Shown piece by piece: positions 1 through 64,000 of a stretch of 64,000 nt of DNA; position 1 is the first letter of the stretch; the number at the start of each line of letters is the position of its first letter. Made by a program: the position numbers and the translations under genes. The stretch comes from Gordonia bronchialis DSM 43247 (GTDB taxonomy: Bacteria; Actinomycetota; Actinomycetes; Mycobacteriales; Mycobacteriaceae): positions 3,224,001 to 3,288,000 of the forward strand of contig NC_013441.1 of the NCBI RefSeq assembly GCF_000024785.1, written 5' to 3'. Below the pieces are notes generated by a model. It was not told the origin of the DNA. It did not search any database and worked only from the letters and a program-made list of their open reading frames with translations.

Positions 1-808
1 ACAGGCCGAGGTCACTGCCGCCGGCGATCGAGATGAGCACGCCGCGCGCACCCTCCATCGACGCCTCGAGCAGCGGCGAGTTGATCGCCGACTCGGCCGC
101 CTTCTTCGCACGGTCCTCGCCGCGCGACGAACCGATCCCCATCAGCGCGCTGCCCGCGTCACTCATGACGCCCTTGACGTCGGCGAAGTCGACGTTGATC
201 AGGCCGGGCGTGGTGATCAGGTCGGTGATGCCCTGCACGCCGTTGAGCAGTACCTCGTCGGCGCTGCGGAACGCGTCCATCAAGCTCACCTGGGCGTCGC
301 CGAGCTGCAGCAGACGGTCGTTGGGGATCACGATCAGCGTGTCGCAGGACTCGCGCAGCGCGGTGATGCCCGCCTCGGCCTGGCCCCCGCGACGCTTGCC
401 CTCGAAGGAGAACGGCCGGGTCACCACACCGACGGTGAGGGCGCCGAGCTTGCGCGCGATCGACGCGACCACCGGCGCGCCACCGGTGCCGGTGCCACCA
501 CCCTCGCCCGCGGTGACGAAGACCATGTCGGCACCCTTGAGCAGTTCCTCGATCTCGTCGCGCGCGTCCTCGGCGGCTCGCCGTCCGACCTCCGGGTCGG
601 CACCGGCGCCGAGACCACGGGTCGAGTCGCGACCGACGTCGAGCTTGACGTCGGCATCGCTCATCAACAGCGCCTGCGCGTCGGTGTTGATGGCGATGAA
701 CTCGACCCCCTTGAGTCCTTGTTCGATCATCCGATTGACGGCGTTGACGCCGCCGCCGCCGATGCCGACGACCTTGATCACGGCCAGGTAGTTGTGCGGT
801 GGCGTCAT
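1..808 (-). CDS. ftsZ: Cell division GTPase FtsZ (partial, 3' end outside window)
   Basis: Tubulin-like GTPase that polymerises at mid-cell to form the Z ring. The visible 269 residues begin [20 protein letters not shown], the typical mycobacterial FtsZ start, and carry the GTP-binding signature GGGTGTGG at about residues 103-110. The C-terminal domain and FtsA/SepF-binding tail lie beyond the left edge. A strong ribosome site (AGGAAGG, about 816-822) sits 7 nt before the ATG, fixing the start. It is the last visible gene of the dcw cluster and follows ftsQ after a 224-bp gap with its own likely promoter. Nothing in the visible part departs from the family. Confidence 0.97.
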
Positions 809-865
809 GCGCTCGCCTTCCTCATTCGTCTCAAAACTGACTAACTCGGTCATCCGGTGACGAAA

Positions 866-901
866 CCCTAAACCTGAACCATAGATTTAGAGTTATGTCA
901 A
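866..901 (-). promoter_or_regulatory. Candidate ftsZ promoter with imperfect palindrome
   Basis: The coding strand has a perfect -35 hexamer TTGACA at 901-896. Immediately downstream, 892-866 form an imperfect 27-nt palindrome whose 10-nt arms (CTCTAAATCT and its partner) match at 8 of 10 positions. No consensus -10 lies at exactly 17 nt. TAGGGT at 870-865 is a possible weak -10 at long spacing. The AT-rich block stands out from the surrounding GC-rich DNA, which suggests a promoter or operator. The binding factor is unknown. Confidence 0.55.
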
Positions 902-1032
902 GTAGTTCCGTGTTGGACTGAACGCTAGGCATCCGACGGCCCGCGAGCCAGGTTCGGCGTCGGCGTGTCGTGAAGTTGATGCGAGAAATCGTGCCGGAGA
1001 ACGCGAAAGCGGACTCTTCGGCCCGCGTCGGA

Positions 1033-1731
1033 TCACTTCAGTGCCGGAAAGTCCGGACTCGAGACGTTGTAGGTCGACGCCTTCCGGGTCAGGATGTCCC
1101 CCAGCGTGCGTGCCTTGTCGGCACCGCGTTCGCTGTCCCCCCACACCACGGTGCGCTTGCCGGTGAGGGTGAGTTCGATGGCCACCGGGGAGGTCGCCGA
1201 GACCCGGATCACCTGTCGCAGCAACGACTCGGGTAGCCCGGAGACCACTTCGAGGGTCGCCTTGGTGGTGGGATCGGTCGGCCCGGGCGTCGGCGTGACG
1301 AGTTCGGGCAGCTTGAGCATCTCCGGCGGGACACCTTGGCGCCGATCGTAATTCAGGTACGCCACCCCGGTGCGATCGAGCACGTGCACCTTGGTGTCCT
1401 CGTTGATGATCACCACCGGCGTGCGCTCGGTGACCGTGATCAGCAACGAGGACGGATACGACCGTTGCACCCGAACCGATTCCACCGACGGGATGGCCGC
1501 CACCCGCTGCGCCACGGCACGGGTGTCGACCTGCAGGAGCGGTGTGCCCTCGGGCACCTCGGCGACCCACAGGATCTCGTCGGTCGGGACCGCCTTGTTG
1601 TCGCGGACCTCGGTGCTGCGCACCGACATCAACGGAGTGAGATAGGCGATCAGCACCAGACCGACGCCGATCAGGATCACCATCAGCGTGCCGAACAGCA
1701 GCCGCGACCGACGAGATCGCGCGCCGGTCAT
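1033..1731 (-). CDS. ftsQ: Cell division protein FtsQ
   Basis: Bitopic divisome protein linking FtsB/FtsL with the septal synthases. The 232 aa contain a short basic cytosolic N-terminus, one membrane helix (about residues 10-32, [20 protein letters not shown]) and an extracytoplasmic part. That part has a POTRA domain ([18 protein letters not shown] onward) and the FtsQ/DivIB fold ([19 protein letters not shown]). The start ATG overlaps the murC stop as ATGA. The cytosolic N-terminus is much shorter than the mycobacterial one (about 314 aa total), but that segment is poorly conserved. Confidence 0.93.
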
Positions 1732-3317
1732 GACACGCGTCCCGGACGGTCGGACTCGTCGGCTCCCTCCGTGGCCCCGGCGTCGTCACGCGCCGCATTC
1801 CCGGGCAGGATGTCCTCGGGCATGACATTTTCGAGCGCGGCCAGGATCTCCGGGCCCTGCATGGTGATGTCACCGGCCCCCAGCGTCAGGACGATGTCCC
1901 CGGGCCGGGTGATCTGCGCCACCTGTGCGGCCAGCCGCGACAGGTCGGGGGCGAACTGCGCCGGAATGTGCATGCGGTCGGCGATGATCCGGCCACTCAC
2001 CCCGGGGATCGGCTGCTCACGCGCACCGTAGACGTCGGCGATCACCGCGGCATCCGCGTGATCGAGTGCGGTGGCGAATTCTCCGGCGAACTCCATCGTC
2101 CGTGAGTACAGGTGCGGCTGAAAGACCGCGATGACACGTCCCGCCCGGCCGGTGGCCGGACCGTCCGTGCGTGCGGTCACCATGTCCCGGGCCGCGGTCA
2201 GCACGGCCGCCACCTCGGTCGGATGATGTGCGTAGTCGTCGATCACGTCCACCCCGCCACACCGGCCCCGGAACTCGAACCGGCGGTGCACCCCCCCGAA
2301 CGCCCCGATGCCGGAGATGACGCCGGCGAGGTCGGCACCGAGCCGGGCGCACCCGATGATCGCGCCGATTCCGTTGAGCGACATGTGTTTTCCAGGCAAA
2401 GTCAGTCCGACGGTGAACTCCGACGGCTCGTCGACGAGAGGTGCGGTGAACCGGACCCGGGCCTGGCCGCCGGTGGCCGAAGCCGACCACGACAGCAGGT
2501 GCGCCACGTGGTGGACACCGGGCGCGAGGCCGGCGTGCACGCCTTCGCCGTATCCGAGTACCGCGACGCCGCGGTCACCGAGTCGCGCCGCGACCCGGCC
2601 GCCGAGTGCTGCGGCACCGGGATCGTCGAGGCACACCACCAGCGTCCCGCCGTCGACGATCCGGTCGGCGAAGTCGTCGAAGACGGCGACGTATCGCTCG
2701 ATGGTGCCGAAGAAATCGAGATGATCGACGTCGATGTTGGTCACGACCACCACATCCGGCGTGTACTCCAGCAGCGAACCGTCGCTCTCGTCGGCCTCCG
2801 CGACGAACACTCCGTCGTGGCCGTGATGCGCGTTGGTGCCCGACTCGTTGAGCTCTCCCCCGATCGCGAAGGACGGATCCTGGCCGCAATGCTGCAGCGC
2901 GACGACGGCCATCGACGTCGTCGACGTCTTGCCGTGGGTGCCCGCGATCAGCAGCGTGCGATGACCGGCCATCAGCTCGGCGAGAACCCGCGGCCGCAAC
3001 AGGATCGGGATGCCCCGCGAGCGCGCCGCCACGAGTTCGGGATTGGTCTTGGGGATGGCCGCGTGGGTCGTCACGATCACCGACGGGCCGCCCGGGATCT
3101 GGTCGAGCGCCGACGGATCGTGCCCCACCTGGATTCGGGCTCCGCGTGTGCGCAGTTCGAGGATGCCGCGGCTGTTCTTGGCGTCCGACCCGGACACCTG
3201 CCCGCCCCGGGCGAGCAGAATGCGGGCCAGACCCGACATGCCGGCCCCGCCGATCCCCACCATGTGCACGCGCCGGAGCTGTTCGGGCAGGGAGTCGACC
3301 TCTCCGGGATCGGTCAT
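1728..3317 (-). CDS. murC: UDP-N-acetylmuramate--L-alanine ligase MurC
   Basis: Cytosolic ATP-dependent ligase that adds L-Ala to UDP-MurNAc, the first step of stem peptide assembly. The 529 aa show the UDP-binding N-domain ([19 protein letters not shown], near residue 18), the ATP loop GTHGKTSTT and the conserved EADESDGS motif, followed by the C-terminal Mur ligase domain ([10 protein letters not shown]). The open frame extends 76 codons upstream, but the ATG at 3317 follows a consensus ribosome site (AGGAGGTGA, 3321-3330), so this start is preferred. It lies between murG and ftsQ, overlapping ftsQ by 4 nt. Full family length. Confidence 0.96.
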
Positions 3318-3393
3318 CTCGTCACCTCCTGCAGCGCGCCTCGGGCGGCGGTCGCCGCGATCGGATCGTCGCGGTCGCGCCACTGTCCCATTG

Positions 3394-4662
3394 TCACCGC
3401 GGATCGCTCGAACCCGGTGAACGAAACGCCCCCGACCGACGTCCGCGACGAGAGCCGGCGGCCGCCCGGTGACGCGCGGCGAGCTCGAGGGCCGCCGAGG
3501 CGACCGCACTCGCCGCGTCGCGGTGTCCGGTCCCGGCCGCGGCATGCGACATCGCGGTCAGCCGGTCGGCATCGGACAACAGGGCGGGCACCTCGCGGGC
3601 CACCCAGTCGGCGGTGATCTCGTCGTTGTCCACCAGCACCCCACCGCCGGCCTCGACGACGGGCAGCGCGTTGAGTCGTTGCTCACCATTGCCGTGCGGG
3701 AGCGGGACGTAGATGGCGGGCAGCCCGGTCGCCGACACCTCGGCGACCGTCATCGCCCCCGATCGGCACATGACGAGGTCGGCTGCGGCATAGGCCAGGT
3801 CCATCCGCTTGAGGTAGCCGACGGCCCGGTAGGGCGGAGCGCCGTCGGGGACCTCGGGGTCGATCGAGTTCTTGGGTCCGTAGGCGTGCAGGACACCGAT
3901 CCCGGCCGCACCGAGCGTGGGCGCCGCTCCGGCGACCGCCTCGTTGAGACGCTGCGCCCCCTGGGAACCACCGAACACCAGCAGCGTCGGCGCATCGTCG
4001 GCGAGACCGAAGTAGTGCCGGGCCTTGGCACGTAGTTCGGATCGGTCGAGTTCGGCGAGGACCCCGCGCACCGGGATGCCCACCACACTGGCGTCGTCGA
4101 GGCCGGATCCGGCGACGGCCGCCATCACCCGATCAGCGAAGCGGGCACCGACCTTGTTCGCGATCCCGGCACTCGCATTTGCCTCATGGATGACGATCGG
4201 GATTCGGCCGGCTCCCCGGACGTGGGCCCGGGCCGCCAGATACGCGGGCAGCGCGACGTAGCCGCCGAAGCCGATCACGACGTCGGCGCCGACCGCGGCG
4301 AGCACCCGACGGGTCGCGGCGACCGACCGGATCAACCGCGCGGGTGTGCGGGCCAACTCGAGTCCGGGTTTGCGTGGCAACGGCACCGGCGGGATGAGTT
4401 CGAGGTCGTATCCGCGCTCGGGCACCAGAGTGACCTCGAGACCGCGATGGGTGCCCAGCGCGGTGATCCGGGCGGTGGGGTCGAGCAGGGCGACGGCGTC
4501 GGCGACGGCGAGCGCCGGCTCGATGTGACCCGCGGTACCACCGCCGGCAACCACCACCGACAGTGGCCTCGAGGCGCTCGTATCCTTTTGTCCTGCAGCC
4601 GAACTCACGCGTACATCCACCTGATCGTAGGCTCTGGCGCGCTCCGCACGCCCTGTCGTCAC
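3394..4662 (-). CDS. murG: UDP-GlcNAc:lipid I N-acetylglucosaminyltransferase MurG
   Basis: Peripheral membrane GT-B enzyme that converts lipid I to lipid II by adding GlcNAc from UDP-GlcNAc. The N-terminal motif [18 protein letters not shown] (about residues 40-57), the [12 protein letters not shown] motif and the C-terminal donor-site motif [22 protein letters not shown] are intact. The GTG start overlaps the ftsW stop as GTGA. An internal GTG (residue 19, VSSAAGQK) could also serve and would give a size nearer the family norm; the first 35 residues are not conserved. The C-terminal 30 residues are Arg/Ser-rich, as in relatives. Confidence 0.94.
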
Positions 4663-6734
4663 CGGGACCCTGCGGGCCGACGGGGCACAGCTCCCCGATG
4701 GCTCGTGCCCCGGTAGCTCGTATCCCGGTGGCTCGCATCACGGTGGCTCGTACCCCACGAACCGGCGGTGGTCCGTGGTCGCTCGGGTTGCCCGTGCGCG
4801 CGGCGAGCACGCGGGGAGGCCGATCCGATGTCCCGGTACCCGCCACGGTAGTCGACCCGCGACCACGACCCGGCGCCCGACCCGGCGGCCGTCTGCCGCG
4901 TCCGCGGCGGCGGGCTCGGCGGTGTCTGCGACCGGCGCCACGGCGGAGTGAAGCCGCGCTTGGGCGACTCCTGCCGAACCTGGTCGCGAGCACCCCGGCC
5001 GCGGGCGGATGGCTGCGCCGACCGGCCACGGACACCGCGCGGGGGCCGATGCGGTGTGCCGGTGCGCTTGCGGTCCATCCGGTCGCGCAGGTTCTCCGCA
5101 CGCGTCTTGCGGTAGGCCACCGGAGTGGGCAGCCGGAGCAGGCGCGACATCCGCGACGGACGCCCGGTGGTGAGCGCGGCGACCGCCTCCGGTTCGTGCC
5201 GGGCCGCGTTGGCCAGCAGGCCCAGCATCGCGAGGATGGTGAGGGTGGAGGTACCGCCGGCCGACAACAGCGGCAACTGGATTCCGGTGACGGGCAGCAG
5301 CCCGATCACGTAGCCGATGTTGATCAGTGCCTGCGCGGTGATGAGCACCGTGATGGTGGCCGACATCAATCGGAGGAACGGATCGGTCGAACGGTGCGCG
5401 ATGCGGAACCCGACGTAGGCGAGCACCACGAACAGGAAGACGACGAGCAGACCGCCGAGCAGACCGAGTTCTTCACCGATGATCGCGAAGATGAAGTCGT
5501 TGTGGGCGTTGGGCAGATAGTTCCACTTGGCCCGGCTCTGCCCGAGCCCGACGCCGAAGACTCCCCCGTTGGCCAGCGCATAGGTGGCCTGCCGTTCCTG
5601 GTATCCGGCGCCCTGCGGATCGTCGATGTTGTTGAGGAAGCTCATCACGCGCTGGGACCGATAGCCCTCGACGAGAGCCAACATCACCGCGATGCCGATC
5701 GCGCTGATCGCGAAGGTGAGGAAGACCTTGATCGGCAGTCCCGCGAACCACAGCAACGCACCGATGATGATCGCGATGGTGATGGTGGTACTCAGGTTGG
5801 GTTCCAGGATGATCAGCAGACAGATCAGCAGGCCCACCGGCACCAGCGGAACCAGCAGTTCGCGCAATGACGCGTTGTCCTGACGACGTGATGCGAGCAG
5901 GTGGGCACCCCAGACACACAGGGCCACCTTGACCAGCTCCGAGGGCTGCACCGAGAGCCCGTAGATGACGAACCAGCGCCGCGCACCCTGACTCAGGGTG
6001 CCGATACCGGGGATGAGCACCAGCGCGAGGAGCACGGTGGTGACGATCATCAGCGGGGCCGCGGCACGTCGCAGGAAGCGAACCGGCACCCGCAGCGTGA
6101 GGTAGAAGACGAAGAACCCGAGGAACGCGAAGATCACCTGGGTGGAGAACAGCCCGTAGGCCGATCCCTCCTTGGAATAGCCCTCCACCGACGACGCCGA
6201 GAGCACCATGACCAGACCGAAGCTGGTGAGCAGGAAGGCCATCGTCACAATCAGGTGATAGGACGCGAGCGGGCGCGCCAGCAGGTTGCGGATGGCCTCG
6301 GCGATCGCGGCCGGCGCGGAGGCACCCACCGCCGCCGCGGACCGGGCGGCCTCGACGGTGGTGGTCGCCATGGCGCGGGCACCGGTCAGCGTGGACGTGC
6401 GAGTGGCGGAAGTGCGAGTCGACGGCGTACCCGTGGCCGACGTGCGGTCGGTGGCTTCTCGGGCGGACCCTTCCCGCGTGGTCGAGTCACGGGTTTTCCG
6501 GTCTCCCCGTGCGGTGCCCGCCTTCGGGGTACGGGAACCGCGGGAGCTGCCGTCGGACTTCGAAGCGGATTCGTCGCCGGGTGCGCCGGGATCGCCGTCC
6601 GCGTCCGGATCGCCGACGGCCCGGCCGGCGGTCCCCGTCGCCGCGCCGTCGGCACTGATGGCGTCTGGTTCCGGCTGGTCGCCGGACGATTTCGGGTCGG
6701 GTGTGTCGGTGTCGGTGTCGGTGCGGGGGCTCAT
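4659..6734 (-). CDS. ftsW: Septal peptidoglycan glycosyltransferase FtsW (SEDS), with long tails
   Basis: SEDS-family polytopic protein that polymerises lipid II at the septum with PbpB (FtsI). The membrane core runs from about residue 159 ([20 protein letters not shown]) to about 540 and has SEDS hallmarks, including the [20 protein letters not shown] loop. The chosen ATG overlaps the murD stop (ATGA). At 691 aa it is far longer than the roughly 524 aa of M. tuberculosis FtsW. The N-terminus (about 155 aa) is low-complexity Thr/Ser/Asp/Arg sequence, and the C-terminal tail (about 150 aa) is Arg/Pro-rich, ending in degenerate SHRD/SYRG repeats. Both tails should be cytosolic. Confidence 0.94.
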
Positions 6735-8269
6735 CGTCGGGACGCCTCGTCGTCGGCCAGACGCCGGGCAGCGGCCGCGAACGCGTCGCCGCGTCGGCCG
6801 TATCCGGCGAACATGTCCAACGACGCGGCGGCCGGCGCCAGCAGCACTGCCTGTGGTGTCGGGTCCGCGGCACCGGCGAGATGCCAGGCCTCGACGACGG
6901 CGCGATCCATGACCGCGACGGCCGGATCGGTGGGCGATCCGGGCGAGACGGGGTCCGCGTGATTCCGGGCTGAAGCCAGATTCCGGGCGCAAGCCATGCG
7001 ATGGACGTTCACCCCGCCATCGTCCCCTGTGAATACTGTGACTGTTGGGACTTCTGGGGCGTGTCGCGCGATCGCGTCGACGATGATGTCCCGATCCTGG
7101 CCGATGGCGACGACGCCGGCGAGACGATGGCGGACGGCATCGATCATCCGGTCGACCGACGCACCCTTGAGCAGTCCGCCGGCGATCAGGACGACCCGGT
7201 CGAATCCGGCGATCGCCGCCTGTGCGGCATGCGGGTTGGTGGCCTTGGAGTCGTCGACGAAGCGAATCCCCGCGCTCTCGGCGACGACCTCTCCGCGGTG
7301 GCCTGCCGGGCGGAACGCGGTGAGCGCGTCGGCGACGGCCGCGCGGTCGACGCCGGCGGCCAGCGCCAGCGCCGAGGCGGCCAGCGCGTCGGACAGACCG
7401 GACGGACCGGGCGGGTGGATGGCCTCGGCGGCGAGCAGGACACCGGAACCGAAGGCCCGGTCCACCAGCTCGGCCCCGACGACGCCGAGGTCGTCGGGCC
7501 CCGGCTCACCGAGGGTGAATCCCACGCGCCGGCCCTGCGTCGGGAGCCCTCCGGCCACCTCGTCGTCGAGCCCGACGACCGACACGGCGCCGGTCAGCGC
7601 ACGCGTCTTGGCGCCGGCGTACCCGTCGAAACCGCCATGCCAGTCCAGGTGATCCTCGGCGACGTTGAGGACCACCCCGGCGTCGGGACGCACCGACGGT
7701 GCCCAGTGCAATTGGAAGGACGAGAGCTCGGCGCACAGGACATCCACGCGCGGCGCCATCAGCATCGCGTCGAGGACCGGCAACCCGATGTTGCCGCAAG
7801 CGATACCCGAACGTCCTCCCGCGACGACGATGTCGGCGAGCATCGAGGTGGTGGTCGTCTTGCCGTTGGTCCCGGTGACGACCAGCCACGTGCGCGGCGG
7901 GCCGAGGATGCCGGCGCGGTCCACCCGCCAGGCGAGCTCCACCTCGCCCCACACCGGAACGGATCCGTCCGCCGCGGCGACGGCCACGGGGTGAGTCGGC
8001 GCGAAACCCGGCGACACCACCACCAGATCGGTGCGCGCGGTCCAGTCGTCGTCGGCGAGCAGATCATCGACGGTGACGAGTCCGGCACCGCGATCACGGA
8101 GTTCGGCAGCACCCGGTATCTGCGACCCGGCCACCTCGCCGGCGAACCGCGCGTCGGCCAGCGTCACGAACGCCCCCGCGTCGAGGAGAAACCGCGCGGC
8201 CGACATGCCTGCGGTGCCGGCGCCGGCGACCACCACGGCCCGGCCGTCGAGGATCAACGGCTCAGCCAT
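6731..8269 (-). CDS. murD: UDP-N-acetylmuramoyl-L-alanine--D-glutamate ligase MurD
   Basis: Adds D-Glu to UDP-MurNAc-L-Ala in the cytosol. The 512 aa contain the N-terminal nucleotide-type fold ([18 protein letters not shown]), the ATP loop [14 protein letters not shown], the ELSSFQL and [11 protein letters not shown] motifs and the C-terminal [11 protein letters not shown] signature of MurD. The ATG at 8269 overlaps the end of mraY by 8 nt; the longer open frame upstream reads through mraY and lacks support. The enzyme is about 60 aa longer than E. coli MurD, mostly in surface segments near residue 430, as in other actinobacteria. Confidence 0.95.
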
Positions 8270-9359
8270 TGGTGGTGAGGAACTCGCCGTAGAACAGCGA
8301 CAGACCCAGCGCACACGCGATGGCGGTGAGCAGCCAGAACCTGATGATCACCGTGGTCTCCGCCCAACCGCCGAGTTCGAAGTGGTGGTGGAAGGGCGCC
8401 ATCCGGAACACCCGTCTGCCCGTCGTGCGGAAGAACGCGATCTGGATGACCACCGACATGATCTCGGCGACGAAGAGCGCCCCGATCACGACGGCAAGCA
8501 GTTCGGTGCGCGAACAGATCGAGATGCCGGCGAGCATGCCGCCGAGTGCCAGCGAGCCGGTGTCGCCCATGAAGATCTTGGCCGGGGCCGCGTTCCACCA
8601 CAGGAACCCCAGGCAGGCACCTCCACCGGCGACGGCGATCAGGGCCAGATCGAGCGGGTCGCGCACGGGATAACAGGCGCGCGAGATCTCCGTGGTCGAC
8701 TTCACGCCGCCGCGGCAGGCGTTGACGAACTGGAAGAACGTGACCAACACGTAGGACCCGAGCACCATCGCCATCGAACCGGCGGCGAGACCGTCGAGGC
8801 CATCGGTGAAGTTCACCGCGTTCGACCAGGCCGCGACCACCAGCCAACAGAACACCACGAAGGCGACCGAGCCCATCGAGATCGCGTTGATGTCACGCAC
8901 ATACGACAGGTTGGTGCTGGCCGGCGTGTAGTCGTACTCGTTGTGGAACTGCAGGACGAGCACACCGAACAGGATCGCCGCGGCGAACTGTCCGATGGAT
9001 TTGGCGGTCTTGTTCAACCCGAGGTTGCGGTGTTTGCGGATCTTGATGATGTCGTCGAGGAATCCGACGCCGCCGAGGACGGTGGCCAGTCCCAGGACCA
9101 ACAGGCCCGACGCCGTGGGGCCGTTGCCGCCGTCGAGGAACAGACCCGCCAGGTGGGCGCCGAAGTAGCCCACCCAGAGGGCCGCGATGATGGCCACCCC
9201 ACCCATCGACGGGGTGCCCCGCTTGGTCTGGTGACTCTTGGGACCCTCGACGCGGATCTCCTGGCCGAAGCCCTGACGCGAGAAGACCTTGATGAGCACG
9301 GGTGTCAGCAGGATGGAGACGGCCACCGCGATCGCACCCGCGATGAGAATCTGTATCAC
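8262..9359 (-). CDS. mraY: Phospho-MurNAc-pentapeptide transferase MraY
   Basis: Integral membrane enzyme that transfers phospho-MurNAc-pentapeptide to the polyprenyl phosphate carrier, forming lipid I. The 365 aa span about ten hydrophobic helices and retain the substrate-site motifs [55 protein letters not shown] and the HHHFE signature ([11 protein letters not shown]). The GTG start overlaps the stop of the murF-like gene (GTGA) and follows a strong purine-rich ribosome site. Nothing is degenerate here, so the lipid I step looks functional even though the neighbouring murF is not complete. Confidence 0.97.
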
Positions 9360-9928
9360 TGCTCATCCCCCTTGGTCGGTGTTGGTCCGGCGTGCTCGTC
9401 GGTGCTGTCGTAAGACCGGACGGCCAGTCCCAGTTCGGCGGCCACCCCGCCGAGCAGACCGGCCAGATCGGTTCGGTCGGCGGCCACGAGTATCACGTCT
9501 GCGGCCCCCGGCCGCCAATCCGGGTCGTCGCGCACAAGCTCACGTGCCTCCTCGGTGGACTCCACCAGACGCACCTCGTCGCCCCATGAGCCTTCCATGA
9601 CCGCCCCCTGGGTCAGCGCGCGGACCGACCGGGAGTCACCGACGCACAGGGTCTTGTCGACGGCCAGACGCACGGCGAGTCGCCCCACGTGATCGTGTTC
9701 GACGACGGCCTCGTTCTCGGTGAGTCCCGCATCGACGGCGAGTTCGCCCAGCCACGCCCACGTCCGCGGGGTGCGGCCGCTCTCGGCGGAGGCGCGCAGC
9801 GCATCGCGCACCTCGGCGAGGGTGCGCAGCAGCACCCGCACCTGCGCGGCGGTGACCCCGGTGGGAGCGGTGATCACGGTCAGCGGCGGCGCAACCTCGT
9901 GGCCGGTGGCCGGCGTCGGATCGGTCAT
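9356..9928 (-). CDS. MurF-like C-terminal Mur-ligase domain protein (lacks N-terminal and ATPase domains)
   Basis: A 190-aa protein in the usual murF position that matches only the C-terminal domain of MurF. Recognisable segments are [28 protein letters not shown] and [11 protein letters not shown], which line up with MurF as I remember it. The UDP-binding domain and the central ATP domain with its GTNGKT loop (about 300 residues) are absent: murE ends inside its start codon, leaving no room. The DAYNANP-type motif that opens this domain in MurF is replaced by ITAPTGVT, and the usual VLVK lysine appears as VILVAAD. The frame is open, and both ends keep 4-nt overlaps (ATGA with murE, GTGA with mraY). 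It cannot be a MurF ligase alone; role unknown. Confidence 0.8.
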
Positions 9929-11595
9929 GCGTCACCGTCCGCGTCGTCGGTCACCAGACCGTCGAGGACCTGCGCGACCACGTCTCGATCGTCGAAGGGA
10001 TGTTTCACCCCGTTGATCTCCTGTCCCGTCTCATGTCCCTTGCCCGCGATGAGCACGGTGTCGCCCGGCCGCGCCCAGTGCAGGGCCGTGGCGATGGCCT
10101 CGGCGCGCCCGCCCACCTCACGGACCTCCTCCGCGCCGGCCGGCCGGTCCGCCCGTCCGACGGCCCGCGCCCCGGCCAGAACCTCGGCCCGGATGGCCGC
10201 GGGGTCCTCGGTGCGCGGGTTGTCGTCGGTGACCACGACGAATTCGGCGCCGCGGGCCGCTGCCTCCCCCATGAGCGGCCGCTTGGCGGTGTCACGGTCA
10301 CCGCCCGCACCGATCACGATGGCCACCCGACCCGCCTCGGCGCGCGCCGCCGCCTGTGCTCGCAGGGTCGCGAGCACGGCCTGCACCGCTCCGGGTTTGT
10401 GGGCATAGTCGACGAGCGCGAGAAACGGCTGTCCCCGATCGACCCGCTGAAGTCGGCCCGGTACCGACACCGTCGCGATCGCACCGATCGCCGTCGCCGC
10501 GTCCACCCCCGCGCAGTCGGCGACCGCGACCGCGAGCAACGCGTTGGCCACGTTGTATCGCCCGGGCAGCGGGACGACGAGTTCGGCGTCACCGTCCGTC
10601 CCGGTGATCGGGGTGCGCGACGTTCCGTCGGCGTCGACGACGGACTCCGCGGCATGCCACTGCGCGGGTACCCCTCCGGTCGACACCGTGACCGGCTGCC
10701 GTGCACTCTGACGCGCGGCCGGACGTGCGAGTTCGGCCATCCGGGCGCCCCACTCGTCGTCGACGCAGATGACCGATCGGACCGCGTGGACCGGGGACGA
10801 CGGAACGAATAACTGCGCCTTGGCCTCGAAGTAGGCGGCCATCGTCGGGTGGAAGTCGAGGTGATCCTGGGACAGGTTGGTGAAGGCGCCCAGTGCGAAA
10901 TGCGATCCGTCGACCCGGCCGAGGGCCAGGGCGTGGCTCGACACCTCCATCACCACCGCGTCGACGCCGCGCTCGAGCATCACCGCCAGCAGTGCCTGCA
11001 GGGTCGGGGCCTCCGGTGTGGTCAGCGAACTCGGCTGCGCCACACCGTCGATGCGGGTCTCGACCGTGCCGATCAGTCCTACCGACGAGCCGGCGGCCAG
11101 CAATGCCGCCTCCACCATGTACGAGGTCGTGGTCTTGCCGGACGTGCCGGTGATGCCGATCAGTTTGAGTCGCTGGGAGGGATTGCCGTAGATCCGTGCC
11201 GACACGCCGCCGAGGACCGTCCGCGGCTCCGGGTGCACAAGCGCCACCACGGACGCCTCGGGCGGCAGCACGCGCGACAGTTCGGCCCGGCCGGCCGGAT
11301 CGGTGAGGATCGCGGTCGCGCCCGCGGCGACCGCATCGGCGGCGAATCGGGCTCCGTGGGTGGTGCTTCCGGGCAGCGCCGCGAACAGATCACCGCTGCG
11401 CACCTCCTGCGCGCGCAGCGTGACGCCGGTGACCTCGGTAGCGGATTCGGCACCACCGATCAGGTCGAGGCGGGCCCCGGTGGACGTCGAGAGAACTGAC
11501 ACCGCGGTGGGCGCGACGCTCGTCGGCCGCAGCGCTGCGGACACCTGCCGACCGGCCTTCGACGTGCCACGGGAGGGACGACGACCAGACGCCAT
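9925..11595 (-). CDS. murE: UDP-MurNAc-tripeptide synthetase MurE (meso-DAP adding)
   Basis: Cytosolic ligase adding meso-diaminopimelate to UDP-MurNAc-L-Ala-D-Glu. The 556 aa have the MurE N-domain, ATP loop GITGTSGKTTTSYM, the EVSSHAL and NLSQDHLDFH motifs, and the DNPR motif (VVTDDNPRTEDP) that marks diaminopimelate rather than lysine enzymes. The C-terminal GKGHETGQEI is also typical. The ATG at 11595 follows a GAGGAGG ribosome site. It begins a new coupled unit after a 103-bp gap from pbpB, and its stop overlaps the murF-like start. About 35 poorly conserved residues precede the domain. Confidence 0.96.
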   Translation of the reverse strand: MASGRRPSRGTSKAGRQVSAALRPTSVAPTAVSVLSTSTGARLDLIGGAESATEVTGVTLRAQEVRSGDLFAALPGSTTHGARFAADAVAAGATAILTDPAGRAELSRVLPPEASVVALVHPEPRTVLGGVSARIYGNPSQRLKLIGITGTSGKTTTSYMVEAALLAAGSSVGLIGTVETRIDGVAQPSSLTTPEAPTLQALLAVMLERGVDAVVMEVSSHALALGRVDGSHFALGAFTNLSQDHLDFHPTMAAYFEAKAQLFVPSSPVHAVRSVICVDDEWGARMAELARPAARQSARQPVTVSTGGVPAQWHAAESVVDADGTSRTPITGTDGDAELVVPLPGRYNVANALLAVAVADCAGVDAATAIGAIATVSVPGRLQRVDRGQPFLALVDYAHKPGAVQAVLATLRAQAAARAEAGRVAIVIGAGGDRDTAKRPLMGEAAARGAEFVVVTDDNPRTEDPAAIRAEVLAGARAVGRADRPAGAEEVREVGGRAEAIATALHWARPGDTVLIAGKGHETGQEINGVKHPFDDRDVVAQVLDGLVTDDADGDA

Positions 11596-11698
11596 TGCGT
11601 ATCCGCCTCCTCACTCCGGTCCCGGAACGAACTCACGATACCGGCTCACCCGGTGTGGACGACGTGGCGGTGGGATCGCCCGTCGGGCTTGCCCGGAC

Positions 11699-13603
11699 TC
11701 AGCCGGCCGTCAGGACGAGTCTCGGTGTGGGCCGTGGCGACTGCGGAATCCGGTCGCGCTGCAACATCCACGACGCGATCGAACTGAACAGCGGCGCGGC
11801 CGACTGGCCCCCGGAGCCGTCCGAGCTGCGGCGCGGGTTGTCGAGCATGATGCCGATCACGAACCGCGGGTCGTCGGCGGGCGCGATCCCGGCGAAAGTG
11901 ATGTTGTAACGCGAATTGGAGTAGCAGCCGCACGACGGGTCGACCTGCTGGGCGGTGCCGGTCTTGCCGGACACCTGATAGCCGGCGACCGCTGCCTTGG
12001 CGCCGGTCCCGTTCTGGATGCCCATCGGATCGTCCTGGATCACCGCCCGGAACATGTCGCGCACGGTGCGGGCCGTCGTCGGGTCCACCACGCGCACCGG
12101 GTCGGGCCGGATGGCCGGCCGGTCGGCGCCACCGTCTCGCTGTTCGGACAGCATGATTCGTGGGGGCACCCGCAGCCCGTCGTTGGCGATCGCCTGATAC
12201 ATCGCGGTCATCTGCAGCAAGGTCATCGAAAGTCCTTGCCCGATGGGCAGGTTGGCGAAGGAACCACCCGACCACTGACTCAGCGCGGGCACCTCTCCGG
12301 CGCTCTCCGCGGGCAGGCCCACCCCGGTCCGCTGGCCCAGGCCGAAGCGATTGACCATGTCCGCGAAGCGTTCCTCACCGATCTGCCGGGCCAGCATCAG
12401 CGTGCCGACGTTGGAGGACTTCCCGAAGATGCCGGTGGTGGTGTATGGCTCCACGCCGTGCGACCAGGCGTCGTTCACGGTGACCCCGGCCATCCGGATA
12501 CTCCCCGGAACACGATGAACCTCGGTGGGCGTGGTGATGCCGTATTCGATGGCAGCTGTCGCAGCGATGATCTTGTTGACCGAGCCCGGCTCGAAAGGCG
12601 ATGTGACCGAGGGATTCCCGAGGTCTGCATCGGGTTGCTCAGACAGCGGCCGCGACGCGTTGAAAGTGCCGTCATTGGCCATCGCGAGCACCTCGCCGGT
12701 GTGCGAATCGAGCACCACGACCGATGCGCCGCGCGCACCCGAGGCGACCTTGGCCCGTGCGACCGCACTCTGCACGTACCACTGCAGATCCGCGTCGAGC
12801 GTCAGGCGGACCGTCGCGCCGTCGATGGCCGGATGGACGTTGCGGGTACTGCCCGGGATGATCGCACCGTCCGAACCGCGGTCATAGGTCTTGGAACCGT
12901 TGGTGCCGGCCAGAAGTGAGTCCAGCGACGCCTCGAGCCCGATCAGCCCGTTGCCGTCGTAGTTGACGTCACCGACGACATTGGCGGCCAGCGAGCCGCC
13001 GGGATAGAGCCGGATGCTCTGCGGGTCGGCACCGACCTCGGGATACTCCGTGGTGATCTTGGCCGCGACGTCCGGACTCACCGACCGTGCGAGGTAGACG
13101 AAGGTCTCGTCGCTGGTGAGCTTGGCCAGGATGTCCGGCTCGGCGATCGACCCACCGAGGGCCTCCGAGACCCCGTGGGCGATCTCCCGCAGCCGGGTGT
13201 TCGCGTCGGGAAGTGCCGGATTGTCCCGGTGTTCGGCATCGATCGATTTGCGTACGGCGCGCGGCAGAAAGGTCAGCGCGCGGGCCTCGTCGGTGTAGGC
13301 CAGCGGACGTCCGTTCCGGTCGAGGATGGAACCCCGCTTGGCAGTGAGGATCTGCGTGTACTCGCGCTGCTGGGCGGCCTCGGCCGCGATGGACGGCGCG
13401 TCGATGGTGTGCACGATGATCATCCGTACGGCCACTGCGATCACGGCGAGGACCACCAGCGCACCGGCAATGCGGGCGCGGAAGAAGAAGGTCTGCGGTC
13501 CGTGCGGCGCCGCTCCGGCGGACGCCGATCGCGGTGCCGGACGCAGCCGGTTGTGCCCACCGGTCCCGCGGGCGCCGGGACGGTCGGTTGTCGCACGTTT
13601 CAT
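11699..13603 (-). CDS. pbpB: Septal transpeptidase PbpB/FtsI (class B penicillin-binding protein)
   Basis: Bitopic D,D-transpeptidase that cross-links septal peptidoglycan with FtsW. The 634 aa have a basic cytosolic N-terminus, a membrane helix (about 45-65), a dimerisation domain and the transpeptidase domain. Active-site motifs are present: SVNK (SxxK, in FEPGSVNKI), SSN (GKSSNVGTL) and KTG (SGKTGTAQQ). There are no PASTA repeats. Two cysteines (DPSCGCYSN) follow the KTG motif. The ATG at 13603 (MKRATTDRPG) is preferred over one ten codons upstream because only it has a purine-rich site (GGTGG). It sits between ftsL and murE. Confidence 0.95.
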   Translation of the reverse strand: MKRATTDRPGARGTGGHNRLRPAPRSASAGAAPHGPQTFFFRARIAGALVVLAVIAVAVRMIIVHTIDAPSIAAEAAQQREYTQILTAKRGSILDRNGRPLAYTDEARALTFLPRAVRKSIDAEHRDNPALPDANTRLREIAHGVSEALGGSIAEPDILAKLTSDETFVYLARSVSPDVAAKITTEYPEVGADPQSIRLYPGGSLAANVVGDVNYDGNGLIGLEASLDSLLAGTNGSKTYDRGSDGAIIPGSTRNVHPAIDGATVRLTLDADLQWYVQSAVARAKVASGARGASVVVLDSHTGEVLAMANDGTFNASRPLSEQPDADLGNPSVTSPFEPGSVNKIIAATAAIEYGITTPTEVHRVPGSIRMAGVTVNDAWSHGVEPYTTTGIFGKSSNVGTLMLARQIGEERFADMVNRFGLGQRTGVGLPAESAGEVPALSQWSGGSFANLPIGQGLSMTLLQMTAMYQAIANDGLRVPPRIMLSEQRDGGADRPAIRPDPVRVVDPTTARTVRDMFRAVIQDDPMGIQNGTGAKAAVAGYQVSGKTGTAQQVDPSCGCYSNSRYNITFAGIAPADDPRFVIGIMLDNPRRSSDGSGGQSAAPLFSSIASWMLQRDRIPQSPRPTPRLVLTAG

Positions 13604-13687
13604 GACGTCAATTGTCCACCGGATCAAGGGCATTCCCCGGAATTTGCGGTCGGCGGGTTGCGATTGCCGGGTGTGACCGTCGGATGA

Positions 13688-14488
13688 TCAGGGAGTTGCC
13701 CCCGGCGACGGGATGGGATCGGTGCTCGGTACCACCGAGTCGTCCACGGACGGGGTGGGTGACGGCGTCGGCGCAGAAGGAGTTGTGGCCGAGGGTGTTG
13801 CGGCCGACGGTGTGGTGGCCGACGGTGTTGGTACAGAGGGGTTCTGGGTGCCGCTCGGCTGCCCGGAGGGACCGCCGAGGCCGATCGAGTCGTCGACCTG
13901 CCGGGGATCGATGGTCGCAGTGGGTTCCGGTGTGGTCCGCTTGTTCAGCGGCGGCATCGGGACCCCGGTGGCCGGCGTCGGCGTGCCGACGACCCGTGGC
14001 CGTTTGCCGGGCTCGACGACCATCCGGGCCGGATTCTGCGCCGGGATCATTCCGAGTTGTGCTGCCTTGTAGGCCAATTCGGGTGCCGAGTCGCCAGATT
14101 CATAATCCCGCTTCAGCGCGTCGACCTGATCGTTGAGGGACTGATTCGTCTTGCGCTGTACCCCGAGTTCGTAGGAGTCCTGTGCCGCGCGGGTGGACAG
14201 CCAGAGGCTGAGTCCGAGACCGAACACGAGGATCAGGATCACCGGCACCACGAACGGGATGTGCCGGAGCTGTTCGCGCAGCGACGTTCGGGGGGCCGTC
14301 GATGCCCGTGTCCGCGATTGCCGGACAGGGGCATCGGCCTCGACACGGCGACGACGACGCTCCAACGCCCGTTCGGCTGCGGCCGAGCGGGTGGGGCGGT
14401 CCGATTCGACCCGACGACGACGCTCGGCTCGGCGTTCACGCTGCCCCGACGACACCTTCTCCTGGGGTGCATCCTGCAGGATTGTCAT
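13688..14488 (-). CDS. ftsL: FtsL-like divisome protein with Pro/Thr-rich tail
   Basis: Small bitopic protein in the FtsL position between rsmH and pbpB (Rv2164c equivalent). Residues 1-77 are Arg-rich and cytosolic, 78-99 form a membrane helix ([20 protein letters not shown]) and about 100-140 form the short coiled-coil region expected of FtsL ([17 protein letters not shown]). The remaining 120 residues are a Pro/Thr/Ser tail with degenerate TPSATTPSA repeats, which should lie outside the membrane. The ATG overlaps the rsmH stop (ATGA). The family is weakly conserved, so the call rests on position and topology. Confidence 0.82.
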
Positions 14489-15495
14489 GCCCGTGAACCC
14501 CTTTCGGCCGTGTGATCCGCGGCGACCCGTTCGATTACCCGGACTCGCACCGGAGCCGAACGCGGATTGCGTTCGAGTTCGGCGGCGTCGGGCCGCTCGG
14601 CACCACGCGTGATGAGCCGGAACCGCGGTGCGGTACCGGGTAATTCCACCGGCAAACCCCGAGGCGATGTGGAGGTGGTTCGGGTTGCGAACTCGCGCTT
14701 GATGATTCGATCCTCGAGCGACTGATAGCTCATCACTGCGACGCGTCCACCCACACGGGTGGCATCCAGCGCGGCCGGCACGGCGGCACGGATCGCGTCG
14801 AGTTCGTGGTTCACCTCGATCCGCAATGCCTGGAACGTCCGCTTGGCCGGATGTCCGCCGGTGCGGCGGGTGGCCGCCGGAATCGCCTGGTACAGAAGGG
14901 CAACCAGACGCGCACTGGTGGTGAAGGGCTCCTTCTCGCGTTCGGCGATGACGGCCGACGCGATCCGGCCGGCAAAGCGTTCCTCACCGTATTCGGACAG
15001 GACGCGGGCCAATTCGCCGTGCGAGTAGGTGTTGAGGACATCGGCGGCGGTCAATCCGTCCTCGTCGTTCATCCGCATGTCCAGGGGCGCGTCGATGGCG
15101 TAGGCGAAACCGCGACCGGGTTGGTCGAGTTGCATCGACGACACGCCGAGATCGAAGAGAGCTCCGTCGATTCCGTCGATCGCGGCGTCAGCCAGCACCT
15201 GGGGCAGCTGGTCGAATCTGGCCTGGTGCAACGAGATCCGGTCGGCCATGGGCGCCAGGCGCTTCTCCGCTATGGCCAGCGCGTGTGCGTCGCGGTCGAT
15301 TCCGACGAGTCGCAGGTTCGGGAAACGGTTCAGCATGAGTTCGGCATGCCCGCCGGCGCCGAGGGTGGCGTCGACGAGAACACGCTCATCGCCGGACTCG
15401 AGGGAGGGGGCGAGGAGCTCGGCCATCCGGGCGGCCAGCACCGGGAGGTGGCCGTGGTCGCGATCATCGCCCTGATCGCCGATCTGTGCGTCCAC
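14485..15495 (-). CDS. rsmH: 16S rRNA (cytosine-1402-N4)-methyltransferase RsmH (MraW)
   Basis: SAM-dependent methyltransferase that modifies C1402 of 16S rRNA. The 336 aa begin just before HLPVLAARM and contain the SAM site [14 protein letters not shown], the GIDRDAHAL motif and the RIEVNHEL and [11 protein letters not shown] signatures. The open frame runs 221 codons further upstream, but the GTG at 15495 is preferred: it follows an AGGGG ribosome site, and the upstream stretch encoding LAYFPNAR is the mraW RNA hairpin rather than protein. Long annotations of relatives probably read through the same RNA. It overlaps ftsL by 4 nt. Confidence 0.9.
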
Positions 15496-15549
15496 GGCAG
15501 CACCCCTCGGAATTCGTCGGGTGGGGCGGGGTCCCGGTCCGGTCACGCA

Positions 15550-15574
15550 CCTGGCGTTGGGGAAGTACGCCAGG
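15550..15574 (-). ncRNA. mraW RNA motif (cis-regulatory hairpin in rsmH leader)
   Basis: In the transcript of the minus strand, a perfect 7-bp stem (CCTGGCG with CGCCAGG) encloses the 11-nt loop TACTTCCCCAA. It lies 55 nt upstream of the rsmH GTG, between mraZ and rsmH. The CTTCCCC loop is what I recall as the hallmark of the mraW motif, described in actinobacterial leaders of this operon. The motif is known; its ligand or binding protein is not. The stem-loop was seen directly and the family assignment is from memory. Confidence 0.85.
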
Positions 15575-15638
15575 GTCGAACCGGGCCGGGGCCTCGTACC
15601 ACCCGAAGCCCTGCTCATCTGTCCGCCCGTCATCTCGC

Positions 15639-16079
15639 CTACAGGACCGCGTTCAACGCGGCCGAGTTCGCAGCCGAGAAGTTCTCCTCGTGTTGGCTCT
15701 GGTAGTCGCGCCAAGCGGCCGCATCCCAGATCTCCAGGTGATCGAAACTGCCGAACACCACACATTCCTTGGACAGTCCCGCGTACGACCGATGATCGGC
15801 GGACAACGTGATCCGGCCCTGTCCGTCGGGTCGCTGCTCTTCCGAGCTGGCGAAGAAGTACCGCTGGAAAGCGCGCGCCTCGGGATCGTTGCGCGACGCC
15901 TCCACGATCTTCCCCGCGATCACATCGAACTCCTCGGCTCGATACACCGACAGGCTGTGGTCCTGGCCTTTGGTGACCATCACTCCTCCTGCCAATGCGT
16001 CGCGGAACCGTGCGGGCAACGTGAGCCGCCCCTTGTCGTCCAGCTTGGGCGTGTAGGTACCGACGAATCGCACTGACAT
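15639..16079 (-). CDS. mraZ: Transcriptional regulator MraZ
   Basis: Ring-forming DNA-binding protein with two AbrB-like SpoVT domains that represses or modulates the dcw operon. The 146 aa carry the two conserved DxxGR signatures: [20 protein letters not shown] near the N-terminus and [18 protein letters not shown] in the second half, each within an AbrB-like repeat. A GGGAGGTG ribosome site precedes the ATG at 16079. It is first in the cluster. TGG-type repeats upstream (16143-16164) are candidate autoregulatory operators. Length is typical. Confidence 0.96.
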
Positions 16080-16142
16080 GTCGGCACCTCCCGCCCACCG
16101 GGTTCGGCATTCCGGTCTGCCTCACCCGGTGCTGCCACAGTA

Positions 16143-16164
16143 CCCCACTTTCCTCCACTTTCCA
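16143..16164 (-). promoter_or_regulatory. Candidate MraZ operator boxes upstream of mraZ
   Basis: On the coding strand three TGG-type boxes precede mraZ: TGGAA (16164), TGGAG (16157) and TGGGG (16147). The last two are exactly 10 bp apart with GAAAG between them. MraZ is known to bind TGGGN repeats separated by 5 nt on one face of the helix, so this is a plausible autoregulatory site about 65 bp from the start codon. Confidence 0.6.
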
Positions 16165-16330
16165 CCCCTGAAGGCCACAGCGTCATTGACTCACCAGTGA
16201 ATTACCAGTTCAGAGGACTGATACCGGGTGGGTGACGATCTGCGCCCCGGCGTGTTCGGGCGCGTGCTAGGCGTGATCAGAGTGACAAATGAGGCTTGAG
16301 AGAGGTTGGTCGCCGGCATTTTGTCCGTGG

Positions 16331-16390
16331 TGGGGCAATGTGGGGCATCCGGGTGGGGCGATGTGGGGGCAGTAGTGGGGGGAGGTGGGG
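16331..16390 (+). repeat. Phased TGGGG array
   Basis: Six TGGGG units start at 16331, 16341, 16354, 16364, 16376 and 16386. They form three pairs, each with exactly 10-bp spacing, separated by 12-13 bp. They read on the strand opposite to mraZ, 250-310 bp upstream of it, in the 502-bp gap that follows the DUF3040 gene. The spacing matches MraZ box geometry. The G-runs could also fold as G-quadruplexes. The rest of the gap (16080-16581) shows no convincing gene. Confidence 0.65.
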
Positions 16391-16483
16391 CGCCGCCCAA
16401 AGCCGCACGCCCGACGCCGCCCGCGTGCACCTTCCGCCTGCCCGGGCCCGCGCCTACAGACGTCGTCGCGGCGCGCACACGAC

Positions 16484-16517
16484 GAGAGCCGCACACCGGT
16501 CACGGTGTGCGGCTCTC
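16484..16517 (-). terminator. Terminator hairpin after the DUF3040 gene
   Basis: A perfect 15-bp inverted repeat (GAGAGCCGCACACCG and its complement) flanks a 4-nt loop, with a further CACAC/GTGTG pairing outside it. It lies about 65 nt past the stop of the DUF3040 gene on the minus strand. There is no long T-run, which is common for actinobacterial terminators. Confidence 0.7.
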
Positions 16518-16581
16518 GTGTGGGGTCGTGAGCGCTGAGCGGGTTTCAGCGCCAGGGGTTCAGCTCAATACGAGCGGATGT

Positions 16582-16980
16582 CTACTCCTGCTCGAAGCGG
16601 CGATTGAAACGCTCTTCCATCCGCTCGGACAGCTTGCGCTTGGGCCCGCTCGCGGTGCCCGACTTCTTGCCCGAGCGTCGGCCGTGGTCGCCACCGGCCG
16701 GGCTGCCCCCGCCCCAGAGGGCGAAAAGACCCGCACCGAACATCACCAGGAAGCCGATGAGGCTGACGATGGGGAACCCGCCGATGCGGACCCCCACGAT
16801 GAGGCCCCCGACGAGAAGCACCAACCCGAGGACGAAGACCGCGACGGCCTGCAGCCGCCGACGGCCGCTCGCCCGGCCGAGGCGCCGACGCTTGACACTG
16901 GACGCAAACTTGGGGTCTTCCGCGTACAGAGCGTTTTCGATCTGTTCGAGCATGCGCTGCTCGTGCTCCGAAAGTGGCAC
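16582..16980 (-). CDS. DUF3040 membrane protein
   Basis: Small membrane protein of the DUF3040 family (Rv2169c equivalent); function unknown. The 132 aa start MPLSEHEQRMLEQIENALYAEDPKFASS, in which the SEHEQRxLxxIE motif defines the family. Two membrane helices follow (about 44-66, AVAVFVLGLVLLVGGLIVGV, and 68-90, FPIVSLIGFLVMFGAGLFAL), then a basic cytosolic tail of about 40 residues. The GTG at 16980 has a good ribosome site (GAAGGAGGG). It lies upstream of mraZ on the same strand but is separated by a terminator and a 502-bp gap, so it is probably not part of the dcw transcript. Confidence 0.88.
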   Translation of the reverse strand: MPLSEHEQRMLEQIENALYAEDPKFASSVKRRRLGRASGRRRLQAVAVFVLGLVLLVGGLIVGVRIGGFPIVSLIGFLVMFGAGLFALWGGGSPAGGDHGRRSGKKSGTASGPKRKLSERMEERFNRRFEQE

Positions 16981-17165
16981 CGACCCTCCTTCTCCAACGG
17001 ACCGCTGACGCCGAAGGCGACGTCACCCAGGGGCACGTTCGGAACGAATGCGCCCGCTCTGGTTCCATGATACGAGGTGAATGCAGCGGCGACCACCATA
17101 ACCTGCCGCTAGGCGCCGATCTCGTCGCCGCAACGACCACGCGGACCGTCGGCCGGCAGCAACGG

Positions 17166-17663
17166 TCACGCGGTGTGACCCATCGCATCCGTCTGTTGTT
17201 CGAGCCGTCCCTGCTCGTAGGCGATGATCAGATCCTCCACGCGGCGCAGGAATCCGGTCACCGCCGCCCGCATCGCGGTCACATACTTCGTGTCGATCGT
17301 TCGGACGATTCCCGATTCGATGCGCATCCGGGTGGGCGACAGCGACGCGAACACGTCCGCCTCGCCAGCCAGTGCCGGTGCGACGACGGCGATCCGCGAC
17401 CACGCGTTGGCCGAGCCGCGACGACGCGGACGGCCCGGGGGCTCGTAGACGGCCAGCGCCGCACCCGCGCCCCGCAGAGCGGCCAGGTAGTACTGGCGGA
17501 ACCGCTCTGCGCCGTCGGCCACACCGTCGGCGTTGTCGAGCAGGACGTACGCACGTTCCAACAGATCTCGTGACCGGCTCACCATGATCGGATCCACGAC
17601 GGGCCGGGTCGCCCTCGCATCGCGCCCGGTGACGGAGCGGCGCCGCGAGCTGTTGTACTGCAT
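17166..17663 (-). CDS. SAV_6107-type HEPN-like protein
   Basis: A 165-aa soluble, mostly helical protein that I recognise as the actinobacterial SAV_6107 family, annotated as HEPN-like; its role is unknown. The N-terminal 30 residues are basic, followed by helical segments (SRDLLERAYVLLDNADG, AERFRQYYLAALRGAGAAL) and a C-terminal helix ending EDLIIAYEQGRLEQQ. The Arg/His pair that makes other HEPN proteins RNases is not evident, so a nuclease role is not supported. ATG at 17663 follows a GGGAGGA site. A perfect SOS box lies 110 bp upstream, implying DNA-damage control. The gap on its 3' side (16981-17165) holds nothing clear. Confidence 0.72.
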   Translation of the reverse strand: MQYNSSRRRSVTGRDARATRPVVDPIMVSRSRDLLERAYVLLDNADGVADGAERFRQYYLAALRGAGAALAVYEPPGRPRRRGSANAWSRIAVVAPALAGEADVFASLSPTRMRIESGIVRTIDTKYVTAMRAAVTGFLRRVEDLIIAYEQGRLEQQTDAMGHTA

Positions 17664-17773
17664 CGTTCCTCCCGGAGGTCGTCAGGCGATCCGGCGGCAG
17701 GCGCTTCCCTCGCCCACCGCCGGACCGCGGCGTCGTCGGGTGTGACGGTGAACAGCTTGCGGAGGCACATTCA

Positions 17774-17789
17774 TCGAACACCCGTTCGA
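17774..17789. promoter_or_regulatory. Perfect LexA (SOS) box
   Basis: TCGAACACCCGTTCGA matches the actinobacterial LexA consensus TCGAAC-N4-GTTCGA at every fixed position. On the minus strand a TATATT -10 (17802-17797) lies just upstream, placing the probable start of transcription at the edge of the box, a typical repressor arrangement. The minus-strand target is the SAV_6107-type gene; the divergent GNAT gene starts 160 bp to the right. The remaining sequence between the two genes (17664-17949) shows no other clear element. Confidence 0.85.
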
Positions 17790-17949
17790 CACGTTCAATA
17801 TAGCTAGCTCCGCGCTCAGGTTCAAGGCGTCCGCGGGGTCCCGCTCCAAAATCACACTCGGTCGGCCACCGGGAACCATCGCCACACTCATCAGCATTGA
17901 ACACCGCGACACCGACACTCCTTCCCGGCACAGAAAGGACAGCGACGCG

Positions 17950-18621
17950 TTGACGATCCGGCTGGTCACCCTCACCGGGCAGGATGCCCGCGTGTGGCTC
18001 GAGCCCGCTCTCGACATCTATGTCACCGCGATGGAGTATCCGCGCGGCACCGAGATCCACCGCGCCGCCTTGTGGCGCGACCACATCGGACGACCCGGCT
18101 GGCGCGCCTTCGGCGCCGTCCTCACCGTGGCCCCCCACGAGGCCCACACACAGCCCGGAGCCCGACGACGCGTGGCCTCGCCGGTGGGCTCCACCGAGAA
18201 CGATCTCCTCGTCGGGATCGCCTACGGCTACACCGGCGCGCCGGACCAATGGTGGAATCAGCAACTCCGGCACGGCCTGCGCAGGCGCGGATACCCGCCC
18301 GAGGCGGTCGACGCGATCGCGGCAGACTACTTCGAACTCACCGAACTCCACGTACATCCGACCGTCCAGGGACGCGGGATAGGACAGCTGCTCCTGCGGC
18401 GGCTGCTCGCCGAGCGTCACGAGGCCCGGGTCCTGCTGTCCACCCCTGAGATCCCCGACGAGCGCAACCGGGCGTGGTCGCTGTATCGCCGGATGGGATT
18501 CACCGACGTGTTGCGCGATTTCACCTTCACCGGCGACCCCCGCCCCTTCGCCTTCCTCGGCCGCCGGCTGCCGCTGCCCGCCCCGCCGATCCCGGGCTCG
18601 CCGGGCGGACCGGGCCGGTGA
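17950..18621 (+). CDS. GNAT-family N-acetyltransferase
   Basis: Predicted acyl-CoA-dependent N-acetyltransferase (Rv2170 position); substrate not determinable from sequence. The 223 aa contain the GNAT motif A (ELHVHPTVQGRGIGQLLLRR, about residues 130-155), with the Q/RxxGxG/A acetyl-CoA pyrophosphate loop, and a motif B-like segment (NRAWSLYRRMGFTDV). The start is a TTG preceded by an AAAGGA site, so it is less certain than most. Its stop overlaps the GTG of the FAD oxidoreductase (GTGA), forming a three-gene operon that ends with lppM. The C-terminus is Pro/Gly-rich. Confidence 0.82.
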   Translation: MTIRLVTLTGQDARVWLEPALDIYVTAMEYPRGTEIHRAALWRDHIGRPGWRAFGAVLTVAPHEAHTQPGARRRVASPVGSTENDLLVGIAYGYTGAPDQWWNQQLRHGLRRRGYPPEAVDAIAADYFELTELHVHPTVQGRGIGQLLLRRLLAERHEARVLLSTPEIPDERNRAWSLYRRMGFTDVLRDFTFTGDPRPFAFLGRRLPLPAPPIPGSPGGPGR

Positions 18622-20273
18622 CCCACCCGGTTCACGACGCCGTCGTCGTCGGCGCCGGCCACAACGGGCTGGTGGCCGCGGCGTATCTGGCACAGGCCGG
18701 GCGCGATGTCGCGGTGATCGAACGCGACACCGTCGCCGGGGGCGCCACCTCCACGGTGGAACGGTTCCCGGGCTACCGGGTCGACCGCGGGTCGTCGGCG
18801 CACCTGATGATCCGGCACTCCCCCGTCATCGACGAGCTGCGGCTCACCGATGCCGGTCTGCGCTATGTGGACTGCGACCCGTGGGCGTTCATCCCGGCCA
18901 CCGGATCGGCCCCTGCGATCGTGTTCCGCACCGACCTCGACGCGACCTGCGCGTCGATCGAACGCGCTTGCGGCGCAGCCGATGCCGCCGCCTATCGACG
19001 TTTCGTCGCGACCTGGACCCCGCGGGCCCGGGCAGTGATGCGCGCCTTCTACCGCCCGCCGACCACGGGCCGGTTCGGCACCACCTTCCTCGGGCTCGAC
19101 GGCACCGCGGACACCGCGTGGCGCGGAGTCGTCACCCGGCGAACCGGCCGGATGGCGGCGCTGACCCAGGAACTGATGGGGTCGGGTGACGCACTGCTCG
19201 ACCGGTGGTTCTCCTCGGAACACCTCAAGGCCGGGCTGGCCTGGTTCGGTGCCCAGTCAGGTCCGCCGATGAGCGCACCCGGTACCGCACCGATGGTCGG
19301 TTTCGCCGCACTGATGCACACCATCCCGCCGGGCCGCGCCGTCGGCGGCAGCGGCGCCCTCGCGGACGCTCTGATCACGCGACTCACCGCCCACGGTGGC
19401 ACCGTGCACCTTGGCACGCCCGCTCGCTCGATCACCCGGTGCGGTGACCACTGGCGCATCGACGCCGCCGGCGCACCGAGCCGGTGTACCCGCGTCGTGA
19501 TCGCCGCCTGCCATGTCCTGACCACGCTGGACCTCCTGGCCGCCGGCGGATACGACCCGACGACCATCCGACGCTGGCGGGACTCGATCGTGGTGGGCAA
19601 CGGCATCGGGATGGCGGTGCGCCTGGGCACAAGCGCGTTACCCGTCTACCGTGATCTGCCGTCCGGCCTGCCCGCCCACGGCGTGCACTCCGGACTCGGC
19701 CTGCTGGTCACCGAGCGCGCACACCTGATCCGCGCGAATGCCGCCGCAGCGGTCGGGGAACTGCCCGAGCGCCCCGCCTGCGTCGCGATGAGCTACTCCG
19801 CCATCGACCCGACCCTCGCCCCGCCCGACCGGCACCTGATCACCCTGTGGGCCCAGTGGCATCCGTACCGGCTCACCGGTGACCCCGACTGGGCGACGTC
19901 GGGCCGGCGTGCCGCTGAGGCCATCCGAGCCGAGATCGACCGGCACGCACCGGGATTCAGTGACTCCATCGAACACACCCACATCCAGACGCCCCGGCTG
20001 CTGGAATCCGAGCTGGGGATGGTCGGCGGCAACATCATGCATGTGGAGATGTCGATCGACCAGATGTTCCGGTGGCGCCCGCATCCCGACCTCGCCACGC
20101 ACCGGGTCCCCGGCGCCGACGGCGTCCTGCTCGCCGGTGCCTCGATGCATCCCGGCGGCGGCGTCACCGGGGCGAGCGGACGGATCGTGGCGGCCATGGC
20201 GCTGCGCGGACGCCGAACGCGCACACGCCCACGCGGCGCTGGCGGCCGGTGGCGTGGCGGTCTGGCACGATGA
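18618..20273 (+). CDS. FAD-dependent oxidoreductase, phytoene-dehydrogenase-like
   Basis: Flavoprotein of the phytoene desaturase/amine oxidase superfamily; physiological substrate unknown. The 551 aa open with the dinucleotide-binding motif VVVGAGHNGLVAAAYLAQAG and the ERDTVAGGATST continuation. They end with the family's C-terminal FAD motif (GVLLAGASMHPGGGVTGASG, about residues 510-530). The GTG start overlaps the GNAT stop by 4 nt and its own stop overlaps the lppM ATG, so the three are probably co-translated. M. tuberculosis, as I recall, has the GNAT and lppM genes adjacent without this gene, so it is an insertion or has been lost elsewhere. No carotenoid genes are nearby. Confidence 0.85.
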   Translation: MTHPVHDAVVVGAGHNGLVAAAYLAQAGRDVAVIERDTVAGGATSTVERFPGYRVDRGSSAHLMIRHSPVIDELRLTDAGLRYVDCDPWAFIPATGSAPAIVFRTDLDATCASIERACGAADAAAYRRFVATWTPRARAVMRAFYRPPTTGRFGTTFLGLDGTADTAWRGVVTRRTGRMAALTQELMGSGDALLDRWFSSEHLKAGLAWFGAQSGPPMSAPGTAPMVGFAALMHTIPPGRAVGGSGALADALITRLTAHGGTVHLGTPARSITRCGDHWRIDAAGAPSRCTRVVIAACHVLTTLDLLAAGGYDPTTIRRWRDSIVVGNGIGMAVRLGTSALPVYRDLPSGLPAHGVHSGLGLLVTERAHLIRANAAAAVGELPERPACVAMSYSAIDPTLAPPDRHLITLWAQWHPYRLTGDPDWATSGRRAAEAIRAEIDRHAPGFSDSIEHTHIQTPRLLESELGMVGGNIMHVEMSIDQMFRWRPHPDLATHRVPGADGVLLAGASMHPGGGVTGASGRIVAAMALRGRRTRTRPRGAGGRWRGGLAR

Positions 20274-21202
20274 GCATCGTGCGATCCTCACCCCGCGCGG
20301 CGACCCGCCGGCTCTCGATGGTGGCGGCCCTGATCATGCTGGTCGCCTCCCCGCTGCTCTCCGGCTGTCTCGAACGCTCGACGACCGTCGGTGACCGCTA
20401 CTCCGGCACCGTCATCGTCGCGACCTCACCGGACAATCCGCGCGGCGCGCCGAAGCTCGACCTGCCCGAGTCGATGGCCTCGCGGGTCTCGATCACCGAC
20501 TACCGCGAGACGCCGCAACCGGCGGGCGCGTCGACGCCCCCGTCCGGCGCGAGCACGACCACCACGGCACCGAGGAGCACGCCGGGCCTGCCGTCCGAAG
20601 AGGATCGGGCCACCCGGGTCGGCACCCGCGCCACGTTCTCCGGACTGACCGCAGGCCAGTTCGGGCAGCTCGGCAACATCGTCGCCGACGCCTTCGGCGA
20701 CACCGCGGTGACCATGGATCTGGACGCCAAACGCAGCGGCGAGGTGGTGCGGTTCCGCGGCACCACCGATCTCTCCGATCTCAACGCGCAACGGGATTTC
20801 GTCCAGTTGACGGTCACCTTCGCCGGACCGATCACCGCCACCAACGGCGAGCAGACCGGCGAGTCCTCGGTCACCTGGACCCCCGAGCCGGGCAAACCGT
20901 CGGACTTCAGCGCGGACGCCACCTATCCGGATCCGGCGACCGCGGCGGTCAGCAGCTGGTCGTGGTTCATCGCCATCGTCTGTGTGATCGTCGTGATCGT
21001 GATCATCGTGATCGCCTACCAGTCACGTGATCGCAGCCCGCGTCCGGGACGCCCGAAGAAGACTGGCGGTAGCCCCAAGTCGACGACCGGCACCGCGTCG
21101 TCGTCGGCGACCTCGGCGAAGGCCGGCAGCTCAGCGAAAACCGGCAGCACGACAGCCGGCAACACGACGGCTGGCAACACGACACGGGCAGACCAGAGCT
21201 GA
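20270..21202 (+). CDS. lppM: Lipoprotein LppM-like
   Basis: Predicted surface lipoprotein equivalent to Rv2171 (LppM), which in mycobacteria is implicated in interaction with the host phagosome; its role in an environmental species is unknown. The 310 aa have a signal peptide with lipobox LLSGC (Cys at about 33), a folded domain with a long Ser/Thr/Pro-rich insertion (about 78-105), a C-terminal membrane helix (WFIAIVCVIVVIVIIVIAY) and a basic Ser/Thr/Gly tail. It is therefore anchored at both ends. The ATG overlaps the preceding stop (ATGA). It is last in its operon. Confidence 0.83.
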   Translation: MSIVRSSPRAATRRLSMVAALIMLVASPLLSGCLERSTTVGDRYSGTVIVATSPDNPRGAPKLDLPESMASRVSITDYRETPQPAGASTPPSGASTTTTAPRSTPGLPSEEDRATRVGTRATFSGLTAGQFGQLGNIVADAFGDTAVTMDLDAKRSGEVVRFRGTTDLSDLNAQRDFVQLTVTFAGPITATNGEQTGESSVTWTPEPGKPSDFSADATYPDPATAAVSSWSWFIAIVCVIVVIVIIVIAYQSRDRSPRPGRPKKTGGSPKSTTGTASSSATSAKAGSSAKTGSTTAGNTTAGNTTRADQS

Positions 21203-21237
21203 CCGGCCGGAGCTTGACGGCCTCAGGCTCCGACCGG
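21203..21237. terminator. Convergent terminator hairpin between lppM and the MetF-family gene
   Basis: Arms CCGGCCGGAGC and GCTCCGACCGG pair with a single internal mismatch around a 13-nt loop. The hairpin starts directly after the lppM stop and overlaps the last codons of the convergent reductase gene, so it could terminate both transcripts. Confidence 0.5.
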
Positions 21238-22209
21238 GGCGCCGAGGGCGTCGCGGACGTCCACCCCGAGACGTTCGAGCACCTCGCTGGTCGCCTTCGC
21301 GAAGTTGAGGCTGCAGAAGTGCAGGCACGGCACGCCTTCGGCGATGAGCCGCTGCGCCATCTCGGTGGCCAGGTCGATACCCACCGCGCGGACCGCGGCG
21401 CGATCCTCCTCGGGACCGTCACCGGCGGCCGTCGAGAGGCGTTCCTCGACGGTAGGCGGCAGCACCGACCCGGACAGCTCCACCATGCGCCGCACACTGG
21501 CCAGCGAGGTGATCGGCATCAGGCCGGGGATCAGTGGTTTGGCGGCCTGCTCGGCATCGGCGGCCGCCAGCCGGTCACGCAGCCGCAGGAAATGCTCGAC
21601 GTCGAAGAACATCTGGGTGATCGAATATTCGGCACCGGCGCGCAACTTGCGGACCAGGTTCGCGGTGTCGTGGTCGAGGTCGGGCGCGCGGTGGTGGCCC
21701 TCGGGGAACGAGGCGACACCGACGTGAAAATCGCCCAGGGTGTCGATGAGCCGCACGAGTTCTTCCGCGTACTCGACGCCCTCGGGGTGCGCGACCCACT
21801 CGCCGAGGGGATCGCCCGGCGGATCACCGCGCAACGCGAGGATGTTGGTGATCCCCTGATCGGCATAGGCGCCGACGAGGGCGCGCAACTCGGCGATGCT
21901 GTGGTTGACCGCGGTCAGGTGCGCCACCGGCAGCAACGTGGTCTGCGCGGCGAGCTCCCCGGTGATCCGCACGGTCCGGTCGCGGGTCGAGCCGCCCGCG
22001 CCGTAGGTCATGGACACGAACGCCGGTGACAGCCGCTCGAAGATGCGCACCGCACGCCACAGCCGTCCCTCGGCCTCGGCGTCGCGGGGCGGGAAGAACT
22101 CGACCGAGAACGGCACCGGCCCGCGATGCGGTGCCGACAGGCGTTCGACGATCGACGGCGCACAGCCGGATCGGGGCTGACCTGCGCGGTCCGGAACGGT
22201 TGGAGTCAC
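21223..22209 (-). CDS. Methylenetetrahydrofolate reductase family protein (MetF-like)
   Basis: TIM-barrel protein of the MetF family (Rv2172c equivalent), expected to reduce 5,10-methylene-THF to 5-methyl-THF for methionine synthesis. The 328 aa include the family opening FSVEFFPPRDAEAEG, with the catalytic Glu, and also SMTYGAGGSTRD, ITNILALRGDPPGDP and AEYSITQMFFD. A GTG at 22209 is chosen because a TATCAT -10 lies 6 nt upstream, indicating a leaderless mRNA; the frame stays open further upstream without support. Whether it uses FAD cannot be read from the sequence. Divergent from the polyprenyl synthase, 38 bp apart. Confidence 0.85.
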   Translation of the reverse strand: MTPTVPDRAGQPRSGCAPSIVERLSAPHRGPVPFSVEFFPPRDAEAEGRLWRAVRIFERLSPAFVSMTYGAGGSTRDRTVRITGELAAQTTLLPVAHLTAVNHSIAELRALVGAYADQGITNILALRGDPPGDPLGEWVAHPEGVEYAEELVRLIDTLGDFHVGVASFPEGHHRAPDLDHDTANLVRKLRAGAEYSITQMFFDVEHFLRLRDRLAAADAEQAAKPLIPGLMPITSLASVRRMVELSGSVLPPTVEERLSTAAGDGPEEDRAAVRAVGIDLATEMAQRLIAEGVPCLHFCSLNFAKATSEVLERLGVDVRDALGAPVGA

Positions 22210-22215
22210 CCGACC

Positions 22216-22221
22216 ATGATA
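22216..22221 (-). promoter_or_regulatory. -10 box of the MetF-family gene (leaderless)
   Basis: TATCAT is followed by 6 nt and then the GTG start at 22209, the spacing expected when transcription begins at the start codon. Confidence 0.6.
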
Positions 22222-22235
22222 CGGATGGTGTCGCA

Positions 22236-22241
22236 TAGCCT
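22236..22241 (+). promoter_or_regulatory. -10 box of the polyprenyl synthase gene (leaderless)
   Basis: TAGCCT is followed by 6 nt and the GTG at 22248. Together with the divergent box at 22216-22221, two promoters share a 38-bp intergenic space. Confidence 0.55.
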
Positions 22242-22247
22242 GACAGG

Positions 22248-23378
22248 GTGACCTCCACGATCCCGACGCCCACCTCGCTCGACGAGGTGCCCGCCGCCGT
22301 CGAGGCGCGGCTGCGCGAGTTCTTCGCTGCCGCACTCCCCGTCGCGGAAGCGATCTCCCCCGCCGTCGGCGCGGCCGCCGAGGTGGTCCGGGACTTCGTG
22401 CTGCAGGGCGGCAAACGCATCCGTCCGGTGTTCGTCTACGCCGGATGGCGGTGTGGGATCAGCGCTCGCGCCGCGGGGGCCGACGCAGCTGAGGCCGCCG
22501 ACACCTTGCGGGTATGCGCGGCACTCGAGCTGGTGCAGGCCTGCGCCCTCATCCACGACGACATCATCGACCGCTCCGACACCCGGCGCGGCCGGCCGAC
22601 CGTTCACCGCGACTTCGAGCACCGCCACCGCGACCGGCAGTGGTCGGGCGACCCCGGCGGTTTCGGCGTCGCCGCGGCAATCCTCGCCGGAGATCTCGCC
22701 CTCGCCTGGGCCGACGACCTCGTCCATGGACTCGCTCCGGGTGCGGCACCCGACGACGACGCGACCCCGCTGCCCGCGCCGGTGGGCGCCACCTGGGCGT
22801 CGATGCGCACCGAGGTGCTCGGTGGGCAGTACCTCGACATCGTGAACGAGGCGGCCGGTGACGAGTCGGTGCAGGCCGCGTATCAGGTGATGGAGTACAA
22901 GACCGCCGCCTACACCGTGGCCAGGCCCCTGGAGCTCGGTGCCCGGATGGCCGGGGCGCCGGCCGATCTCATCGCCGATCTGCGGTCGGTCGGTCACGAT
23001 CTGGGGATCGCCTTCCAACTGCGCGACGACCTGCTCGGCGTCTTCGGCGACCCGGCCCGGACCGGCAAACCGTCCGGCGACGACCTCATCTCAGGCAAGC
23101 GGACCGCCCTGCTCGCGACCGCGCTGCGTCGCGCCGGCGACACCGGTCCCCGCCTCGCCGCACAGTTGCGCGACGCCATCGGCCGTGAGCTCTCCGACGA
23201 CGAACTTGATTCGGCGCGTTCGATTCTCGTCGACGTCGGAGCCGTCGACGAGGTCGAGTCCACCATCTCCGAACTCCTCACGTCGGCGTTGTCGGTGCTC
23301 GCCCGCGCAGACATCGGCCCACAGATCCGCAGCGAACTCACCGCGGTCGCCCACCGCACCGCGCACCGCGAGGCGTGA
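22248..23378 (+). CDS. Polyprenyl (isoprenyl) diphosphate synthase
   Basis: Trans-isoprenyl diphosphate synthase (Rv2173, idsA2 equivalent) that condenses isopentenyl diphosphate with allylic diphosphates. The 376 aa show the GGKRIRPV motif, the first Asp-rich motif (LIHDDIIDRSDTRRGRPTVH, DDxxD) and the second region (FQLRDDLLGVFGD), in which the usual DDxxD reads DDLLG, as in several actinobacterial members. Chain length cannot be judged safely. It lies 3 nt upstream of the mannosyltransferase gene, linking it to polyprenyl-phosphate-dependent envelope glycan synthesis. Confidence 0.88.
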   Translation: MTSTIPTPTSLDEVPAAVEARLREFFAAALPVAEAISPAVGAAAEVVRDFVLQGGKRIRPVFVYAGWRCGISARAAGADAAEAADTLRVCAALELVQACALIHDDIIDRSDTRRGRPTVHRDFEHRHRDRQWSGDPGGFGVAAAILAGDLALAWADDLVHGLAPGAAPDDDATPLPAPVGATWASMRTEVLGGQYLDIVNEAAGDESVQAAYQVMEYKTAAYTVARPLELGARMAGAPADLIADLRSVGHDLGIAFQLRDDLLGVFGDPARTGKPSGDDLISGKRTALLATALRRAGDTGPRLAAQLRDAIGRELSDDELDSARSILVDVGAVDEVESTISELLTSALSVLARADIGPQIRSELTAVAHRTAHREA

Positions 23379-23381
23379 TCG

Positions 23382-24899
23382 GTGCCTGAGGTGACCACCA
23401 CCGAGCGGGCCACCGAGTCCGCCCTGCGCGGACGCGCACGCTCCGACCTCACCCTGGGCCTGATCGGCTCGATCATGGTGTGCCTGGGCGCCTTCGGCGT
23501 GGGTGACCCACCGCGCAACAGCGCCCTACTGACCGATCTGCATCTGAGCGCGATCGCCTACGGGCACGGCAAGCACCTGAGCGCGATCGTGTTCTGGGCG
23601 GGTGTCGCGGCCATGGTCATCGCCTGGGTCCGGGTGGGCCGACGGATCTCCCGCGGCGGGGAGCAGGCACCGAGTGTGCGTTCCCTGCAACGCTGGGTGC
23701 TCGCCTGGGCGGCCCCCCTGATGGTCACCGTGCCCGTCTACAGCCGGGACGTCTACGCCTACCTCGCACAGGGTGCGCTTTTCGGAGCCGGCTTCAACCC
23801 ATACGCCGACGGCCCGGCCCACCGGCCGGGGCCGCTGGTGGACAGCATGGCGCAGGTGTGGGCGACCACCACCGCGCCCTACGGACCGTTCTTCGTCGGC
23901 ATGATCCGCGCCGTCACCGAGGTCACCGGAGATCACGTCATCGTCGGGGTCCTGGTGATGCGGCTGGTCCTGCTGCCGGGATTGTTCTTGTCGCTGTGGG
24001 CGATTCCGCGTCTGGCCGCCCATTTCGGTGCCTCCGGGCAGGCCGGCCTGTGGCTCGCACTGTTCAATCCGATGGTGTTGATTCATCTGGTCGCCGGGCC
24101 GCACGTCGAGTTGCTGATGATGGGCGTCCTGGTCGCCGGGGTGGTCCTGGTGGTGCGGGGCAGACACGTCACCGGACTCGTCGTCCTCGGGATGGCCGTC
24201 TCCATCAAGATCACCGCCGGCATCGCGATCCCGTTCGTGCTGTGGATCTGGCTGGGCCACATCCGTTCCCGGCGCCCCGTCACCACTCGCGACGTCCTCG
24301 GATGTTTCGCGGCCGTCGCCGCCGTCACGGTGGCCGTCTTCGGATTCTGGACGCTGGTCATCGGACTCGGGTTCGGTTGGCTGACCGGCCTCGGCTGGGC
24401 GGACATCATCATCAACTGGTTCACCATCCCGACCCTTGTGGCGCATCTGGTCACGCTGGTCGCCGCGCCGTGGGTCGCGCTGAATCTGCAACCGGTACTG
24501 GAGATCACCCGTGCGATCGGTTCGGCCGTTCTCGCCGTGACCCTGGTGGTGCTGTGGTGGCGGCATCGCCACGACGAGCGTGACGCGGTGGCCGGCATGG
24601 CATGGGCGATGCTCGCGGTGCTCCTACTGGAACCGTCGACCCTGCCCTGGTACTACACGTGGGCGCTGGGACTCGCGGTGGCCTTCACCCTGCCGCTGTG
24701 GGCGCGTGCGGCGATCGTCGCGACGTCGAACTTCATGCTCATCGTCTTCCAGCCCGACGATGCCATCGCCTTCTACCAGCCGGTTCCGCTGCTCATCGCC
24801 GCTGCGCTCTCGGGACTGGCGGCCTGGTCGCTGATCCGGCCGGATCCGTTGCGGCTGGGCACTTTTGTCCGCCGCGCGTGGGGATCGCCGACGACCTGA
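23382..24899 (+). CDS. mptA: Alpha-(1->6)-mannopyranosyltransferase MptA-like (GT-C)
   Basis: Polytopic GT-C glycosyltransferase in the Rv2174 (MptA) position, which in mycobacteria extends the alpha-1,6-mannan core of lipomannan from polyprenyl-phosphomannose. The 505 aa have about 12 hydrophobic segments. The first extracytoplasmic loop carries an acidic pair (SRDVYAYLAQGALFGAGFNP, about residues 122-141) characteristic of the family. GTG at 23382 follows the polyprenyl synthase stop by 3 nt, so the two are probably one transcript. A homologue acting at a different mannan step (MptB-like) cannot be excluded by eye. Confidence 0.82.
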   Translation: MPEVTTTERATESALRGRARSDLTLGLIGSIMVCLGAFGVGDPPRNSALLTDLHLSAIAYGHGKHLSAIVFWAGVAAMVIAWVRVGRRISRGGEQAPSVRSLQRWVLAWAAPLMVTVPVYSRDVYAYLAQGALFGAGFNPYADGPAHRPGPLVDSMAQVWATTTAPYGPFFVGMIRAVTEVTGDHVIVGVLVMRLVLLPGLFLSLWAIPRLAAHFGASGQAGLWLALFNPMVLIHLVAGPHVELLMMGVLVAGVVLVVRGRHVTGLVVLGMAVSIKITAGIAIPFVLWIWLGHIRSRRPVTTRDVLGCFAAVAAVTVAVFGFWTLVIGLGFGWLTGLGWADIIINWFTIPTLVAHLVTLVAAPWVALNLQPVLEITRAIGSAVLAVTLVVLWWRHRHDERDAVAGMAWAMLAVLLLEPSTLPWYYTWALGLAVAFTLPLWARAAIVATSNFMLIVFQPDDAIAFYQPVPLLIAAALSGLAAWSLIRPDPLRLGTFVRRAWGSPTT

Positions 24900-24920
24900 G
24901 CGATCTGAGATCGACGCGGG

Positions 24921-25286
24921 TCAGAACGCCTGCGCCTGAGCCCGGCGGATGACCTCGCGCGCCGAGTGGGTGTGCAGCGCCGCCGCGGGATGCATCCCGA
25001 GGTCGTCCTGCACGGTGAACAGCCACGCCATCACCTCGTCGCGGGAGTAACCGCCGTCGAGCAGGACCTCGACGAGCCCGGTGAAGTGTTTGACGATGCC
25101 CAGGTCGTCGAAGAACAGTGCCGGCACGGCGGGCTCGCCACCCCGGGAGACGCCGAGCAGGTGGTGATCGCGGATCAGGTTGCGCACCCGGTTGGCGGAA
25201 ACGTGCAGTCGCCTGGCCACCTCGTCGACGGAGAGGGTGTCCACATCGGACGGCAGGGTGTCTTGCGAGAGCGGTAGTGAACTCAC
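24921..25286 (-). CDS. DNA-binding protein Rv2175c-like (PknL partner)
   Basis: Small DNA-binding protein equivalent to Rv2175c, a known substrate of the Ser/Thr kinase PknL in M. tuberculosis. The 121 aa begin with an excisionase-like winged helix-turn-helix (LSVDEVARRLHVSANRVRNL, about 18-37) and end with the conserved C-terminal segment HSAREVIRRAQAQAF. GTG at 25286 is preferred because TACTCT lies 7 nt upstream (leaderless); an ATG at 25319 is the alternative. It is divergent from pknL, keeping the kinase-substrate pairing. Thr residues near the N-terminus (TLPSDVDTLS) could be phosphorylated, by analogy. Confidence 0.87.
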   Translation of the reverse strand: MSSLPLSQDTLPSDVDTLSVDEVARRLHVSANRVRNLIRDHHLLGVSRGGEPAVPALFFDDLGIVKHFTGLVEVLLDGGYSRDEVMAWLFTVQDDLGMHPAAALHTHSAREVIRRAQAQAF

Positions 25287-25293
25287 ACCGAGA

Positions 25294-25299
25294 AGAGTA
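25294..25299 (-). promoter_or_regulatory. -10 box of the Rv2175c-like gene
   Basis: TACTCT ends 7 nt before the GTG start at 25286, consistent with a leaderless transcript. Confidence 0.5.
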
Positions 25300-25393
25300 G
25301 CGGTTACCGAGCCGTTCATGACGGGTGCCGTCGATCCCGCCGGAGACCACCGAACGCAGGACACCGCTACCGCGCACAGTCGCGTCGTGACGG

Positions 25394-25399
25394 TACATT
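25394..25399 (+). promoter_or_regulatory. -10 box of pknL
   Basis: TACATT ends 7 nt before the ATG at 25407, consistent with a leaderless transcript. It shares a 120-bp intergenic region with the divergent substrate gene. Confidence 0.55.
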
Positions 25400-25406
25400 C
25401 AGCGAC

Positions 25407-26627
25407 ATGAACAGCACCGCCGACCCGCTCCTCGGCGCCGTCATCGAGGGGCGGTACCGCATCGACGCGCCGATCGCGCGGGGCGGCATGTCGGCGGTGT
25501 ACCTGGCCGTCGACCTGCGACTCGGCCGGGACGTCGCGGTGAAGATCATGGACGACCGGTATTCCGGTGACCCACTGTTTTTGCGGCGCTTCGAATTCGA
25601 GGCACGAGCGGTGGCCGGTCTCAAACATCCCGGCCTGGTGGCCGTCTACGACCAGGGCATCGATCATCAGATCGCCTTCCTCGTCATGGAGTTGGTGGAC
25701 GGTGGCAGTCTGCGCGAGCTCCTGCGCGAACGCGGTCCCATGCCGCCGCATGCGGTGGTCGCGGTCGCCGATCCGGTGCTGGGCGGACTCGGCACGGCGC
25801 ATGCGGCGGGTCTGGTGCATCGCGACGTGAAGCCGGAGAACGTGCTGATCTCGGATGCCGGTGAGGTCAAGGTCGCCGACTTCGGGCTCGTGCGCGCCGT
25901 CGCCGAAGCCGGGGTGACCTCGGCCAGCGTGATCTTGGGCACCGCGGCCTACCTGTCGCCCGAGCAGGTGGAGTCCTCACACGCCGACGCGCGCAGCGAC
26001 GTTTACTCGATGGGCGTCATGCTCTTCGAATTACTCACCGGCCGAACACCTTTCCGCGGTGACACCCCGCTGGCCCTGGCGTATCAGCGGCTCAACTACG
26101 ACGTCCCCGCGCCCGGCGACGTGATCGCCGGGGTGCCCGAGGAACTCGACGAGATCATCCTGCGCGCCACCGAACGTGATCCGGCACACCGCTATTCCGA
26201 CGGATTCGCGATGCGCCACGCGTTGCTCGCGATGGCCGAGGATCTCGACCTGCCACCGTTCACCGTCCCCGCACCGCGCCGTTCGGCCGAACGTGTCACC
26301 ATGGCCCGCTACCGCCCCGCCGGTCCGCGCTTGCAGGGCACCCGCGCGCAGTCGGTTCCGGGACCGTACGCGGCCGGCGACCGGCCGGCCGCATCCGCCG
26401 AGCAGCGCCCTACACCGGTGGCCGACATCGATGACGAGGCCCAGGACACCCGAGCCGCCCGGCCGAGCGCGGTCATGAGCCGACGATCCTCCGCACTCGA
26501 CGACGTGGAACCGCAGACCGGCAGCCGCCTGCGCTCGGTCCTGTGGCTGTTGTTCGTGGTCGTACTCGCCGTCGGCCTCGGCGCGGCCGGCTGGTGGACC
26601 GGGCACCACTACCTGGGCATCCGCTGA
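25407..26627 (+). CDS. pknL: Serine/threonine protein kinase PknL
   Basis: Membrane-anchored Hanks-type kinase. The 406 aa contain the kinase domain (about 15-275) with ATP lysine K46 (VAVKIM), the catalytic loop HRDVKPEN (Asp140), DFG at 158-160, activation-loop Thr/Ser residues 171-174 and the GTAAYLSPEQ motif. A 100-residue Pro/Ala/Arg juxtamembrane linker follows. One membrane helix (about 378-398) leaves only a few residues outside, with no PASTA domains, matching PknL rather than PknB. The adjacent Rv2175c-like gene is its expected target. The pair lies near the wall biosynthesis genes. Confidence 0.94.
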   Translation: MNSTADPLLGAVIEGRYRIDAPIARGGMSAVYLAVDLRLGRDVAVKIMDDRYSGDPLFLRRFEFEARAVAGLKHPGLVAVYDQGIDHQIAFLVMELVDGGSLRELLRERGPMPPHAVVAVADPVLGGLGTAHAAGLVHRDVKPENVLISDAGEVKVADFGLVRAVAEAGVTSASVILGTAAYLSPEQVESSHADARSDVYSMGVMLFELLTGRTPFRGDTPLALAYQRLNYDVPAPGDVIAGVPEELDEIILRATERDPAHRYSDGFAMRHALLAMAEDLDLPPFTVPAPRRSAERVTMARYRPAGPRLQGTRAQSVPGPYAAGDRPAASAEQRPTPVADIDDEAQDTRAARPSAVMSRRSSALDDVEPQTGSRLRSVLWLLFVVVLAVGLGAAGWWTGHHYLGIR

Positions 26628-26640
26628 CCCGGCGGGTTCG

Positions 26641-28062
<1,422 letters not shown>

Positions 28063-28105
28063 TCAGAGGCCCACCGACCCCGGTGCGGGGTTCACCGCCT
28101 GGTCC

Positions 28106-28588
28106 TCACCGCGCTGCAGCGGCCGCGATCGCGTTCCACTTGCGGAGGTTGTGGCGCGCGTCGGTCAGCGCGTCATGCGCGTCGCGCGGCGACGGCGGCA
28201 GTGACGGACGTCCGGCCGCCTCCCAGTGCTGACGCAATTCGCGCGTGAAGCGCGGGATCTCGCGGGGCAGCGCCGTCATCGGACCCCACAGCTGGCAGAG
28301 CACCACGTGGTCGTAGGCACCGACCCACGCCCAGAGCTCCACGTCGTCGGCGGCGGTGAAGAACTCGTAGAGGTCGTCACGGATGCGGCGGCGGTCCCGC
28401 CACAGCGACGACGACGGCGACGGCAGCTTGGGCAGGACGTTGGCACGTACCCAGTCGCCGGCCCGGGCCGGGTCGAACTCGGTGGAGACCGCATAGTATT
28501 CCCGGCCGTCTTCGGCGACGACACCGATCGACACCAACTCGATTGTCGTACCGTCCTCGATAAACTCCGTGTCATAGAAGTACCGCAT
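28106..28588 (-). CDS. RNase AS-like 3'-5' exoribonuclease
   Basis: DEDD-superfamily exonuclease equivalent to Rv2179c (RNase AS), which degrades adenylate-rich RNA tails. The 160 aa show the DxE motif at the start (MRYFYDTEFIEDG, Asp6 and Glu8), a middle Asp (WVGAYDHVVLCQLWG) and the final His-Asp motif (DAHDALTDARHNLRKWN), together the four acidic metal ligands plus the general base. ATG at 28588 starts directly at the conserved sequence. It is expressed separately from aroG, 58 bp downstream. The length is typical. Confidence 0.9.
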   Translation of the reverse strand: MRYFYDTEFIEDGTTIELVSIGVVAEDGREYYAVSTEFDPARAGDWVRANVLPKLPSPSSSLWRDRRRIRDDLYEFFTAADDVELWAWVGAYDHVVLCQLWGPMTALPREIPRFTRELRQHWEAAGRPSLPPSPRDAHDALTDARHNLRKWNAIAAAAAR

Positions 28589-28668
28589 ACAGGTAAGTAT
28601 TCGTCACCACCCGCGGACGAGGTGCACATGAGGGTATCGGCACGGCCCCGCCGGGGTGGCGAGAGCTC

Positions 28669-30381
28669 ATGACAGACCCACCCCGGGGGCGCTCGGCGGC
28701 CATGCCGACGCCGCCGATGCCGCGCGGGTCGCTACGCTGGGATCTCGTGCGCTCCAGGTCTGTGCTGGCGACCGCGATCCTGGCGGCGTCCATCATCGTG
28801 CGTCTGCTGTGGGACACACTGACGGTCAACGGCCGAAACTTCGTGGACCTGCACGTCTACCGGGACGGCTCGGCCGGTCTCGCCGACGGTTCGCTGTATC
28901 TGTTCACCTACAGCGGTTCCACCGACTTCGCGCTCCCCTTCACCTACCCGCCCTTCGCGGCGGTGGTGCTGTACCCGCTCTCGCTGCTGCCGTGGGGACT
29001 CGTCGCCCTGCTGTGGGAACTGGCGACCTTCGCGGCCCTGTACGGCGGCGTCGTCCTCGCCCTGCGGCTGTGCGGTCGCCGATCCGGCGCATACACACTT
29101 GCGGCGGTGTGGTCGGCGATCGCGATCTGGTGCGAGCCGGTTCGGGTGACCCTGGACTACGGCCAGATCAACGTGTACCTGATGTTCGCCACCCTGCTCG
29201 CGGTGTCGTGGGCCCGCAGCCGACGCGGCCAGCTCGCCGGTGGTGCACTCATCGGCCTGATCGCCGGGATCAAGCTGACGCCGGCCATCACCGGGCTCTG
29301 GTATCTGGCGGTGCGCAAACCACTCGGTGCGGTGGCGGCCGCGCTCGCCTTCGGCGCCACCATCCTGGGCTGCCTCATCTTCTTCCCGGAGGTCACCCGG
29401 ACCTACTACGGTTCGCTGATCGGTGACGCCGACCGGATCGGCCCGGTGGCCCGCGTCATCAACCAGAGTCTGCGCGGGGCGCTCTCCCGGATCGCCGGAC
29501 ACGACATCGGCAGCTCATGGCTCTGGCTGGCAGCGGTCGCCGTCGCAGTGGTGTTCGCCGTCGCCACCTGGCGCGCGGTCCGCGACGACGCCTTCGGCGT
29601 CCTGATGGTCGTCCAGCTCCTCGGACTCCTGGTGTCGCCGATCTCGTGGGTCCATCACTGGGTGTGGCTGCTGCCGCTGGCCATCTGGCTAGTCCACGGC
29701 AACGGGGCACGCCGCACGGGGGCTCGAGTGCTGCTCGGACTGTGGGTCGTGGTCGCGGCCGCCGGAATTCCCTGGATTCTCAAGATGATCGAGCAGTCCC
29801 GGTACGAGCTGGCCCCGGCGGCGACCGCGATCCTGGGCACCGCGTGGTCGGTGCTGGCGCTGGCCACCCTCGCCTGGATCGCCCTCGCGCCGACCACGCG
29901 CCGACGCACCGAGGTGGTCGCGGCCGCCATCATCGACGACGGGCGGCTGTTGCTGGCCCAGCGATCCAAACCCACCGATCTCGCCGGTAAGTGGGAGCTG
30001 CCCGGCGGGCGTGTGGAAGCGGGTGAGACCGCGCACGAGGCCGTCCGCCGCGAGATCCGCGAGGAACTCGGCGTCGACGTCGAACCACTTCAGCGGGTGG
30101 GCGGCGAGGTGCCGCTGCGCGACGACCTGGTGCTGCGTGCCTACGCGGCGCGGCTGACCGCCGGGACGCCGCGCGCCCTCGAGCATCTGGATCTGCGGTG
30201 GATGTCGGCCGACGACCTGCGGACCGTGGACCTCGACGACGTGGTCCCGGCCGACCGGGAATGGCTGCCCACGCTCATCGGGATGCTCGCCACGTCAGGC
30301 GTCGAACCGGATGGGCCGGAACCACGGGCCAACGGCACCGTCGGCTCGCCCACGGTCGACGAGCCGCATTCGGCCGGCTGA
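28669..30381 (+). CDS. GT87 mannosyltransferase fused to a C-terminal Nudix hydrolase
   Basis: A single 570-aa frame joins two domains. Residues about 25-410 form a GT-C/GT87 (DUF2029) polytopic polyprenyl-phosphomannose-dependent mannosyltransferase, with the first loop NFVDLHVYRDGSAGLADGS and a WCEPVRVTLDYGQINVYLM segment. It sits where Rv2181 (alpha-1,2-mannosyltransferase acting on lipomannan/LAM) lies. Residues about 415-540 form a MutT-type Nudix domain with a complete Nudix box (446-468: GRVEAGETAHEAVRREIREE plus LG). No stop or frameshift separates them. The Nudix part follows the last membrane helix and should be cytosolic. The start could be Met12 or Met17. Confidence 0.85.
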   Translation: MTDPPRGRSAAMPTPPMPRGSLRWDLVRSRSVLATAILAASIIVRLLWDTLTVNGRNFVDLHVYRDGSAGLADGSLYLFTYSGSTDFALPFTYPPFAAVVLYPLSLLPWGLVALLWELATFAALYGGVVLALRLCGRRSGAYTLAAVWSAIAIWCEPVRVTLDYGQINVYLMFATLLAVSWARSRRGQLAGGALIGLIAGIKLTPAITGLWYLAVRKPLGAVAAALAFGATILGCLIFFPEVTRTYYGSLIGDADRIGPVARVINQSLRGALSRIAGHDIGSSWLWLAAVAVAVVFAVATWRAVRDDAFGVLMVVQLLGLLVSPISWVHHWVWLLPLAIWLVHGNGARRTGARVLLGLWVVVAAAGIPWILKMIEQSRYELAPAATAILGTAWSVLALATLAWIALAPTTRRRTEVVAAAIIDDGRLLLAQRSKPTDLAGKWELPGGRVEAGETAHEAVRREIREELGVDVEPLQRVGGEVPLRDDLVLRAYAARLTAGTPRALEHLDLRWMSADDLRTVDLDDVVPADREWLPTLIGMLATSGVEPDGPEPRANGTVGSPTVDEPHSAG

Positions 30382-30415
30382 ACCGCCCTGCACGAGCCCG
30401 ATCGGACGTGCCGGT

Positions 30416-31126
30416 TCAGGCTGCCGAGGCCGAGGGCGGTTGCGCCGCAGGCTTGTTCTTGTCCTTGAGCGAGGCGGCGTAGATGTCGACGTACTGCTGA
30501 CCGGTCAGCTGCATCAGTTCGTACATGATCTCGTCGGTCACGGCCCGCTCGATGAAGCGGTTGCCCTGCATGCCCTCGTAGCGGGCGAAGTCGAGCGGCT
30601 TGCCGACCTTGACCGTCACCTTCGCCGGGCGGGGCAGCACGCTGCCGGGCGGGTTGAACTTGTTGGTTCCGATCATCGCGACCGGAATGACCGGCACCCC
30701 GGTGTCCAGCGCGATCCGCGCGAGGCCGGTCTTGCCCTTGAACAGTCGACCGTCGGGTGAGCGGGTGCCCTCGGGGTACATCCCCATCAGCTCACCCTTC
30801 TCGAGTTGCCGGCGCGCCGAGATCAACGCCCCCTCGGCGGCCTGCGCGCCGGAACGGTCGATGGGGATCTGTCCGACGGCGGTGAAGAACCATTTCTGGA
30901 ACCGGCCCTTGAGCCCGGTACCGGTGAAGTACTCGGACTTGGCCAGGAAGTAGATCCGCCGGTTGACCATCAGCGGCAGGAAGAAGCTGTCCATCACCGC
31001 GAGATGGTTGCTCGCCAGGATGGCCGGTCCACGGTCCGGGATGTTCTCCAGGCCTTCGATGCGCGGCCTGCCGAGCACTCTGAGCAGCGGACCGAGAAAC
31101 ACGTACTTGAACGCCCAGTACCACAT
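30416..31126 (-). CDS. Lysophospholipid (1-acyl-glycerol-3-phosphate type) acyltransferase
   Basis: PlsC-family membrane-associated acyltransferase (Rv2182c equivalent), expected to acylate lysophosphatidic acid or a related lysolipid. The 236 aa contain the catalytic NHLAVMDS motif (HX4D, about residues 41-46), the second motif region around FFTAVGQIPIDRSG, the substrate motif YPEGTRSPDG (EGTR) and VIPVAMIG. The ATG at 31126 has an AGGGAGA site. It is convergent with the GT87-Nudix gene and follows the ROK operon on the same strand. Length is normal. The true acyl acceptor cannot be read from the sequence. Confidence 0.87.
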   Translation of the reverse strand: MWYWAFKYVFLGPLLRVLGRPRIEGLENIPDRGPAILASNHLAVMDSFFLPLMVNRRIYFLAKSEYFTGTGLKGRFQKWFFTAVGQIPIDRSGAQAAEGALISARRQLEKGELMGMYPEGTRSPDGRLFKGKTGLARIALDTGVPVIPVAMIGTNKFNPPGSVLPRPAKVTVKVGKPLDFARYEGMQGNRFIERAVTDEIMYELMQLTGQQYVDIYAASLKDKNKPAAQPPSASAA

Positions 31127-31209
31127 CGCAACTCTCCCTCACCGCTTCGCACCGCTACGCCGAAGTGACCATACCCGCACGAAACTCTACCCACCCGGCG
31201 TGGTGTTCG

Positions 31210-32274
31210 TCAGGGGTTGACCGTCCCCGCGGCGGCGTCGGGCACCCTCTCCGACACCGGTTGCGGTGCCGGTCGAGTCTGTTGGCGCACAAGATCATCC
31301 GGGTCGGCCGCGGCGGCGAGTCGGGCGTGCAGACCCTGCCGGGCGACTTCGGCGGCCCCGACCACACCGGCCGACTCGCCGAGTTGCGTGCCGCGGATCC
31401 GGGCCAGCTGCCGGTGGCCGGCACCGGTGACCAGCCGGGCGTAGTGTTCGCGTGCCTCGTCGAGGAACAACCCCGACGCGGCGCCCACACCGCCGGCGAG
31501 GACGATCAGGTCCGGGTCGAAGATGTCGGCGATCATCGCGAGTCCCGCGCCCAGCGAGGCGGCGAACTGGGCGAAGGCGGCGAGCGCCACCGCATCCCCG
31601 TCGGCCGCCGCGCCGGCCACCCGACGCCCGGTCAACGATCCCGGGTCGGCTGCGACGTCGGCGGCCAGCTGGCTGCGGCCCCAGTTGCCGTCGGCGAGGA
31701 GTTCGACGACCGTGTCCACCAGGGCGGTGCCACTGCAGTAGCGCTCCCAGCAGCCACGTTTGCCGCAGGAGCACACCCGGCCGTCGGGAACGATGGTCAG
31801 ATGTCCCAGTTCCGGTGCGACACCGAAACTCCCGCGATAGATCTCGCCGTCGATGAGCAGTCCCGCGCCGATGCCGGTGCCGATCGCGAGCACCAGCGAG
31901 TTGTGGCCGCGGGCCGCGGCTCCGAACCGGTATTCGGCCACCGCCGCGGAGTTCGCGTCGTGTTCGGCGAAGACCGGGATACCGATCCGGCGGGTCATCT
32001 CCTCGGCGACCCGCGCCTCCCGCCACGGCAGATGCGGGGCGAACCGGATCATCTGCCGGTCGGGTGTCAGGAAACCGGCGATCGCGAGACCGACCGCCTT
32101 GGCCGCCCACCGGGAGGTGAGCTCACCGACCAGCCGGTCGAGGCAGTGTTCGAGGGCCTGGGCCGTGGGTGGGGTCGCCGCACGCAGGGTGTCGAGCATG
32201 ACGCCGTGGTCGTCGACGACCGAGGCGCGGACGCTGGTGCCGCCGATGTCGATCCCGATGGTCAACTCGCCCAT
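31210..32274 (-). CDS. ROK-family sugar kinase (probable glucokinase)
   Basis: ATP- or polyphosphate-dependent sugar kinase of the ROK family. The 354 aa carry the phosphate-1 motif IGIDIGGTSVRASVVD, the catalytic Asp in FAEHDANSAAV, the LAIGTGIGAGLLIDG segment and the zinc-binding ROK signature GRVCSCGKRGCWERYCSG (CxCGxxGCxE). Glucose is the commonest substrate of enzymes like this, but N-acetylmannosamine and others occur. Its ATG overlaps the preceding small gene by 1 nt (TGATG). I do not recall a ROK gene at this place in M. tuberculosis, so it may be an insertion. Confidence 0.85.
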   Translation of the reverse strand: MGELTIGIDIGGTSVRASVVDDHGVMLDTLRAATPPTAQALEHCLDRLVGELTSRWAAKAVGLAIAGFLTPDRQMIRFAPHLPWREARVAEEMTRRIGIPVFAEHDANSAAVAEYRFGAAARGHNSLVLAIGTGIGAGLLIDGEIYRGSFGVAPELGHLTIVPDGRVCSCGKRGCWERYCSGTALVDTVVELLADGNWGRSQLAADVAADPGSLTGRRVAGAAADGDAVALAAFAQFAASLGAGLAMIADIFDPDLIVLAGGVGAASGLFLDEAREHYARLVTGAGHRQLARIRGTQLGESAGVVGAAEVARQGLHARLAAAADPDDLVRQQTRPAPQPVSERVPDAAAGTVNP

Positions 32275-32804
32275 CAGTTCTCCTCTTCCGGGTGCGGTTG
32301 CGGCTGGGGGGTTCTCGTCGGCCCTGGGTTCCTCGTCCGCCCGTGATCGGTCGTCCCGGCCACGTCGATGCGCACCGCGATCGGCTCGTAGTGGCGGGGC
32401 GCGCCCGGATCTGCGGGCGTCGACCGCAGGGCCTTGGCGATGGCCTCGAGCACCGCGATGAGCGCGGCGATCAACCGGGCGAGCAGATCGCCGATCTCGG
32501 CCAGCAGCGTGGTGATCTCACCCGACACGTCGCCGAGCCCGTGCACCCCAGACGCTTCGCCCCCGGCAGGATCACAACCAGGCCCGTCGAAACCAGGGTT
32601 GCCGAAACCTGCGAACGCCGAGGTACCGAAGCCCCCTGCCTCGGACGATCCGTCCGCCGCGGGCCGACGCGTGCGGCCACCCCCGAACAGGGCGGCGAGC
32701 TGATCGATCTGGGCGGCCAGCCCGAGCAGCAGATCACGCACCGGGTCGCCGGCCGGCGGTCCGTCACGTCGACGGTCGCGTTCGTTCTCGTCGTCCGCGG
32801 TCAT
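32274..32804 (-). CDS. Conserved hypothetical protein, low complexity with a hydrophobic segment
   Basis: A 176-aa protein in the Rv2183c position; I do not recognise a functional family. It has a charged N-terminus (TADDENERDRRRDG), an amphipathic helix (DPVRDLLLGLAAQIDQLAAL), a Gly/Phe-rich middle, a strongly hydrophobic helix (about 98-125, ITTLLAEIGDLLARLIAALI) and a Pro/Arg tail ending in EEEN. The pattern suggests a small membrane-associated or scaffold protein. ATG at 32804 has a GAGGAGA site about 11 nt upstream. Its stop overlaps the ROK start, so the two are probably co-translated. Confidence 0.68.
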   Translation of the reverse strand: MTADDENERDRRRDGPPAGDPVRDLLLGLAAQIDQLAALFGGGRTRRPAADGSSEAGGFGTSAFAGFGNPGFDGPGCDPAGGEASGVHGLGDVSGEITTLLAEIGDLLARLIAALIAVLEAIAKALRSTPADPGAPRHYEPIAVRIDVAGTTDHGRTRNPGPTRTPQPQPHPEEEN

Positions 32805-32908
32805 CGCCGGGCACTCTCCTCGTCTGCCATGGGCACAGGTCAGAAACGGTACCCGGTGGCGCATCGGCGCGCACACACGTCCGCCGCACACGCCGATTCA
32901 GCCCGGCG

Positions 32909-34126
32909 TCACCGTTTCGGCCAGACCGACGGGTCGGGGACGAACCGGATCGCCAGGCGCGCCCCGTCCCACCCGGCGTCGACGACGGTGCATCGTCGCA
33001 GGACCGACGGCAACCGGATCGGATGCCGGAACCCCGACACCGTCACCAGCAGATCGTCGCCGCTGCGGCCGAGGGCCAGGGCGTCGGGGTCGGGCAGGCG
33101 CTGCGGCCACGACATCTCGTACACCGTCTCCGCACCGGAGCCCTCCACCGGTGTGACCACGGCGGCCGCCGATCCCTGCGGCTCCCCATGCGGGCCGGCC
33201 AGCGAGATCCCGAGCTTGCGCAGCCTGGCGAAGCGATCGATGGTCTCGGCGGACCGGGCGACCCGCACGGTCGTCGCCGTCGGACCCGACTCGGCCGCGC
33301 GCCGCGCGAGCGACGCCGCCACCTCGTCGAAGGTCGCCGACACCACGTCCTCCTCGGCAGCCGATCCGGTGCCCTCATTGATCATCACCGACGCCAACGG
33401 CAGGCCCATCACGTCCGCCTCCGCGAGCATCGGCAACGCGAGGCGCCGCGACCGGTCGTCGCCGCCGAGCACGAGATGCGTTGCCACCGAATGCGGATCG
33501 GTGATGAGTTCGGTGATGTCGGCGCAGTCCCGGTCGATGGCGTCCACCGCGGCGGTGAGGGTGGCCATCGCGGGACGTTCGGCTGCCGCGGCCAGCCGCC
33601 GGTGCCGTGGCCAGAAGCGGTTGAGGGCCTGGGTCAACACGGCACCCGCGCGTAGGAAGGCGAACGGATCGCCGCATCCCGAACAGTCGACGACGATGCG
33701 CTGCCACTCTCCGCTCACCGCCTCGTCGCGAATCCGGCGCAGCAGCAGGAAGTCGTCCACGCCGGGCAGCGCGGTCAGTTCGGCGGCGTCGATGCCGGCG
33801 ACGGTCCCCACACCGGGCAGCCCGACCTTCGAGCGTCGCACCGTCTCTCCGAGGATGTCGACGAAGGCCGACCACGTCCGTTCGGTGAGCGCGAGCCGGT
33901 CAAGCGTCAGCAGATGCAGGTACTTCGACACCGCGACGGGCTCGCCGGGCGCGCGGTACACCCCCGCCCACGATGCGACCGGCGAATGCCGGTCAACGGT
34001 GATCAGCAAGGTGTGCCGGGCGGCCCGGGTGACCGTGTCCCTGCTGTCGCGACGGGCGCTCGGTCGTTCCGCCGCACCGCCCGCCGCAACGACGGACACA
34101 CCGGAACCCCCGGGGCCGAGCACCAC
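32909..34126 (-). CDS. ArsA-family ATPase-like protein with degenerate P-loop
   Basis: Equivalent in position to Rv2184c, an ArsA/GET3-like protein. The 405 aa begin MVLGPGGSGVSVVAAGGA, where the family's deviant Walker A (GKGGVGKT/S) has lost both lysines, so ordinary ATP hydrolysis looks unlikely. Later segments fit the family: VVDCSGCGDPFAFLRA (switch-like DCxPTG region), VMINEGTGS and a C-terminal beta domain (GDDLLVTVSGFRHPIRLPS). Tandem GTG codons at 34126 and 34123 compete as start. It is downstream of two SRPBCC genes on the same strand with a 20-bp gap, suggesting one operon. Confidence 0.72.
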   Translation of the reverse strand: MVLGPGGSGVSVVAAGGAAERPSARRDSRDTVTRAARHTLLITVDRHSPVASWAGVYRAPGEPVAVSKYLHLLTLDRLALTERTWSAFVDILGETVRRSKVGLPGVGTVAGIDAAELTALPGVDDFLLLRRIRDEAVSGEWQRIVVDCSGCGDPFAFLRAGAVLTQALNRFWPRHRRLAAAAERPAMATLTAAVDAIDRDCADITELITDPHSVATHLVLGGDDRSRRLALPMLAEADVMGLPLASVMINEGTGSAAEEDVVSATFDEVAASLARRAAESGPTATTVRVARSAETIDRFARLRKLGISLAGPHGEPQGSAAAVVTPVEGSGAETVYEMSWPQRLPDPDALALGRSGDDLLVTVSGFRHPIRLPSVLRRCTVVDAGWDGARLAIRFVPDPSVWPKR

Positions 34127-34146
34127 ATGGATGGGTGTGAGATCGA

Positions 34147-34584
34147 TCAGCCTTCGACCCTCTTCTTGAGATCGTGCAGCGCGGCGTCCGTGATCGCCTT
34201 CTCCGCACGGCGTTTCAGCGCGCCGATCAGCGGTACGACGAGATCGACCATCAGCTCATAGGTCACCTTGGTCGATCCGGGCACCTGCTCGGTGAGCACG
34301 TATCGTCCCCGCTGGTCGCGCTGCAGATCACTGGACACCAGTCGCCACGAGACCTCCGTGCCCTTCGGATCCCATTCGTAGGCAAGGACATACGTGTCCT
34401 GCAGCACACCCGCGTCGAGGACGAAACGCACCTGGGAGGCCCGGCCCCGGGCGTCGGTCGCCAAGACCTCGACCTCTCGGGCGGCCGACACCCACTGCGG
34501 GTAGTTCTCGAAATCGGCGATCACGGCGAGGATGTCGGCCGCGTCGGCGTTGATGATGATGTCGCGCTCGGTGTGATCGGCCAT
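34147..34584 (-). CDS. SRPBCC (polyketide cyclase/START-like) family protein
   Basis: Small START-fold protein equivalent to Rv2185c; ligand unknown, presumably a hydrophobic molecule. The 145 aa start MADHTERDIIINADAADILA and contain the family pattern DFENYPQWVSAAREVEVLATDARG, then PGSTKVTYELMVDLVVP, and end in a helix (ALKRRAEKAITDAALHDLKKR). ATG at 34584 shares one nucleotide with the stop of the upstream SRPBCC gene (TGATG), implying translational coupling. It lies between a second START-like gene and the ArsA-like gene. Confidence 0.87.
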   Translation of the reverse strand: MADHTERDIIINADAADILAVIADFENYPQWVSAAREVEVLATDARGRASQVRFVLDAGVLQDTYVLAYEWDPKGTEVSWRLVSSDLQRDQRGRYVLTEQVPGSTKVTYELMVDLVVPLIGALKRRAEKAITDAALHDLKKRVEG

Positions 34585-34991
34585 CAGCCGGCCCCCACTG
34601 CGACGGCGGGTCCACCGACGATCCGGCCGGCCTCGAGTTCCTCTTTGACCGCGAACGACATCACCTTGCCGGCCACCCGTCGCCGCTTGTTCTGATCGGC
34701 GAGGGCGTCGGCGCGCGACCGCTCGTCGCCGGGCAGTGGCGTGATGGGTTCGGCGTGCAGAAAATAGTGGAGCACAAAGCCGTCGAGCACCGGCTCGCAC
34801 CAGATCTCCATCGTCCCCGTCAACGCTCCCCCGACTGTCCATCGCACGCCCACCGGGCCGCGATCCTCGGTGACGGTGAGCGATAGATCCGGCCACCATC
34901 GCCGCCACCGGCCCCGGTCGGTGATGACGTCGGCCACCGACGCCGGCGCGGCCGCCACGAACGTCGCATCGGCCACCTGAATACTCGTCAC
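34584..34991 (-). CDS. SRPBCC family protein (second copy)
   Basis: A second START-fold protein (135 aa), only distantly similar to its neighbour. It begins TSIQVADATFVAAAPASVADVITDRGRWRRWWPD and continues with VRWTVGGALTGTMEIWCEPVLDG and FVLHYFLHAEP, the latter typical of polyketide-cyclase-like members of mycobacteria. The GTG at 34991 starts at the domain edge; the open frame extends 14 codons upstream to an ATG at 35033. It heads the likely SRPBCC-SRPBCC-ArsA operon and is divergent from the acyl-CoA ligase gene. Confidence 0.8.
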   Translation of the reverse strand: MTSIQVADATFVAAAPASVADVITDRGRWRRWWPDLSLTVTEDRGPVGVRWTVGGALTGTMEIWCEPVLDGFVLHYFLHAEPITPLPGDERSRADALADQNKRRRVAGKVMSFAVKEELEAGRIVGGPAVAVGAG

Positions 34992-35200
34992 GACATTAGC
35001 TTCACATATGCACCGCGAGTGACGGTAGGGCACCCATCCGCCGAGGCCCGACGGCCGGGGCCGGTGGCCGGGCAGTTTCCGAGGTGGCAGAACACCGCGG
35101 ATTCGGCTTCTCGGACATCCCCGTCGAACGGATACGACGCGGGGATACGATCGATGACAACGACGATCGACAACATCGACACAGCGGAAGGTGCCGGCAG

Positions 35201-37024
35201 ATGACGAGGTCCGAGATCACGGCGTTCGACGTACCGGCGAAATTCACCATCGCCGACGACGAGAACTGCACCGGCATCATCTTCGACATCGCCGAGAAGA
35301 GTCCCGACCGCACGGTGTTCAGGCACAAGGTCGACGGCCGGTGGACCCCGGTCAGTGCCCGCGAGTCCGCCGACCGCATCGTCGCGATCGCCAAGGGTCT
35401 GATCGCGTCGGGCGTCAATCCCGGTGACCGCGTGGCACTTCTGTCCCGGACCCGCCTCGAGTGGACCCTGCTCGACTTCGCGATCTGGTCGGCGGGTGCG
35501 ATCACGGTTCCCATCTACGATTCCTCGTCGGCAGGCCAGATCGAGTGGATCATGCAGGACTCCGGTGCCACCGCGATCATCCTCGAGGACGACAACCATC
35601 GCGACGCGTTCCGGTCGATCCAGACGCTGCCCGAGTCGATCACGGTGTTCCAGATCGATCGGACCGACGGACCCAGCGCGATACCCCAGCTCATCGAAGC
35701 CGGTGCCGACCTCCACGACGACGAGGTCGCCAAGCGGCGCGCCACCGTCGGCTCGGCCGACCCGGCCACCCTCATCTACACCTCCGGCACCACCGGCCGG
35801 CCCAAGGGATGTGAGCTCACCCACGCCAACATGCTCTCCGAGGTGCGGGCCGTCCTCGAAGGCGACCTCCTCGACGAACTGCGCCGACGCCCCGAGAAGC
35901 GGCTGCTGATGTTCCTGCCCCTGGCGCATGTCCTGGCCCGCGCCATCACCCTGGTGGCCATCGAGGCCGGCGCCGAGGTCGGACACACCAGCGACACCGC
36001 CAATCTGGTTCCCGAGTTCGCCGCTTTCAAGCCGTCGCTGATCCTGTCGGTGCCGCGCGTCTTCGAGAAGGTCTACAACACCGCTCGCCAGGGTGCCCAC
36101 GACAGCGGCAAGGGCAAGATCTTCGACGCCGCCGCCGACACCGCGGTCGCGTTCTCGAAGGCCTCCGAGCGAGGCAGCGTCGGACTGGTGCTGAAGGCCA
36201 AACACGCCGTCTTCGACGCCCTGGTCTACAAGAAGCTGCGCACCGCTCTCGGCGGCGAATGCGCGATGGCCATCTCCGGCGGCGCCCCGCTGGGCGCACG
36301 TCTCGGGCACTTCTTCTCCGGCGTCGGCATCCCGGTGTACGAGGGTTACGGCCTGACCGAGACCACCGCCGCGTTCAGCGTCAACACCCCGGCGGCCAGC
36401 CGGATAGGTACGGTCGGGAAACCGTTGGCGGGCAACGCAGTTCGCATCGGCGACGATGGTGAGGTGCTGCTGCGCGGCGGGGTGGTGTTCCGCGAGTACT
36501 GGCGCAACCCCGAGGCCACCGCGGATGCGATCACCGATGGATGGTTCCACACCGGAGACCTGGGCACTGTGGACCGCGAGGGCTTCATCACCATCACCGG
36601 CCGCAAGAAGGAACTGATCGTCACCGCCGGCGGCAAGAACGTCTCCCCGGCCGGCCTCGAAGACGTGATCCGCGCCAGCGCACTGGTGTCGCAGGCCATG
36701 GTGGTCGGCGACCAGAAGCCGTTCATCGCCGCACTCATCACCATCGATCCGGAGGCGTTCCCGGCGTGGAAGGAGCGCAACGGCAAGCCCGCGTCGGCGA
36801 GTGTGTCCGACCTCGCCGACGACGCGGATCTGCGCGCCGAGGTGCAGGCCGCCATCGACGACGCCAACAAGACGGTGTCTCACGCCGAGGCGATCAAGAA
36901 GTTCCGCATCCTGCCCGACGACTTCACCGAGGAGACCGGTGAGATGACCCCCACCCTCAAGGTGAAGCGCAACGTGGTCACCGAGAAGTTCGCCGACGAC
37001 ATCGAGGCGATCTACCAGAAATAG
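35201..37024 (+). CDS. Long-chain fatty-acid--CoA ligase (FadD15-like)
   Basis: AMP-forming acyl-CoA synthetase (Rv2187, fadD15 equivalent) that activates long-chain fatty acids for lipid synthesis. The 607 aa contain the P-loop-like AMP motif (LIYTSGTTGRPKGCELTH), YEGYGLTETTA, the adenylate motif GWFHTGDLG and the hinge and catalytic region TGRKKELIVTAGGKNVSP, ending with the catalytic lysine region (TPTLKVKRNVV). ATG at 35201 has a GGAAGG site 9 nt away; the longer upstream frame crosses the intergenic region and is rejected. The neighbours act on envelope lipids. Confidence 0.93.
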   Translation: MTRSEITAFDVPAKFTIADDENCTGIIFDIAEKSPDRTVFRHKVDGRWTPVSARESADRIVAIAKGLIASGVNPGDRVALLSRTRLEWTLLDFAIWSAGAITVPIYDSSSAGQIEWIMQDSGATAIILEDDNHRDAFRSIQTLPESITVFQIDRTDGPSAIPQLIEAGADLHDDEVAKRRATVGSADPATLIYTSGTTGRPKGCELTHANMLSEVRAVLEGDLLDELRRRPEKRLLMFLPLAHVLARAITLVAIEAGAEVGHTSDTANLVPEFAAFKPSLILSVPRVFEKVYNTARQGAHDSGKGKIFDAAADTAVAFSKASERGSVGLVLKAKHAVFDALVYKKLRTALGGECAMAISGGAPLGARLGHFFSGVGIPVYEGYGLTETTAAFSVNTPAASRIGTVGKPLAGNAVRIGDDGEVLLRGGVVFREYWRNPEATADAITDGWFHTGDLGTVDREGFITITGRKKELIVTAGGKNVSPAGLEDVIRASALVSQAMVVGDQKPFIAALITIDPEAFPAWKERNGKPASASVSDLADDADLRAEVQAAIDDANKTVSHAEAIKKFRILPDDFTEETGEMTPTLKVKRNVVTEKFADDIEAIYQK

Positions 37025-37052
37025 GCGCGCCAAAAGTCGGAGGCCGCAGCGC

Positions 37053-38177
37053 TCACAGCAGCTGGCGCAGACGCGCGGCGATGTGCTGCCACTGCCAGTT
37101 GTCGACGACGAATTCCCTTCCCCGCCTGCCCATCTCGGCCGCGGCCGCGGGGTCGCGGATGATGGACAAGATCGCCAGCGCGACGGCATCGACGTCCGTC
37201 CCGTCCACCACGGTGCCGGTGACCGACTCGATCACCGTCTCCGGCGCGCCGCCGGACTGCCCGGCCACCACCGGCACCCCGGTGGCCGATGCCTCGAGGT
37301 AGACGATGCCCAGCCCCTCCACATCCAGCCCGCCACCGCGGGTGCGGGCCGGCATGGCGAAGACGTCGGCGATGTTATGGTAGGCCGGGAGTTCTTGTGC
37401 GGCAACGGTTCCGGTGAAGAAGACATGATCGGTCATGCCGGTCTCGCCGGCGATCCGGTGCAGCGTGTCGGCGTAGGGCCCGCCGCCGACGATGACCAGC
37501 GCCGCGTCGGGCACCTCCCGCCGGATCAGCGGGAGCGCACGGATCAGCATGTCCTGCCCCTTGCGCGGTACCAGCCGCGACAGACACAGAATGGTCGGCC
37601 GCTGCGCCAGTCCCAGACGGCGGCGGGTGTCGGCACGCAGCGCGGCGTCGGGGGCGAACCGCGTCACGTCCACCCCGGGCGGCAGATACTCCAGGGCCGC
37701 TTGCGCGCCGAAGGCCGACGCGAACCGGCCGCGGGTGTAGCGGCTGACGAAGGTGACGACGTCGACGTGCCGGCCGATGTACCCCAACACCTGACGTGCC
37801 ACCGGCAACATCGACCAGCCCACCTCGTGACCGTGGGTGCTCGCGATGACGCGCCCGGCCCCGGCCCGGCGCACCGCGGGAGCCAGCACCGCCAGCGGCG
37901 CCGCGGCCCCGAACCACACGGTCTCGATGTTCTCGGTCCGGATGATCTGCGCGGCACGGCGCGCGACGAACGGGGTCGGCAGCATCAGCGTCGTCGGATG
38001 CCGGTACACGCGATAGGGCACGGCTGCGTCGAACTCGATGTGACTGCGGCGGCGCCACCGCGGTGCGTAGACGACGATGTCTTCCGGCGGCAGCAGATCC
38101 ACCAGGTTCTGCAGGTACGACTGGATGCCGCCGGGCCGGGGCGGAAAGTCATTGGTGATCAGCAGTGTTCTACGCAT
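37053..38177 (-). CDS. pimB: Phosphatidylinositol mannoside mannosyltransferase PimB-like (GT4)
   Basis: Retaining GT-B enzyme equivalent to Rv2188c (PimB'), which transfers the second mannose from GDP-mannose to PIM1. The 374 aa align closely with the mycobacterial enzyme from memory: TNDFPPRPGGIQSYLQ acceptor loop, TVWFGAAAPLAVLAP, ASTHGHEVGWSMLPVAR, SRLVPRKGQDML and the EX7E motif (VEGLGIVYLEAS). The ATG at 38177 starts directly at the conserved sequence, whereas the 263-codon upstream frame extension is not supported. It is cytosolic and membrane-associated. The convergent fadD gene ends 28 bp away. Confidence 0.93.
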   Translation of the reverse strand: MRRTLLITNDFPPRPGGIQSYLQNLVDLLPPEDIVVYAPRWRRRSHIEFDAAVPYRVYRHPTTLMLPTPFVARRAAQIIRTENIETVWFGAAAPLAVLAPAVRRAGAGRVIASTHGHEVGWSMLPVARQVLGYIGRHVDVVTFVSRYTRGRFASAFGAQAALEYLPPGVDVTRFAPDAALRADTRRRLGLAQRPTILCLSRLVPRKGQDMLIRALPLIRREVPDAALVIVGGGPYADTLHRIAGETGMTDHVFFTGTVAAQELPAYHNIADVFAMPARTRGGGLDVEGLGIVYLEASATGVPVVAGQSGGAPETVIESVTGTVVDGTDVDAVALAILSIIRDPAAAAEMGRRGREFVVDNWQWQHIAARLRQLL

Positions 38178-38194
38178 GATGGGTCCGGCGCATC

Positions 38195-39616
38195 TTATCG
38201 GACCTGATCGACCAGCCAGCGCCGCCACTCGGTGACCAGCGCGTCGCGCCCGATGCCCAGAGTCGCTCGGATCGCGTCGTTCTGCCGTGCGGTGTCGGCG
38301 GTGCCGGCCACGCCGAGATAGAGCTGTCGCAGGCGCGGCTCGTCCCACTTCTGCGCGACGAAGGCCGCGAATGACCAGGCCGACTGGTAGGCCAGTTGTG
38401 AATCGGGCCCGGCGACCGCGAACTCGGCGTCCTCGGGCAGGCGACCGGGCGGGCCGTCCTCGATGATGCGGTCCGCGAGTTGTGGTGCGGCGTCGGCGAA
38501 TCGACGGTAGGTGCCCTTGCGTCCGACATACTCGGGTACGCCTTCGGTGATCCACATCGGGGCCCCGACCGCGGTGGATGTGCGCGCGGCGACGTGGGTC
38601 AGTTCGTGTCGCAGCACCACGCCGAGCGCGGGCTCCGGCAACGCGCGTGCCTGTGGGGTGAGGACGACCCGTACTCCGACGGCCGTCCGGTTGCGGGTGT
38701 CGATGCGGTCGAAGACGGTCGCCGCGGCCGCACCCGGCCCGGTGGCGCCGGACGCCAGCGCCTCGAACTCGGCCGGCCGACCGGTGGTCACCACCGCCGC
38801 CCGCTGCGGCCAGTCGCTCCCCCAGAACGCGGTGACGACCGCCACGGCACCCGGCAGCAGCCTCGGCAGATGTCCCACGGTGGCCGCGGTCCCCGGGTAG
38901 GACGCGATCACCGACACGCCGCCGGCCGTCGGCACATCGAGCGCTGCCAGGCCCGGCAATCCCCACAGCTGGATCTGGGGTTCCGGCCCGCCCGACATGG
39001 TGGCGTCACCGACGATCTTCCATCCATCGCCGTAGCGGGCGAGGACGAGCTGCGCGGAGGTGACGATCTCGGGTTCGGCGAGACCGGGTAGCGCCGCACC
39101 ACCGAGCGCGTGATGCAGTTCCACCGGGGCCACCCAGGAATCCGAACTGCCCTGGGCGTCGAGCTTCGCCTGCACGGCCGGGGCCACCAGCGCCTCGGCC
39201 TCCTCGGTGGGGGCCAGCGCAAACCGGAACGTCGCGGGCCGCAGCCCCGAACCGCGCCCGCGGCTATCGGCCGCACGCGCGCCGAAGTTGTCCGCGGCCA
39301 CCATCAGCCGATCGCGAAAAGCCGTCGGCGCACTGGCATCGAGCAGACCGGCCACCGCGGTCCGATCACCGCGCAACAGTGCCGCGCCGAGATCGTCGAG
39401 GACGACGGTGACCGCGGCCGCACGCTGTTCCTCGTACAGATTGGGCGCGGTGGAAACGGTCGTGGTCGTCGAACCCTGGTCGGCTGCGCTCGACGATGAC
39501 GCCGACGGATCGCCACCGGAACCGCATGCTGCCGACGCGAGGACCGCGCCGGTGATCGATATCGCGATCAGGACACGCACCACACGCGGCGTCGCGTCCG
39601 GGGTCCATCGCCGCAC
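38195..39616 (-). CDS. Lipoprotein zinc metallopeptidase-like protein
   Basis: A 473-aa predicted lipoprotein with a signal peptide and lipobox (ASAAC, Cys31), an N-terminal domain of unknown fold (about 60-230) and a C-terminal gluzincin-like peptidase region. The HELTH zinc motif is at 337-341 (HExxH), followed by WITEGVPEYVG, whose Glu359 or Glu362 could be the third ligand. This matches the peptidase MA-like pattern. A target is unknown. GTG at 39616 is the start. It sits 13 bp downstream of an NlpC/P60 hydrolase and 17 bp upstream of pimB, so it is probably co-transcribed with wall enzymes. Confidence 0.78.
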   Translation of the reverse strand: MRRWTPDATPRVVRVLIAISITGAVLASAACGSGGDPSASSSSAADQGSTTTTVSTAPNLYEEQRAAAVTVVLDDLGAALLRGDRTAVAGLLDASAPTAFRDRLMVAADNFGARAADSRGRGSGLRPATFRFALAPTEEAEALVAPAVQAKLDAQGSSDSWVAPVELHHALGGAALPGLAEPEIVTSAQLVLARYGDGWKIVGDATMSGGPEPQIQLWGLPGLAALDVPTAGGVSVIASYPGTAATVGHLPRLLPGAVAVVTAFWGSDWPQRAAVVTTGRPAEFEALASGATGPGAAAATVFDRIDTRNRTAVGVRVVLTPQARALPEPALGVVLRHELTHVAARTSTAVGAPMWITEGVPEYVGRKGTYRRFADAAPQLADRIIEDGPPGRLPEDAEFAVAGPDSQLAYQSAWSFAAFVAQKWDEPRLRQLYLGVAGTADTARQNDAIRATLGIGRDALVTEWRRWLVDQVR

Positions 39617-39629
39617 GTGGTGGCTGCGA

Positions 39630-40712
39630 TCAGTAGCGACGGGCCGCGTTGTACGGACCGGCCTCGTCGATCGGGACGACCTTGACCGGGACGCCGAAGG
39701 TGGACGCGTGGATCACGTATCCGTCGCCGACGTACATGCCGACGTGATGGGCATCGGGGTAGTAGATGATCAGATCACCGGGCTGCAGATCATTGCGGTC
39801 GACGGCCCGTCCGGACGCCATCTGGGCCTCGCTCGAGCGTGGCAGCGTCTTCCCGGCCTGCTTGTACGCCCAGACCATGAGACCGGAACAATCGAAGGAC
39901 GACGGTCCGGTGGCACCCCACACGTAGGGATCACCGATGCGGCTCAGGGCGGCCTGCACCGCGACCAGCGCGATGGAGGTGCCGCGCGGGACCAGCCGCG
40001 GATCGAAGGTGAACTTGGGACCCTGCAGCTCGGCGAGCTGCCGCCCGGTCATGGACCGGTAGACGGCCCGGATCTGAATCCCCTGCAACTGGAGGTTGGC
40101 CTGTTTGGTCTGCAGATCACCGCGGACCCGCTCGGCCGTGGACACGGCCTGCGACGCCGTGGCCGCGGCGGTCTCGGCGGTGGCCTTCGCCGACGCGATG
40201 CGCTTGCGCGCGGCCTTGAGGTCGGTGAGGTCCTTGGCGGCCTGCCGCTGGATCATGTCCAGGCCCGACATCTGATCCAGCAGTGACTGCGGCGAATCGC
40301 TGACCAGGACGGCATACAGGCCGGTGACCCGGGCGCCCCGATAGCTGGCGCGCACGATCTTGTCCACCCGGCCCTGGTAGAGGTCGAGCTGCGCCCGCGT
40401 CGCATCCAGCGAGCGCCGGGCGTCGGCGGCGGCGCGCCGCGAGGTCGCCACGATGCGGCGTTGCTTGTCGTATTCGATCTGCGCGTTGTGCATCGACTCC
40501 GCGGTCTTCTCCGCGTCGATGCCGAGTTGCTTGTAGCGGGTCAGCAACTGGTCGGCGGTCCGTGCCGGGATCGCTTGCGCCTCACCGGTTCCGCCGACGC
40601 CCAGCTGGACAGCGAGCAGAATCGCCAGCGCACCGGCCGCCAGAATCGCGGGTATCGAACGCGACGCCGGCACGCGTCGCTCCCCTCCCGGTCGGTTGTC
40701 CACGTTGTTCAT
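39630..40712 (-). CDS. NlpC/P60 peptidoglycan endopeptidase with coiled coil (RipC-like)
   Basis: Secreted D,L-endopeptidase of the NlpC/P60 family, in the Rv2190c (RipC) position. The 360 aa have a signal peptide (about 18-48), a long coiled coil (about 50-230) and a C-terminal catalytic domain with Cys in SSFDCSGLMVWAYKQAG (about residue 275) and His in DAHHVGMYVGDG; the third polar residue is likely in YVIHAST. Such hydrolases are often activated by FtsX, which would fit the coiled coil; this is inference. The ATG at 40712 has a close GAGGAG site. The 294-bp gap upstream holds the terminator of the next NlpC/P60 gene and little else. Confidence 0.9.
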   Translation of the reverse strand: MNNVDNRPGGERRVPASRSIPAILAAGALAILLAVQLGVGGTGEAQAIPARTADQLLTRYKQLGIDAEKTAESMHNAQIEYDKQRRIVATSRRAAADARRSLDATRAQLDLYQGRVDKIVRASYRGARVTGLYAVLVSDSPQSLLDQMSGLDMIQRQAAKDLTDLKAARKRIASAKATAETAAATASQAVSTAERVRGDLQTKQANLQLQGIQIRAVYRSMTGRQLAELQGPKFTFDPRLVPRGTSIALVAVQAALSRIGDPYVWGATGPSSFDCSGLMVWAYKQAGKTLPRSSEAQMASGRAVDRNDLQPGDLIIYYPDAHHVGMYVGDGYVIHASTFGVPVKVVPIDEAGPYNAARRY

Positions 40713-40935
40713 GTCTCCTCTGAAGCCTGCTGGCCGCCCGGAGCCCGGCGTCATCCCACCCGACCGGCGCCGCCTCATCGGCGGTCCTGCCTCATCGTGT
40801 GCGAAGAATCCCCCACTGCCGTGCACTCCCTCACCTGGCGTCCCAGCCTAGATCTGTCGGGCCGTCGGGATGACCGGTTTGGGCCATACCCGGGCGATCC
40901 GCTGTCCGGTGCGGGCGAACCCGCCGCCGGAATGA

Positions 40936-40978
40936 GGATCGGGCGGATCACGCGTGTGTGCGTGACCCGCCCGGATCC
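40936..40978 (-). terminator. Terminator hairpin after the second NlpC/P60 gene
   Basis: An interrupted inverted repeat pairs GGGCGG with CCGCCC and TCACGC with GCGTGA around a GTGTGT loop, with further partial pairing of GGATC/GATCC outside. It starts about 30 nt past the stop of the NlpC/P60 gene on the minus strand. Confidence 0.6.
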
Positions 40979-41006
40979 CAAGTCATCGTGTTGCCGGCAT
41001 CGTCGC

Positions 41007-41690
41007 TCAGTAGCGCCGCACGCCGACCAACGACCATTCCTTGACCGCGGCCTTCTTCACCGGCTGGCCATAGGTCGAGGAGTGGATGAACATGCCGTTG
41101 CCGACATAGATGCCTGCGTGACCGCCACCGTTGAAGATGAGGACGTCGCCGGGCTTGGCATCCTGGTAGGCCACCGCACGACCGCCGCCGAGCTGGCCGT
41201 AGCTGTCACGCGGGATGGTCTTGCCGGCCTGCTTGTAGGACCAGTAGATGAGGCCCGAGCAGTCGAAGGCGTTGGGCCCGGCCGAGCCGTAGGAGTACGG
41301 CGAGCCGATCTTGCTCTCGGCGGCGCGGACAGCCTTCTCACCGGTGGTCTGCTGCGGCTGACCGAACGGAGCGCCACCGTGGGGGCGCAGCTGCTGGGGG
41401 ATCTGGTCCGGGTTGATGCCGGGAACCGTGAACGTGCCGAGATTCGGGATCTCGACGGCAGCGCCCTGGTTCTTCTTCTTGACCGGCTGTGCCTTCTTGA
41501 CCGGGGCCTTGTGATCCTGTTGCCCGACACCCGGCACCTCGAAGGTGCCGACACCGGGCACGGTGATCGGCGCGGCGAGCGCGGGGCCGGCGGCTGCGGC
41601 GAGCGAACCGAGTGTGATCGATCCGGCGATCACGGCCCTCTTGGCGACCTTGCCTCCGCGAGTGGGCTGTTCCAAACGATGTTTGGCCAC
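41007..41690 (-). CDS. NlpC/P60 family hydrolase under riboswitch control
   Basis: Secreted cell wall peptidase of 227 aa. A signal peptide (about 15-40, cleavage near ALAAP) is followed by a short spacer with two related motifs, ITVPGVGTFEVPGVG and VEIPNLGTFTVPGI, separated by a Lys-rich stretch. The NlpC/P60 domain follows, with Cys in NAFDCSGLIYWSYKQAG (about 144), His in GGGHAGIYVGNG and a third residue in FIHSST. Its GTG at 41690 follows an AAGGAGA site. Unlike the preceding homologue it lacks a coiled coil. The leader carries a c-di-AMP riboswitch, so expression probably responds to turgor or wall signalling. Confidence 0.92.
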   Translation of the reverse strand: MAKHRLEQPTRGGKVAKRAVIAGSITLGSLAAAAGPALAAPITVPGVGTFEVPGVGQQDHKAPVKKAQPVKKKNQGAAVEIPNLGTFTVPGINPDQIPQQLRPHGGAPFGQPQQTTGEKAVRAAESKIGSPYSYGSAGPNAFDCSGLIYWSYKQAGKTIPRDSYGQLGGGRAVAYQDAKPGDVLIFNGGGHAGIYVGNGMFIHSSTYGQPVKKAAVKEWSLVGVRRY

Positions 41691-41717
41691 GAAGCGAGTT
41701 CTCCTTCAGTTCTCCCT

Positions 41718-41925
41718 CTACCGCCTACCGAGTTAGCTGTCGGGTTCGGGCCGGAAGAATGGCCCTACGCGCGTGTCATCGTGACGTGTCCATTGCCGAA
41801 CACACCCGACTCGATACGCGATTCACCCCGATTCGAACTCGTCCGATGAAACATCGAACCAGCCCGAAGATGGTGGTTCCCCGGTTCGCCCGCGAGGGCG
41901 ATTGAGCGGTGACCGCTTGCAGACC
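41718..41925 (-). ncRNA. c-di-AMP (ydaO/yuaA-type) riboswitch
   Basis: On the minus strand the leader contains, in order, the hallmark segments GCGAACCGGGGAACC (around 41890-41876), ATCGGGGTGAATCG (around 41832-41819), CGTAGGGCC (around 41770-41762) and a 3' block CCCGAACCCGACAGCTAACT (41751-41732) followed by CGGTAGGCGG, all characteristic of the ydaO family as I recall it. It ends about 30 nt before the NlpC/P60 GTG. In actinobacteria this class usually lowers hydrolase expression when c-di-AMP is high. The ends are approximate. It fills most of the 338-bp gap 41691-42028. Confidence 0.9.
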
Positions 41926-42028
41926 ACTTCTTGGTGAAGCGGGACGCTCCGCAAAGGTCTCGGAAAGGTTACGAAATCGGATGCGGGTCTGTCTACCAGG
42001 CCACGCACAGCCGAACTGGTTCGCTTTG

Positions 42029-42313
42029 CTAACCAGCCCTCAGGATGTGCGGACCGCGGTCCGAATCAGCCCTGTGAACTGCCGTTTTCCCTGATCTTGC
42101 AGATCGTGCAGCCGTACTGGAGGCCATTGCAGCCGAGACGAACACATCGATGGCCGCATCGAGTTCCGCATCCGGCGCAAGGGACCTCAGGCCCATCCCC
42201 GACGGACCCCTTTGACCCCCATCGTCCCAGCTCGGAGTACCCAACAGCACCGTCATCGCACAGTCGCCACACGCGACGGGACGGCCCGGGCAGCTAGCGC
42301 AGTCGACATACAT
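42029..42313 (-). CDS. Small Cys-rich conserved protein
   Basis: A 94-aa protein starting MYVDCASCPGRPVACGDCAM, with four cysteines as two CxxC pairs within the first 18 residues, suggesting a metal-binding knuckle. The following VLLG and an Asp/Glu/Ala-rich helix complete it. I recall a similar short actinobacterial family (CxxCxxRxxxCxDCxVTxLLG) of unknown function. ATG at 42313 has a GGAG site 6 nt away. It lies upstream of the riboswitch-controlled NlpC/P60 gene on the same strand and may share its transcription. The region 42314-42511 upstream shows only the promoter of the divergent nuclease gene. Confidence 0.72.
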   Translation of the reverse strand: MYVDCASCPGRPVACGDCAMTVLLGTPSWDDGGQRGPSGMGLRSLAPDAELDAAIDVFVSAAMASSTAARSARSGKTAVHRADSDRGPHILRAG

Positions 42314-42498
42314 CTGTGATCTCCATCTCACTTCTCCCGCACGGGATGTCGTCGGTCGGATTTCGCCTGGTGATCACGACGTCGACGCCGCTCTCACTCT
42401 GAGGTGGAGACTAGGGGCACCCACCGACAAAACCACCGCAGTCCCATCCGGCCCACCGGTCCCTCGTGTCACTACCGGCCGTTGTCATAGCGTCGAAC

Positions 42499-42504
42499 TA
42501 GTGT
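42499..42504 (+). promoter_or_regulatory. -10 box of the DEDDh nuclease gene
   Basis: TAGTGT ends 7 nt before the GTG start at 42512, consistent with a leaderless transcript. Confidence 0.5.
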
Positions 42505-42511
42505 TCGTCGC

Positions 42512-44299
42512 GTGCGGAAAACGTATCGGGAGGCCGGTGACGCCGGGCAACTCACCTTCGCCGATCTCGACGACGATGCCGCGGGTGGCGGCTTCGGCGA
42601 TCGCGCCCTGTTCGACACGACACTGGTCGTGGTCGACCTCGAGACCACCGGGTCGGATCCGGCCGGCGATCGCATCACCGAGATCGGTGCGGTGAAGATC
42701 CGTGGCGGAGAGGTGCTCGGCGAGTTTGCCACCCTGGTCGATCCGGAACGATCGATCCCGCCGCAGATCGTCACTCTCACCGGCATCACCCACGCCATGG
42801 TCAGCGCTGCCCCCCGTATCGAGGAGGTCCTGCCGGCCTTCATCGAGTTCGCCCGCGGATCGATCCTGGTGGCCCACAACGCTCGTTTCGACATGGGGTT
42901 CCTGCGCCGCAACGCGCAGCGGCTGCATCTGGACTTCCCGTTCCCGCTGAGCCTGTGCACCGTCACCATGGCCCGGCGCATCTTGCACCGCGAGGAGGCA
43001 CCCACCGTGCGACTGTCGGCGCTGGCCGACCTGTTCGACGTGTCGGTGCGGCCGACCCACCGGGCGCTCGACGACGCGCGCGCCACCGTCGAGGTGTTCC
43101 ACCATCTGCTCGAACGTGTCGGCAACCAGGGCGTGCACAGTATCCGCGACCTCACCGAGTACCTGCCGCGAACCGATCCGCAGTTGCGCGCCAAACGCCA
43201 TCTCGCCGACAAGATCCCGGCACGACCCGGCGTCTACCTGTTTCGCGGACCGTCCGATGAGGTCCTCTATGTCGGCACGGCCGTCGATCTGCGGCGCCGG
43301 GTGCGCTCCTACTTCACCGGGAGCGACCCGCGCCGGCGGATCGGCGAGATGGTCCGGCTCGCCCATCGGGTCGATCACGTCGAGTGCAGCCACGGGCTCG
43401 AGGCGGCCGTGCGCGAGCTGCGCCTGCTCGGCGCACACGCACCCGCCTACAACCGCAAGTCCAAGCAGCCGCACCGGGGCTGGTGGGTGGTCCTGACCGC
43501 CGAACGCTTTCCGCGGCTGAAGGTCAGCCGGTCCCCGAGCGCCGACACCATCGGTCCCGTCGGCAACCGGACCACGGCAGCCACCATCGCCGACGTCATC
43601 TCCGCGGCCGCCGGTCTGCGAACGTGCACCGGCCGGGCGGGCGCTGACGGTTACCACTGGTGCCGCCTACCCGAGCCGGGCGCAGCAACCGTCGGACTCT
43701 GCCATGCCTCGTCACGGCGACCGCAAACGCTGACCGACTATCTGCCCCGGGTGACCGCCGCGGCGGCCCTGATGTCCGGCGCCGACGACGCGCTACTGAC
43801 CGCCCTGGCCGACCGCGTCGTCGCCGCCTCCGCGGCCCAGATGTTCGAGACCGCCGCGCGCCACCGAGATCGGCTGGCGCTCACCATAGATGCCCTCGCG
43901 CGATGCCAGCGGCTGGCCGCGCTGTGCGCCGTGGCCCAACTGATCGTCGCCCGGCCCGACGGTGCCCGCGGCTGGGAGTTCGCGGTGATCCGTCACGGCC
44001 GACTGGCCGGTGCGGGGGTCGCCCGGCGCGGCGTGGCCCCGATGCCCGTCGTCGATGCGCTCGTCGCGTCGGCCGAGACGGTGATCGCCGGTGACGGCCC
44101 GCTCCTCGGTGCCGCCGCCGAGGAGGCTGCCCTGCTCTTCCGGTGGATCACCGAACCGGATGCGCGAATCGTCGCCTGCACCGAGGCCCTTGCCCTGCCC
44201 GCCCGATCCGCTCAGCGGTGGCAGTCCTGGTCGGCGACCGCCCATCGCGCCCGGGACTCCGCCCGACACGTCCCGGCTACACACCTACGCGCGAGCTGA
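42512..44299 (+). CDS. DEDDh exonuclease fused to a UvrC-like GIY-YIG domain
   Basis: Two-nuclease protein equivalent to Rv2191. Residues about 35-200 form a DnaQ-like DEDDh 3'-5' exonuclease, with DLETTGSD (DxE), HNARFDMGFL and the His-Asp motif HRALDDARATVEVF. Residues about 232-310 form a GIY-YIG endonuclease domain like the UvrC/Cho N-terminus (GVYLFRGPSDEVLYVGTAVDLRRRVRSYF in two parts: GVYLF and LYVGTA). The remaining 280 residues resemble the Cho-type tail. It probably acts in nucleotide excision or DNA end processing. Total 595 aa. A leaderless GTG start is supported by the -10 at 42499. Confidence 0.9.
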   Translation: MRKTYREAGDAGQLTFADLDDDAAGGGFGDRALFDTTLVVVDLETTGSDPAGDRITEIGAVKIRGGEVLGEFATLVDPERSIPPQIVTLTGITHAMVSAAPRIEEVLPAFIEFARGSILVAHNARFDMGFLRRNAQRLHLDFPFPLSLCTVTMARRILHREEAPTVRLSALADLFDVSVRPTHRALDDARATVEVFHHLLERVGNQGVHSIRDLTEYLPRTDPQLRAKRHLADKIPARPGVYLFRGPSDEVLYVGTAVDLRRRVRSYFTGSDPRRRIGEMVRLAHRVDHVECSHGLEAAVRELRLLGAHAPAYNRKSKQPHRGWWVVLTAERFPRLKVSRSPSADTIGPVGNRTTAATIADVISAAAGLRTCTGRAGADGYHWCRLPEPGAATVGLCHASSRRPQTLTDYLPRVTAAAALMSGADDALLTALADRVVAASAAQMFETAARHRDRLALTIDALARCQRLAALCAVAQLIVARPDGARGWEFAVIRHGRLAGAGVARRGVAPMPVVDALVASAETVIAGDGPLLGAAAEEAALLFRWITEPDARIVACTEALALPARSAQRWQSWSATAHRARDSARHVPATHLRAS

Positions 44300-44433
44300 T
44301 CAGCTCGTTCCCAGCACACATCCACTGCCGGTTGCGCCCGCCCCCCACAGCCGGTCAAGCCGCGACGGGCGAGCCCGTCGCGGGTCGAAACCCCGCACGC
44401 CGAACATGTCCGCACCCGCCGACGCACACCCAC

Positions 44434-44439
44434 TACGCT
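44434..44439 (+). promoter_or_regulatory. -10 box of the AsnC-domain gene
   Basis: TACGCT ends 7 nt before the ATG at 44447, consistent with a leaderless transcript. The rest of 44300-44446 shows nothing clear. Confidence 0.55.
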
Positions 44440-44446
44440 GAGGGCC

Positions 44447-44725
44447 ATGATCACCGCCATCGTGCTCATCCAGGCCGACATCCATCAGATCCCGGAGACC
44501 GCGCAGGCGGTCGCGGACATCCCGGGTGTCGCCGAGGTCTACTCGTGCGCAGGGGACGTCGACCTGATCGCGAAGATCCGGGTGCGGGATCACGAGCAGA
44601 TCGCCGAAGTCGTCACCGGCCGGATCAACCGGCTTCCCGGTGTGCGCCACAGCGCGACCCACATCGCTTTCCGCAGCTACTCCCGCTCGGATGTGGAGGG
44701 CGGGTTCTCCATCGGCGAGGAGTAG
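44447..44725 (+). CDS. Stand-alone Lrp/AsnC effector-binding (RAM) domain protein
   Basis: A 92-aa protein consisting only of the ligand-binding alpha/beta domain of Lrp/AsnC regulators: ITAIVLIQADIHQIPETAQ, GVAEVYSCAGDVDLIAKIR and the ending SATHIAFRSYS. The helix-turn-helix is missing from the start, so it does not bind DNA in the usual way; such proteins form ring oligomers and may sense amino acids. It ends 3 bp before the convergent trpD stop, a pairing I associate with several Mycobacteriales, which hints at a link to tryptophan metabolism. Start supported by the upstream -10. Confidence 0.87.
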   Translation: MITAIVLIQADIHQIPETAQAVADIPGVAEVYSCAGDVDLIAKIRVRDHEQIAEVVTGRINRLPGVRHSATHIAFRSYSRSDVEGGFSIGEE

Positions 44726-44728
44726 TCG

Positions 44729-45817
44729 TCAGGAGCGAGCGCCGGCCAGGTCGGTACTCAGACTCGCCCAGCGCTCCAGCAGCGCGCGCGCAGCGCCCGA
44801 GTCGATGGCGTCGGCCGCGCGTTGCCGTGCGGCCCGGAATGCCTCGGTGAGTTCCGACGAGGTCATCGGGGTCTCCTGTTCGAAGGCGACGATCGCGCCG
44901 GCCGCGTTCAGCAGTACCGCGTCGCGCACCGCGCCCGTCGCCCCGGCGAGCAAGTCACGGGCGATCGCCGCGTTGGCGACCGCGTCACCGCCCTGCAGAG
45001 CCGACAGTTCCACCCGCTCGATGCCCAGGTCCGCCGGGTCGAGGGACAGCCGGGTGACCCGGCCGCCGATCACCTGCCACACCGTCGACGTGGTGGTGGT
45101 GGTCAGTTCGTCGAGTCCGTCGTCACCGCGGACGATGAGTGCGCCGGCGTCGCGGTCGGCGAAGGCCTGCGCCAGGACCGGCGCGAGATCGTCGAAGGCA
45201 CAGCCGATCAGCCCGCGGGCCGGCCGGGCAGGGTTGGTGAGCGGGCCCAGCACGTTGAACACGGTCGGGATCCCGATCTGCTTGCGCGGCGGGCCGGTGA
45301 AGCGGAACGCCGGGTGAAAGACCGGGGCGAAGCAGAATCCGATGCCCAATTCGTCGACACACCGCGCGACACCCGCGGCATCCAGGGTGATCGCCACACC
45401 CAGCGCCTCCAGGACGTCGGCGCCCCCGCTCTTCGACGACGCGGCGCGGTTGCCGTGTTTCACGACCGGCACACCGGCAGCGGCGATGACGATGGAGGTC
45501 ATGGTGGAGATGTTGACGGTGTGCGACCGGTCACCTCCGGTCCCGACCACGTCGACCGCCGGGCGGGATACGTCCACGAGCGTCGCGTGCGAGAGCATGG
45601 CCGCGGCCAGACCGATCAGTTCCGACGGCGCGACGCCCTTCATCTTGACCCCGACACCGAAGGCCGCGATCTGCGCGCCGGTGGCACCGTCGGTCATGAT
45701 CTCGTTCATCGCCCAGGCGGCCTCCTCGGCCGTCAGGTCCTGTCGGTCGGTGACCTTGCCGAGGATCTGCGGCCAGGTGTACGTGGGTTGTGCGGGCGAT
45801 GTCTGGGCGCTGCTCAC
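44729..45817 (-). CDS. trpD: Anthranilate phosphoribosyltransferase TrpD
   Basis: Transfers the phosphoribosyl group of PRPP to anthranilate, the second step from chorismate to tryptophan. The 362 aa contain the PRPP loop [18 protein letters not shown], the [21 protein letters not shown] anthranilate/Mg motif, and [16 protein letters not shown] at 45817 is preferred; a TAAGCT -10 lies 8 nt upstream. It is not with other trp genes, as in mycobacteria (Rv2192c), and lies downstream of a gene of unknown function on the same strand. Full length. Confidence 0.95.
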
Positions 45818-45825
45818 AGACCCAG

Positions 45826-45831
45826 AGCTTA
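45826..45831 (-). promoter_or_regulatory. -10 box of trpD
   Basis: TAAGCT ends 8 nt before the trpD GTG at 45817, suggesting a leaderless transcript independent of the upstream gene. Confidence 0.4.
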
Positions 45832-45841
45832 CGGTGTTCCC

Positions 45842-46351
45842 TCAGCCCGATCGGTCATCGGCCGCAGGTCGCTGCAGCACCTGCCAGCCCAGAGCGGTCC
45901 CACCGTGCCGGGAACCGAGACTGGCCATTCGGGAACGTTCCTGGGACAGATGCATTGCGTCGAGAAGTTGCACGCGGGCCACCACGAGCACGGCGAGTCC
46001 CGCCGATGACGGCACCTCGGCCGACAGCGCTCCCCACCGCCCGGCGTCGACGACGCGGTAGCCGTCGAGGGCGGCGAGCGCGACGGCCTCGTCGAGACGG
46101 TGAGCCGGCAGCCGCAGAACGTGCCGCAGCACCACCTCCTCCTCGGGCTGCCACGACGACGCCGAGAGTGCCGTCGAACTCGCGATGGCGTCGTCGTCCG
46201 ACGCGGCGACCACCGTCAGGTCGGGGTCGTCGACGGACAACGGCATCCCGGCATGCTCGCCGCCGAGGCGCGCGCGTAGCCGTGCCCACCGGCCGGCCGC
46301 AACGCGACGACCGTTCAGGTCGCGGCGGCCCCCGCTGTCACCGTCGTCCAT
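45842..46351 (-). CDS. Conserved hypothetical protein upstream of trpD
   Basis: A 169-aa soluble protein; I do not recognise a family. The first 50 residues are Arg/Gly-rich, then come an acidic Asp/Ala stretch ([17 protein letters not shown]), a region with [29 protein letters not shown] that reads like a small alpha/beta fold, and a helical end containing [21 protein letters not shown] at 46351 has a GGAGG site at good spacing, and codon use matches neighbours, so it is probably a real gene. It lies between trpD and ctaE, divergent from ctaE. The 205-bp gap to ctaE shows only the ctaE promoter. Confidence 0.7.
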
Positions 46352-46544
46352 GTGTCCTCCAGTCCTCGCTCGCGGCCTGTCGTCACAACCCCTTCAGCAA
46401 ACCACGCGCACGCCACCCGCCCGTGCTCTCACCGAAGCCGTCAGGGGACACGCTGAGACGCCCCGATCATGCCCGCGACCTGCACGGAAAGAAAATGTTG
46501 GGGCCAATTTCCGACCCAAGTGGCCACCGCTTACTACGAACCGT

Positions 46545-46550
46545 CATACT
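46545..46550 (+). promoter_or_regulatory. -10 box of ctaE
   Basis: CATACT ends 6 nt before the GTG at 46557. This would give a leaderless transcript and supports the short start over the open frame upstream. Confidence 0.5.
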
Positions 46551-46556
46551 TCACTT

Positions 46557-47174
46557 GTGACAAGCGCTGTAGGAACCTCAGGAACAGCCATCACCTCGCG
46601 CGTGCACTCGCTGAACCGGCCCAACATGGTCAGCGTCGGCACCATCGTGTGGTTGTCCAGTGAGCTCATGTTCTTCGCCGGCCTGTTCGCGATGTACTTC
46701 GTGGCGCGCGCGAACTCTCCCGCCGACATCGGCTGGCCCGCGAAACCCACCGAGCTCAATCTGGCACTCGCGATCCCGGTGACCACTGTGCTCATTCTCT
46801 CGTCGGTGACCTGCCAGATGGGCGTCTTCGCCGCGGAGCGCGGCGACGTCTTCGGCCTGCGCCGCTGGTATGTACTCACCTTCCTGATGGGGGCGTTCTT
46901 CGTCGCCGGTCAGGGCTACGAGTACTACCACCTGGTGCACGAGGGCACGACCCTCTCGTCGAGCGCCTACGGCTCCGTCTTCTACATGGCGACCGGCTTC
47001 CACGGCCTGCATGTCATCGGCGGTCTGGTGGCCTTCGTCTTCCTCCTGATCCGTACCAAGTTGTCGAAGTTCACGCCGGCACAGGCGACGGCCGCGATCG
47101 TCGTCTCCTATTACTGGCACTTCGTCGACATCGTCTGGATCGGTCTGTTCGTCACGATCTACTTCGTCCGATGA
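46557..47174 (+). CDS. ctaE: Cytochrome c oxidase subunit III CtaE
   Basis: Membrane subunit of the aa3-type terminal oxidase. The 205 aa, close to the 203 aa of the mycobacterial protein, have about five helices and subunit III motifs: [46 protein letters not shown] and [17 protein letters not shown] at 46557 is selected over the 124-codon upstream extension because of the -10 box and the typical length. It heads the ctaE-qcrC-qcrA-qcrB cluster, whose products assemble into the bcc-aa3 supercomplex. Confidence 0.95.
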
Positions 47175-47270
47175 CGCCGGTCCACACCGCCACCTGAACC
47201 AACAGCCCCGCGGGGCAGCTCCCCGCAGAGCACGACAACGACAGTCCGTCCGCTTAGTAGAGAGTCACAG

Positions 47271-48158
47271 ATGAGTTCATCTCCACCGCGATCGTCGGAT
47301 GGCGACGCCGGTACCCCCGCGGTTGCCGGACCCGCACCGTCTCGGGAGTCGGCCGCCGCTGCCGGCCGCAAGGCCAAGTCCCGTCGCAAGTTGCGCCGTC
47401 GGGCGAGTGGCGCGTTGCTGCTGCTCGCCGGTCTCATGATGGCCGGGGTCATCGCCTCGGTGCTGACCCCCGACGCTCAGGTCGCGGTCGCCAACGCCGA
47501 CGACGCCGCCCTCATCAAGGACGGGAAGAAGCTCTACGAAACGTCGTGCATCACGTGTCACGGCGCCAACCTGCAGGGTGTGGCCGATCGTGGTCCGTCG
47601 CTGCTCGGCGTCGGCGACGCCGCCGTGTACTTCCAGGTGTCGACCGGTCGTATGCCGGCCGCCCGTGGTGAGGCACAGGCACTGCGCAAGCCGCCGAAGT
47701 TCACCACCGCGCAGATCGACCAGCTCGGCGCTTACATCCAGTCCGAAGGTGGCGGCCCGGTGGCCCCCGACGCCGACGGCGAGGCCCTGCGCGGTCAGAA
47801 CCTCGGACGCGGTAGCGAACTGTTCCGCCTCAACTGCGCCTCATGCCACAACTTCACCGGACGTGGCGGTGCTCTCTCGGGCGGCAAGTTCGCCCCGACG
47901 CTCGACGGCGTGACGGAGAAGCAGATCTACACCGCGATGCTGACCGGTCCGCAGAACATGCCCAAGTTCTCGAACCGCCAGCTCACCAGCGATGAGAAGA
48001 AGGACATCATCGGGTTCATCAAGTACGCCACCGAATCCAAGCCGCAGGGCGGACTCGGTATCGGCGGCTTCGGCCCGGTCAGTGAGGGCATGGTCATGTG
48101 GTTTGTCGGAGTCGTCGCGGTCGTGGCCTCCGCCATGTGGATGGGATCTCGGACATGA
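47271..48158 (+). CDS. qcrC: Diheme cytochrome c subunit QcrC of the bcc complex
   Basis: Membrane-anchored diheme c-type cytochrome that passes electrons from the bc1 part directly to the aa3 oxidase. The 295 aa have a charged cytosolic N-terminus, a signal-anchor helix (about 47-68), two heme motifs (CITCHG and CASCHN, about residues 93 and 191) each followed by axial-Met regions (TGRMPAA, PQNMPKF), and a C-terminal helix ([17 protein letters not shown]). Two hemes replace the separate soluble cytochrome c. ATG at 47271 follows ctaE by 96 bp. Its stop overlaps the qcrA ATG. Confidence 0.96.
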
Positions 48159-49303
48159 GTGGCGCAGACAAGGACGTCCCCACGCAGGACGAACTCGAGC
48201 AGATGAGCAACGACGAGCTCGTCAAACTGGGTACCAACCTCGACGGGGTGGAGATCATCCACCGTTCCGAGCGCTATCCCGAGCCCGGTTCCAAGGTCGA
48301 GAAGCGCGCAGAACGCCAGGTGGCCATCTGGTTCACCGTCTCGGGCATCTCGGCCATCGCGTGCTTCATCATCTTCATCTGGAACCACTGGGAGTTCGCC
48401 CTCCCCGGGAGTGCCGACTACTGGCGTTACACGCTGAACACTCCCCTGCTGGGCATCACCTTCGGGCTCTCGGTCCTCTCCATCGGTATCGCTCTGGTGC
48501 TCATCACCAAGAAGTTCCTGCCGGCCGAGATCGCGGTGCAGGATCGTCACGACGGTGGTTCGTCGGAGCTCGACAAGAAGACCATCGTCGCCGAGCTCGT
48601 GGACTCGGGCACAACGTCGACGCTGGGTCGTCGCAAGATGCTCATCGGGTCGGCCGTCTTCGGTCTGGGAGCGTTCGCGTTCACCGGTCTGATCGCCTTC
48701 GTCGGCGGCCTCATCAAGAACCCGTGGGCCGAGGGTGACAACTCACCCCTGTGGCATTCCGGCTGGTCGACCCTGCCGGGGCAGCCCAAGGAGACCGTCT
48801 ACCTGCGTCGGGACACGGGTGACCCGTGGCGCGTCGCGCTCGTCCGTCCGGAAGACCTCGATGCGGGCGCGATGGAAACCGTGTTCCCGTGGCGGGTGTC
48901 CGACGGCTACGGCGCCGATGAGCACTCCCGGCACAAGCTGCTCGAGGGGCTGCGTCAGGTGCGCAACCCCGTCATGCTGATCCGCCTGCGTCCCGAGGAC
49001 GCCAAGAACGCGGTCAAGCGTCGTGGCCAGGAGAGCTTCAATTACGGCGACTACTTCGCCTACACCAAGGTCTGCAGCCACCTCGGCTGCCCGACCTCGC
49101 TGTACGAGCAGCGCACCAATCGCATCCTCTGTCCGTGCCATCAGTCGCAGTTCGATGCCCTCCAGTACGCGAAACCGGTGTTCGGTCCGGCTGCGCGTGC
49201 ACTGGCCCAGCTGCCGATCACGGTGAACAATGAGGGATACCTGGTCGCCGCAGGCGACTTCATCGAGCCCGTCGGACCAGCATTCTGGGAGCGTAGATCA
49301 TGA
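48155..49303 (+). CDS. qcrA: Rieske iron-sulfur subunit QcrA
   Basis: Rieske [2Fe-2S] subunit of the cytochrome bcc complex. The 382 aa carry three membrane helices, typical of actinobacterial QcrA (around 55-80, 95-115 and 165-190), and the C-terminal Rieske domain with its two ligand boxes CSHLGC and CPCHQS. The segment [20 protein letters not shown] before the third helix resembles a twin-Arg-like targeting signal, as known for these proteins. The ATG overlaps the qcrC stop (ATGA) and its stop overlaps qcrB (ATGA), so the three subunits are translationally coupled. Confidence 0.96.
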
Positions 49304-50919
49304 CCATCGCCGACCGTCTCGGGACGCAGGCGCAAGAGGTGGATTCGCGGTATCACCTCGCCGCCGGTATGCGTCGCCAGATCAACAAGGTCTTCCCGTC
49401 GCACTGGTCGTTCATGCTGGGTGAGGTTGCGCTCTACAGCTTCATCATCCTGCTGATCTCCGGCGTGTACCTGACTCTGTTCTTCGATCCGTCGATGAGC
49501 GAGGTCATCTACGACGGCGCCTATCAGCCGCTCAACGGTGTGATGATGACCAAGGCCTACGAGACCACCCTCAACATCTCCTTCGAGGTGCGCGGCGGTC
49601 TGTTCGTCCGCCAGATCCACCACTGGGCCGCGCTGCTGTTCGCCGCGTCGATCATCATCCACATGATGCGCATCTTCTTCACCGGTGCGTTCCGGCGTCC
49701 GCGTGAGGCCAACTGGATCATCGGCTGCTTCCTGCTGATCCTGGCGATGTTCGAGGGCTTCTTCGGCTACTCACTGCCCGACGACCTCCTCTCCGGCACC
49801 GGCGTCCGCGCCGCGATGAGCGGCATCGTGCTCGGTATTCCGCTGGTGGGTACGTGGATTCACTGGGCGCTCTTCGGTGGGGACTTCCCCGGCGAGATCA
49901 TCATCCCGCGCATGTACGTGCTGCACATCCTGCTGTTCCCGGGCATCATCCTGGCGCTCATCGGCGCCCACCTCGCGCTCGTCTGGTACCAGAAGCACAC
50001 CCAGTTCCCCGGCCCCGGCCGCACCGAGCGCAACGTGGTCGGCGTGCGCATCATGCCGGTCTTCGCCGCCAAGGGCGGCGCGATGTTCGCGATGACCACC
50101 GGCGTGCTGGCCCTGATGGCGGGTGTCTTCCAGATCAACCCGGTGTGGGTGCTCGGACCCTACAACCCGGCCCACGTCTCGGCCGGCTCCCAGCCCGACA
50201 TCTACATGATGTGGACCGACGGTCTCGCCCGTCTGATGCCTGCGTGGGAGTTGTATCTCGGTAGATACACGATCCCGGCCATCTTCTGGGTGGTCGTGGT
50301 GATCACGATCATGTTCGCGGGGATGTTCGCCTACCCGTGGATCGAGAAGCGCTTGACCGGCGACGACGCCCATCACAACCTGTTGCAGCGTCCTCGGGAT
50401 GTGCCGGTGCGTACCGGCATCGGGGCGATGGCGCTCTCGTTCTACATCATCCTCACGCTGTCGTGCATGAACGACGTGATCGCCTACAAGTTCCACGTCT
50501 CGCTCAACGCGACCACCTGGATGGGCCGCATCGGCCTGATCGTGGTGCCACCGCTGGCCTACTTCGTCGCCTACCGCTGGGCCCTGGCCCTGCAACGCAG
50601 CGACCGTCAGGTCCTGGCGCACGGTATCGAGACCGGCCTGATCAAGCGCCTGCCGCAGGGCGAGTACATCGAGGTCCACCAACCGCTGGGCCCGGTCGAC
50701 TCGCACGGCCACCCGATCCCACTGCCCTACGAAGGTGCGGCTCTGCCCAAGCGGATGAACAAACTCGGCTCCTCCGGCGCACCCGGCACCGGATCGATCC
50801 TCACCGCCGACCCGCCCGAGCAGCAACGCCGCAACGTCGAGGCCGACCACGAGAACGAGATGGCCGAGCTCAAGGCTCTACGCGAGCTGCAGGCCAAGGG
50901 CGGCAATCCCTTGGAGTGA
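49300..50919 (+). CDS. qcrB: Cytochrome b subunit QcrB
   Basis: Quinol-oxidising cytochrome b of the bcc complex, the target of antimycobacterial drugs such as telacebec in relatives. The 539 aa have eight or more helices with heme-ligand histidines in [11 protein letters not shown] and similar segments, the [13 protein letters not shown] loop, and an extended C-terminal cytosolic tail of about 110 residues ([20 protein letters not shown] onward) typical of actinobacterial QcrB. ATG overlaps the qcrA stop. A strong hairpin terminator follows within 20 nt, marking the operon end. Confidence 0.96.
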
Positions 50920-50937
50920 CCCCGACCCGCTCGACAA

Positions 50938-50984
50938 CGTCAGAACGCCCACCGGAGAGAACTCCTCCGGTGGGCGTTTTGACG
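50938..50984. terminator. Strong terminator after qcrB
   Basis: A 20-bp inverted repeat (50938-50957 with 50965-50984), broken only by a G-T wobble, encloses a 7-nt loop and contains a TTTT run in the 3' arm. It begins 18 nt after the qcrB stop and would form on either strand. Confidence 0.85.
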
Positions 50985-51098
50985 TCGGTGTCCGAGGGTT
51001 GAGGAATGCGGTGACGGCTCCCCACGATAGGACCGATCGACTCAGTGTCGCGCGCGACCTACCGCGCACCTTTGCGCCGATATGACAACGTGGAGGCC

Positions 51099-52604
51099 AT
51101 GAGACGACGCTTCGTTGCCGATACCGCCCGCCGAGCTACGGGCTTGCGCCAGATCACCCGCGGACTCGGCACCCTCGACGCCGAAATCTACGATTCCATC
51201 GCACGCTCCCCCAGCCCACTGCTGGATGCCACGATGCCCAAATTGTCTCGCGCAGCAGATCATTCGAAGTTGTGGATGGCCATCGCGGCCGGGCTTGCGC
51301 TGTCGGGTAAACCGTCGTTGCAGCGGGGCGCGGCCCGTGGCATCGCCTCGCTGGCGGTCACCAGCGTCGTGACCAATCAGGGCGCCAAGCGGATTCGGCG
51401 ACGTTCCCGCCCAGGCGTCGACCCGATTCCCCTCCCCCGCCGTGGGTTGGCCCAGCCCACCTCCAACTCGCTGCCATCGGGGCACTCAGCGAGTGCGGCT
51501 GCTTTTGCCGTCGGTGTGGCGGTGGAGAACCCACCGGTCGGTCTGGGCCTGGCCGCGCTGGCCGGTCTGGTCGGTATCTCGCGGGTCGCGACGGGGGCCC
51601 ACTACCCCGGCGACGTGATGGCGGGACTGGGCATCGGTGCCGGGATCGCCACGCTGGGCACCCGAGTGATCACACCGATCACCCGGCCGCGGATCTCCAT
51701 GGCCCCACCCTCACGAGTACACACCCAGGCCCGGCCAGACGGTGATGGTGTTGTGGTGGTGGTCAATCCAGACTCGGGTGACGGTCAGGGCACGCGCGTG
51801 CTTGACCGCATACGCCGCGATCTGCCGGCGGCCGAGATCGTCGAACTCGATGAGAACTCCGACGTCGAGCAGGTCTTGCGTGATGCGGCGGCCGACGCCG
51901 AGGTACTCGGTGTCGCCGGTGGTGACGGGACCGTCGCGACAGCGGCCGCAGTCGCCCGCTCGGCCGATCTGCCCCTCGCGGTGTTCCCGGCCGGCACCTT
52001 CAACCACTTCGCCCGCGACATCGGCTGCGACACCACCGCTGCCACCATCGGCGCGATCCGCGCCGGGCACGTCACCCGCGTGGACACGGTGTGGCTCAAC
52101 GACGAACACCTCATCCTCAACACCGCGAGTATCGGCGCCTACCCGCAGTTCGTCCGGACCCGTACCCGCCTGCAACGCCGGATCTCCCGGCCGCTGGCGA
52201 CCGCCTATGCGGTCTTGCGAGTGGTGCGTCGTGCCCCGCATGTCCGCATCGACGTGGACGGCAAGGAGGTCGAGACGGCTCTGTTCCTCATCGGCAACTC
52301 GATGTATCACCCCACCGGCTTCCTGCCCTCCCGTCGCATGCGCATCGACGACGGTCTCCTCGACGTCCGCATCCTGGAGACCAATCACCGCTGGGCGACG
52401 GCCAGAGTCCTCGGAGCCCTTGCCGTCGGACGGCTTGAGGGTTCGCGCCTGTACCACGAGATGCAGGTCCCGGAGTTCCGGTTCTCCGCCGTCGACGCAC
52501 CGATCACCATCGCCCACGACGGTGAGGTGGGAGACGCCTACACCGATGCGCATTTCCGCGTCGGCTACCGCGAGCTCGCCGTCTACTCGCCGCGTCGTCG
52601 CTGA
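51099..52604 (+). CDS. Bifunctional PAP2 phosphatase / diacylglycerol-kinase-like protein
   Basis: A 501-aa fusion. Residues 1-200 form a membrane PAP2 phosphatase with the three catalytic motifs: KRIRRRSRP (KX6RP), PSGHSASA and SRVATGAHYPGD. Residues about 215-501 form a lipid kinase of the DAGK/YegS type with the GGDGTVATAAAVAR nucleotide motif and FPAGTFNHFARDIG. It may cycle a lipid between phosphorylated and free forms, for example in polyprenyl-phosphate or diacylglycerol recycling; the substrate is not readable. An in-frame GTG at 51045 could extend it by 18 residues. Both neighbours end or begin with strong hairpins, so it is monocistronic. Confidence 0.85.
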   Translation: MRRRFVADTARRATGLRQITRGLGTLDAEIYDSIARSPSPLLDATMPKLSRAADHSKLWMAIAAGLALSGKPSLQRGAARGIASLAVTSVVTNQGAKRIRRRSRPGVDPIPLPRRGLAQPTSNSLPSGHSASAAAFAVGVAVENPPVGLGLAALAGLVGISRVATGAHYPGDVMAGLGIGAGIATLGTRVITPITRPRISMAPPSRVHTQARPDGDGVVVVVNPDSGDGQGTRVLDRIRRDLPAAEIVELDENSDVEQVLRDAAADAEVLGVAGGDGTVATAAAVARSADLPLAVFPAGTFNHFARDIGCDTTAATIGAIRAGHVTRVDTVWLNDEHLILNTASIGAYPQFVRTRTRLQRRISRPLATAYAVLRVVRRAPHVRIDVDGKEVETALFLIGNSMYHPTGFLPSRRMRIDDGLLDVRILETNHRWATARVLGALAVGRLEGSRLYHEMQVPEFRFSAVDAPITIAHDGEVGDAYTDAHFRVGYRELAVYSPRRR

Positions 52605-52619
52605 CCCCCAGCTGCTGAA

Positions 52620-52659
52620 ACGACTACGGCCGCACCGAGATCGGTGCGGCCGTAGTCGT
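52620..52659. terminator. Bidirectional terminator between the PAP2/kinase gene and ctaF
   Basis: A perfect 19-bp inverted repeat with only a 2-nt centre lies 15 nt past the PAP2/kinase stop and 14 nt past the convergent ctaF stop, serving both. Confidence 0.85.
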
Positions 52660-52673
52660 GCGGAGAGAGCGGG

Positions 52674-53090
52674 TCAGTGTTTCTCGGGTCCCACGTGGTA
52701 TTCGAAGACCATTCCCGCAGCGGTACCCATGATGACCGCTGCCGCGAAGATCGCCAGCCAGAAGTTGCCGGTCGCGAACGCCACCGCGAACAGTGCCGCG
52801 CCGCCGGCTACCAGGATCGGCCACCACGAGTGCGGGCTGAAGAAGCCCAGTTCGCCTGCGCCGTCCTCGATCTCGGCGTCCTCGAAGTCCTCCGGACGGA
52901 TCTCGACGCGACGGGCCACAAAGCGAAAGTAGGTGCCGGCGATCAGCGTCAGGCCGGCGCTGAAGAACATGCCGACCACACCGACCCACTCGGTGCCCTT
53001 GCTGGTGAAGGTGGTGAATAGCGTGTAGGCGACGCCCGCGAGGGCGAAGAACACGGTGAGCAGCTCGAAGAGCCGGGCTTCGACTTTCAC
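52674..53090 (-). CDS. ctaF: Cytochrome c oxidase subunit IV CtaF
   Basis: Small actinobacterial subunit IV of the aa3 oxidase. The 138 aa begin MKVEARLFELLTVFFALAGVAY, carry two pairs of hydrophobic helices (about 8-28, 35-58 and 90-127), a cytosolic acidic loop (EDFEDAEIEDGAGE) and the HSWWP motif, and end FEYHVGPEKH. GTG at 53090 overlaps the ctaC stop (GTGA), so it is coupled with the oxidase subunit II gene. Length matches the family. Confidence 0.94.
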   Translation of the reverse strand: MKVEARLFELLTVFFALAGVAYTLFTTFTSKGTEWVGVVGMFFSAGLTLIAGTYFRFVARRVEIRPEDFEDAEIEDGAGELGFFSPHSWWPILVAGGAALFAVAFATGNFWLAIFAAAVIMGTAAGMVFEYHVGPEKH

Positions 53091-54223
53091 TGGGGGCCTC
53101 CTGGCGAGCAGCTGGCGAGACGGGTGTTGTTCGGGTCACCGGTGGCTCCGATGCTGCCGTCGGACTTGCGTCGCGTGTCGAACGGCACGGTCGTCACCGA
53201 CTTGGGCTCCTGGCAGATCGCTTCGAGCGCTTGGGCGTTGGTTGCCTGCGGGTTGCGATCGCGGAACTTGATGTAGGCGTCGAAGGCCTGCGGCGAGACC
53301 GCACGCACCTCGAAGTTCATCATCGAGTGGTATGTGCCGCACATTTCCGCACATCGTCCGACGAAGGCGCCCTCCCGGTCGATCGAGGAGATCTGGAAGA
53401 CGTTGTCGGTGTGGTTCTGCTCCGGGAAGGGCAGCACGTCGCGCTTGAACAAGAACTCCGGCACCCAGAAGGAGTGGATGACGTCGGCGGCGGCGAGGTT
53501 GAACTCGATGCGCTTGCCGGTCGGCAGAACCAGGATCGGGATCTCGCTGGAGCTGCCGATGGTCTCGATCTTGTCGAACCGCAGGTAGGTGCGGATGTCG
53601 TCGTCACGACCGCCGGCCGGGAACGGCAGTTCCTCGCCGTGATGCATCTCGCGTTCCTGCGGACCGGCGAACGGGTTGCCCTCACCCACGCCGGGCTGAG
53701 CGCCCTCGTAACGGGGAGTGCCGTCGTCGAAGATCACGCTGCGGTAGCCGAACTTCCAGTTCCACTGGAAGGCAGTCACATCCACGACGACCTTGGAGTC
53801 GTTGTTCTTGCTCTCCACGTCGTTCTGCACGATGACGGTGAAGTAGAAGAGGACCGCGATGATGATGAACGGGATGGCGGTGTAGGTCAGCTCGAGCGGC
53901 ACGTTGTAGGCCGTCTGCCGCGGGAACACGCCCTTCTTCTCGTCGTTGGCGCGATGGAAGCTGATGGTCCAGAAGATCAGCGCCCACACCAGGATGCCCA
54001 TGATGAGCGCCGCGATGACCGACCAGGTCCACAGGTCGCCCATCTGCTTGGCCTCCGGCGTGATGCCTTCGGGCCAGCCGAAACGCATCGCATCGCGCGC
54101 GTCGCAGCCGGTCATCACCAGGGCGGCGAGCGCCAGACCGGCAACGACGCCGACCCGCTTGACCGCCCGTGACGTGGAAGAGACCTGCCGCGATCGGGGT
54201 CGTCCACCGTGTGCCAATTTCAC
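53087..54223 (-). CDS. ctaC: Cytochrome c oxidase subunit II CtaC (lipoprotein)
   Basis: CuA-bearing subunit II that receives electrons from the diheme QcrC. The 378 aa have a lipobox signal peptide (ALVMTGC), two membrane helices and the extracytoplasmic cupredoxin domain with CuA ligands: His in DVIHSFWVPEF and CAEMCGTYHSMM (CxxxCxxxHxxM). Between the helices and the CuA site is an actinobacterial insertion (GTPRYEGAQ to RDDDIRTY). GTG at 54223 is chosen for its GGA-rich upstream and sensible signal length; an ATG at 54271 is a rival. The gap to asnB (54224-54570) holds a 13-bp palindrome at 54331. Confidence 0.94.
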   Translation of the reverse strand: MKLAHGGRPRSRQVSSTSRAVKRVGVVAGLALAALVMTGCDARDAMRFGWPEGITPEAKQMGDLWTWSVIAALIMGILVWALIFWTISFHRANDEKKGVFPRQTAYNVPLELTYTAIPFIIIAVLFYFTVIVQNDVESKNNDSKVVVDVTAFQWNWKFGYRSVIFDDGTPRYEGAQPGVGEGNPFAGPQEREMHHGEELPFPAGGRDDDIRTYLRFDKIETIGSSSEIPILVLPTGKRIEFNLAAADVIHSFWVPEFLFKRDVLPFPEQNHTDNVFQISSIDREGAFVGRCAEMCGTYHSMMNFEVRAVSPQAFDAYIKFRDRNPQATNAQALEAICQEPKSVTTVPFDTRRKSDGSIGATGDPNNTRLASCSPGGPQ

Positions 54224-54330
54224 GCCTTCCTGCTCGCCCGGGTGCGCGCTCACGCCACCGGGTGCATGCCACATGACCTGCACAGCACAAGTCCTGCGCG
54301 GGAGTCCCACGGCAATTCTTGCACCTAGTA

Positions 54331-54343
54331 CTACGCAGCGTAG
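54331..54343. promoter_or_regulatory. 13-bp palindrome upstream of ctaC
   Basis: CTACGC-A-GCGTAG is a perfect palindrome in the 347-bp region between the divergent ctaC and asnB starts, about 110 bp upstream of ctaC. It is flanked by AT-richer sequence (CTAGTA). It may be an operator; no regulator can be assigned. Confidence 0.4.
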
Positions 54344-54570
54344 ACCAACACGACGAAGCTTTCGTGATTGGGGCGCACGTTGCGACATCTGGTGGTCTCA
54401 GGCCGTGCTCAACCGCAGTTCATCGCACGCTCAGGCGGCATCGGCAACGCGTCACCACCGATGGTCACCTTCGAGGTACGGCGCCGACGTCAGGCATAAT
54501 CGGACGCGGTCGGCGACGCGCTCGTCGCATCGACCGGCACCGGACCCCGACGAGGAAATGAGGCGCTCAC

Positions 54571-56511
54571 GTGTGCGGACTGCTCGGCCTGCTGACATCC
54601 GACGGTTCGGCGGCCCATGCCGTCGACGCCGTCTCATCGGCCTCGCACTGCATGCGCCACCGTGGGCCCGACGAACCGGGCACCTGGCACGACGACGATC
54701 TCGTCTTCGGATTCAACCGGCTGTCCATCATCGACATCGAACACTCCCACCAGCCGCTGCGCTGGGGCCCGCCCGAGGCACCCGACCGGTATGCCCTGGT
54801 CTTCAACGGTGAGATCTACAACTACGTGGAGATCCGGGCCGAGCTCGCGCGCGACGAGGAAGCCGTTTTCGCCACCGAGGGCGACGGTGAGGCGATCGTC
54901 GCGGCCTTCCACTACTGGGGGCCCGACGCGGTGCGTCGCCTGCGCGGCATGTTCGCCTTCGCGATCTGGGACACCGTCGAGCGCAGTCTGTTCCTCGCGC
55001 GCGATCCCTTCGGTATCAAACCGCTGTTCCTGGCGACCGGGCCGGGCGGAACGTTGTTCGGCAGTGAGAAGAAGAGCCTGCTGGAATTGATCGGCCGGGT
55101 GGTTCTCGACGGTGCCCTCGATCCCTGGGCCCTCGATCCCCGGGCCATCGAGCACTACACCGTCCTGCAGTACGTTCCCGAGCCGGAGACGCTGCATGCC
55201 TCGATCCGCCGGCTCGAGTCCGGTTCCCACGCCACCCTGAGGCCCGGGCAGGCACCCGATATCCGACGGTATTTCACCCCCCGGTTCGGCGTGCACCCGT
55301 TCACCGACGCCACCCGGCAGTCGCGGTACGACGAGATCGCCGAGGTGCTCGCGGACTCGGTCGCCAAGCACATGCGCGCCGACGTCACCGTCGGCTCCTT
55401 CCTGTCCGGCGGAATCGACTCGACGGCGATCGCCGCGCTCGCCATCCGCCACAACCCCGACCTGATCACCTTCACCACCGGCTTCGAACGTGACGGATAT
55501 TCCGAGATCGACGTCGCCGTCGAATCGGCCGAGGCCATCGGCGCGCGCCACGTCGTCAAGGTGGTCAGCGAACGCGAGTTCATCGACGCCATCCCGCAGA
55601 TCGTCTGGTACCTCGACGACCCCGTAGCCGACCCCGCGCTGGTCCCGCTGTACTTCGTGGCCCGCGAGGCCCGTAAACACGTCAAGGTCGTGTTGTCCGG
55701 TGAGGGCGCCGACGAGTTGTTCGGCGGTTACACGATCTACAAAGAACCGTTGTCGCTCAAGGGCTTCGACCGGCTGCCGGGCTTTCTGCGCCGCGCCGCC
55801 GGCCGGGCGTCGGACCGCATCCCCGAGGGAACGCGCGGCAAGAGTCTGCTCCACCGCGGGTCGCTGACCCTCGAGGAGCGCTACTACGGCAACGCGCGCA
55901 GCTTCGACGACGCGCGACTGCGAGCCGTGCTACGCGACTATCGGCCGGAGTGGACCCACACCGACGTCACCGCACCGATCTACGCGATGAGTGAGGGCTG
56001 GGATCCGGTGGCGCGCATGCAGCACGTGGATCTGTTCACCTGGCTACGCGGCGACATCCTGGTCAAGGCCGACAAGATCACCATGGCCAACTCGCTGGAA
56101 CTGCGTGTCCCGTTCCTGGACCCGGAGGTGTTCGCGATCGCCGAACGTCTCCCCTACGACGAGAAGATCGCGCACGGCACGACGAAGTACGCATTGCGCA
56201 AGGCGCTCGAACAGATCGTCCCGGCCCATGTGCTGCACCGCAAGAAGCTCGGCTTCCCCGTACCGATCCGCCTCTGGCTGGCCGAGACCGAGATGTACGA
56301 CTGGGCCCACGAGATCATCGAGCACTCCCAGACCGATCACATCCTGGTGAAGGAGGCGGTGGTGGCCATGCTCGACGAGCACCGCGCCGGCACCGTCGAC
56401 AACAGCCGCCGGCTGTGGACGCTGCTCATGTTCATGGTGTGGCACGGCATCTTCGTCGAGAAGACGATCGTCCCCCAGATCACCGACCACACCTACCCGG
56501 TCCGCCTGTAG
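54571..56511 (+). CDS. asnB: Glutamine-hydrolysing asparagine synthase AsnB
   Basis: Class II glutamine amidotransferase/asparagine synthetase (Rv2201 equivalent). The 646 aa start with the nucleophile Cys2 (after Met: CGLLGLLTSDG) and the glutaminase domain (RHRGPDEPG, FNRLSIID, FNGEIYNY), followed by the synthetase domain with the ATP pyrophosphatase loop SFLSGGIDSTAIAAL and LSGEGADELFGGY. GTG at 54571 has a GAGG site. In mycobacteria the same gene is next to ctaC. Some homologues amidate diaminopimelate in peptidoglycan (LtsA/AsnB type) rather than making free asparagine; this distinction cannot be made by eye. Confidence 0.92.
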   Translation: MCGLLGLLTSDGSAAHAVDAVSSASHCMRHRGPDEPGTWHDDDLVFGFNRLSIIDIEHSHQPLRWGPPEAPDRYALVFNGEIYNYVEIRAELARDEEAVFATEGDGEAIVAAFHYWGPDAVRRLRGMFAFAIWDTVERSLFLARDPFGIKPLFLATGPGGTLFGSEKKSLLELIGRVVLDGALDPWALDPRAIEHYTVLQYVPEPETLHASIRRLESGSHATLRPGQAPDIRRYFTPRFGVHPFTDATRQSRYDEIAEVLADSVAKHMRADVTVGSFLSGGIDSTAIAALAIRHNPDLITFTTGFERDGYSEIDVAVESAEAIGARHVVKVVSEREFIDAIPQIVWYLDDPVADPALVPLYFVAREARKHVKVVLSGEGADELFGGYTIYKEPLSLKGFDRLPGFLRRAAGRASDRIPEGTRGKSLLHRGSLTLEERYYGNARSFDDARLRAVLRDYRPEWTHTDVTAPIYAMSEGWDPVARMQHVDLFTWLRGDILVKADKITMANSLELRVPFLDPEVFAIAERLPYDEKIAHGTTKYALRKALEQIVPAHVLHRKKLGFPVPIRLWLAETEMYDWAHEIIEHSQTDHILVKEAVVAMLDEHRAGTVDNSRRLWTLLMFMVWHGIFVEKTIVPQITDHTYPVRL

Positions 56512-56559
56512 CGGCCCGCGTCGACGTCCACTCAGCCACCGAGGTGGGACGCGGCTCGA

Positions 56560-57549
<990 letters not shown>

Positions 57550-57613
57550 TCAGATGTGGGACGGGTGAACAGCAAATGAGGAACGTCCGTCAGGCTACCC
57601 ACACCAACACACA

Positions 57614-57650
57614 ACCGACCGCACCCCGTCGATCACGAGGTGCGGTCGGT
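57614..57650 (-). terminator. Terminator after the Fe-S carrier gene
   Basis: A perfect 12-bp inverted repeat (ACCGACCGCACC and its complement) with a 13-nt loop lies 12 nt past the stop of the A-type carrier gene on the minus strand, separating it from adoK. Confidence 0.7.
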
Positions 57651-57661
57651 AGTGGTCGAGA

Positions 57662-58021
57662 TCAGTTGAACGAGTCGCCGCAGGCGCAGCTGCCGGTCGC
57701 GTTCGGGTTGTCGATGGTGAAACCCTGCTTCTCGATGGTGTCGACGAAGTCGATGGTCGCGCCCTGCACATACGGTGCACTCATCCGGTCCACCGCGAGG
57801 CTCACGCCCCCGAAGTCCGAGATGACGTCGCCGTCGAGCGAACGGTCGTCGAAGAAGAGCTGGTAGCGCAGACCCGCACAGCCGCCCGGCTGCACCGCGA
57901 TCCGCAGCGACAGGTCGTCGCGGCCCTCCTGGTCGAGCAGCGCCTTGGCCTTGGACGCGGCGGCGTCGGTCAGGATGACGCCGGTGCTCGTCGCGGCGCC
58001 GGATTCGTTCTGCACGGTCAT
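57662..58021 (-). CDS. erpA: A-type iron-sulfur cluster carrier (HesB/ErpA family)
   Basis: Small scaffold/carrier that delivers Fe-S clusters to apoproteins (Rv2204c equivalent). The 119 aa carry the three conserved cysteines: Cys in QPGGCAGLRYQ and the C-terminal CxC in GSCACGDSF. ATG at 58021 has a GGGAG site. It is next to the glycerate kinase gene, 178 bp away; that gap (58022-58199) is AT-mixed with no clear gene. Location near Fe-S-rich respiratory genes is suggestive but not proof of a dedicated partner. Confidence 0.92.
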   Translation of the reverse strand: MTVQNESGAATSTGVILTDAAASKAKALLDQEGRDDLSLRIAVQPGGCAGLRYQLFFDDRSLDGDVISDFGGVSLAVDRMSAPYVQGATIDFVDTIEKQGFTIDNPNATGSCACGDSFN

Positions 58022-58199
58022 GGATTGCTCCCTCGGTGGTTGGTTTCCCGGATGACATCCCCCGTGCGCGCGGCCGGCCGGCCGGAACCGCGATCCAGAG
58101 GCATACCGGGATGGCGAACCAGTGGTACGTGTGCCCTCAACGGTACTCCTTCGCCGTCTATTCCCGCGTATCGCGAGCGGTGTATCAGAGGCGATGCAC

Positions 58200-59279
58200 T
58201 CAGGCCGCCCACTGCCCGGCCACCGACTCGGCCAGCCGGGCGAGCTGAACGGCGGCGTCGTTCATGGCGACCTCCACAGAACCGGCGATGTCGACGACGG
58301 CATGCGCCGATGCGATACCGGCTGCCGCGATCTCGCCGGCGGGCAGTGTCACCTGTCCGGCGAGGACCACCGTGCGTGCACCTGCGGCAGCCGCCGCGCC
58401 GTGCAGCGCGGACACCACCTTGCCGCGGAGTGTCTGGGCGTCGAACTTGCCTTCCCCGGTGATCACCAGGTCGGCGGCGGCGACGTCGGTGGCCAGGTCG
58501 GTGGCCTCGGCCACCAGCGTCGCACCGGACACGCGCCGGGCGCCGAGCGCGAGGAGCGCCGCACCGAGACCACCGGCCGCCCCGGCGCCGGCGTCCCCAC
58601 TGATGTCGCGACCCGCCATCGACGACAGCACGCGTGACCACTGGGTCATCCGTTCCTCCAGGCGCGCCACGGTCACGTCGTCGGCGCCCTTCTGCGGCCC
58701 GAATACGGCCGCCGCGCCGAGCGGGCCGAGCAGCGGGTTCTCCACGTCGGAGGCCGCGACGAGATCGATGTCGCGCAACCGCGCCGCGGCCTGGGTGGTC
58801 CCGCCCAGCGCTTCGACCAGACCGCTGCCGCCGTCGGTGGTCGCGCTGCCACCCAGTCCGACTACGATGCGCCCGGCACCGCGCGCGAGCGCCGCCGACA
58901 CCAGTTGCCCCACGCCGCGGGTGTCGGCGGCCATCGCGGTGCGCGGCGTCGGACCACCGCCGAGCTGATGCAGTCCACAGGCCTGCGCACATTCGATGTA
59001 GGCCGTCGGCACCTCGCCGCCGGTGTCATGGAGCCACCGCGCGCTCACCGACGCGCCGAGTGGCCCGGCGACCGTCTCGGTGACCACCGTGCCGAACCTC
59101 GAGGCGAGGACGTCCACGAAGCCCGGCCCCCCGTCGGATTGCGGCGCGCGGGTGATGTGGTCGTCGGGCCGGGCGGCCGACCAGCCGCGGGCGATCGCCT
59201 CGGTCGCGGCGACCGCCGAGAGGGTGTCACCGAAGGAATCGGGGGCGATCAAGACACGCAGGTGAGCGGGTGCCGTCAT
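58200..59279 (-). CDS. Glycerate kinase family protein
   Basis: GarK-type glycerate kinase family (Rv2205c equivalent), expected to phosphorylate D-glycerate. The 359 aa begin MTAPAHLRVLIAPDSFGDTL, where the family's usual APDSFKG lysine is replaced (SFGDTL), and continue with QSDGGPGFVDVL, VVGLGGSATTDGGSGLVEALG, GDAGAGAAGGLGAALLALG and DLVITGEGKFDAQTLRGK. The replaced lysine lies near the substrate site, so the true substrate may differ. ATG at 59279 is supported by a perfect TATACT -10 exactly 7 nt upstream. Divergent from the DUF3043 gene. Confidence 0.85.
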   Translation of the reverse strand: MTAPAHLRVLIAPDSFGDTLSAVAATEAIARGWSAARPDDHITRAPQSDGGPGFVDVLASRFGTVVTETVAGPLGASVSARWLHDTGGEVPTAYIECAQACGLHQLGGGPTPRTAMAADTRGVGQLVSAALARGAGRIVVGLGGSATTDGGSGLVEALGGTTQAAARLRDIDLVAASDVENPLLGPLGAAAVFGPQKGADDVTVARLEERMTQWSRVLSSMAGRDISGDAGAGAAGGLGAALLALGARRVSGATLVAEATDLATDVAAADLVITGEGKFDAQTLRGKVVSALHGAAAAAGARTVVLAGQVTLPAGEIAAAGIASAHAVVDIAGSVEVAMNDAAVQLARLAESVAGQWAA

Positions 59280-59286
59280 GCGCGGA

Positions 59287-59292
59287 AGTATA
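59287..59292 (-). promoter_or_regulatory. -10 box of the glycerate kinase gene
   Basis: TATACT ends 7 nt before the ATG at 59279, a consensus -10 for a leaderless transcript. The divergent promoter at 59327 leaves a 60-bp shared region. Confidence 0.65.
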
Positions 59293-59326
59293 GGGAGGCC
59301 CCCGGAAGTCGGCAGCGCGGATCGCC

Positions 59327-59332
59327 TAGGCT
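59327..59332 (+). promoter_or_regulatory. -10 box of the DUF3043 gene
   Basis: TAGGCT ends 7 nt before the GTG at 59340, consistent with a leaderless transcript. Confidence 0.55.
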
Positions 59333-59339
59333 CGAAGGT

Positions 59340-60026
59340 GTGAAACTGCCATGGAAGTCGGACACCGGGGGCCGTGACGACAGCGACGACGCGACGACCG
59401 GCGAGGTCGTCGACACGACCGGCGCCGACGATTCCGCCGGCTCGGTGAAGGGCGGCTCGTACACCCCCGGCAAGGGCAAACCGACTCCCAAACGGCGTGA
59501 GCAGCAGGCCCGTCGCCGCGGACCGGTGGCGCCCCCGCCGACGACCCGCGCCGAGGCCCGCGCCCGCCGCAAGGAGCTCAAGGCCACCGAGACCAAGGTG
59601 GACCGCAAGCAGCGCAACGCCGAGCGCCGCGAGCAACGCCTCGAGCAGCGCGAGCGGATGATGGCCGGCGACGAGCGCTACCTGATGCCGCGAGACAAGG
59701 GCCCGGTCCGCAAGTTCACCCGTGACATCGTCGATTCCCGGCGCAACTTCGCGGGCCTGTTCATGCCGTTCGCGATCGTGCTGATCGTCGTCATGTTCAT
59801 CCCCAACCTCGCCTACCTGTCCACCCCGGTGCTGCTGGTCTTCGTGATCTTCATGGCCATCGATGCCGTCATCCTCGGCCGGCTGGTGAATCGCAAGGTG
59901 CGCGAACGGTTCCCGGATTCGAGTGATGGCGGGTTCAAACTCGGCTGGTACGCATTCACCCGGGCCATGCAGATGCGCAAGATGCGCGCGCCGAGCCCGC
60001 AGGTGTCGCCGGGCGACGAAGTCTGA
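59340..60026 (+). CDS. DUF3043 membrane protein
   Basis: Actinobacterial DUF3043 protein (Rv2206 equivalent); function unknown. The 228 aa begin with a long charged cytosolic part (about 1-140) rich in Arg, Lys and Glu, with an ERREQRLEQRERMM helix, then the family core GDERYLMPRDKGPVRKFTRDIVDSRRN. Two membrane helices follow (FAGLFMPFAIVLIVVMFIPN and VLLVFVIFMAIDAVILG), then a C-terminal RERFPDSSDGGFKLGWYAFTRAMQ segment. GTG at 59340 is supported by the -10. It is 3 nt upstream of the cobU-cobT gene, so probably in one transcript with cobalamin genes. Confidence 0.88.
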   Translation: MKLPWKSDTGGRDDSDDATTGEVVDTTGADDSAGSVKGGSYTPGKGKPTPKRREQQARRRGPVAPPPTTRAEARARRKELKATETKVDRKQRNAERREQRLEQRERMMAGDERYLMPRDKGPVRKFTRDIVDSRRNFAGLFMPFAIVLIVVMFIPNLAYLSTPVLLVFVIFMAIDAVILGRLVNRKVRERFPDSSDGGFKLGWYAFTRAMQMRKMRAPSPQVSPGDEV

Positions 60027-60029
60027 TCG

Positions 60030-61802
60030 ATGGCCGATCGGGGGACGCGCACTCTGGTCCTGGGCGGGGTGCGTTCAGGAAAATCCGAGCACGGTGAGTC
60101 GCTGCTGGCCGCACACACCCAGGTCCGCTATCTGGCGACCGGACCGACGACCAGCAGCGACGCCCACTGGGTCGCCCGCGTCGAACGACACCGCACCCGC
60201 CGCGATGCCCGCTATACGACGATCGAGACCACCGACCTGGCCGATTCGCTCCGTGCCGCACCGGCCATCCCGGCGCTGGTCGATGACCTCGGCAACTGGC
60301 TGGCGGCCCGCATCGACGCCGCCGACGGCTGGACGAAGCCGCTCGATCTGAGCGCCGAGGTCGACGATGTCTGTGCGGCCCTGACGGAGATGTCCGCCGA
60401 CGTGGTGCTGATCAGCCCGGAGGTCGGACTCTCGGTGGTCGCCCCCACCCCGGCCGGGCGGACGTTCCAGGACCAGCTGGGCGCGCTCAACACAGCGATC
60501 GCGGCCGTCTGCGACCGCGTCGTGCTCGTCGTCGCGGGACGGGTCCTCGAACTTCCCGGCCCCACCACCCGGCGGGCTGCCGCGGTGCCGGTTCCGTTGC
60601 CCGCCACCGAGACCGGGGCCGTCGGGGCCACGACCTCCGACGCCGCCACCCAGCAGGAACCGGAAGCGCAACCGGCATCGCCGCGATCCGACGCCGGGGT
60701 CACGCCGACGGCAGCGGCGCTCGATCCCACCGACGCCGAGGTGTTCGGTGTTCTGGACCTGCCCGACGAGGCCACCGCACGCGCGGCCCGCGAGCGGCAG
60801 CTGAACCTCACCAAACCGCCCGGCTCGCTGGGTCGGGTCGAGGAGATAGCGGCGTGGATCGCGGCCTGCCAGCATCGCTGTCCGCCCGAGCCGATCACCA
60901 ACCCCGCGGTGGTGGTCTTCGCCGGCGATCACGGCGTGGCCAAGGCCGGGGTGTCGGCGTTCCCGCCGGAGGTGACCGCGCAGATGGTCGCCAACATCGC
61001 AGCCGGTGGCGCCGCCGTGAACGTCCTGGCCCGATCCACCGGCGCATCGGTACGCGTCGTCGACATATCCGTCGACGCCGACACGGCACCCGAGGTGTCG
61101 CGCTACAAGGTCCGACGCGGCAGCGAAGATCTGCGCGTCACCGACGCCATCACCATCGCCGAGGCCCGCAGCGCCATGGCAGCCGGCCGCGCCATCGTCG
61201 ACGATCTGGTCGATTCGGGCGCCGACCTGCTCATCGCGGGCGAGATGGGGATCGGCAACACCACCCCGGCCACCGTGCTGATCGGCACCATCACCCGCCG
61301 CGAGCCGGTGGAGATCGTGGGCCGCGGCACCGGCATCGACGACACCGGCTGGATGCGCAAGACCGCCGCGATCCGCGACGGCATGCGCCGCGCACGGTCG
61401 GTGACCCACGATCCACTCGCCCTGCTGGCCGCGGTCGGCGGCGCCGATCTCACCGCGGTGGCGGGTTTCCTCGCCCAGGCCGCGGTTCGACGCACGCCGG
61501 TCATCCTCGACGGTGTGGTGATCGCCGCAGCCGCACTCGTCGCCAACGAACTTGCCCCCGGGGCGTCGCGCTGGTGGCTCGCCGGACATCGCTCGGTGGA
61601 ACCGGCGCACGCGCTCGCCCTGGAGCATCTCGACCTCGAGCCTGTCCTCGACCTCTCGATGAGACTCGGCGAGGGCAGCGGCGCCCTGATGGCCCTGCCC
61701 GTGGTGACCTCGGCGGTCGAGTTGCTCGGATCGATGGCCACCTTCGGCGAGGCGGGCGTCAGCGACAAGCAGGCCGACACCTCGGCGACCGAAAACGCCT
61801 GA
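60030..61802 (+). CDS. CobU-CobT fusion: cobinamide kinase/guanylyltransferase and DMB phosphoribosyltransferase
   Basis: One 590-aa frame carries two steps of nucleotide-loop assembly of cobalamin. Residues 1-185 are CobU (P-loop [42 protein letters not shown]), which phosphorylates adenosylcobinamide and attaches GMP. About 60 Ala/Pro/Thr-rich residues link to CobT (about 247-590: [53 protein letters not shown]-like [11 protein letters not shown]), which makes alpha-ribazole phosphate. In M. tuberculosis the genes are separate, as I recall. It is 5 nt upstream of cobS, so the three activities are co-expressed. Confidence 0.9.
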
Positions 61803-61807
61803 CAGTC

Positions 61808-62593
61808 ATGCGGGTCTCGCCGATTCGTGCGGTACGCACGGCATTCGGTTGGCTGACCGTGTTCCCGGTCGGTGCCGAGGACACCACCCCTGACCGGACG
61901 CTGGGTGCGGCGGTGATCGCCGCGGTCCCCATCGTCGGCGCGGTCCTCGGCGCATTGGTCGCACTGTTGGGTATGGCCCTGGCGCACACCGGCATTCCCG
62001 CGCTCCTCGCCGGTATGCTGGCGGTCGCACTGCTGGCGCTGACGACTCGCGGTATGCATCTCGACGGCCTGGCCGACACCGCCGACGGTCTGGGATGCTA
62101 CGGACCGCCGAGCCGCGTCACCGAAGTGATGCGCAGCGGGACCGTCGGACCGTTCGGCGTGGCCACCCTCGTCCTGGTGCTCGGCATCCAGGGCGTTGGA
62201 TTCGGCGCACTGTTCGACCAATCACGGTGGTATGACGCAGCTTTCGCAGTGGCCCTGGGACGCGTCGGCGTGCTGGTCGCCGCCCGCCGGGGGCTGGCCC
62301 CGGCCCATCCCGACGGCTTCGGAGCGCTCGTCGCGGGAACCCAGCGGAACGCGCTCGTGGTCTGGGCGGCGCTCGCCCTGGCCGCCGCCGCCGTGTGCGG
62401 ATTCGACGTCAGCACAGGCGTTTTCGACCTACCAGCGGCGGTCACCGCGATGCTCGTCGTGCTCGTCGTGGCTGTCGTCGTCTGGCTGTTCACCGCCCAT
62501 TGCGCACGGCGGATGGGCGGCATCACCGGCGATGTGCTGGGCGCGACGATCGAGCTGGGAACCGCGATCTCCGTCGTCGGGCTGCTGGCCTGA
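61808..62593 (+). CDS. cobS: Adenosylcobinamide-GDP ribazoletransferase CobS
   Basis: Integral membrane enzyme joining adenosylcobinamide-GDP to alpha-ribazole in the last steps of cobalamin synthesis. The 261 aa have about seven helices and the family motifs TAFGWLTVFPVG, RGMHLDGLADTADGLGCYG, SGTVGPFGVATL and MGGITGDVLGATIELG. ATG at 61808 starts 5 nt after the cobU-cobT stop; the 318-codon upstream frame overlaps that gene and is rejected. The order CobU/T then CobS matches function. Confidence 0.95.
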   Translation: MRVSPIRAVRTAFGWLTVFPVGAEDTTPDRTLGAAVIAAVPIVGAVLGALVALLGMALAHTGIPALLAGMLAVALLALTTRGMHLDGLADTADGLGCYGPPSRVTEVMRSGTVGPFGVATLVLVLGIQGVGFGALFDQSRWYDAAFAVALGRVGVLVAARRGLAPAHPDGFGALVAGTQRNALVVWAALALAAAAVCGFDVSTGVFDLPAAVTAMLVVLVVAVVVWLFTAHCARRMGGITGDVLGATIELGTAISVVGLLA

Positions 62594-62620
62594 CCCGGCC
62601 ACCGCCCCCCGATAGACGCC

Positions 62621-63727
62621 TCAGCGCCGGTAGAGCTCCGTCATCCAACCGTGCGTGTCGGCGAAGGTGCCGCGCTGGATGCCGGTGAGGGTGTCGCGCA
62701 GCGCCTGGGTCACCTCGCCGGTCTCGCCGCCGGCGATCACGTAGTCCTCGTGGTCGCCCTTGACCCGGCCCACGGGGGTGATGACCGCGGCAGTGCCGCA
62801 GGCGAAGACCTCGGTGATGTCACCGGAGGCAACGCCCTTGCGCAGTTCCTCGGTGGTGATCCGTCGTTCCTCGACCGCGAACCCCGCGTCGGTGGCCAGT
62901 GTGAGCAGCGAGTCACGCGTGATGCCCGGCAGCAGTGATCCGGTCAGTTCCGGGGTGACCAGCCGGGCGTCGGCGCCGGACCCGAACACGAAGAAGAGGT
63001 TCATGCCGCCCATCTCCTCGATGTAGCGACGTTCCACCGCGTCGAGCCAGACCACCTGATCGCAGCCCTGCTCGGTGGCCTGCCGCTGCGCGAGGAATGC
63101 GGCCGCATAGTTGCCGCCGCACTTCGCGAAACCGGTACCACCGGGAGCGGCCCGCACGTACTCGGTGCTGAGCCACACGCTGACCGGTTTGATGCCCCCG
63201 GCGAAGTAGGCGCCGGCCGGTGAGGCGATCACCGAGTAGATGTACTTCGACGACGGGGCGTTGACGCCGAGACTCGCCTGCGAGGCGAACATGAACGGAC
63301 GCAGATAGAGCGACTCCTCGCCACCGGCGGCGGGAACCCACTCGTTGTCCGCGGCGAGCAGCGCGCGCAGTGAGGCGATGAAATCCTCGACGGGCAACGG
63401 CGGCATCGCGAGGCGTTCTGCGGAACGCTGCAGACGCTCGGCGTTGGCCTCGGGACGGAACGCGGCAATCGAGCCGTCGGGCTGCCGGTAGGCCTTGAGT
63501 CCCTCGAAGACCTCTTGCCCGTAATGCAGCACCATCGCCGACGGATCGAGTGCGATGGGGCCGTACGGGGTCACCTTCGCGCTGTGCCATCCAAGGTCCG
63601 CGTCGTAATCGATCATCACCATGTTGTCGGTGAAATGCCGGCCGAAACCGGGGGTGGCGAGGATCTCCGCACGCCGCGATTCCGACACCGGATGGGGATG
63701 CTCGTTACGGGTGAACTGCAAGGTCAT
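62621..63727 (-). CDS. ilvE: Branched-chain amino acid aminotransferase IlvE
   Basis: PLP-dependent class IV aminotransferase for the last step of valine, leucine and isoleucine synthesis (Rv2210c equivalent). The 368 aa contain [14 protein letters not shown], the PLP lysine in [32 protein letters not shown] and [18 protein letters not shown] at 63727 ([11 protein letters not shown]) is supported by a TACGAT -10 exactly 7 nt upstream; Met codons at 63736 and 63766 are not. Convergent with cobS, 27 bp apart. Full family length. Confidence 0.96.
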
Positions 63728-63734
63728 GGCGCCC

Positions 63735-63740
63735 ATCGTA
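63735..63740 (-). promoter_or_regulatory. -10 box of ilvE
   Basis: TACGAT ends 7 nt before the ATG at 63727, consistent with a leaderless transcript and choosing among three possible Met starts. Confidence 0.6.
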
Positions 63741-63794
63741 CCGCCGGGGCACAACCGAATTCGCACGGGACTCCGACGGCGAAGGACGCGACAC

Positions 63795-63800
63795 TACTCT
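63795..63800 (+). promoter_or_regulatory. -10 box of the DUF2200 gene
   Basis: TACTCT ends 7 nt before the ATG at 63808, consistent with a leaderless transcript. Confidence 0.55.
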
Positions 63801-63807
63801 TGGGACC

Positions 63808-64000
63808 ATGGACCGGATCTTCGGGATGAGCGTCGCGTCGGTGTATCCGCTCTACGTAGCCAAGGCCGAGAAGAAGGGCCGCACCAGGGCCGAGGTCGAC
63901 GAGATCATCGAGTGGCTCACCGGATTCGACGACGCCGCCCTGGCCGAGCACCTCGCGCGGGGCACGACGTTCCGGGACTTCTTCGCCGCGGCGGATCTGA
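63808..64000 (+). CDS. DUF2200 family protein (partial, 3' end outside window)
   Basis: The first 64 codons read [20 protein letters not shown] then [20 protein letters not shown], which I recognise as DUF2200, a small bacterial family of unknown function. The hallmark [16 protein letters not shown] is intact. The frame stays open to the window edge (last residues RDFFAAADL), and the whole family is only about 110-120 aa, so roughly half is missing. ATG at 63808 is supported by the -10 box 7 nt upstream. It is divergent from ilvE, which it does not resemble functionally. Confidence 0.88.

Follow-up and report, generated by a model that had tools for sequence, protein, structure and literature searches.

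An orphan MurF C-terminal domain retained between murE and mraY in Gordonia as a candidate non-catalytic docking module

The murF slot of Gordonia bronchialis encodes an orphan C-terminal domain of MurF that lacks the catalytic motifs of the enzyme, and a full-length MurF of foreign type is encoded elsewhere in the genome. The orphan is best explained, with a probability of roughly 0.55, as the non-catalytic docking domain of the native MurF, which would have been separated from its enzyme and would serve as an adaptor on or beside MurE. Retention of the domain under selection after replacement of the enzyme suggests that the native MurF carried out a further task, one beyond the reach of its replacement. 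Mur ligases are usually viewed as enzymes and as targets for drugs, and their assembly into a physical complex is disputed. Natural MurE–MurF fusions and pseudoenzymes are already known kinds of protein; what would be new here is a solitary MurF domain whose non-catalytic role has become separated from the enzyme during evolution.

The window analyzed is a 64,000-nucleotide stretch of the G. bronchialis genome. On its reverse strand, murE (9925..11595) and mraY (8262..9359), both assigned by Pfam, flank the domain gene (9356..9928), which overlaps each neighbor by 4 nt, as described in the initial annotation. The 190-aa product is predicted by structure modeling to form a complete MurF C-terminal domain with a confident fold, and its best matches in a structure search are MurF C-terminal domains, which align across the whole domain. 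A Pfam search of the protein yielded no match to the central ATPase domain with the GKT motif (PF08245), no match to Mur_ligase_C (PF02875) at E-values up to 1 and no family assignment, and its TIGR01143 (MurF) score of 16.7 bits lies far below the curated cut-off of 288.6. Pfam and the model together uphold the earlier proposal that the murF slot contains only the C-terminal domain of MurF and that the UDP-binding and ATPase domains are gone. The orphan thus resembles MurF (TIGR01143) in the location of its gene between murE and mraY, in the C-terminal domain fold and in the HD..GR..VR and EGSWGDE residues found in the 28 full-length MurFs compared, but lacks the UDP-binding and ATPase domains and the NDxYNANP, GEM.EL and VLVK motifs. 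With its catalytic motifs lost, its fold retained and its sequence under purifying selection, the domain has the features of a pseudoenzyme. An assembly or sequencing deletion in G. bronchialis is practically inconceivable as the origin of this state, because the same state is observed in 59 of 59 Gordonia genomes and is shared by named records of Gordonia, Williamsia and Jongsikchunia.

The motif losses were defined against 28 full-length MurFs encoded in dcw clusters, which represent 28 of the 41 full-length named loci described below. NDxYNANP, GEM.EL and the VLVK lysine are missing from the orphan domain; we take these to be the C-terminal catalytic motifs of MurF, which presumably contact ATP and D-Ala-D-Ala. 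In G. bronchialis, the NDxYNANP site reads TAPTGVTA in the column comparison (residues 20–27; 9848..9871, reverse strand), and the VLVK lysine is replaced by an alanine (residue 149; 9482..9484, reverse strand). The comparison with full-length MurFs thereby confirms the loss of the DAYNANP motif and the VLVK lysine that had been read from the G. bronchialis sequence. The losses are general: YNAN and V[KR][AGS]S each occur in 0 of 59 domains, whereas YNANP and the lysine motif are present in 28 of 28 full-length MurFs, and the VLVK position is lysine in all 28 enzymes and alanine in 92% of the 59 domains. This pattern, as read from the sequences, speaks against substrate or nucleotide binding by the domain. 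It bears on the idea, raised in the initial annotation, that the orphan senses or buffers a small molecule (a nucleotide, D-Ala-D-Ala or UDP-MurNAc-peptide) through the former MurF substrate site. Descent from a domain of a substrate-binding enzyme fits such a role, but with the three motifs lost and conservation located mostly elsewhere, a sensor is a very improbable reading.

The residues that are kept form a set separable from the lost catalytic motifs and include two patches. Patch A (HD..GR..VR; residues 78–87 on helix 2; 9668..9697, reverse strand) contains H78 and G82, each conserved in 58 of the 59 domains, and D79, R83, V86 and R87, each conserved in all 59. Its six residues are 100% conserved in the 28 full-length MurFs, and the replacement MurF has only the histidine. 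Patch B (residues 107–118, [12 protein letters not shown]; 9575..9610, reverse strand) extends from the end of helix 3 into the loop that precedes strand 4, and its Q107, G108, E112, G113, S114, W115, G116 and E118 residues are found in 59 of 59 domains. The residues kept in at least 58 of the 59 domains are R35, R55, W57, H78, D79, G82, R83, V86, R87, A89, D91, G97, R100, A104, Q107, G108, E112, G113, S114, W115, G116, E118, P140 and D144. Among them, R55, W57, H78, D79, G82, R83, V86, R87, G97, G108, E112-G116, E118 and D144 are also 96–100% conserved in the full-length set, and R35, A89, D91, R100, A104, Q107 and P140 are either more strictly conserved in the domains or peculiar to them. 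The retained residues ([18 protein letters not shown]) are common to full-length MurFs of related genera and absent from the replacement enzyme. The sequence G[AT][VI][MQ]EGSWG[DE]E is matched by 58 of the 59 domains, the other one reading EGSWGAE, and EGSWG occurs in 0 of 38 replacement-type MurFs (33 from Gordonia, one from Williamsia and four from the distant family f3).

In the model, the missing motifs come after strands 1, 2 and 5, which is the active-site edge of such a fold. Most of the kept residues map to helices 2 and 3 and to the loops before strands 3, 4 and 5, with R55, W57, G97 and R100 as exceptions. The faces are assigned from the strand and helix order of the model rather than from coordinates. 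The domain alignment comprises 53 of the 59 domains; because the initial Met is missing from its first row, model and alignment numbers are one lower than protein numbers.

The orphan domain is widespread in the clade. It occupies the slot between murE and mraY in all 59 Gordonia genomes and in 9 of 9 genomes from five other genus groups that contain only a foreign-type MurF; the murE-to-mraY gap in these nine is 458–655 nt. A survey of 71 genomes of the family identified 57 with a native-type full MurF, 13 with the foreign type only and one, 66% complete, with neither at the cut-off. The foreign-only genomes were distinguished by E-value (1e-72 to 1e-80 vs below 1e-130). These 13 genomes (four Gordonia and the nine from the other genus groups) all carry the orphan domain. 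In one of the 57 native-type genomes (G468), MurF was matched in two pieces. Among the best 80 of 111 named loci, 39 are short or fused forms from Gordonia, Williamsia and Jongsikchunia, and 41 are full-length forms from Rhodococcus, Rhodococcoides, Prescottella, Arthrobacter, Tomitella, Tersicoccus, Aldersonia, Speluncibacter and a Micrococcaceae MAG; murE is absent from the contig of one full-length locus (L050). In 197 genomes of the class, three of them Gordonia, the domain profile matched 105 and gave no match in 92, with at most 18 candidates scored per genome. The matching open frames outside Gordonia are at least 463 aa long except in G513 and G541. The frame is 251 aa long in G513 and 339 aa long in G541, where the match lies near a contig start. 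The initial annotation had allowed that the short form might be a standard, already characterized gene of the genus. A short or fused form is indeed normal in Gordonia; the second half of that statement did not hold, in that PMC full text of open-licence papers contained no paper found to describe this orphan MurF domain state.

The genome of G. bronchialis contains six Mur_ligase_M places over the cut-off. All were considered as candidates for the missing MurF, and three of them are MurE, MurC and MurD in the dcw cluster. By motifs and neighbors, we take L002 to be MurF; L005, which adjoins a GatD-like ORF, presumably is MurT, and L006 reads, in our assignment, as FolC. The full-length MurF (439 aa; G000:C1:456310-457626) contains GKTS, NDAYNANP and VLVKGS, and it is the only match to itself at an E-value of 1e-30 in the genome. 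Its gene lies 47 bp from a divergently transcribed ddl, which encodes the only strong Ddl of the genome (233 bits; the other eight PF07478 hits score at most 42 bits). Loss of MurF from the genome is rejected by this one full copy, which had been predicted to exist and was found, with its GKTS motif, next to ddl; D-Ala-D-Ala addition is therefore relocated, not lost.

Every one of the 59 Gordonia genomes encodes the foreign-type MurF, with 65–80% identity to the G. bronchialis protein in the other 58. One Gordonia genome (G008) has extra MurF fragments at C6:10118-10979, which show 47–53% identity to the foreign MurF, lie in two frames, one with an internal stop, and possibly represent contamination or a decaying extra copy. 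Outside Gordonia, in 397 genomes of the order, the best MurF matches listed are one Williamsia genome (G449, 66%) and four genomes of family f3 (61–65%), and the next listed matches reach at most 53%. Among the genomes searched and the matches listed, the G. bronchialis MurF and Ddl are closer to f3 (61–65%) than to the native-type Mycobacteriaceae (39–52%). For Ddl, identity is 61–62% to three f3 genomes and 45–51% to seven other Mycobacteriaceae. In the MurF tree, Gordonia, Williamsia and f3 are separated by a long branch (SH-aLRT 100) from all 29 dcw MurFs included, 15 of which are from Mycobacteriaceae; this tree and the MurE+MraY tree below are quick trees with SH-aLRT support only. By these sequence comparisons, the MurF of Gordonia and its neighboring Ddl are both xenologous. 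The ddl–murF pair probably moved as a unit, in one direction or the other between f3 and the Gordonia–Williamsia clade, because Ddl agrees with MurF and the two genes are divergent neighbors in f3 too. The case documents the replacement of an essential enzyme along with the enzyme supplying its substrate. One genome of genus group g92 (G456) encodes, besides the MurF-paired Ddl, a second and more distant Ddl (C26:617225-618238; 41% identity), which is possibly the ancestral Ddl and would mark an intermediate state.

Family f3 has the same MurF type and an empty slot. In 5 of 5 f3 genomes (L210-L214), mraY directly follows murE, with neither murF nor the domain between them. A genome-wide search of f3 with the domain profile, run without a positive control in the same search, gave no match; the same profile matched 105 of the 197 class genomes. 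In the four f3 genomes with a foreign-type MurF, murF is divergent and near ddl; about 760 bp and another ORF separate the two genes in G076. The remaining genome, G099, had no MurF hit at an E-value of 1e-40 with four candidates scored per genome. Since f3 uses the same MurF type without the domain, the function of the domain is dispensable in some lineages. This finding also weighs on a reading in which the orphan assists or regulates the foreign MurF, or its Ddl, in trans and supplies a surface that the foreign enzyme lacks. Domain and foreign MurF occur together in all 68 clade genomes examined, and the foreign MurF is devoid of the patch that the domain keeps, both of which speak for such a partnership. 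However, the four f3 genomes manage without the domain, and the domain is tied to MurE and not to the distant murF, which makes the partnership distinctly improbable.

The core of the domain is under purifying selection about as strong as that on MurE. Omega was estimated by counting (Nei–Gojobori with Jukes–Cantor correction, own script). In 31 close pairs (murE dS 0.05–0.6), pooled omega is 0.088 for MurE, 0.030 for MraY and 0.223 for the domain, with 0.073 in its core (residues 56–122) and 0.342 in the remainder. All 10 disjoint pairs show a domain omega below 1 and a core omega below that of the non-core part. Over 1242 pairs with domain dS of 0.05–1.2, the median omega is 0.53 for the whole domain, 0.27 for the core and 0.79 outside it; because these medians are higher, the domain was compared with murE and mraY in the 31-pair subset. 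The dS of the domain is similar in size to that of murE, and constraint from an antisense frame would therefore not be needed to explain the pattern. The occurrence throughout the clade, an omega well below 1 and repeated fusion to MurE bear out the initial view of an old, maintained domain. They leave little room for a spacer or decaying pseudogene that merely carries translation from murE to mraY, although the 4-nt overlaps on both sides in G. bronchialis would suit it. Selection on the protein core, residues invariant across the whole genus, an mraY overlap in only 2 of 59 Gordonia genomes, the existence of fused forms and the direct murE–mraY junction of f3 render the spacer reading hardly credible.

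The domain is physically linked to MurE at the gene or protein level. A separate domain ORF of 148–210 aa is found in 41 of the 59 Gordonia genomes, and a 4-nt overlap between its chosen start and the stop of murE occurs in 39 of them. In the other 18 genomes, 17 called by script and one assigned from reading its hits, the domain is fused in frame after MurE in chains of 674–715 aa, with starts chosen by the script. Overlap or fusion with murE is thus observed in 57 of 59 genomes. The fused or separate state changes six times on the MurE+MraY tree, at least four of the changes being forced by starred branches, which implies that the domain switched several times between a linked gene and a MurE tail; the counts do not separate fusion from fission. 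The tree has 63 rows, with the state known for 62, and one row (G039) has 42% of its columns filled. The repeated fusions point to MurE, and not to MraY, which the initial annotation had named along with MurF as a possible target of regulation, as the protein with which the domain travels. A model of a fused MurE–domain chain has a pLDDT of 88.6 and a pTM of 0.71 and comes with no pairwise error, hence gives no arrangement of MurE and domain.

The overlap or fusion in nearly all Gordonia genomes and the repeated fusion or fission changes also favor a narrower role, in which the orphan is an allosteric or stabilizing subunit of MurE only, binding MurE, in cis when fused, and setting its activity or stability. 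This role is unlikely, given that full-length MurF, a protein separate from MurE, conserves the patch to the same degree. Furthermore, a two-hybrid analysis in Mycobacterium tuberculosis (PMC3605390) reports no interaction among the Mur synthetases, which argues against direct MurE contact in that species. Gene fusion shows a shared place and dose and not necessarily binding.

A docking domain separated from the native MurF accommodates these observations. The native MurF of the dcw cluster would have been both a ligase and a docking platform. The foreign MurF, paired with its own Ddl, would then have taken over catalysis, after which the ligase parts of the native MurF would have decayed; the platform is proposed to have stayed because a partner still needs it. 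The kept residues would make up a docking face located, for the most part, on the side of the Rossmann-like domain that is remote from the active-site edge. In ordinary actinobacteria with the docking face, it would allow MurF to associate with some component of the machinery for cell-wall synthesis or division. The Gordonia orphan would still provide this contact, acting on or beside MurE, and the new MurF would provide catalysis only. Repeated fusion to MurE suggests that the platform is of use at the same place and time as MurE, and MurE or a MurE-containing complex is the likeliest docking partner. Counting against docking, the patch is not universal in MurFs, the domain profile has no match in 92 of the 197 class genomes, f3 does without the domain, and omega rises to 0.34 in the fast-evolving residues beyond the core.

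Contacts of Mur synthetases with other proteins have been described and supply candidate partners, not proof. In the M. tuberculosis two-hybrid study (PMC3605390, with a figure corrected in PMC10965061), FtsZ, FtsW, FtsQ, SepF and Wag31 contact Mur synthetases, and MurF is the only one of these synthetases seen to contact DdlA and the NamH homologue. A natural MurE–MurF fusion of Bordetella pertussis binds MurG (PMC6420597). Like the chains of 18 of the 59 Gordonia genomes, the Bordetella protein joins MurE and MurF-derived sequence in one polypeptide. However, both Bordetella enzymes are complete and active, whereas the Gordonia chains consist of MurE and a single C-terminal domain without catalytic motifs and do not combine two complete ligases.

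Two other Mur ligase relatives differ from the orphan. PAP11 presumably has a non-catalytic role in the plastid RNA polymerase, and MurT keeps its ATPase domain and a catalytic role. Like the orphan, PAP11 (PDB 8qma, 8w9z and others, encountered among the hits of the structure searches) is a Mur ligase relative, placed inside a large complex, the plastid RNA polymerase, but it is a nearly whole MurE-like protein from another process and another lineage. In contrast to MurT of the MurT/GatD amidotransferase (PDB 7q8e, 6h5e), the orphan has neither the ATPase domain nor the catalytic motifs.

The clade lost the native MurF yet kept one surface under strong selection, which marks residues of a probable non-catalytic role and makes the 190-aa domain a bait for a partner search. 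The prediction extends to the MurFs of Streptomyces, Rhodococcus and mycobacteria, which contain the same residues. Tentatively, and at somewhat less than even odds, the MurF of many actinobacteria, including Mycobacterium and Streptomyces, may combine a ligase with a docking platform (HD..GR..VR plus EGSWGxE) that organizes the cytoplasmic peptidoglycan machinery, and Gordonia and Williamsia would represent a natural separation of the two functions. EGSWG or a close variant is present in full-length MurFs of Rhodococcus and Arthrobacter, and EGSWG or EGSWD in 8 of 10 further MurFs fetched, including Mycobacterium-like and Streptomyces-like proteins whose likeness to these genera is inferred. 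The patch is missing in 6 of 8 dcw MurFs of other families examined. Of 30 full-length Mycobacteriaceae MurFs, five (L229, L230, L236, L241 and L243) depart from the strict GxxxEGSWG pattern: they have EGSWDNE, EGSWNNE or EGSFDNE, a variant common to two genus groups. The other two of the ten further MurFs, from loci in small Corynebacterium-like Mycobacteriaceae genomes (L280 and L281), are full-length MurFs with YNANP and VLVK and without EGSWGxE, the mirror image of the Gordonia domain.
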